From positions 1 to 32,415 of the forward strand of contig WJMK01000041.1 in the NCBI GenBank assembly GCA_014727975.1: a stretch of DNA of 32,415 bases, given 5' to 3'. Below, one piece after another: positions 1 to 32,415 of the stretch. Origin of the DNA: Microcaldota archaeon (GTDB lineage Archaea; Micrarchaeota; Micrarchaeia; Anstonellales; Bilamarchaeaceae). The translations under genes were made by a program, and so were the position numbers. The stretch's first letter is position 1; every line of letters starts with the position of its first letter. Under the pieces are notes generated by a model. That model saw nothing but the letters and a program-made list of their open reading frames with translations. It did no database searches and was not told the origin of the DNA.

Positions 1-90
1 CACCTGCTATGGAAAAAGCAGTTTCTTTATAAAGGATTTTTCCGATTTTTTGCCCAAATAAACCCCAAATTACGCCGGAATATTCCCTAG

Positions 91-99
91 TTTTATATA
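91..99 (+). promoter_or_regulatory. Putative archaeal TATA box for the wHTH gene (leaderless spacing)
   Basis: TTTTATATAC about 28 nt upstream of ATG 124. Confidence 0.45.
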
Positions 100-123
100 C
101 ATTCCCCGCACAATCCTGTTTGG

Positions 124-447
124 ATGGATTCCAGGACCAGGGTGCTCTACTGGCTTTTGAACGCTTCCAGGGGAGGCCCCACAAGAATACGGATACTGAA
201 CGTGCTCATCAGCAAGCCCATGAATACCCGCAAGCTTGCCATGGAACTCAGTTTAGATTACAAGACCATCCAGGGGCACATTGAGCTCCTCCTGGAAAAC
301 GGCATAATATATACTCCCAAGAGCGGCTATGGGCAGGTTTTCTTCATAAGCCCGGAATGGGAGGAGAACGAGTTCCTCAAGGAACTCCTGAAGGGTGAAA
401 ACAATGGCAAAAAAGGAAGAAAAGGAAGGAAAAAAACCAAAAAATAA
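124..447 (+). CDS. Winged-helix (ArsR-like) DNA-binding protein
   Basis: ORF with wHTH pattern: RIRILNVLISKPMNTRKLAMELSLDYKTIQGHIELLLENGIIYTPKSGYGQVFFIS; Lys/Arg-rich C-terminus. Confidence 0.8.
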   Translation: MDSRTRVLYWLLNASRGGPTRIRILNVLISKPMNTRKLAMELSLDYKTIQGHIELLLENGIIYTPKSGYGQVFFISPEWEENEFLKELLKGENNGKKGRKGRKKTKK

Positions 448-853
448 TTACGGTTTTAAGGCAGCGGGCTTTACGCTGCTAATCGTAGTGCTCTGCATAG
501 GAATATTCTTTGTTGCAGATGCACTCGTCCCGGTCAGGGGTTGGCACAATAAGGAAGAGCTCCGCGTGCTCCGGGAGAGCTACCTCTACATAATGAGCTC
601 CATCTCCTCCATAATGTTCCTGATTTCCGCCTACCTGGTGTTCATCTACCTTAAGGACTACCTTGTGCTAAGGAGCCGCTTCACCCTCGGCATCCTCCTC
701 GCAGTAGTCTCCTTTATGCTCTTTGCAATAAGCAGCAACCCTCTTCTCCATGTATTCCTTGGAGTGTTCGGCAAGCTGGGGCTGTTCTCCATAATTCCAA
801 TGCTCTTCGCTACAATTTCCCTTGGGATACTTGCATGGGTGAGCTCAAAGTAG
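404..853 (+). CDS. Multi-pass membrane protein of unknown function
   Basis: ORF with about four hydrophobic segments; overlaps the upstream wHTH gene by ~44 nt (ORF track start 395; ATG at 404 also plausible). Confidence 0.65.
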   Translation: MAKKEEKEGKKPKNNYGFKAAGFTLLIVVLCIGIFFVADALVPVRGWHNKEELRVLRESYLYIMSSISSIMFLISAYLVFIYLKDYLVLRSRFTLGILLAVVSFMLFAISSNPLLHVFLGVFGKLGLFSIIPMLFATISLGILAWVSSK

Positions 854-952
854 GAAAATTCAGATGAAAAGCTCTGGAGAAACCCACACAACGGACCGAG
901 TTCGTGCTTATTTGGCCACCGTCCTAGTCGCAATAAAGCCCTCTCCCTTAAC

Positions 953-961
953 CTTTATATT
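953..961 (+). promoter_or_regulatory. Putative TATA box for the DUF308-like gene
   Basis: CTTTATATTG about 27 nt upstream of ATG 983. Confidence 0.4.
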
Positions 962-982
962 GTTTATCTGGATTTTGATAAA

Positions 983-1537
983 ATGGCAAAAACAAAAGCA
1001 ATGGCTGAAAAGCTCCACAATAAGTGGGCATGGTTTCTTGCACTGGGAGTATTGCTCCTCCTTTTCGGGTTTGCAGTAATTATTTTCCCGGTTGCAGGTA
1101 CCTTCGCAGTTGAAATCCTCTTCGGAATAATACTGCTGTTTGCAGGGCTTACCCAGGTAGTGCTCGCTTTCCAGGCAAGGAAGTGGGGCGGGTTCCTATT
1201 TACTTTGCTTGCAGGGCTCCTCTACCTTGTTGTGGGCCTGCTCTTCCTTGTGTATCCGCTCCAGGGCGCAATAACCCTTACCCTCCTGCTCGGGCTCGCC
1301 CTGGTAATTGGGGGAATTTTCAAGGTTGCGCTTGCATTCAAAATCAAGCCGGACATCTACTGGGAATGGCTCACCTTCGACGGAATCCTTTCCCTGATTC
1401 TGGGTGCCCTTGTGCTTGGTGGATGGCCCTCGGATGCGGTCTGGGTAATCGGGTTGCTCTTTGGAATTGATTTGCTGTTTAGCGGCCTTTCCCACCTGAT
1501 GATTGCGTTTGCAGCAAAATATGCGGGGCACAAATAG
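983..1537 (+). CDS. HdeD/DUF308-like membrane protein
   Basis: Six predicted TM segments with repeated GI-LF-AGL / LLGLALVIGGIFKVALAF pattern typical of DUF308. Confidence 0.7.
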   Translation: MAKTKAMAEKLHNKWAWFLALGVLLLLFGFAVIIFPVAGTFAVEILFGIILLFAGLTQVVLAFQARKWGGFLFTLLAGLLYLVVGLLFLVYPLQGAITLTLLLGLALVIGGIFKVALAFKIKPDIYWEWLTFDGILSLILGALVLGGWPSDAVWVIGLLFGIDLLFSGLSHLMIAFAAKYAGHK

Positions 1538-1573
1538 CCCCCTATTTTATTTCTTCCCAAGCATTAGAATCCC

Positions 1574-1933
1574 ATGAAGCGGTTTTTTGATTTCAGCAAA
1601 GGCAACATTATTCGCTTTCTCCTACTAACAGCAATAGTATCGTTTTTCTATCTTGAAGGGTTGATTTCCCTTACTCTATTCATGTTTTTTGAAATCATTT
1701 TCCTCATCAGGTTCATTCATGTAAAAAAATACGTGGAGATGAAGCTCCTGAACCACTATCCTGCTTACGAGCACCTTCCAGGCTGGGCAAAATGGATAAT
1801 AATCCTGCTCGCATATTTAGTTATTTTCATAATCCTCAAGTGGATACTCATCAACGTAATCATTGAGGGAGTGCTCAACATTCCAATAAACAATGAGATC
1901 CAGGAGCTTGCAAACTACTCCACAAATAGTTAA
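1574..1933 (+). CDS. Small membrane protein, unknown function
   Basis: 119-aa ORF with hydrophobic segments. Confidence 0.5.
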   Translation: MKRFFDFSKGNIIRFLLLTAIVSFFYLEGLISLTLFMFFEIIFLIRFIHVKKYVEMKLLNHYPAYEHLPGWAKWIIILLAYLVIFIILKWILINVIIEGVLNIPINNEIQELANYSTNS

Positions 1934-2025
1934 TGAAATCAGGTATAAAACAAAGAAGTAGCTTAACGCGGGTCATGTTTTTACAGAAATTTTTACTACC
2001 GGAGTAAACCGGCAGCAAAAAATTT

Positions 2026-2109
2026 CGCCGAGAGAGAGATTTGAACTCCCAAGCCCCGAAGGGCACCAGATCTCAAGTCTGGCGCATTACCGGATTCTGC
2101 CATCTCGGC
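2026..2109 (-). tRNA. tRNA-Ser (anticodon UGA)
   Basis: Reverse strand GCCGAGATGGCAGAATCCGGTAATGCGCCAGACTTGAGATCTGG...GGGAGTTCAAATCTCTCTCTCGGC-G. 7-bp acceptor stem GCCGAGA/TCTCGGC, anticodon loop CTTGAGA (TGA), long variable arm TGCCCTTCGGGGCT, T-loop TTCAAAT, discriminator G. Confidence 0.9.
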
Positions 2110-2151
2110 ATGGTTTGGAATTAACGAAGAAAAGAAAATAAAAACCCTTCC

Positions 2152-2412
2152 CTATTTGGGCAGATGCTTATAGGATTTTTTGCGGTGCTCTATTGTCATT
2201 ACCAGCAACATCCCCTCTTCAGTTTTCAGCTCGATTATGATTCTTTGGTCCCCTGCCCTCAAACTATAATATGGAGATCCTACGAGCCTTTTTAGGAAAT
2301 GTGCTGGCCGTATCCTGCACCTCTCCAAGGCCGAAATTATTCTTCCTTGGTCTTCCTTTCCCAATTTTGCAAAAAGTTTCTTTGCTTCATCTGAAAAGAG
2401 CACAGAGTACAT
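2152..2412 (-). CDS. RelE/ParE-superfamily toxin (mRNA interferase type)
   Basis: RelE-like fold motifs: YSVLFSDEAKKLFAKL...LVGSPYYSLRAGDQRIIIELK...VMTIEHRKKSYK; directly follows a small antitoxin ORF. Confidence 0.85.
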   Translation of the reverse strand: MYSVLFSDEAKKLFAKLGKEDQGRIISALERCRIRPAHFLKRLVGSPYYSLRAGDQRIIIELKTEEGMLLVMTIEHRKKSYKHLPK

Positions 2413-2633
2413 CAGAGTCCGAACTCCTTCTTTACTGATTCAAGGCTGTGCACGCGACCTGCCGTTACATCCTTTTCTGCTCTTGCCAGGGATTCCTTGG
2501 TTTCAGCTGAAAGCTCAGAAACATCTTCAAGAAGGTCTTCAATTACCTCTTCATATGTCTCACGCTCATAAAGCTTTCTTTTTTTGAGCTTCTCCAAAAG
2601 CTCTTCTGAAACCTGGATAGAAGTATTTGCCAT
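2412..2633 (-). CDS. Antitoxin partner of the RelE-type toxin
   Basis: 73-aa ORF with ribbon-helix-helix-like N-terminus (ANTSIQVSEELLEKLKKRKLYERETYEEVIEDLLED); stop overlaps toxin start. Confidence 0.8.
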   Translation of the reverse strand: MANTSIQVSEELLEKLKKRKLYERETYEEVIEDLLEDVSELSAETKESLARAEKDVTAGRVHSLESVKKEFGL

Positions 2634-2669
2634 AGTAATCTATAGTTGGCTATAATATTTAAAGCTTTG

Positions 2670-3674
2670 CTAGAGCATCTTGTCCCTGCGGTCAATGATG
2701 TGCTTTGCATCCGGCCCGGTCCCAATCAGCGTAACAGGAACCCCAAGCTTTGCTTCAACCTGGTCTATGAACATCCTTGCTTCCGCAGTAAGCTCATCGT
2801 ATTTTGTTTTTCCTTCGTTCCCAGGGAACCTGATATCCACCTTTGTAACCGCAATCTGGGTTGCAGAGTTCACCTGCGCCGCAAAGTTCAGGTCCTCCCA
2901 GTGCAATTCAGGGGAAGTCCTCCTCGGCCTCCCGGTAACAGTTCCGTATTCCTGGAAGTTCAATTTAACCGATTCCTCCACTTCAATTTCTGAAGGGAAA
3001 GGCCCGTTTCCCACGCGTGTAGTATACGCCTTAATGACCATAATCACCTGCTCAATTGAAGTTGGCCCAAGCCCCACATCTGCAGCAATTGTAGAGGCAG
3101 AAACATCCTTGGAAGTTACAAACGGGTAAGTCCCATACAAGCAGGAGAGCATGAAGCCCTGCGACCCCTCCACAAAAACATCTTTTGCTTTGTGCACGGC
3201 ATCCGCAACATCCACTACGTACTTCTGCATCTCAGGGACATCCTGCATCAGAACAGCATCCCTGCGCGCCCGGGAAGTAACGGATGGCCCGCATCCGGTT
3301 TTCGTAGTTCCAATCTTTTTGCTGAGTGCAGCGGCAGCATCTTCTTCCTTGTGTTTTTGGGTAATAGTAGTACAGCGTTTATCCACAAAAACGCGCCCAT
3401 CCGTATTCGTCATCTCAATCTCTTTCATGAATACTTCCGGGTCCACGGATACCCCTGCCCCAATCATTACTTTTGAATTTGGATTCACAAAACCGGAGGG
3501 AAGCATCCTCAAAGAATACCATTTGCCCTCATACAGGACCTTGTGCCCTGCATTGGGCCCAACGCCCCCCCGCGCCACAATTTCCGGCGCATCTTTAATT
3601 GCAAGGTAAGAGGAAATCTTCCCCTTTCCTTCGTCTCCGTATTGCCCGCCCACAAGAACCTGTTTCATTTTCAC
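2670..3674 (-). CDS. purA: Adenylosuccinate synthetase (short archaeal form)
   Basis: GGQYGDEGKGKISSYLA, GGVGPNAGHKV, GTTKTGCGPSVTSRARRDAV, TVTGRPRRTSPEL motifs. Confidence 0.95.
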   Translation of the reverse strand: MKMKQVLVGGQYGDEGKGKISSYLAIKDAPEIVARGGVGPNAGHKVLYEGKWYSLRMLPSGFVNPNSKVMIGAGVSVDPEVFMKEIEMTNTDGRVFVDKRCTTITQKHKEEDAAAALSKKIGTTKTGCGPSVTSRARRDAVLMQDVPEMQKYVVDVADAVHKAKDVFVEGSQGFMLSCLYGTYPFVTSKDVSASTIAADVGLGPTSIEQVIMVIKAYTTRVGNGPFPSEIEVEESVKLNFQEYGTVTGRPRRTSPELHWEDLNFAAQVNSATQIAVTKVDIRFPGNEGKTKYDELTAEARMFIDQVEAKLGVPVTLIGTGPDAKHIIDRRDKML

Positions 3675-4627
3675 ACCTCATTTATTTTCCTGATTAAAAC
3701 TTCTATGCATTTGTCCAGGGTTTCTCCTGGCCTTGCCTTGGAGGAGCAGCCTGCAGCTTTTGCGTGCCCGCCGCCTCCGCCCCCAAGCTCTTCTGCAGCC
3801 TCCTTCATTATCTCATTCATCATAAATGGGACATGCTTGCGCGCCCTGGAGGAAACCCTGCTTTCCTTCACTTCATCCTTCCATTTTGCAACAAATGCAA
3901 TGTCCGCAAACTCGGAAAGAGAAGAAGAAACAAGGGACTCATGCGCAGGCACAACAGAAGTAACAACCGCATACCCTCCGTGCATCTGGATGCGCATATT
4001 CTTGAACGCCTCCAGCACCGTAAGCTTATTTTCCATATCAAGCTCGGGCTCTGCATCCTCAAGCATTTCAGAGTATTCCTTTCCGGAAATCCGGATCATT
4101 TTAGCAAGCATTTCAAATGTGTGCGCACGGGCAGACTTGAACCTTGCAGTATCCGAAATAATTGCAACCCCAAGCGCAAACGCAACCTCTTCAGAAACCT
4201 CAGGGAGCAGCTCCCCGAATATTTCCGCAGTGGAGGGCGCATCCTCATCCACAATCATGAATTCAGCTGAAAGGGCATTTTCTGATTTGTGGTGGTGGTC
4301 CACAATAAGCCTGATGTCCCACCCCTTTGCTTCCTCCAGCAAAACAGAGGTAGCGCAATCCACGCTCACCAGCCCCTCAAATTCCCCCTTGTCCAGCTTC
4401 CCAAGCTTTTCCACTCTAAGCCCAAGCTTCTCAGCAAAGGCTTTTGCAGGTGCGTCCATCTTGTCCGGGCACGCAACTACTCCATTAGGAAGCACGCTTT
4501 TTACTGCAATGCAGGAGCAGAGCGCATCCAGGTCAAAGTTCGAGTGGGAAGTGACAACCAGTTTTGCATCCTTGTATTTTTCAAGAAAAGAGAGAAATTT
4601 CTTCCTCTTTTCCTCAGGATGCTTCAT
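3671..4627 (-). CDS. DHH/DHHA1 family phosphoesterase
   Basis: SNFDLDALCS, VDHHHKSE and GGGGGGHAKAAG motifs. Start placed at MKHPEEKRKK, overlapping the prefoldin stop. Confidence 0.88.
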   Translation of the reverse strand: MKHPEEKRKKFLSFLEKYKDAKLVVTSHSNFDLDALCSCIAVKSVLPNGVVACPDKMDAPAKAFAEKLGLRVEKLGKLDKGEFEGLVSVDCATSVLLEEAKGWDIRLIVDHHHKSENALSAEFMIVDEDAPSTAEIFGELLPEVSEEVAFALGVAIISDTARFKSARAHTFEMLAKMIRISGKEYSEMLEDAEPELDMENKLTVLEAFKNMRIQMHGGYAVVTSVVPAHESLVSSSLSEFADIAFVAKWKDEVKESRVSSRARKHVPFMMNEIMKEAAEELGGGGGGHAKAAGCSSKARPGETLDKCIEVLIRKINEV

Positions 4628-4967
4628 CGGATGAACCCATCTCTTCCTGGAGCTTCTTCTGAAGCCTCTGGAGCTCACCGCGGAGCTTTCCTTCCTGCTC
4701 CTCAAGGGTTTTCATCCTTCCTTCCATAAGGGTTTTCTTTTCTTCAAGTTCGGATTTTGCATCCTTTGCAGAGCTCTTGATCATCACGTTACCGATTGTC
4801 TTGTAGACTTCCTCTTCTTCATTTGCTTTCCCGAGCTCTTCCAGCGCAAGCCCGATTTCCCCGAGCTGTACCTGGATTTGCTGCTTCTGCATCATTACTG
4901 CCTGCATCTGCCTTTCAAAGTTCTGCAGCCTGATGATTTCCTTTTGTATTTCTTCGTTTTCTGCCAT
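4614..4967 (-). CDS. pfdB: Prefoldin subunit beta
   Basis: Coiled-coil/beta-hairpin/coiled-coil protein: NEEIQKEIIRLQNFERQMQAVMMQKQQIQVQLGEIGLALEEL...EEVYKTIGNVMIK; conserved synteny. Confidence 0.92.
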   Translation of the reverse strand: MAENEEIQKEIIRLQNFERQMQAVMMQKQQIQVQLGEIGLALEELGKANEEEEVYKTIGNVMIKSSAKDAKSELEEKKTLMEGRMKTLEEQEGKLRGELQRLQKKLQEEMGSSDEAS

Positions 4968-4968
4968 T

Positions 4969-5199
4969 CTAAACACCTAGTTCTTCTATAACTTTTACAT
5001 GCCTCAGGCAGCTGTTTGCAGCCGCCCGCAGGGCTACTGTGTCTGTTGCGGAAATCTCCACAACAAGTTCCTTCCCATCAACCGAGACTTTCACTTCCGA
5101 ACGCCCGGTTTCCGGTCCCCCCTTCCCAAGGGCCTTCTTTGCCTCAAGCGCTTTTCTGGCGCTTGGGAAAGAGAACCTTAGTTTTCCCTCGCATTCCAT
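4969..5199 (-). CDS. pcc1: KEOPS complex subunit Pcc1
   Basis: Small ORF MECEGKLRFSFPSARKALEAKKAL...VVEISATDTVALRAAANSCLRHVKVIEE; sits between rpo12 and prefoldin beta as in other archaea. Confidence 0.85.
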   Translation of the reverse strand: MECEGKLRFSFPSARKALEAKKALGKGGPETGRSEVKVSVDGKELVVEISATDTVALRAAANSCLRHVKVIEELGV

Positions 5200-5206
5200 G
5201 TGCTCC

Positions 5207-5344
5207 CTAATCTGTTCCCATGTCCTTTGCAATGGGGGGCCTTGCCTTGAACAGGACCTTTGCGCCAGTGGAGGGGAATTCAAAGGTCTTGAGGCTTGAA
5301 ATCATTACCTTGTTTCCGGTTTCCCATTCTGTGTATTCTCCCAT
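5207..5344 (-). CDS. rpo12: DNA-directed RNA polymerase subunit Rpo12 (P), divergent, no cysteines
   Basis: Read manually from the reverse strand (below the ORF-track length cutoff): MGEYTEWETGNKVMISSLKTFEFPSTGAKVLFKARPPIAKDMGTD*. Matches the Rpo12 pattern Y-x-C-x2-C-G-K...CPxCGxKVLFKxRPP except at the Cys positions; lies exactly between rpl37Ae and pcc1. Confidence 0.85.
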   Translation of the reverse strand: MGEYTEWETGNKVMISSLKTFEFPSTGAKVLFKARPPIAKDMGTD

Positions 5345-5346
5345 GC

Positions 5347-5583
5347 TTATTCACCTGCCTCTTCCTTTGCAAGCATTCTCTTTGCGCTGTTTCCCACAGG
5401 GGTGTTGAGGCTGTATGCCCCACCTGCAATTTTTGCTCCGCAGGAGTTGCACTTCCAGAGCGCATAGGAAATCCTTTTTACGGATTTCTTGCCGCACTTG
5501 GGGCACTCATACGAATCCTTCTTCTTTTTTGTTGCAGCCCCTGCAAGCTTCCTTATCCTTCTTCCGTACCTTGGGCTCTTCAT
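5347..5583 (-). CDS. rpl37Ae: 50S ribosomal protein L37Ae (eL43)
   Basis: KSPRYGRRIRKLAGAATKKKKDSYECPKCGKKSVKRISYALWKCNSCGAKIAGGAYSLNTP with intact CxxC...CxxC. Confidence 0.95.
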   Translation of the reverse strand: MKSPRYGRRIRKLAGAATKKKKDSYECPKCGKKSVKRISYALWKCNSCGAKIAGGAYSLNTPVGNSAKRMLAKEEAGE

Positions 5584-5592
5584 CATAACCAC

Positions 5593-6381
5593 CTAAAGAT
5601 ATTTCCTCAGTTCATCTGATTTCTCGAATGCAATATCTGTAAGGCTGAGAACGTCGTCCCTGCTCAGGCCCGCATTCCCGGATTTCTGTATGCTCGAGAC
5701 CTTGCCTTCCACAGTGCCTATCGTGAAGTTCATGTCTGCTGCATATTCTTCATCCTTGGACGGGTCCATGAGGAATTTGTTTCCCACCTTTATGAAGCTG
5801 GTGGCGAGGGGCTTGTATTTCATGTCCAGCCCTCCGGAGCTTTCTTCGCGGATAAGCTCTCCATCCTCAATCTTCGGGACCTTTGTGTCCAGGAGCGCCG
5901 CGCAAGCCGCAAGCGCACCCGTGTCCATAAGGTTCCCTGAATGGTCCAGCACCCACAGGTCTACGAACAATCCTAGCACCTTCCCTTCCTCAATGAAGAA
6001 CTTGCTTACATCTATTACTTCAGCGCTCCTGATTCCCCTGTCCACTACACGGGCAAACTCAATTGCGTCCTCACGTGGGGGCCCCGCCTCAAACTCAGGG
6101 GATGCAAAGGGCACGAATTCCGCCCCTGTCATGAACACGCCCTCTTCAGGCCTGTCCGGGAACGGGGTCATGATATCAAATTTCACTGCCGCAAGCACTT
6201 TTGTGCCCCCTATTTCTGCAAGCGCAGAGCCTTCTGCATTTGGAATTGCCCCTTTCTGCACTTCCACGGGCCTCCATTCATTGAGCTCCCTTTCATCAAA
6301 CCTTTTTCCTTTTTCAAGGAGCTCCTGCAGGAAGTCCTTCCTTACTTCACGGAGTATTTTTGTTTTTGTTTCTTCTCCCAT
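5593..6381 (-). CDS. rrp42: Exosome complex component Rrp42
   Basis: RNase PH-like: GKRFDERELNEWRPVEVQKGAIPNAEGSALAEIGGTKVLAAVKFDI...; next to Rrp41. Confidence 0.95.
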   Translation of the reverse strand: MGEETKTKILREVRKDFLQELLEKGKRFDERELNEWRPVEVQKGAIPNAEGSALAEIGGTKVLAAVKFDIMTPFPDRPEEGVFMTGAEFVPFASPEFEAGPPREDAIEFARVVDRGIRSAEVIDVSKFFIEEGKVLGLFVDLWVLDHSGNLMDTGALAACAALLDTKVPKIEDGELIREESSGGLDMKYKPLATSFIKVGNKFLMDPSKDEEYAADMNFTIGTVEGKVSSIQKSGNAGLSRDDVLSLTDIAFEKSDELRKYL

Positions 6382-6391
6382 AAAAATCACC

Positions 6392-7126
6392 TCAGAGCTT
6401 CAGCTTCCCCCTCTCTTCCTTTTCGTAGGATTTCTTGAGTGCATCAGCCTGCAGCTCATAGACTTTCTCTGAAGCCTCAATCGCCTCATCTATGTTCTGG
6501 GCAAGCTCTTCCCTTGTGAGGAGCCCGTCCATCTGCATGAGCACGATTTGCTTGTCCCTGTGCGTAACTGCCATGGGCACATCAGATTCCCCGTAGTTGT
6601 CCTCGTCCTTTCCAAGGTCCACTACGAGCTGCCCGTTAATTTTCCCAACTGCAATTGCAGAGACCATGTCACTCATCGGGATACCAGCATCTGCAAGGGC
6701 AACAGCAGCCGCAGTCAAAGAAGCAACCCTTGTCCCTCCTTCTGCCTGCACAACTTCAATGTAAACTTCAATCTGGCTCCTTGGGAACTGGCTGCTCAGC
6801 ACAACCGGCTCAAAAGCCTCCCTAATCACCTTGGAGATTTCAATGCTCCTGCGGTTAGGGCCGCTCCTTGAGTGCTCTCCCTTTGAGCAGAAAGGTGCCA
6901 TTGTGTATCTTATTTTGAGCTTTGCCTTGTACGGGTCTGCCCCATGCTTTGGGATACATTCTCTTGGGCCATAAACCCCCGCGAGCACTTTGTTTCCGCC
7001 CCACTCCACAAGCGCAGAGCCCTGGGCTTCCTTAAGCACGCCTGCTTCAATCTTCACAGGCCTCAGGTCCTTCGGGGTCCTTCCATCAAGCCTTTTTCCA
7101 TCTTTAATCAATTCTGGCTTTTCCAT
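6392..7126 (-). CDS. rrp41: Exosome complex exonuclease Rrp41
   Basis: LIKDGKRLDGRTPKDLRPVKIEAGVLKEAQGSALVEWGGNKVLAGVYGPRE...SGPNRRSIEISKVIREAFEPVV. Confidence 0.96.
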   Translation of the reverse strand: MEKPELIKDGKRLDGRTPKDLRPVKIEAGVLKEAQGSALVEWGGNKVLAGVYGPRECIPKHGADPYKAKLKIRYTMAPFCSKGEHSRSGPNRRSIEISKVIREAFEPVVLSSQFPRSQIEVYIEVVQAEGGTRVASLTAAAVALADAGIPMSDMVSAIAVGKINGQLVVDLGKDEDNYGESDVPMAVTHRDKQIVLMQMDGLLTREELAQNIDEAIEASEKVYELQADALKKSYEKEERGKLKL

Positions 7127-7130
7127 TCAA

Positions 7131-8003
7131 TCACATCTCTTCAATATCAATTCCTTTCTTTTTTACTTCTCCGGATTCTTCAGCTGCCCCTGCACTTTTC
7201 GAGTGCATGATCGGGTTTTGCTTTTCTTCTTCACTGCTCCCTGCATCTTTTTCCTCTTTTTCTGAAACGGGCTCCCCTTCTGAGGGTTCAGAAGGCTCCG
7301 CGGTTTCCGGCTCCTTTGCAGGCTCCGGAGTTTCTTCCGCAGGCTCACTGAGCCCGCTTTTCTCTTCAGGGGGCTTCTCCTCTTCGCGCGGAGGAACCTT
7401 CACATCTCCCCCGTGCTCATTCAGGTACTCGGCAACCTTGTCTGTAAGGCCATGCTTGTGCGCATTTGCCACAATGAAGTTTATTGTCTTGAGCGCAAGC
7501 GGGAGGTTCCCCTTGCCGCCAATCCAGATATATCCGTTGTTCCCTACGAAAATAGAGCATCCTGTCCCGTCTCGGATTACATTGAGCATGCTGCTCTTTT
7601 TCCCTATAATCCTTGGCACTTTGGATGCAGGCACATCCACAATCTTCCCTGCAGGGAGCCGCTTTGCATCAGTAATGTCCGCATTGCCAACCTCGTCCAC
7701 GAACTTAACGCGCCCGTAAATAAGGTCGCCCTGCTGGAAGCTTACGCGCGTAAACTTGGAACTTATGAACCCATCGTAGGGCAGGTTTAGCTCAATAGAG
7801 TAGCCCGCATGCCTTACATTCGTAACTATTCCAACCACATTGTCCCCGGGCTTGGGCTTGTACACAAGCTCCAGCGGGATAAACCTGTCATCCCTTACCA
7901 TTCCAAGCACGGTTGCATATGTTTTCCCGTCCACCACTGCGGTGTTCGGAACTCTCATCTCCTTTTCCCAGAGCATTTCTCCGGGCACTACAATCTTTTC
8001 CAA
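7131..8003 (-). CDS. rrp4: Exosome RNA-binding component Rrp4 (S1/KH) with long acidic C-terminal tail
   Basis: S1-like GIVTNVRHAGYSIELNLPYDGFI; KH-like KVPRIIGKKSSMLNVIRDGTGCSIFVGNNGYIWIGG; Glu/Pro-rich tail. Confidence 0.93.
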   Translation of the reverse strand: MEKIVVPGEMLWEKEMRVPNTAVVDGKTYATVLGMVRDDRFIPLELVYKPKPGDNVVGIVTNVRHAGYSIELNLPYDGFISSKFTRVSFQQGDLIYGRVKFVDEVGNADITDAKRLPAGKIVDVPASKVPRIIGKKSSMLNVIRDGTGCSIFVGNNGYIWIGGKGNLPLALKTINFIVANAHKHGLTDKVAEYLNEHGGDVKVPPREEEKPPEEKSGLSEPAEETPEPAKEPETAEPSEPSEGEPVSEKEEKDAGSSEEEKQNPIMHSKSAGAAEESGEVKKKGIDIEEM

Positions 8004-8011
8004 TCAATCAC

Positions 8012-8704
8012 CTATTCAATTTTCTTTGTCTCGACCTCTCCGGCCGTCAGCTTGTTCATATGGTCTATGAATTCCCCCTGCATTCCCGCAGGGATTTCCA
8101 CTACCGCAATAAGGTAGCCGTCCTTGAGCCACTGCTCCTTCTTTATCCCGTAGGTTTTCAGCGACCCGTACGCACGGTGCGAATGCTCCGCAGGGATTTT
8201 CACAGCAATCTGTATTTTCTCGAACTTAATCGGAATCAATGGCCTGAGCTTCTTGAGCAGCTCTTCCATCTGTACCTTCGGGTCCTTGAACGGGTCCACA
8301 TGGAACCGCACCTCCTCCATCGCATTCTCAATGCGCATTGGGGGAATGGGCGCCTTGGTCCTCACATCGATTGCTTCCCTGCAAATCATATCTATTATTT
8401 TCTTGCGCTTCTCCTCCACTTTCTTCTTGCGCTGTTCAGTTGTGAGCTGCACAGTCCCCTTCCTGAGCACCAGTTCCAGTATCTCAGTTATGTCCGTGGT
8501 CCCGAAAGCTTTCTGTAGGTCTGAGCTCTTTGCCCGCTCAGCCTTCTTTGCGTTCTCGTAAACCTCTTCCACCACGAGTATGTTCTTGAGGTCTTTTTTG
8601 CTTCCGTCCAAATACAGGTATGTATTCTTGGGGTCCACATAAAGCTCAAAGTGCTTCCCCTCTTTGTCGTAGGAAGCAAGTATCGCATTGTCTAAGCTTA
8701 CCAT
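8012..8704 (-). CDS. sdo1: Ribosome maturation protein SBDS/Sdo1
   Basis: FELYVDPKNTYLYLDGSKKDLKNILVVEEVYENAKKAERAKSSDLQKAFGTTDITEILELVLRKGTVQLT; canonical position upstream of Rrp4. Confidence 0.95.
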   Translation of the reverse strand: MVSLDNAILASYDKEGKHFELYVDPKNTYLYLDGSKKDLKNILVVEEVYENAKKAERAKSSDLQKAFGTTDITEILELVLRKGTVQLTTEQRKKKVEEKRKKIIDMICREAIDVRTKAPIPPMRIENAMEEVRFHVDPFKDPKVQMEELLKKLRPLIPIKFEKIQIAVKIPAEHSHRAYGSLKTYGIKKEQWLKDGYLIAVVEIPAGMQGEFIDHMNKLTAGEVETKKIE

Positions 8705-8839
8705 ATCACCACGGCATTAACATTCAAACTGGCCTTTTTAAGCGCCAGAAGACGACATGAAGGTTATTTTATTATACATTGATTTATAAACCTTTTTACT
8801 TGCAGTATCCCCTCCGCCTGCAACCTTATTTGCGAGTAA

Positions 8840-8852
8840 TTTAAAAAAGTTT
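8840..8852 (+). promoter_or_regulatory. Putative promoter (TATA-like) for the uL1-uL10-P1 operon
   Basis: AATTTAAAAAAG upstream of rpl1 in an AT-rich intergenic region between divergent genes. Confidence 0.4.
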
Positions 8853-8918
8853 CTATAATACAAGTAGGACAACAGTCAATTTCTGCCCGCAAGCACTGCT
8901 GGTAGCAGGAGGGATTGA

Positions 8919-9554
8919 ATGGATAAAAAGAAGTTAGTTGCAGGCATCGAAGCGATGCTTAAGGAAAAAGGAAGCAGGAAGTTCACCCAGTCAGTTGAAG
9001 TCATCTTCAACTTCAGGGGAATTGATTTCTCGAAGCCGGAAAACAGGCTGAACCTGGACATTGCGCTCCCCCATGGGAAGGGCGGCAAGGAGCCCAAGGT
9101 CGTGGTAATCGCTGAAGCAGACATGGGCGCATCTGCAAAAAAGGCAGGCGCGGACGAAGTCCTTTCAGTGGACAAGCTCCTGGAATACAAGAAGGACCAG
9201 CCCAAGCTCAAGAAGCTTGTTCAGGATTCCGTATTCCTCACGCAGCCCAACCTTCTCGGGCAGATTGCAAAGAATTTCGGGCAGTTCCTCGCGGTAAGGG
9301 GAAAGATGCCCAAGCCATTGGTGGGCAACCCGGAAAACGCAATCAACGCAGCAAAGCGCTCCGTGCGCATAAGCTCAAAGGGAAAATACATGCCTGTTGC
9401 ACAGGCATTTGTAGGCTCTGAGGCGATGGAGCCCAAGCAGCTTGCAGAAAACATTGAAGCAGTGTACGATGCAGTGAAGAACAAGGCTGGTGCGTCAAGC
9501 ATAAAGTCCGCCTATGTAAAGCTCACTATGGGCAAGGCGGTCCAGGTGATGTGA
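8919..9554 (+). CDS. rpl1: 50S ribosomal protein L1 (uL1)
   Basis: KFTQSVEVIFNFRGIDFSKPENRLNLDIALPHGKGGKEPKVVVIAEADMGASAKKAGADEVLS; GGAGG Shine-Dalgarno at 8908-8912. Confidence 0.96.
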   Translation: MDKKKLVAGIEAMLKEKGSRKFTQSVEVIFNFRGIDFSKPENRLNLDIALPHGKGGKEPKVVVIAEADMGASAKKAGADEVLSVDKLLEYKKDQPKLKKLVQDSVFLTQPNLLGQIAKNFGQFLAVRGKMPKPLVGNPENAINAAKRSVRISSKGKYMPVAQAFVGSEAMEPKQLAENIEAVYDAVKNKAGASSIKSAYVKLTMGKAVQVM

Positions 9555-9564
9555 GGTGGGAACT

Positions 9565-10659
9565 ATGGCAGAAGAAAAGAAAGAAACCAGGGAAAGAGCA
9601 GAACTCGCAAAAAAGAAGGCCCAGGTGGAAGAATACAAGAAGGAATTCTCAGCCTCCAAGAACCTAGTTGTTATTGACTTAAGGAAGCTCCCGGACAGGC
9701 TTCTCCAGAATGTAAGGAAGAAGCTCAGGGACCAGGGGACCAAAATCCGCGTAGGGAAGTCCGCAGTGATGACCCGTGCGCTTGAGGGTGCAAAGAAGCC
9801 CAAGGAGCTCATTGACCTCTTTGAGCAGCCTGCAGCAGTAGTCCTTACTGAACTCTCCCCGTATGAACTCAACAAGTTCTTCCAGGAGAACACAATGGAC
9901 GTTATTGCAAAGCCGGGCCAGGTTGCGCCCACAGACATCACAGTTCCCAAAGGGGAAACCGAGCTTCCGCCCGGCCCCGCGCTTTCAGAATTGAAGGCAG
10001 CAGGGATTAATGCGCAGATTCGCGGCCCAAAGATTTCCATTGTAAAAGATTCAACAGTGGTCAAGGCAGGGGAAGAGATTAGCTCTGACAAGGCAAAGGC
10101 CCTTGGAACACTCGGGTTCAAGCCCTTCAAGGTGAACGTGGATGTCCTCCTTGCATATGATGGGGAATATATATACTCCCCGGACCTGCTGAACATCTCC
10201 GCGGAAACGCTTGCGCCGGAGTTCACGGATGCCCTCCAGTCCTCATTCAACCTTTCAGTGAATGCGGACGTGCCTACCGAGCAGAACATTACTCTCCTGC
10301 TCACCGAGGCATTTACCCAGGGAATGAACGCCGCTGTAAATGGCGACATTTACTCTCCACAATCGATAGAGCAGCTTCTCTCCCAGTCCCTCAGGACCGG
10401 GATGGCTCTGTCCGATAAAGTGCCGGAAACTCCGGCATCGGAGAAACCCGAAGCCAAGGAAACACCAAAAGAGGAACCCAAGGCCGAGGAACCCAAAGCT
10501 GAGGGGAAACCAAAGGAAGAACCCAAAGCGGAGGAAAAATCCGCATCCGGAGCATCTACCTCCACAAAAGACGAGTCTCCAGATGCGCCCTCAGGTGCTT
10601 CTACTGAGGAAAAGAAAGAAAAGGCTGAAGAGGAATCCGAAGCCAAAAAAGAGGAATAA
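9565..10659 (+). CDS. rpl10: 50S ribosomal protein L10 / P0 (uL10) with extended charged tail
   Basis: YKKEFSASKNLVVIDLRKLPDRLLQNVRKKLRDQGTKIRVGKSAVMTRAL...; followed by P1/L12. Confidence 0.94.
   Translation: MAEEKKETRERAELAKKKAQVEEYKKEFSASKNLVVIDLRKLPDRLLQNVRKKLRDQGTKIRVGKSAVMTRALEGAKKPKELIDLFEQPAAVVLTELSPYELNKFFQENTMDVIAKPGQVAPTDITVPKGETELPPGPALSELKAAGINAQIRGPKISIVKDSTVVKAGEEISSDKAKALGTLGFKPFKVNVDVLLAYDGEYIYSPDLLNISAETLAPEFTDALQSSFNLSVNADVPTEQNITLLLTEAFTQGMNAAVNGDIYSPQSIEQLLSQSLRTGMALSDKVPETPASEKPEAKETPKEEPKAEEPKAEGKPKEEPKAEEKSASGASTSTKDESPDAPSGASTEEKKEKAEEESEAKKEE
10471..10535 (+). repeat. Imperfect tandem repeat encoding (K)EEPKAEE(P)-type units in uL10 tail
   Basis: Encodes TPKEEPKAEEPKAEGKPKEEPKAEEK; repeated GAGGAACCCAAGGCCGAGGAACCCAAAGC units. 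Confidence 0.7.
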
Positions 10660-10661
10660 AA

Positions 10662-10991
10662 ATGGCAAAAGTAGACCCATATTTGCATGCCGTGCTTGTT
10701 TTGCACGGATCCGGGAAAGATGTTTCCCAGGAAGGAATTGTAGCTGTAATGAAAGCCGCCGGAGCTGAGGCTGATGAAGCTAAGGCAAAGGTTCTTTCTG
10801 AAGCAGTGAAGGGAGTGGACTTCGAGGACCTCCTCAAGAATGTTGCTACTGTTGCGGCAGCACCCGCAGCAGCACCTGCAGCACCCGCAGCAGGCGGAGA
10901 GGAAAAGAAGGAAGAGGAAGGAGAAGAAGAGCCAACTGAAGAAAAGAAGGAAGAGCAGGCAGCTGAAGGCCTTGCAAACCTTTTCGGATAA
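10662..10991 (+). CDS. rpl12: 50S ribosomal protein P1 / L12 (archaeal)
   Basis: MAKVDPYLHAVLVLHGSGKDVSQEGIVAVMKAAGAEADEAKAKVLSEAVKGVDFEDLL...AAPAAAPAAPAAGG...EGLANLFG. Confidence 0.95.
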   Translation: MAKVDPYLHAVLVLHGSGKDVSQEGIVAVMKAAGAEADEAKAKVLSEAVKGVDFEDLLKNVATVAAAPAAAPAAPAAGGEEKKEEEGEEEPTEEKKEEQAAEGLANLFG

Positions 10992-11007
10992 GCACAACTC
11001 CCAAATT

Positions 11008-11036
11008 CCCTTTTTTTTATTTTCTTTTTGTTTTGC
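11008..11036 (+). terminator. Oligo-T archaeal terminator after the ribosomal protein operon
   Basis: CCCTTTTTTTTATTTTCTTTTTGTTTTG just downstream of the rpl12 stop. Confidence 0.6.
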
Positions 11037-11094
11037 CCTTGCATTGCCTATTTAGTGCAACACTTTTAAACCCTTATAATCACTAATTAATGCC

Positions 11095-11736
11095 ATGGGC
11101 ACTGATGGTTCAGATAGAAAAAAATTTTCAGGCACTGGAAAAAAAGGGCTCATGGGCCAGGGTCCGCCACCAATCCCCGAGGCAGCAAAAAGGCCATGCG
11201 CACGTCCGCCCCCGCTTCCAGGCCAATCCCCGGAACAGGACGAACCCACGAACCCCAGGATTTACAGGGACCAGCTGAGCATGCTGGAAACCCTTGCTTC
11301 ATTTTATCCTGATGAAGCACAAGTGCTGAGGAAGAATGGAAATGCAAAGCCTGTCCTTCAGCGCCACCTCAAGCACCTGAAGGATGAGCTGCTCATGCAG
11401 CTGGAAGGCACCACAAACTTCTTTTTCCGCATCCCCCTGAGGCATGTTGCTATAGGCGCAACCTTTTTTGCGCTTGCAGCAGGTGGATTGGCATTCCATT
11501 CCTGCACAAAGCTCGGGGAGCTGCAGAGGAGCATGCAGGAAACAGAAAAGAATCAACGGGAGCTCCAGCAGGAAATAAAGAAGCTGGAAACCCAGCTGGA
11601 AGGCCTTGCCCCAAAAGAGAAGCAAAAGCCAAAGAAAACCTCATTCCTCCCAAGGTGCCTGAAGAGCCCCCCGCAAAAGCCAATGCAGAAAACAATTCCA
11701 AAAAGAAAGCCAATAAGAAGGGCAGCGTATTCCTAG
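11095..11736 (+). CDS. Membrane-anchored coiled-coil protein of unknown function (possible -1 frameshift near 3' end)
   Basis: Pro-rich N-terminus, one TM (VAIGATFFALAAGGLAFHSCT), coiled coil (ELQRSMQETEKNQRELQQEIKKLETQLEGL). Confidence 0.6.
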   Translation: MGTDGSDRKKFSGTGKKGLMGQGPPPIPEAAKRPCARPPPLPGQSPEQDEPTNPRIYRDQLSMLETLASFYPDEAQVLRKNGNAKPVLQRHLKHLKDELLMQLEGTTNFFFRIPLRHVAIGATFFALAAGGLAFHSCTKLGELQRSMQETEKNQRELQQEIKKLETQLEGLAPKEKQKPKKTSFLPRCLKSPPQKPMQKTIPKRKPIRRAAYS

Positions 11737-12380
11737 CCCTCCTCTTCCATAAGTTCCTTGTCCTTTAGTTCATTTTTTTCTTTCCTGCGCACAGCATAGC
11801 CCAAATCAGAATCAGTAAGGCACACAAGCACTGCCTCCTCCGCCCCCTTTTCCATCACCGCAAGCCATACATGGCTCTCGCTTTTCCCAACCCCGAATAC
11901 AGGGTTTTCTATTCCTGCAACCCCTGCTTTCTCCAGCGTAATCCCTATATGTGTCCCGCCGCGCACAACAAAGATGACTTTTTTTGTGCAAATTGCCAGG
12001 GTTTCTGAATCAATAACCACATAATTGTTGCTGGAGATGTTTTCCCCAAGCTCAAAGTCCCTGGGATATACCCCGAATGCAGCATCTTCCACAATAATTT
12101 CAAGCAACACAAGCTTGTCCGAGCCAGGGTTCAGCAAATAGACAAAATAGTGCCCTCCCTCTTTCCTGTGCACAATTATTTCAGCGTCCCCGCTAAGCCC
12201 CCTGATTCCGAAATCCTTGGGGTCCACAAGCTGAAGGAGCCCGGTTTTGGGGTGCTTAATTCCGATCATCCCCTTGTCCACTTCAATTATTAGCTCCCCT
12301 ATCTCTTCGGCCTGCTGCTTCCCCTCCCTTTTTGCAGAAACCCATTCCTCAATCATATTCCAGGTTACGTGTTCGTGCAT
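11733..12380 (-). CDS. Hypothetical protein
   Basis: 215-aa ORF, likely translationally coupled to the upstream amidohydrolase gene (12380). Confidence 0.6.
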   Translation of the reverse strand: MHEHVTWNMIEEWVSAKREGKQQAEEIGELIIEVDKGMIGIKHPKTGLLQLVDPKDFGIRGLSGDAEIIVHRKEGGHYFVYLLNPGSDKLVLLEIIVEDAAFGVYPRDFELGENISSNNYVVIDSETLAICTKKVIFVVRGGTHIGITLEKAGVAGIENPVFGVGKSESHVWLAVMEKGAEEAVLVCLTDSDLGYAVRRKEKNELKDKELMEEEG

Positions 12381-13669
12381 CAGCGCCCCACCAGGTCATG
12401 CGCCACTTCCGTGGCATTTTCAATCGCTTCCTGCTCATCCAAAAGCACAATCTCTCCATTCCTCAATACAAATTCTCCATCCACCATCACATCTGTTATG
12501 TTCCCCGGATTCAGCGAATACACGATAGAGCGCAAATCATTGTGAAGGGGCGCAAGGTTCACTGATTTCCCGTCCACAAAAACCAGGTCCGCTAGCTTCC
12601 CTTCCTCTATGCTTCCGGCATTGAGCCCCAGGGCATTCGCTCCATTTATGGTAGCAGCATCCCATGCCTTTTCCACAGGGTATCTTTCAGCATCCCAGTA
12701 TTTGTGAGTCTGCAAAAGAAGAGCATATTTCATGCTTTCAACCATGTCCAGCGAATTGTTGCTCGCAGCCCCATCTGTGCCCAGTGCAATGTTCGCTCCT
12801 GCGTCCTCAAATTCTGAAACCGGGCAGATTCCACCTGTTGCCAGCTTCATGTTGCTCACCGGGCAGTGCACCACGCTTGCCTTGTTCTTCCCTGCAATGG
12901 AAATCTCGCGCTTGGTTACCCATCCCATGTGCGCAAGCACTGACCCCGCATCCACCAAGCCAATAGAGTCCAGGTACTCCACCGGCCGCATATTCTTTTC
13001 CCTGAGCAGGTCGAATACTTCTCCCCTGGTTTCGCTTACATGCATGTGGAAAAGCAGGCCTGCCTGGTTGGCAAATCCCTTGGCTTCCCTTAACAGTTCC
13101 TCAGAGCAAGCATATACAGAATGCGCCGCAACTCCAATCTGCACCCGCGGGTACTTTCCCTTTATCTCTTTTACCTTTTCCCTAAGCTCTTTCATTTCGC
13201 TCTCTACGCTCCTGCTGTCAGGTTTGTCATAAACACCCTTCCCAAGCACCGCGCGCATCCCCACTTCAGATACAGCATCAGCCATGTGCCTTATTCCGAA
13301 CATGTACATCTCATTGAAGCAGGTTGTCCCGCTCCTTACCATCTCAATTGCCCCCATTACTGTCCCCCAGTAAACATCTTCGGTTGTGAGGTTTTTTTCC
13401 GCGGGCCAGATCTTTTCCTCCAGCCAGCGGTGCAGCGGCAGCCCCTCTCCATATCCCCTGAGCAGCCCCATCGCCCCATGCGTGTGCGCATTAACCAGCC
13501 CCGGGAAAATTATTTTCCCCTTCCCCTCCAGCACCTCTCCTACTCCTTCCCCGGACAGGCCTTTCCCTATTCTGGCAATCTTGTTCCCTTCAATAAGCAC
13601 ATCCCCCTCCAAAATTTCTTGATTTGCATTTTGGGTAATGATTCGCGCTCCCCTGATTAGGATGTCCAT
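12380..13669 (-). CDS. Amidohydrolase, MTA/SAH/adenosine deaminase family
   Basis: PGLVNAHTHGAMGLLRGYGEGLPLHRWLEEKIWPAEKNLTTEDVYWGTVMGAIEMVRSGTTCFNEMY...HMHVSET...HCPVSNMKLATGG...LGTDGAASNNSLDM. Confidence 0.92.
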   Translation of the reverse strand: MDILIRGARIITQNANQEILEGDVLIEGNKIARIGKGLSGEGVGEVLEGKGKIIFPGLVNAHTHGAMGLLRGYGEGLPLHRWLEEKIWPAEKNLTTEDVYWGTVMGAIEMVRSGTTCFNEMYMFGIRHMADAVSEVGMRAVLGKGVYDKPDSRSVESEMKELREKVKEIKGKYPRVQIGVAAHSVYACSEELLREAKGFANQAGLLFHMHVSETRGEVFDLLREKNMRPVEYLDSIGLVDAGSVLAHMGWVTKREISIAGKNKASVVHCPVSNMKLATGGICPVSEFEDAGANIALGTDGAASNNSLDMVESMKYALLLQTHKYWDAERYPVEKAWDAATINGANALGLNAGSIEEGKLADLVFVDGKSVNLAPLHNDLRSIVYSLNPGNITDVMVDGEFVLRNGEIVLLDEQEAIENATEVAHDLVGR

Positions 13670-13746
13670 GGGCTAAATTTATGCAGAAGCCTATATAACT
13701 ATTATGAAATATATCTAGTAAGAATTCTGGCAATTCTGGTGTTTGA

Positions 13747-15012
13747 ATGGACAAAGGAGAGAATTACGAAGTCAGGGACCTTTCCCTTGCAGAGCAGGGA
13801 AAGAAGAATATCCAGTGGGCAATGCAGCATATGCCCATTATGAAGAAAATCCAGTCCAGGTTTGAAGCGGAGAAGCCTTTTGAAGGCCTGAATATCGGGC
13901 TCGCGCTCCATGTAACCAAGGAAACCGCGGTGCTTTTGCACGCACTCCGCGCAGGCGGCGCAAAAGTAACAATTGCAGGATGCAACCCGCTTTCCACCCA
14001 GGACGATGTTGCAGCAGCGCTTGTTGAGGATGGTTTTTCTGTTTATGCATACAAGGGCGAGACCACAGACGATTATTACCGCTACATAGAGGCAGTGCTT
14101 GCGCAAAAGCCCAACCTGACCATTGATGATGGAGGCGACCTCGTAACCATGATACACACAAAAAAGCCCGAGCTGATTGAATCCACAATCGGGGGCTGCG
14201 AAGAAACCACAACAGGGGTAATCCGCCTCCGCGCAATGGAAGCAGATGGGGTGCTCAAATACCCTGTAGTGGCAGTAAACGACAACAAGACCAAGCACCT
14301 CCTGGATAATTATTATGGCACCGGGCAGTCTACTCTGGACGGAATCCTCCGCTCCACAAATATCCTTTTTGCAGGCAAAATCCTTGTTGTATGCGGGTAC
14401 GGGGACTGCGGAAAAGGAGTAGCGCTAAAGGCGGCCGGCCTGGGTGCAAACATAGTGGTGACTGAAGTGCATCCCTTCCGCGCCCTCCAGGCATATTATG
14501 ATGGTTATCGCGTAATGCCCATTGAGGAAGCCGCAAGAATAGGGGACGTTTTTGTAACTGTAACCGGGGACAAGAACGTAATTGACATCCAACACATGAA
14601 GAGGATGAAGGATGGCGCAGTGCTTGCAAACGCAGGCCATTTTGATGCGGAAATAAATGTTTCTGCGCTAAGGGAAAATGCGGATTCCATGCGCGAGATG
14701 CGCCCGTTCCTTGAAGAGTTCGTGCTTGAAGGAAAGAAAATTTTCCTATGCGCAGGCGGAAGGCTTGTGAACCTGGGCGCTGCAGAAGGCCACCCTTCAG
14801 AAGTGATGGCAACCTCTTTTGCAGGACAGTCCCTTGCATGCGAATACCTTGTGAAAAACAAGGGGGAGCTAGGCGCAAAAGTGATAAGCCTCCCGGAAAA
14901 AATAGATGATGAGATTGCAGGGCTACAGCTGGATGCACTCGGGGTAAAGATGGATACCCTGACTGCGGAGCAGGAAAAATACCTGCACAGCTGGCAGGAG
15001 GGAACAGAGTAA
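13747..15012 (+). CDS. ahcY: Adenosylhomocysteinase (SAH hydrolase)
   Basis: LHVTKETAVLLHALRAGGAKVTIAGCNPLSTQDDVAAAL, CGYGDCGKGVALKAAGLGANIVVTEVHP, NAGHFDAEI. Confidence 0.96.
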   Translation: MDKGENYEVRDLSLAEQGKKNIQWAMQHMPIMKKIQSRFEAEKPFEGLNIGLALHVTKETAVLLHALRAGGAKVTIAGCNPLSTQDDVAAALVEDGFSVYAYKGETTDDYYRYIEAVLAQKPNLTIDDGGDLVTMIHTKKPELIESTIGGCEETTTGVIRLRAMEADGVLKYPVVAVNDNKTKHLLDNYYGTGQSTLDGILRSTNILFAGKILVVCGYGDCGKGVALKAAGLGANIVVTEVHPFRALQAYYDGYRVMPIEEAARIGDVFVTVTGDKNVIDIQHMKRMKDGAVLANAGHFDAEINVSALRENADSMREMRPFLEEFVLEGKKIFLCAGGRLVNLGAAEGHPSEVMATSFAGQSLACEYLVKNKGELGAKVISLPEKIDDEIAGLQLDALGVKMDTLTAEQEKYLHSWQEGTE

Positions 15013-15066
15013 GTTGTTTTATAAACCTTCCTTCTCCATATCTTGAGCATTCAATACGGTGAATTA

Positions 15067-15468
15067 ATGGATTATGATGGACTGTTGGAAAAAGCGCACA
15101 AGGAACTCCCGGAAGACATAGGCACGGGCGAGCGATTTGAGGCCCCTGCCCTCGAAGTTCTTACAGAAGGAAACAAGACAATAATCCGCAATTTTTCCCA
15201 GGTGCTACAGAAGATCAGAAGGAAGCCCGAGCAGGTAATCAAGTACTTCACAAAAGAGTTCGCAGTTCCTGCGAACCAGGAAGGCGAAAGGCTTATCCTC
15301 CACAGGAAACTCAACAGGGACCTGCTCAACAAAAAGTTCAATGAATATGTTAAGCTGTACGTTATTTGCTCCCAGTGCGGAAAGCCGGATACCCATATAG
15401 AGGATACAGGGCACAGGTCCAAGATGCTTGTCTGTGAAGCCTGTGGCGCAAGGACTTCGGTGAAATAA
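15067..15468 (+). CDS. Translation initiation factor aIF2 subunit beta
   Basis: TIIRNFSQVLQKIRRKPEQVIKYFTKEFAVPANQEGERLILHRKL and zinc ribbon CSQCGKPDT...CEACGA. Confidence 0.95.
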   Translation: MDYDGLLEKAHKELPEDIGTGERFEAPALEVLTEGNKTIIRNFSQVLQKIRRKPEQVIKYFTKEFAVPANQEGERLILHRKLNRDLLNKKFNEYVKLYVICSQCGKPDTHIEDTGHRSKMLVCEACGARTSVK

Positions 15469-15827
15469 TGGCAGCAGGCGGAAGAAAAAAGAAGCCGTTC
15501 CGGCCCAAGAGGAAGCCAAAGAAAAAGCCAGCACCAGGTGAGGAGCAGCAGATAATGCGGGTAAAGCTCCCAAAGCAGGGAGAAGTCCTCGGAATCGTAA
15601 CAGGGATAATGGGCGGAGGCCGCATGACCGTTCTCTGCAATGACGGAAAAGAGAGGATGGGCAGGATTCCAGGAAAGCTCAAGAGGAGGATTTGGGTCCG
15701 TGAAGGGGACGCAGTTATTGTAAGGCCCTGGGAGATAGAGGGGGACAAAAAAGGCGAAGTAATCTGGAGATACCACCCCAATGAGAGGAGGTGGCTCCAG
15801 GACAAAGGATACTTAAAGGTCGGATAG
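15468..15827 (+). CDS. Translation initiation factor aIF1A
   Basis: EVLGIVTGIMGGGRMTVLCNDGKERMGRIPGKLKRRIWVREGDAVIVRPWEI. Confidence 0.95.
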   Translation: MAAGGRKKKPFRPKRKPKKKPAPGEEQQIMRVKLPKQGEVLGIVTGIMGGGRMTVLCNDGKERMGRIPGKLKRRIWVREGDAVIVRPWEIEGDKKGEVIWRYHPNERRWLQDKGYLKVG

Positions 15828-16568
15828 ATGGCGAGGAAGGTTTCAAAAAGAAAAAGGCCTTCAAAAGACGATTTTTTACTTAAGGAAAGATTCAAGCTCG
15901 AGAGCGAGGTTTTTGACAGGCAGACCCTGCTTGCGCTTTCCAAGCTCATAGGAAAAGGCATCCTTTCCACAATAGACTATCCGGTTTCCACAGGAAAGGA
16001 GGCAAATGTTTTCCGCGCAACCACTCCTTCAGGCTCATTTATTGCAGTGAAAATCTACAAGATTGAAACTACCCACTTTATGCGCAGGAAAGAGTACCTG
16101 GAAGGGGACCCCCGCTTCAAGAAGTTCCGCCGTACAGAAAGGGACCTGGTTTCTGCATTTGCCCAGAAGGAGTTCAAGAACCTCCAGATTTGCGAGCGCG
16201 CAAAGGTCCATGCCCCCCAACCTTTGCTCCAGGAGAAAAACATCCTCCTGATGGAGTTTCTTGGGGAAGAGGGTTACCCCTACTCCCAGCTGAACGTGCT
16301 TGGGCCTGAATCTATTTCCCAGCTCAAGAGCATCCTCCTGGACATGCGCAGGATGTACCGCGCAGGCCTGGTGCATGCAGACATAAGCGAATACAATATT
16401 CTTGTGGGGCCCAAGCCCTACCTTATTGATTTTGGGCAGGGAGTGGTACTTTCCCATCCCAGTGCAGAAAAATACCTGGAAAGGGATGTGTGCAACATAG
16501 TAAATTATTTTGCAAAATTCGGCTTCAAGATGGGCATGGAAGAATCCCTGGAATACATCAAGTCCTAG
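15828..16568 (+). CDS. rio1: RIO1-type serine protein kinase
   Basis: STGKEANVFRATTPSGSFIAVKIYKIETTHFMRRKEYLEGDPRF...LVHADISEYNILV...LIDFGQGV. Confidence 0.95.
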   Translation: MARKVSKRKRPSKDDFLLKERFKLESEVFDRQTLLALSKLIGKGILSTIDYPVSTGKEANVFRATTPSGSFIAVKIYKIETTHFMRRKEYLEGDPRFKKFRRTERDLVSAFAQKEFKNLQICERAKVHAPQPLLQEKNILLMEFLGEEGYPYSQLNVLGPESISQLKSILLDMRRMYRAGLVHADISEYNILVGPKPYLIDFGQGVVLSHPSAEKYLERDVCNIVNYFAKFGFKMGMEESLEYIKS

Positions 16569-16575
16569 CCAATGC

Positions 16576-16617
16576 CAGTTCGGAGCGCTTGTGCCGCTCC
16601 GCGTGCACTCCAAACTG
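16576..16617 (-). repeat. Hairpin element H3 (conserved-loop family), immediately after the argS stop
   Basis: Minus strand CAGTTTGGAGTGC-ACGCGGAGCGGCACAA-GCGCTCCGAACTG: 13-bp stem with two G-U pairs in the minus-strand RNA; shares its loop with H1 and H2. Confidence 0.8.
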
Positions 16618-18426
16618 TCACATTTTATCCGGAACCGGCACCCCCAGTACCCCGAGCCCGGTTGAGAGCACATTGTTGAAGGCTGAAACCATTGCCAGCC
16701 TCATCTTCTTTTCCTCTTCCTTTTCCGCCTTGATTACCGGGTTGTTTGTGTAGAATTTGCTGAATACATTGGAAAGCGAGTAAAGGTAATCCGAAACAAG
16801 GTGTGGCTTCATCTTCCCTGCCGCATTTTTCATAATCATGGGAAATTGCGCAAGTTCCTTGACCAGCCTTTTCTCTTCTGCATTGAATCCGTATGCCCCC
16901 ACTTTCTCATTGAAATCTGCCTTCTCCAGTATCCTCCTTGCCCTTACGCAAGCATACTGCAGGTAAGGCCCTGAATCCCCTTCCAGGCTCAGCACTTCAT
17001 CCCACTTAAATACCAATTTCTTTTCAGGAGCAATCTTCAGGAATGCATATCTTATTGCCCCTATTGCAACCTCCTCTGCAACGGTTTCCCGTTCCCCTTC
17101 CGGAATCCCGGTTTTTACTTTCTCCAGGGCGCGCTTTTTTCCTTCTGCTGCCAATTCATCTGCAGTGTGCCCCACCCAGGTTCCCTTCCTTCCGGAAAAC
17201 TTAGCCTCAGGGAGCCACGCATGCTCGTATGCAAGGTGCACAAAGTTCTCTGCCTCTTTAGTGTATCCAAGCACATCCAATACATGTTTGATTACTTCCT
17301 GCGGGTACTTCTGCTCCACCCCAATCACATTCACAACTAAATCCGCTTTCCCGAAATCCATCGCCTTCCCTTTTTTAGATGTGATATATGCAGTCCCGTC
17401 CGTAGGCTGCTCCAGGAACTTGGAATATCTGAAACCGCCCTTCAGTTTCCCGAACTTCCAGAGATGGAAAATCATGTCCTTCCCAGTATAAGTTGCAGTC
17501 CCGTTGCTCCGTATAAGTATCTTGTCTGGCTCGGTCATCCCCCTCATCTTCCCGGAAAGCTTAACCACCCAGCACCCTTTGCTTGGCCCGCTGGTTTCAT
17601 GGGTTACAGCCCCGCTTGCCTTGAGCTTCTCAATCCCCTCCCCAAAAATCTCCCGCATAATGTCGCTTTCACAAATCAGCACGTTCTCATAATTTCCATA
17701 ATTGAATGCGGTTTCGTACTGAGCCTTTACACATTCCTCTGCCAGCCATCGCGCCTTCTCTGCAGTTTCATTTCCCCCGTTTTCCATCTCCCTGAGGATT
17801 CCTTCTGCAGATTTTTTCACTACCTCGTCTTTTTCCACCATCCCTGCAACCTTCACGTACTCATGCCCAATCCAGTGGTCTGCTTTCCCCTCTATTTCCT
17901 TGTCCAGGTTAAGGTACCCCCACAGGCTTTGCGCGACCTGCAGCCCCAAATCATCTATGTAGTCCATCCTCTGCACATGGTCTCCCCTGAACTGGAGCAG
18001 GTTTGCAACTGCGTCCCCAAGCAACGCATTCCTCAGGTGCCCTATATGCCATGGCTTGTTCGGGTTCACTGAAGGGGATTCCACAATAACCCTCTTCCCG
18101 GAGTTTCCCCTTCCATACTCTTTCCCATCCTGCAGTATCCGCATTACAGCTTCCGCATAAAACTCATCAGAAAGCATGAAGTTTATGTATGGGCCCGCAA
18201 CCTCAACGCCTTTTACCCACTCATGCGGCTTCAGCTTTTCCGCAACTTCCTGCGCAGCCTGCACAGGGCGCATCCTCATCTTTTTCGCAAGCATAAAGCC
18301 TATCTTGCTTGCAATGTCCCCATGGCCCTCCTGTGCCACCTCCAGGCTTTTGAAGCACAGGCTCTCATCTTCAGAAGTTGCTTTGGAAATAAGGCTTGCA
18401 ATCTGGTGCTTTGCGTTGAGTATCAT
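16618..18426 (-). CDS. argS: Arginyl-tRNA synthetase
   Basis: SPSVNPNKPWHIGHLRNALLGDAVANLLQFRGDHVQRMDYIDDLGLQVAQ; C-terminal LGLGVLGVPVPDKM-type ending. Confidence 0.96.
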   Translation of the reverse strand: MILNAKHQIASLISKATSEDESLCFKSLEVAQEGHGDIASKIGFMLAKKMRMRPVQAAQEVAEKLKPHEWVKGVEVAGPYINFMLSDEFYAEAVMRILQDGKEYGRGNSGKRVIVESPSVNPNKPWHIGHLRNALLGDAVANLLQFRGDHVQRMDYIDDLGLQVAQSLWGYLNLDKEIEGKADHWIGHEYVKVAGMVEKDEVVKKSAEGILREMENGGNETAEKARWLAEECVKAQYETAFNYGNYENVLICESDIMREIFGEGIEKLKASGAVTHETSGPSKGCWVVKLSGKMRGMTEPDKILIRSNGTATYTGKDMIFHLWKFGKLKGGFRYSKFLEQPTDGTAYITSKKGKAMDFGKADLVVNVIGVEQKYPQEVIKHVLDVLGYTKEAENFVHLAYEHAWLPEAKFSGRKGTWVGHTADELAAEGKKRALEKVKTGIPEGERETVAEEVAIGAIRYAFLKIAPEKKLVFKWDEVLSLEGDSGPYLQYACVRARRILEKADFNEKVGAYGFNAEEKRLVKELAQFPMIMKNAAGKMKPHLVSDYLYSLSNVFSKFYTNNPVIKAEKEEEKKMRLAMVSAFNNVLSTGLGVLGVPVPDKM

Positions 18427-18488
18427 GAGAAGCAGTTTATAAGAGAATAAATAAAAAGAAAGAGGATAGTGGACTCACTGGCCTTCGC

Positions 18489-18532
18489 CACTGAGTAACT
18501 TCTGTGCCGCTATTCGCGCAAGTTACTCAGTG
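18489..18532 (-). repeat. Hairpin element H1 (conserved-loop family)
   Basis: Minus strand CACTGAGTAACTT-GCGCGAATAGCGGCACAG-AAGTTACTCAGTG: perfect 13-bp stem. Confidence 0.85.
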
Positions 18533-18539
18533 CCCATGT

Positions 18540-18582
18540 CACTCCGGAGCAGTTTGCCGCGTTCCGCGCCTACTCCGAAGTG
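18540..18582 (-). repeat. Hairpin element H2 (conserved-loop family), overlapping the argF stop codon
   Basis: Minus strand CACTTCGGAGTAG-GCGCGGAACGCGGCAAA-CTGCTCCGGAGTG: 13-bp stem with two G-U pairs in the minus-strand RNA; includes the TAG stop of argF. Confidence 0.82.
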
Positions 18583-19499
18583 CCGCCCATCAATTCTACA
18601 AGTATTGCATTCTGTGCCCACAACCTGTTCTCAGCCTCATCAAACACAACGGATTTCTCGCTGTCGATAACCTCAGCAGCAACTTCTTCCCCGCGGTGCG
18701 CAGGCAAACAATGCATAAAGATTGCATCAGGCTTCGCGTGCCCCATAAGTTCATTATTTACCTGGAACCCATCAAAGTCCGCAAGCCTCTTGGCTTTCTC
18801 TTCATCCTGCCCCATGCTTACCCATACATCTGTATACACAACATCCGCATCCTTCATTGCATCTGCAGGGTTATGGGAAACCTCAATGCTACCGGTGGCC
18901 TGTGCCCTTGCCTTCTCAAGCATCTCAGGCTTGGGCTTGTACTCCTCCTTGTCCGGGCAGAGCCCAACCACGTTCGCACCTAATTTAGAGAACCCAATCA
19001 TGGTTGAGTGGAACATGTTAAACCCGCAGTCACCTACATAAACAACCTTAAGCCCCTCAACCTTTCCCTTCTTCTCAAGAACAGTAAGCATATCTGCCAT
19101 AGTCTGGCAGGGGTGGTACATATCCGTAAGCGCATTAATCACAGGAACGGTTGCATTTGCACCCAGCCCCTCAATATCCTTATGGTCATTCAGCCTGGCC
19201 ATAATCCCCTCCACGTACCTGCTCATGGTTTTTGCAGTGTCCTCAATCGTCTCACCGCGCCCAAGCTGGGTATTTTTAATGTCCAGGAACATTCCCGCCC
19301 CCCCAAGCCGGGTCATCCCGGCCTCAAAGCTCATCCTGGTACGGGTAGAGGATTTCTGGAAAAGCATCGCCAGGGTCTTGTTTGGCAGTTTCTTCACAAG
19401 CTCTCCTTTCTTCATTTTGAGCGCAACGTCCAATAGATATTCCAATTCCTCTTTGCTGTAGTCTAAGAGGGTCAAAAAATTCCTTCCCTTTAGGTCCAT
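18570..19499 (-). CDS. argF: Ornithine carbamoyltransferase
   Basis: FQKSSTRTRMSFEAGMTRLGG, LGRGETIEDTAKTMSRY, HPCQTMADMLT, FMHCLPAHRGEEV motifs. Start placed at MDLKGRNF. Confidence 0.95.
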   Translation of the reverse strand: MDLKGRNFLTLLDYSKEELEYLLDVALKMKKGELVKKLPNKTLAMLFQKSSTRTRMSFEAGMTRLGGAGMFLDIKNTQLGRGETIEDTAKTMSRYVEGIMARLNDHKDIEGLGANATVPVINALTDMYHPCQTMADMLTVLEKKGKVEGLKVVYVGDCGFNMFHSTMIGFSKLGANVVGLCPDKEEYKPKPEMLEKARAQATGSIEVSHNPADAMKDADVVYTDVWVSMGQDEEKAKRLADFDGFQVNNELMGHAKPDAIFMHCLPAHRGEEVAAEVIDSEKSVVFDEAENRLWAQNAILVELMGGTSE

Positions 19500-19602
19500 A
19501 TCCACACCTCCACCCAACTTCATCATATAAATTAAAAAACCCCAGATAAAACAGCATTAAAAGCCTTCTTTTTCATAATATATTTTTCTTCTAGTGGTAT
19601 TG

Positions 19603-20742
19603 ATGCTCCTGATAATCCTGGCCCTTGTTCTCGGACTTCTCACCGGGCTAATCCCGGGGCTCCACCCCAACACCCTCACCTCCGTTTTATTGTCCCTGGA
19701 TATCGATTCCCCGGACCTCCCCTTCATGATAATTGCAATGTTCGCGGTGCACTCCATAATAGCATACATCCCCTCCATCTTCCTTGGAATACCAGACTCA
19801 ACAGTAGTCCTCTCCGTTCTCCCCGGCCACCGCATGGCCATGAAGGGGGAAGGCCTCAAAGCCCTTACAGTGATGGTAGTTTCCGCCATTTTCGCAGTAA
19901 TACTCTGCATAACCCTTTTCCCGATTTCCCAGGCACTCTACCCACTGGTTTTCCCTGCAATCCAGCCCTACCTCCTCCACATCCTCCTAATCGCGTCCGC
20001 AGTCTTAATCCTGAAGAGCAGGAACCCCCTAGGTGCACTATTAATCTTCGTCCTTGCAGGGGCAGTAGGAAAACAATCCTTCAGTTTGGGGCTACCGGAC
20101 CCTTTTCTCCCGCTGTTCACAGGGATGTTTGCAATGGCAGCAATCTTCACATACTCAAATGCAAAGCTCCCCAAACAAAAACTCCCGAAAAGAATCGACC
20201 TTTCAATAATCAAATTTGCAGCATTGGGGGTATTCCTGGGCTGGTTTGCTGACCTCCTGCCCGGAATAAGCTCTCCTGCCCAGGTAGCAGCATTCGCTTC
20301 AATCCTAATCCCGTTCGCAGGAGCTGCCTATCTCGCAACAATCGCATCAATAGGAGTAAGCGAATCAGTATTTGCTTTCTCAACTGCATCCACGATAGAC
20401 AAGGCAAGAATCGGGGCAATTGCGGAAGCATCTTCAATTACTCCGATACAGGATGCACTGCTGCCCTACCTTTCAGTATTCATAATCGGGGTAGTTTTTG
20501 CATGCATCCTGGTTTATTTTTTCCGCCAGAAGCTGGGCGAGATTTCCAAAATCAATTTCACCCTGATGAATACAATGCTTGCAATCTACCTGACCCTCAT
20601 TGTATTCCTCATAGATGCGCTTCCGGGCTTGATGCTCTTTTTTGTTGCAACAGCACTAGGCTACTTATGCATAAGAATGAATGTAGAAAGGACAATTCTG
20701 ATGGGTGCAATAATTGTGCCCACGCTCCTCCTCCTTTTCTAG
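19603..20742 (+). CDS. TctA/DUF112-like membrane permease
   Basis: Polytopic membrane protein with GLLTGLIPGLHPNT and a second similar motif FADLLPGISSPAQVAAFASILIPF; TATA-like ATATATTTTT about 25 nt upstream of ATG 19603. Confidence 0.75.
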   Translation: MLLIILALVLGLLTGLIPGLHPNTLTSVLLSLDIDSPDLPFMIIAMFAVHSIIAYIPSIFLGIPDSTVVLSVLPGHRMAMKGEGLKALTVMVVSAIFAVILCITLFPISQALYPLVFPAIQPYLLHILLIASAVLILKSRNPLGALLIFVLAGAVGKQSFSLGLPDPFLPLFTGMFAMAAIFTYSNAKLPKQKLPKRIDLSIIKFAALGVFLGWFADLLPGISSPAQVAAFASILIPFAGAAYLATIASIGVSESVFAFSTASTIDKARIGAIAEASSITPIQDALLPYLSVFIIGVVFACILVYFFRQKLGEISKINFTLMNTMLAIYLTLIVFLIDALPGLMLFFVATALGYLCIRMNVERTILMGAIIVPTLLLLF

Positions 20743-21248
20743 GCAGGCGCAGGCTTCCATTCTTTTACTCTTCCTTCTTTTGCGAATTCAAGAACTTCAA
20801 GCAGCTCGTCCATGTTCCCTGTTTTTTCAAGGAGCCTGCCGCCAACTAGCTCATTTACATCGGGATTCAGGTCGCTGCAAGCACTTGCGCTGTGTATTAC
20901 TACCTTGTCAATCAGGTCCTCCCTGCCGCTCTCTTTCAGCGCCCTGACCACATCCGTGCCTTTCATTTCCGGCATGTCCAGGTCCAGCAAAATAAGCCCA
21001 AAATCCTCCCTTTCAAGCAATTCCATTGCAGTCTTTCCATTTTCAGCCCCGGATATGCTGCACTCCCCCAACTTCCTTTTCATCATGCGCGCAAGGCTGC
21101 GGTGAATGGGAACCTCATCGTCCACAATAAGCACGCGGAGATTTTTCTGGAGGCTGTCCGGGCCCTTTTCTGTTGCATTGCTGCGAATAGGCTCAGGCAC
21201 TTCCTTTGCTTTCCTGGCTCCTGTTTTTGCACACTTTGGTTTTATCAT
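20739..21248 (-). CDS. Stand-alone response-regulator receiver (REC) domain protein
   Basis: LRVLIVDDEVPIHRSLARMM...GLILLDLDMPEMKGTDVVRAL...VVIHSASA...LLEKTGNMDELLEVL. Confidence 0.88.
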   Translation of the reverse strand: MIKPKCAKTGARKAKEVPEPIRSNATEKGPDSLQKNLRVLIVDDEVPIHRSLARMMKRKLGECSISGAENGKTAMELLEREDFGLILLDLDMPEMKGTDVVRALKESGREDLIDKVVIHSASACSDLNPDVNELVGGRLLEKTGNMDELLEVLEFAKEGRVKEWKPAPA

Positions 21249-21293
21249 TTTGGTCCCTGTATAGATTGTGTTAGTAAAAGTTTAAATATGTTC

Positions 21294-22580
21294 CTAGGGA
21301 TGCACCCTTGTCCTGTCCCGTGGGAACATCATGCACTCCCTGATATTCTGCATCCCGGTGGCCTTCATGGTGATCCGCTCAAGCCCGATGCTCCACCCTG
21401 AGTGCGGGGGCGCACCAACCCTGAAAGCATCAATATAGAACTGGAAGTTAGCCGGATCCAGGCCACGCTTCCTAAGCTGCTCCTCAAGCATTTCCGGAAT
21501 GTGGATACGCTGGGCACCGCTCGAAATCTCCAGCCCCTTGTACAAAAGGTCGTATGCTTTGCAGACTTCCGGCTTGTCTTCCCGGGGCATGGAGTAGAAT
21601 GCACGGCTCATTGTAGGCCAGTCATGTATAATAAACAGGTCTTCCCCAAGAATCCCGTAAATCTTCTTTTCCTGCTCTTTAGAAAAGTCCTCCCCCCACT
21701 CCAGGTTTTCCCCCTCAGAGTTCAGCCTATCCACGATTTCTGTATATGTGTAGCGCTTGATTTCCGAAGGCACATTAATCTCGGTTTTGAGCAATGCAAG
21801 CTCCTCCTTCATCTTTGCAGCTTCACCAAGAACCGAAAGCGTAACCTCCGAAAGCACATCCATCGCATCATTGTCATCCGCAAAGCCCATTTCCACATCC
21901 ATCTGGATTACTTCGTTCAGGTGAGTAGTGGTGTGGTGCTTTTCCGCCCTCCACACCGGAGAGGTAATCATTACCTTATCTATTCCCCCAACAACCGCAA
22001 GCTGCTTATACAGCTGCGGAGACTGAGCAAGAAAAGCTTTCTGCTCAAAGTATTCAACCGGGAATACTTCCGTTCCCCCTTCCGTGGCCGCAGCCACAAT
22101 GTGCGTGGGGTGCACTTCCTGGAAGCCCATCCCCATGGTTTTCTTCCTGAATTCCTGGATAATTGCAGATTTAATCCTGAAGATTGCAGCAACCTCAGGC
22201 TTCCTCAAATCCAGGTAACGGTAATTCAGGCGCGTATCAAGGTCGGATTCCACAACCCCGGTAGGGTCGATTGGAAGCTTCTTCTCAACAACACTCAGAA
22301 CCTTAACTTCCGAAGGCACAATCTCCACACCTCCTGGCGCAACCTTGTTCTCTGCAATCTTCCCGGTTACAGAGATTACATCTTCCTTGTTGCGCTTCAT
22401 TTTTTCAAGCACTTCGTCAGGCACTACTCCCTTTTTTGCAATGACCTGCATTATGCCGGTTTTGTCCCTGAGCTGGATGAAGATGAGTTTCCCGATGTCC
22501 CGGATTTCATGCACCCAGCCAGCCAGGGTTACCCCTTCCCCCACTTTCTTTTTTGCAGAATCAATATAATCTGTCCTCAT
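21294..22580 (-). CDS. aspS: Aspartyl-tRNA synthetase, archaeal type (probably non-discriminating)
   Basis: GWVHEIRDIGKLIFIQLRDKTGIMQVI...LNYRYLDLRKPEVAAIFRIKSAIIQEFR...FLAQSPQLYKQ...GWSIGLERITMKATGMQNIRECMMFPRDRTRVHP. Confidence 0.96.
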   Translation of the reverse strand: MRTDYIDSAKKKVGEGVTLAGWVHEIRDIGKLIFIQLRDKTGIMQVIAKKGVVPDEVLEKMKRNKEDVISVTGKIAENKVAPGGVEIVPSEVKVLSVVEKKLPIDPTGVVESDLDTRLNYRYLDLRKPEVAAIFRIKSAIIQEFRKKTMGMGFQEVHPTHIVAAATEGGTEVFPVEYFEQKAFLAQSPQLYKQLAVVGGIDKVMITSPVWRAEKHHTTTHLNEVIQMDVEMGFADDNDAMDVLSEVTLSVLGEAAKMKEELALLKTEINVPSEIKRYTYTEIVDRLNSEGENLEWGEDFSKEQEKKIYGILGEDLFIIHDWPTMSRAFYSMPREDKPEVCKAYDLLYKGLEISSGAQRIHIPEMLEEQLRKRGLDPANFQFYIDAFRVGAPPHSGWSIGLERITMKATGMQNIRECMMFPRDRTRVHP

Positions 22581-22674
22581 CATGAATACCACTTTTGCTC
22601 TTATTGGTCAATACCCATTATTAATGTTAGTGGAAACCGGAAAAAGAAGATAAAAAGGGAAGTTTTCTTCCCGC

Positions 22675-22989
22675 TTATTTTGCAAGGGTAATCTCGATTG
22701 CGGATACCTTGCTCATGCTCCCGTCTTCAGATGTAAGCTCTTCGGTCTTTATGGTGATGTCGCTTACTTTTACTTCAGGCAGGAAGCGGTTCCTCACTAT
22801 CTCTGCAACATCGACCGCCCTGGAGATGAGCTTTCCCCTTGCCTTCACCATCACAGTTTCAACCCCGTTGTTGAACTGGGTAACTACTGCAAGCACGTAG
22901 CCCATCACTCCTTTCTTTCCAACGAAAACAGTGTTTTCGTCTTTCTTTTCTTTGGTTGGTTCAGTTTTCTCAGCTGTTTCTTCTGCCAT
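22675..22989 (-). CDS. alba: Alba family DNA/RNA-binding protein
   Basis: [52 protein letters not shown]. Confidence 0.92.
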
Positions 22990-23086
22990 GGTCTTCACCT
23001 TTCCCACTTAGTGCACTTGGACTGGAATTCTGCATATAACTTTTTTAAGATATCCCAAGCTCAACTATACGGAATTCGTGATTAGG

Positions 23087-24844
23087 ATGAGCCCGAGAAT
23101 TGCAATCCTTGACAGGGACCTCTGCATCCGCAAAAAATGCGGTTACCAGTGCGAGAAGGTGTGCCCAGTCAATAGAATGGGCGAGGAGTGCATAGTAACC
23201 GAGGAGGATACCCAATTCCCGCGCATAAACGAGTTCCTGTGCATAGGGTGCGGGCTCTGCGTAAAGAAGTGCCCCGTAGATGCAATCACTATAATCAATC
23301 TTGCAGGGGAATCCGGAGACCCCGTCTACCAGTACGGGATAAACGCATTCAGGCTCTACAGCCTCCCCCTTCCCACCGAAGGCCTCTGCGGCATTGTAGG
23401 GAAGAACGGAATCGGGAAAACCACCGCACTCAATCTACTTTCCGGAAAAATAAAGCCCAATTTTGGGGAACACACAAAGGAATTCACGGAAGATGAAATC
23501 CTGGAGCGCCTCCCAATCGCGACCCGCCGCTATTTTGAATCCGAGCAGGAAACCCAGCTTGAGGTATCATACAAGCCCCAGATGGTGGACAAGCTCCGTG
23601 ATGCATTCAAGGGAACGGTCGAGAAGCTCCTCAAGACCATGGATGAGCGCAATGCATACGGGGACGCAGTGGAAAAGTTCGGCCTCAGGAAAATCCTAAA
23701 AAGGAAAATCTCCCAGCTTTCCGGGGGGGAGCTCCAGCGCGTCTCCATCGCAGCCGCTTACCTAAAGGATGCAGACATTTATTACCTGGATGAGCCCTGC
23801 AACTACCTGGATATAGAAGAAAGGCTCCGCACCTCCCTAATCCTGAAGGATTTCTCCGAAGGGAGGAAGATGGTGGTTGTGGAGCACGACCTTGCAATCC
23901 TGGACTACATGAGCGATTATGTTTATATCTTCTATGGGGAAGAAAACGGCTACGGAGTCTCCTCCGGGGTAAAGAGCACCCGCGCAGGGATAAACGAGTA
24001 CCTCGCAGGGTTCCTGAGGGAGGAAAACATCCGATTCCGCGACCGCGAAATAACCTTTAGCGAATACAGCGAAAGGGAAACCCAGACCAAGACCCGCTTC
24101 ACATATTCCCGGATGAAAAAAGAATTCACAGGCTTCAAGTTCTCTTCAGATGAAGGAGACGTCCGCACAGGAGAGATTGTAGGCATCGTAGGCAAGAATG
24201 CACTGGGAAAATCCATTTTCGTAAAGATGCTTGCAGGGGTGGAGAATCCGGATGAAGGCGAGCCGGGGGAATTCAAGGTTTCCTACAAGCCCCAGTACAT
24301 AAAGCCCCAGAAAGGCACCACTGTATTCCAGTTATTCCTAGGAAGCAATATAGACAAATCGGTTGCAGAAAACGCAAAACGCGAACTGGGCCTGATGAAG
24401 CTGATGGAAAAAGACCTTGACCAGCTTTCCGGAGGGGAACTCCAGCGTGTATCCATTGCGCAGGCCCTTTCCCAGAAAGCAGACATTTACCTGTTTGATG
24501 AGCCCACTGCATTCCTGGATGTGGAGCAGAGGCTCCGCTTCTCAGATTTGCTCCGCCGCACAATTGCAGAAACCGAGAAATGCGCATTCGTTGTAGACCA
24601 CGATGTGGTGTTTGTGGATTCCATTGCCCACAGGCTTATGGTGTTTGATGGGGAGAGCTCTGTGCATGGGCATGCTTCATCCCCACTGGGAAAAAGGGAA
24701 GGAATGAACTCCTTCCTGCAAATGGCAGGAATCACTATGCGCAGGGACAAGGATTCCAAGCGCCCGCGCATAAACAAGCCAGAGAGCGTACTGGACCGCG
24801 AGCAGAGGGAAAAGAACGAGTATTACTATTCCTCAAAAGATTAG
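23087..24844 (+). CDS. abcE1: ABCE1/Rli1 ribosome-recycling ATPase
   Basis: N-terminal Fe-S cysteines (CIRKKCGYQCEKVCPVNRMGEEC, CIGCGLCVKKCP), two ABC modules with GKNGIGKTTALN, LSGGELQRVSIA twice. Confidence 0.96.
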   Translation: MSPRIAILDRDLCIRKKCGYQCEKVCPVNRMGEECIVTEEDTQFPRINEFLCIGCGLCVKKCPVDAITIINLAGESGDPVYQYGINAFRLYSLPLPTEGLCGIVGKNGIGKTTALNLLSGKIKPNFGEHTKEFTEDEILERLPIATRRYFESEQETQLEVSYKPQMVDKLRDAFKGTVEKLLKTMDERNAYGDAVEKFGLRKILKRKISQLSGGELQRVSIAAAYLKDADIYYLDEPCNYLDIEERLRTSLILKDFSEGRKMVVVEHDLAILDYMSDYVYIFYGEENGYGVSSGVKSTRAGINEYLAGFLREENIRFRDREITFSEYSERETQTKTRFTYSRMKKEFTGFKFSSDEGDVRTGEIVGIVGKNALGKSIFVKMLAGVENPDEGEPGEFKVSYKPQYIKPQKGTTVFQLFLGSNIDKSVAENAKRELGLMKLMEKDLDQLSGGELQRVSIAQALSQKADIYLFDEPTAFLDVEQRLRFSDLLRRTIAETEKCAFVVDHDVVFVDSIAHRLMVFDGESSVHGHASSPLGKREGMNSFLQMAGITMRRDKDSKRPRINKPESVLDREQREKNEYYYSSKD

Positions 24845-25422
24845 TAATAAACCATATCCACTGCTGAAACTTCCCCGTTTTTTGCAACTTTTACCAGATA
24901 TCCAAAGTTTGCGGAGGAGGAATCCCATTTTACCTTCCATCCTTCAGTATCCCTGTAAACCACAGGCACCGCATCATTATAGGTAGTCACGTAATTGTGC
25001 ACTCCCTGTGTCCTGGAGTTCGTGTGGGAAGCGATAATTGCCTCCTCCTCAAACCCGATTACGCACCCCTCCCCTTCACATACAGTGCATTCCGAACTAG
25101 TGATGTATTCCTTGGGGTCGGTTACAAAATTCTGGACAGGGTAGTGGTAGAAGTAATGTACCCTTACCGGGCACGGGGTATACAGCCCCTCAGTAACCCT
25201 TGCCCTTATCCGCAGGTATTCTTCACCCTGCTCATTTGTGCGGGTTTCCCAGTCCATTATTTCCAGCGCATCGGCAGTAGGGTGCTTTCCAACAAGGTCC
25301 TCAAGCACATAATCGGTTGCATCATCCACCTGCACTTTCTCTTCGTAGAATTGCATCCCTGCAACTAGGATCAGCGAAAACACTACAAGCACTACTATTA
25401 CTGCCGCGAGCCTGTCCTCCAT
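24841..25422 (-). CDS. Single-pass membrane-anchored protein, extracytoplasmic cysteine motif
   Basis: N-terminal TM AAVIVVLVVFSLILVAGMQFY; CPVRVHYFYHYP...SSECTVCEGEGC. Confidence 0.6.
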   Translation of the reverse strand: MEDRLAAVIVVLVVFSLILVAGMQFYEEKVQVDDATDYVLEDLVGKHPTADALEIMDWETRTNEQGEEYLRIRARVTEGLYTPCPVRVHYFYHYPVQNFVTDPKEYITSSECTVCEGEGCVIGFEEEAIIASHTNSRTQGVHNYVTTYNDAVPVVYRDTEGWKVKWDSSSANFGYLVKVAKNGEVSAVDMVYY

Positions 25423-25535
25423 ACCCCACTATCTCAGAAAAACTTAAATAATCCTTCTAAATGCTTTTTTTGTGGATATCCCGGGTTTTCCCATTGCTGG
25501 CACCATCAAACTTTGTCCCCTGGTCCCCCTGGGCA

Positions 25536-28500
25536 CTACCACTTGTATCCTCCAAACAGGAAGAAACCTCCTTCAAGCTCCTTTACCTTGCTCGGGTCAA
25601 GCTCCCCTGTGCGGTCCCTGAAAACCCTTTCTATGCTTCCGATTACTCCTCTTCCTCCAACATACCAGGTGTCTGTGCTGTCAGATGTTTTTACCTCCGC
25701 ACCAAACTGGTCTTTTGTTTCCTCATAATGCGGGCGGGCTGCTCCCCTCTGGATTGCTTCCAGCTCCCTTCTCATGTACTCCAGGTCCACGGTGAATGCT
25801 ACCCCGGATTTCCCTACCCACATCAGCCTTGTGCCTGCCCCGTACCTGTTTATGTCCAGGTCCTCCTTAATCTGGTAGTTGTTTGTTCCCTGCTCCTTTG
25901 AAAGGACAACATATCCCTGTGCGCGGGACCCTTCCCACCATGGCATCCACCCAAGCACCATCGCTTCGTAAACATTTCTGGAAACATCCACCTCTTCTTC
26001 CCCTCCTTCTCCATATTCTACTTCCATTCCTGGCCCGTATTCAGCAGTGTAATCACTAAGCGTCCCTGTGCGCCACATTCCTCCCACTATTGCCCCGATT
26101 CCCCAGTCGTTCTCAGGAAGCATCGTAACACCCGCATCAAAGCTCGGGATTCCCTTGTAGCTCCTAAGGTCTTCCCTCCAGTATTCCCCCGCTGCAAGCG
26201 CAAGGATTACATGCGTGGTGGGCACAATTACCTTCCCTCCTGCAGAGCCCCATGGCGCAGGCTGTATGTTGAATGAAAGCATGAATGCATCATCTACTTC
26301 CACATAAGAGTTAATCAGCGCGCTCCACTCATCCGGGCCTCCCCAGATTGCCTCAATTCCTGCCTGGGTGGTTTCATCCAGCATGTCCCATTCAAGCCCG
26401 GCGGTTCCGAAATACCGCTGTGCTTCAATGAGCCCGAGTGCAGTCTGCATTGTCCTGAGAAGGTTCTGTTTCCTTTCCAGCTCCCTCATCCTGTCTCCTT
26501 TGCTCTGCTCCCTGTCCAGCCTTCCGGTGTACGCAAGGTCTTCGCTTGCCCTTGCATCCCGGAGCTCCTGCAGGTCTGCCTCAACTGTGCGCAGCTCGGC
26601 AACAACTCTCCTCAGGCTCCATCTTGTGCGCATAATCTGCCAGAGGCTGCTTGCCTGCGCCCTGCCATTGTCCCATTCGGCTGCAGTAAGCGCACCCGCA
26701 TGGCCGTACTGCCCGCTTCTTTCCTTTGCTTCGTCTGAGAGGTGTCTCCAGTCTGCAACAAGGAATGCATCCAGTACATCCGGGTCACGGAACATTGTCC
26801 CAAGCAGCCCTGCGTTGCTTTCATCCTCCCTGATGTTTGCCATTGCAAGGGTGTAAAGCTCATTGTTCCCGGGCAGCTTTGGCACGTTTGCGCCCTGCCA
26901 TGCAAAAGTGTATTCCCTTACCCCATCTATCCAGGATTCTTCTGCTGCAAATGCCTCTTCTGCCCCCCTTCCCCCAAGTTTTATCTTTCCAACGCGGCCC
27001 ATTTCCCCCCCTGCAAGGTAAGTTTCTCTTTTCTCTCCAACTTCTTCTGCTTCCACTTCCCTTCCCACAAGGGTCACAAAACCAACAGCGTTCCGCATTC
27101 CCGAGAATCCCTTTTCATACATTGCACTTATTCCTCCTGCATATTCCTGCGCAATCCTTCCGGCATCGGTTTCTGTTTCAAGTGTTGGCAGCTGCGGAAG
27201 GACTCCGCCGCGGCCCCTCATTGCAGGCCTTCCGCCCGCATTGTAAATCCCTGCACCAACTACAGATGGCGCAGCAGGCGGAGGCGAACCCCCGCTGAAT
27301 ACATTTGTGAAATTAACTCCTACAAGGCATCCGTACACTCCCCAGTCCTGCTCCCCGGGAACCCTTTCTCCCTGGAGTTCCTCCCCTTCTTCAGTCTGGA
27401 CTCCCTCTACGCTTCCCATCTGGTACTTCTGCTCCCCGCTGAGCATCCTGAATGCACCATACTTTTCCCCTGGCCCGATCTGCAAACCGGTAAATAGGCG
27501 GTTAAGCTCTTCAGGCTCAATATCTATGTAACCTATCCTGTACCAGTCCCCTTTTATCCTTCCCCAGGTGTATCCCCTGAATTCCTTCCGGGTTTCTTCC
27601 TCGCCCGTGGTTTCAGTTTCCCCTCCGGAAGTTTCCCTAAGGTAGTTCTCATGCTCTTCCCAGGTAATCAACGTAACTCCATCTGTGTTGTAGGTGCGCG
27701 CATAGTGCTCCAGCCGTGTAATCAGAGCCTTATCTGTAACCTTGGTATATGTGCCCTCTTCAGGCACCTGCATCTGCGTTGGTGCAGGAGGGCCTTCCAT
27801 TTCAACAGTGTGCTCAGGCACTGTTTCCTCAGTTGTAGTTTCTGCCCAGGTTCCGGCTGCATATCCTGAAACTGAAAACCACCCAGGCGCAGTAATATCA
27901 TTGAAAAGCCCGTAAAGCGTATTCCTTTCGGATTCGCTCATGGTTTCATAAGGGGGGACAAATTCTTCCCCTTCCCCATGCGCTTCTGCCCGGCTCCTTT
28001 CCTCCCCTCTATCTATAGTGTGCACAACTCCTGCCTGGGTTTCCGGGCCGAATACATATCCCCTCTCCATCCCCCTGTATTCTTTTTCTGTTTCCTTCCC
28101 GGTTTCATCTTTCACTTCCCCCCCATATCCCTTTCCGTATGCGCTGACTGCCCCCCGCTCTATTTCCATTCCCGGCACATACCTGGGAACTCCTCTCACT
28201 TCAGAAAGCAGCTCCATAAGTCTGCTAAGGGAACCCGGGATAAAGCTGTTCACAGAATATGTCCTGCGCGGAATCATCTTTGCCTTTTTGGGAGTAAAGA
28301 AATCAAAGAAATATTCATGGAGCGAAGGCTCCCTTGACCACACCTGCGCAAACTCCTCGCTTGTGGAGGTCATGAGCTGCTCCATTATCTGCTGTGCTTC
28401 TGCTTCATACTCCGGGCTGATGTCTGAAAGGGGCGAGAAAGCAGAGCGCGCAAGCCTTGCAAGCTCATATGCCCTCCTTTCCATAGCATCGGTTATGCTT

Positions 28501-30944
28501 GAGTCCTGCGGAGCCCTGTAAACCGGAATTTCCCCGGGCCTGATTGCCCCGCTCCTCCTTGCATAAGTGTGCATGAACCTCCTGAGTATTTCACCCATGC
28601 TCCTCACCGCAAACATGTCTTTGTTCATGTAAGTGCCCATGTAGCCGGATGCCTGCGGCCTAAGGAGCATAAGGTCCTCCAGCACCCGCAGGTTGTCATT
28701 CATCGCTTCTGCAAATGCAAGCGGAATCTGGACCATTGTATAATATGAAAGCACTCTTCCGGAACCGATATCCGCATACCGTTGGGTATTGGAAATCTGG
28801 TTTGTTGTGCTGTTCACTGTGTTAAGGATTGTAACGACATCATTGTAGCTGCTTGAGTATTCCATGGCCATGGGAACTGCATTAAGCATGAATCCCAGGT
28901 GCCCTGCCCTTCCCATGTACAAGAGCTGGGTTTCCATCACATCCATTACCTTCTGGTTCGCCTCTGCCTTGAGCGCAGGGTTGTTTTCCAGGTCCGCTAT
29001 TTCCACGGTCCCGTCTACAGGTGCAGCAGGGTCGGTGAGCTGGAGCTCCAGGGTAGTGCTTTCCATTGCAGGCCAGGTGTTTGTGCAGAATGCATACTGG
29101 GTAACCAGGTCCATCTTGGAAAGGAACGAGCGGGGCGCATACGCAAGCCGCTCAGTGGAGGCCTCTTCCTCCCCTGTTCCTTCAAGAAGGTCGTCAAGCT
29201 CCTTAAGGTCTTTTCCGCCTTCCATTGCACCAATGAAGTGGAGCTTTGCATCAGTGAATTTCTTGTTTCCGAGCACATAGCTGTGCAGCTTTGCAAGCTT
29301 CACGATGCTTCTCTCCTCCGCAAGAAATTCTTCCCTTTCTCCGGGCGGGACAAGGTAATGGTGCTTCCTTGAGCCCACTGGGGAGAGGTCCATTTCTGCC
29401 ATCGCCCCCCAGTTGTATGCGAATACAGACTCAATCATGTGCTGGGCAACCCCTTCGTTCCTCCAGAGTTTTTCTGCAATTGTAAATGCTCCTGCTTCCA
29501 TGCCTTTTGAGTATTTGCTTCTGAGCTTGTCAATTTCCTCCTGGCTTTCCGCGCTCACCACTTCCAGGAAAACTCCCTGCAGCCGCGAATTCCACACGCT
29601 GGGGTCAACGCTTGAGGAAAGCTCCATATAACTGTTGAATGCGTTTGTAACCTCGCTTATGGATTTTTCCATCTTTTCAACATCGAATCCATCGGGGCCT
29701 ACAAACTCCCCGAGCACCACAAGCATTTCCGAAATGTGCTCCGCACTCCCGAATTCAATAGGAATATTGAAATTTATGTTGTGGTCCTTGAAGAACTTGT
29801 TAAGCTCGCTAAGGCTGGTTTCCCTTGCCGCAGAAAGGATTATTTCCCTTCTTTCCTCATTGCTGATTCCCCTGGAGGCTTCTGCAATAATCCTGTTTCC
29901 CTCTTCCGTGCTTACGCCTTTTGCTTCTTCCTCTGCTTCAGCAATGAGCTTACTGTTCATCCTGCGTATTTTTGAAAAGGGCCCCTTTGAGATTTCCCCG
30001 TCACCGAAAAGCTTGTCCAGCTCATTCATCACATATCGCTGGAATTCATCCTGCACCTCCCCGTCCCTTATGCTGTGGTAAGATGAAAGGAATTTGTCAA
30101 GCGCCTGCGGGTCCCTTGCAATTACTTCAAAATTGATTACTGCTTCAAAAAGATACTTCATCTGCTTTTGCATTTCACTTTGCAGCTCTTCTGAAACAGG
30201 CTCCGCAGGCTTTGCAAGTCCCTCTTCCCTCACAGGGGTAACTTCCCTCAGCCCCGGCTCCATATGCTCCTGTTCATAAACTTCTGCAGGCACGCCCTGT
30301 GCAAGGACTGCCCTCAGGAAACCATACTCATCGTCCTTCAGCATGTCTCTTCTTCCAAAAACAGGGGTTGCCCCTTCCAGCTTTTCGTATTTAATCAGCA
30401 CGTCCCCCAGGACACCTGCCATTCCATATTCTTTAGGGATGGAGCCCAATTCTGCATCTGCCTTTATCATTTCCCTGAGTGCGTTTGCAACTTCCATGTA
30501 CCTGTTTTTCCCGTATTCTTCCTCCAGCTCCTGCTCCAGCCTTTTTGTTATTTTTACTTCGAGATATCTGCTGTGCGGGTTTTTGTTGAATATTCTCAGG
30601 CATTTGCCCAGCTCATCAAGCATTTCCCTGTTTTCCGGGTTGTCCAGGCCCATGCTGCCAAGCTGAGCCTTTGCATTTTTTATAATAGAATCAATTTGAG
30701 CTTCAATTCCTGCTTTTGCTTTCTTCTTCTGAACCATCTCTCCACCATCCCTTGCTGAATAATTTGTGGACTTATTAGTATTTATATCTTGCGCAGATGC
30801 GCCGAAGGCAGCGCCAAATATCCCTGCAGCAAGCACCCCTGAGAAAAACGTTTTGGCCCTGAGCCTTGCCCTCCCAAGCCTGGCCGAGGCTGGCGGCTTC
30901 TGTGCATTAACCAGCTGGATATCCTTTACTCTGCGCCATTTCAT
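25536..30944 (-). CDS. Giant secreted / cell-envelope protein (~1800 aa) with beta-rich C-terminus
   Basis: Single uninterrupted ORF; signal-like AKTFFSGVLAAGIFGAAFGASAQ; C-terminus ...DTWYVGGRGVIGSIERVF...ELEGGFFLFGGYKW. Start at MKWRRVKD (30944) preferred over the TTG at 30983. Confidence 0.75.
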   Translation of the reverse strand: MKWRRVKDIQLVNAQKPPASARLGRARLRAKTFFSGVLAAGIFGAAFGASAQDINTNKSTNYSARDGGEMVQKKKAKAGIEAQIDSIIKNAKAQLGSMGLDNPENREMLDELGKCLRIFNKNPHSRYLEVKITKRLEQELEEEYGKNRYMEVANALREMIKADAELGSIPKEYGMAGVLGDVLIKYEKLEGATPVFGRRDMLKDDEYGFLRAVLAQGVPAEVYEQEHMEPGLREVTPVREEGLAKPAEPVSEELQSEMQKQMKYLFEAVINFEVIARDPQALDKFLSSYHSIRDGEVQDEFQRYVMNELDKLFGDGEISKGPFSKIRRMNSKLIAEAEEEAKGVSTEEGNRIIAEASRGISNEERREIILSAARETSLSELNKFFKDHNINFNIPIEFGSAEHISEMLVVLGEFVGPDGFDVEKMEKSISEVTNAFNSYMELSSSVDPSVWNSRLQGVFLEVVSAESQEEIDKLRSKYSKGMEAGAFTIAEKLWRNEGVAQHMIESVFAYNWGAMAEMDLSPVGSRKHHYLVPPGEREEFLAEERSIVKLAKLHSYVLGNKKFTDAKLHFIGAMEGGKDLKELDDLLEGTGEEEASTERLAYAPRSFLSKMDLVTQYAFCTNTWPAMESTTLELQLTDPAAPVDGTVEIADLENNPALKAEANQKVMDVMETQLLYMGRAGHLGFMLNAVPMAMEYSSSYNDVVTILNTVNSTTNQISNTQRYADIGSGRVLSYYTMVQIPLAFAEAMNDNLRVLEDLMLLRPQASGYMGTYMNKDMFAVRSMGEILRRFMHTYARRSGAIRPGEIPVYRAPQDSSITDAMERRAYELARLARSAFSPLSDISPEYEAEAQQIMEQLMTSTSEEFAQVWSREPSLHEYFFDFFTPKKAKMIPRRTYSVNSFIPGSLSRLMELLSEVRGVPRYVPGMEIERGAVSAYGKGYGGEVKDETGKETEKEYRGMERGYVFGPETQAGVVHTIDRGEERSRAEAHGEGEEFVPPYETMSESERNTLYGLFNDITAPGWFSVSGYAAGTWAETTTEETVPEHTVEMEGPPAPTQMQVPEEGTYTKVTDKALITRLEHYARTYNTDGVTLITWEEHENYLRETSGGETETTGEEETRKEFRGYTWGRIKGDWYRIGYIDIEPEELNRLFTGLQIGPGEKYGAFRMLSGEQKYQMGSVEGVQTEEGEELQGERVPGEQDWGVYGCLVGVNFTNVFSGGSPPPAAPSVVGAGIYNAGGRPAMRGRGGVLPQLPTLETETDAGRIAQEYAGGISAMYEKGFSGMRNAVGFVTLVGREVEAEEVGEKRETYLAGGEMGRVGKIKLGGRGAEEAFAAEESWIDGVREYTFAWQGANVPKLPGNNELYTLAMANIREDESNAGLLGTMFRDPDVLDAFLVADWRHLSDEAKERSGQYGHAGALTAAEWDNGRAQASSLWQIMRTRWSLRRVVAELRTVEADLQELRDARASEDLAYTGRLDREQSKGDRMRELERKQNLLRTMQTALGLIEAQRYFGTAGLEWDMLDETTQAGIEAIWGGPDEWSALINSYVEVDDAFMLSFNIQPAPWGSAGGKVIVPTTHVILALAAGEYWREDLRSYKGIPSFDAGVTMLPENDWGIGAIVGGMWRTGTLSDYTAEYGPGMEVEYGEGGEEEVDVSRNVYEAMVLGWMPWWEGSRAQGYVVLSKEQGTNNYQIKEDLDINRYGAGTRLMWVGKSGVAFTVDLEYMRRELEAIQRGAARPHYEETKDQFGAEVKTSDSTDTWYVGGRGVIGSIERVFRDRTGELDPSKVKELEGGFFLFGGYKW

Positions 30945-31042
30945 TTTCCCACTTTCTTTTGGCCGACATAAACTTTTATTCAAGTGTCACTAAATGTCTA
31001 GAATTAGGAAAACTTTTGCCCACTAAGGGTTTTTAAAGCAAT

Positions 31043-31369
31043 CTAATATGGGCAATCCATGAGCGGAGACTCGTATTCCTCTTCTTCTCCCACATATGGA
31101 TTTTCTCCAACAAGCCCCACTTTGGTTTTTTTCTTTTTTTCCTGAGCCCGCTTTCCCTCAGTTGGTTCTGATTTTGGTTTAGGCACTTCCACCGTTACGC
31201 TTTCAGAGCTTGCAACCTGCATTTTCTTGGGCAGTGCAGCGCACCCTCCAATTGAAGCAGAAAAAATTCCTGCAACTGCAAGCACCGCTGCCTTCCTGAA
31301 AGCATTTGTTGCAATCTTCTTTGAGGGTGCCCTGTTTTTCCGAATAGAATTAACCTCCCGCCTGTTCAT
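31043..31369 (-). CDS. Putative lipoprotein
   Basis: KAAVLAVAGIFSASIGGCAALPKK: hydrophobic core with lipobox-like IGGC. Confidence 0.6.
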   Translation of the reverse strand: MNRREVNSIRKNRAPSKKIATNAFRKAAVLAVAGIFSASIGGCAALPKKMQVASSESVTVEVPKPKSEPTEGKRAQEKKKKTKVGLVGENPYVGEEEEYESPLMDCPY

Positions 31370-31458
31370 GTAAATGTATGGGTGTGTTACATTTTAAAAA
31401 TATGGGCGATTATCCAAAATGCAAGCATGCTCTATTTCCTCCGACGTGCAAAAGCAAG

Positions 31459-31470
31459 GTTTAAAAATAG
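31459..31470 (+). promoter_or_regulatory. Putative promoter (BRE/TATA) of the rRNA transcript
   Basis: AAGGTTTAAAAATAG about 200 nt upstream of the 16S 5' end. Confidence 0.5.
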
Positions 31471-31667
31471 TAGCTTTCTAATATAGCGTTCACCTATTTT
31501 GCGCCGAAACATGCGCGATGTTGTTGTTATCAACTAGGTAGGAGCATGCATCTCGCATGCTTGAAACAAGCTTCAAGGGCCAAGAGAGAGATAGTACATG
31601 CGAATTACAAATGTACCTCGCATGATTCCTTAAGAATTGTACTCTAAGAACTTAGGATGTAAAAAAC

Positions 31668-32415
<748 letters not shown>

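Follow-up and report, generated by a model that had tools for sequence, protein, structure and literature searches.

Rpo12 and the rpo12 locus of the window

The zinc ribbon of Rpo12/Rpb12 is common to archaeal RNA polymerase (RNAP) and all three nuclear RNA polymerases. It is considered typical of the subunit in archaea and eukaryotes alike, and mutation of its cysteines can be harmful or lethal. Several cysteines of yeast Rpb12 are individually dispensable (Rubbi et al. 1999, cited in PMC2680338); to our knowledge no natural eukaryotic Rpb12 lacks the CX2C...CX2C motif, only laboratory mutants being without it. The Pyrococcus subunit, P, was studied by Reich et al. 2009 (PMC2680338): RNAP without P does not form stable open complexes, a C27/30S mutant of P is loosely bound and has 14% single-round activity, and a 17-residue C-terminal peptide containing no zinc cysteine gives ~80% single-round activity. 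We found no earlier report of a zinc-free Rpo12 in the open-access literature searched, papers outside it not being covered; a survey published in 2026 on the small subunits of archaeal RNAP (PMC13257274) mentions Rpo12 in its introduction only and names neither zinc nor Micrarchaeota.

We now report an Rpo12 (Rpb12, subunit P) orthologue without any of the four zinc cysteines, encoded at 5207-5344(-) of the window, by which we mean the whole 32,415-nucleotide stretch of DNA analysed (contig WJMK01000041.1). The ORF has 45 codons, with an ATG start and a TAG stop. The source genome belongs to a family, f1, which we take to be Ca. Bilamarchaeaceae of the order Ca. Anstonellales, because the Rpo12 sequence of another f1 genome (G073) is identical to that of isolate LFW-283_2 (L148), which is Ca. 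Bilamarchaeum dharawalense (PMC8561730). The relatives that carry names, traced through the adjacent L37Ae, are Candidatus Micrarchaeota MAGs. A second family of the same order, f8, is also discussed below. The features of the locus are as follows.

5207..5344, (-): rpo12 (rpoP), zinc-free RNA polymerase subunit Rpo12, 45 aa, MGEYTEWETGNKVMISSLKTFEFPSTGAKVLFKARPPIAKDMGTD
5315..5329, (-): first former zinc knuckle, codons 6-10 (E6 W E T9 G10), with E at Cys1 and T at Cys2; position from reading frame
5264..5278, (-): second former zinc knuckle, codons 23-27 (F23 P S T26 G27), with F at Cys3 and T at Cys4; position from reading frame
5210..5260, (-): C-terminal tail, codons 29-45, KVLFKARPPIAKDMGTD; its Pyrococcus counterpart is sufficient in vitro (Reich et al. 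2009, PMC2680338)
5345..5362, (-): Shine-Dalgarno-like GGTGA, directly 5' of the rpo12 ATG, overlapping the 3' end of the L37Ae gene
5347..5592, (-): ribosomal protein L37Ae, upstream neighbour of rpo12, four zinc cysteines kept (PF01780, E 3e-23)
4969..5208, (-): KEOPS subunit Pcc1, downstream neighbour of rpo12, start site uncertain (PF09341, E 9e-15)
4614..4976, (-): prefoldin subunit beta, same cluster, after Pcc1

Only 2 bases separate the L37Ae gene from rpo12, and two exosome-type RNase PH genes lie upstream in the same cluster. The adjacency of rpo12 to the L37Ae gene is found in genomes with the four cysteines (Cys4) and without them (Cys-less) alike, with one copy per genome. The initial annotation, made before any database search, had already given this ORF, its coordinates and its place in an rpl37Ae-rpo12-pcc1 slot, all of which held exactly.

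Some other features of these regions may be recorded here. In f8 and in some f1 genomes (L231, L234, L240), though not in the window, rpo12 and pcc1 are separated by an extra ORF that on visual inspection resembles a Brix-domain protein. Elsewhere in the window, at 2152-2412(-) and 2412-2633(-), a ParE-like toxin ORF (PF05016, E 1.3e-4) comes directly after a DUF7557 ORF, and the two, which adjoin an adenylosuccinate synthetase gene, may be a type II toxin-antitoxin pair; an ORF of 1815 residues at 25536-30983(-) is without a Pfam match at E 0.001.

An Rpo12 orthologue without the zinc cysteines

A Pfam search with the window's single sequence gave no match, and against NCBIfam that sequence alone reached only E 0.035, to RNAP subunit P, with scores far below the cut-offs. 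A Cys-less profile searched against the PDB had Thermococcus kodakarensis Rpo12 (4qiw_P, E 6e-4) as its best match and Pyrococcus furiosus Rpo12 (8cro_P, E 9e-3) as its second. When aligned by hhalign with the Cys4 Rpo12 of Micrarchaeota, Cys-less Rpo12 was matched over all 45 columns (98.6% probability, E 7e-16), with E6, T9, F23 and T26 set opposite the four zinc cysteines. NCBIfam matched 36 of 40 Cys-less members, weakly, and every matched model was RNAP subunit P, while the Pfam Rpo12 model PF03604 matched 0/40 Cys-less members as compared to 27/28 Cys4 members. Run on the window's genome, a Cys4-only profile had as its best match the C-terminal half of this same zinc-free ORF. The initial annotation had proposed an Rpo12 with E, T, F and T at the cysteine positions and with the flanking turns and C-terminal motif retained; the identity is upheld by the profile-profile alignment and by the PDB and NCBIfam matches, and the particulars also held.

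A template-free AlphaFold2 model produced from Cys-less rows only is of modest confidence (pLDDT 75). In a Foldseek search of the PDB with this model, ranks 1-12 were all Rpo12/Rpb12 (TM ~0.55), at a best E-value of only 0.79, as compared to a better 0.03 for a Cys4 control model; because the protein is tiny, these E-values are not significant alone. We class the window's protein as a zinc-free orthologue and not as a canonical zinc-ribbon Rpo12, because PF03604 is unmatched and all four cysteines are missing. Profile-based annotation would score the RNAPs of f1 and f8 as being without Rpo12: since Pfam misses 40/40 zinc-free members (and 1/28 Cys4 members), routine annotation would call the subunit absent.

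Searches of the window's genome with PF03604 and the Cys4-only profile retrieved no Cys4 Rpo12, and across the 43 f1 genomes none scores over the Pfam curated cut-off. Outside the rpo12 cluster, the Cys-rich candidate that comes closest is a 111-aa triple zinc-ribbon protein, which is unrelated. The window's genome is 88% complete, and the single-copy claim rests on the whole family, not on this genome alone. Cysteine motifs persist in other proteins: the window's L37Ae and aIF2beta keep CxxC...CxxC and an ABCE1-like ORF at 23078 starts with a cysteine-rich ferredoxin motif, so that the earlier claim of intact motifs in these three held. Those Rpo10 sequences of f1 and f8 that were read retain CxxC...CC, and the C-terminal ribbon of Rpo2 persists in those f1/f8 sequences that reach it, bar partial loss in one genome (G016). 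We therefore reject a general loss of RNAP zinc sites.

Two observations concern Rpo2 itself. In the G016 Rpo2 C-terminus (L297, f1), the second CxxC of the zinc ribbon is lost, alone among f1 genomes read. Rpo2 frames (loci L292-L319) are ~600-690 aa in most families (split B'/B''), and are 1064-1137 aa, unsplit or re-fused, in three f8 genomes: L299 (G083), L314 (G082) and L315 (G050).

Distribution, origin and constraint

Alignment of orthologues from related genomes, suggested in the initial annotation, found a homologue without zinc cysteines, in the L37Ae-rpo12 slot, in 43/43 f1 genomes and 10/10 f8 genomes read. The f1 count is well outside what chance would give. From the rest of the order, 29 of 31 other genomes were read and 29/29 are Cys4, as are all 18 families outside the order, each of which was sampled. 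Phylum-wide, 27 of 29 sampled families keep Cys4, the exceptions being f1 and f8. The 156 distinct sequences compared (Micrarchaeota plus outgroup) divide into 109 Cys4 and 47 Cys-less, with 0 intermediates. Almost all genomes compared are MAGs. In a tree of Rpo2, used as an independent marker, a branch supported at 100/99.9 has f1 and f8 together on one side, and the other orders lie on the Cys4 side; therefore there was one ancestral loss of the zinc cysteines, in the ancestor of f1 and its sister family f8, and independent losses in the two families are rejected.

The Cys-less profile was also run against 380 genomes of another archaeal phylum, labelled Nanoarchaeota, and all 20 matches were Cys4 Rpo12, so that no convergent Cys-less form appeared among them. 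This is a weak test, in that strongly diverged forms could escape it and, for L348 among the 20, only the second half was read. Among the other archaea compared, Ca. Altarchaeum (L151, L152) has an Rpo12 reading ...MKCIKCKTRGSD..., with a longer loop after the second knuckle than the rest.

The zinc-free Rpo12 is under purifying selection, with pairwise dN/dS of 0.03-0.19 among close relatives, where dS is unsaturated; a Shine-Dalgarno-like motif precedes rpo12 in 42/44. The initial annotation had allowed that a second Cys4 copy elsewhere, together with absence of purifying selection here, would refute its reading; both parts failed. The former cysteine positions have new occupants in the 36 distinct f1 sequences: D/E at position 6 (Cys1) in 30, T/S at position 9 (Cys2) in 35, and F at position 23 (Cys3) and T/S at position 26 (Cys4) in all 36. 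The f8 replacements are I/L at position 6, L/I at Cys3 and S at Cys4. Y4, G10, K19, F21 and P24 are near invariant in f1. At the turns, G10, P24 and G27 hardly vary, and the same holds for the tail R35-P36-P37...T44-D45 (in distinct f1 sequences, 36/36 for R35, P36, P37 and D45, and 35/36 for K33). Strong constraint of a new kind now acts on three of the former cysteine sites, so that “remodelled” describes the f1 ribbon better than “lost”, and we consider it very probable that the ribbon has been remodelled rather than neglected, though the absence of metal is inferred, with no metal data. The earlier statement that the zinc site is gone is thus refined: the change is old and clade-wide, not one genome's peculiarity, and three positions are newly constrained.

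Some branches have gone further. In genus g28, the most reduced one of f8, with genomes of 0.5-0.6 Mb, the L37Ae gene is followed by ORFs of 42-51 residues (e.g. MKYYLWPKLKEIEVDSLAEFSFAGVHILVKKKPDGPVEVSTD) that have no cysteine and in which only the tail end is recognisable; at five g28 loci (L235, L236, L237, L239 and L241) the rpo12 is extremely degenerate and recognised mainly by its E-[VI]-S-T-D end. In one f1 genome, G034, the first hairpin of Rpo12 is gone. The order of loss is zinc, then the N-terminal half, with the C-terminal tail staying. This natural series, from zinc-free ribbon to half-lost ribbon (G034) to almost only the tail (g28), mirrors the in vitro work of Reich et al. 2009.

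Interpretation and comparison with known systems

Several other explanations may be weighed. The Cys-less protein could be a zinc-sparing paralogue, kept for zinc limitation beside a normal Cys4 Rpo12 in the manner of bacterial C-/C+ ribosomal protein pairs. Such pairs do show the same pattern, a conserved fold with the cysteines missing. Yet no Cys4 partner was found in the window's genome (G000) or, over the curated cut-off, in the 43 f1 genomes, and zinc sparing is a poor explanation because the zinc sites of L37Ae, aIF2beta, Rpo10 and, mostly, Rpo2 persist; we regard it as very improbable. Just as hard to support is an alternative metal site in which cysteines give way to different ligands, such as D/E6 together with further carboxylates. 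The acidic residue at position 6 in 30/36 distinct f1 sequences favors it, but nowhere in the protein is a Cys or His conserved, T/S, F and T/S occupy positions 9, 23 and 26, and in f8 position 6 is I/L. The possibility that the rpo12 slot holds some small protein unrelated to Rpo12, or an ORF that is spurious or misassembled, can be virtually dismissed: the failure of PF03604 on all 40 Cys-less members speaks for it, but homologous sequence fills the same slot in >40 independent assemblies, its profile matches are only to Rpo12, and it is under purifying selection. Misassembly or a pseudogene in particular is ruled out by the >40 independent genomes and the low dN/dS.

A less remote alternative, though still an unlikely one, is that the subunit is degenerating toward loss, under relaxed constraint in an RNAP that no longer needs its N-terminal half. 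Most of that half has indeed been lost in g28 and G034. Against this, the former cysteine sites are fixed in f1 (F23 and T/S26 each 36/36), the five residues Y4, G10, K19, F21 and P24 are near invariant there, and dN/dS is low; therefore decay accounts for the extreme branches and not for the window's protein.

The reading we prefer, and think very likely, is that the window's ORF is a true Rpo12 and the sole one in this archaeon, zinc-free and inherited from the one loss in the f1/f8 ancestor; its lack of metal, its incorporation into RNAP and its mode of action are inferred. Under this reading the two zinc knuckles would now be beta turns that hold no metal (T-G and P-[ST]-[ST]-G), with F21 and F23 forming a new hydrophobic core in place of the zinc anchor and T9 and T/S26 making hydrogen-bonding turns. 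The zinc-free subunit would still dock between Rpo2 and Rpo3, and its tail, [KR]-[VIM]-L-x-K-x-R-P-P-[IV]-A-K-E-x-x-T-D, would support the open promoter complex; both steps are inferences, drawn from what is known of the family and from Reich et al. 2009, and there are no reconstitution data for the docking. The zinc ribbon would then be the anchoring half only, dispensable once another anchor had evolved and decaying fully in some descendants. Because simple Cys-to-Ser replacement harms the subunit (Reich et al. 2009), the native zinc-free form must have compensating changes, which we have not located; matching changes in Rpo2 and Rpo3 may possibly accompany the new anchor. A bolder version, which could as well prove wrong as right, holds that the zinc anchor of an essential subunit was replaced by a metal-free hydrophobic core with matching Rpo2/Rpo3 changes, and that the g28 RNAP runs on little beyond the Rpo12 C-terminal tail, a natural counterpart of the 17-residue peptide.

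The closest described relatives are the archaeal Rpo12/RpoP proteins (4qiw_P, 8cro_P), which the zinc-free form resembles in its length, in the G and P residues flanking the knuckles, in the K-x-L-x-K-x-R-P tail and in giving the best PDB matches by sequence and, at E-values not significant alone, by fold; within Micrarchaeota the gene neighbourhood is also common to both forms. It differs in that all four cysteines are replaced, with F23, T/S9 and T/S26 fixed instead, and it has two extra N-terminal residues as compared to Cys4 forms of the same order. Eukaryotic Rpb12/ABC10alpha (RPC10) is the same subunit, with a zinc ribbon and an essential C-terminal tail. Bacterial C- ribosomal proteins likewise have a zinc ribbon without cysteines and a retained role; however, they are usually zinc-regulated paralogues, whereas f1 Rpo12 has no second copy beside it and no change was seen in the other zinc proteins checked. 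A form that is natural, fixed and zinc-free allows the role of zinc (anchoring and folding) to be told apart from that of the subunit (open-complex support by the tail). It also bears, as evidence from evolution, on what was claimed in vitro in 2009: if the tail does the work, it should disappear last, and it does. The C27/30S mutant and the 17-aa peptide of Reich et al. 2009 are comparable zinc-less versions, the peptide showing that the tail suffices in vitro, but they were engineered and are partly defective, whereas the f1/f8 form is natural, ancient, fixed and under purifying selection.
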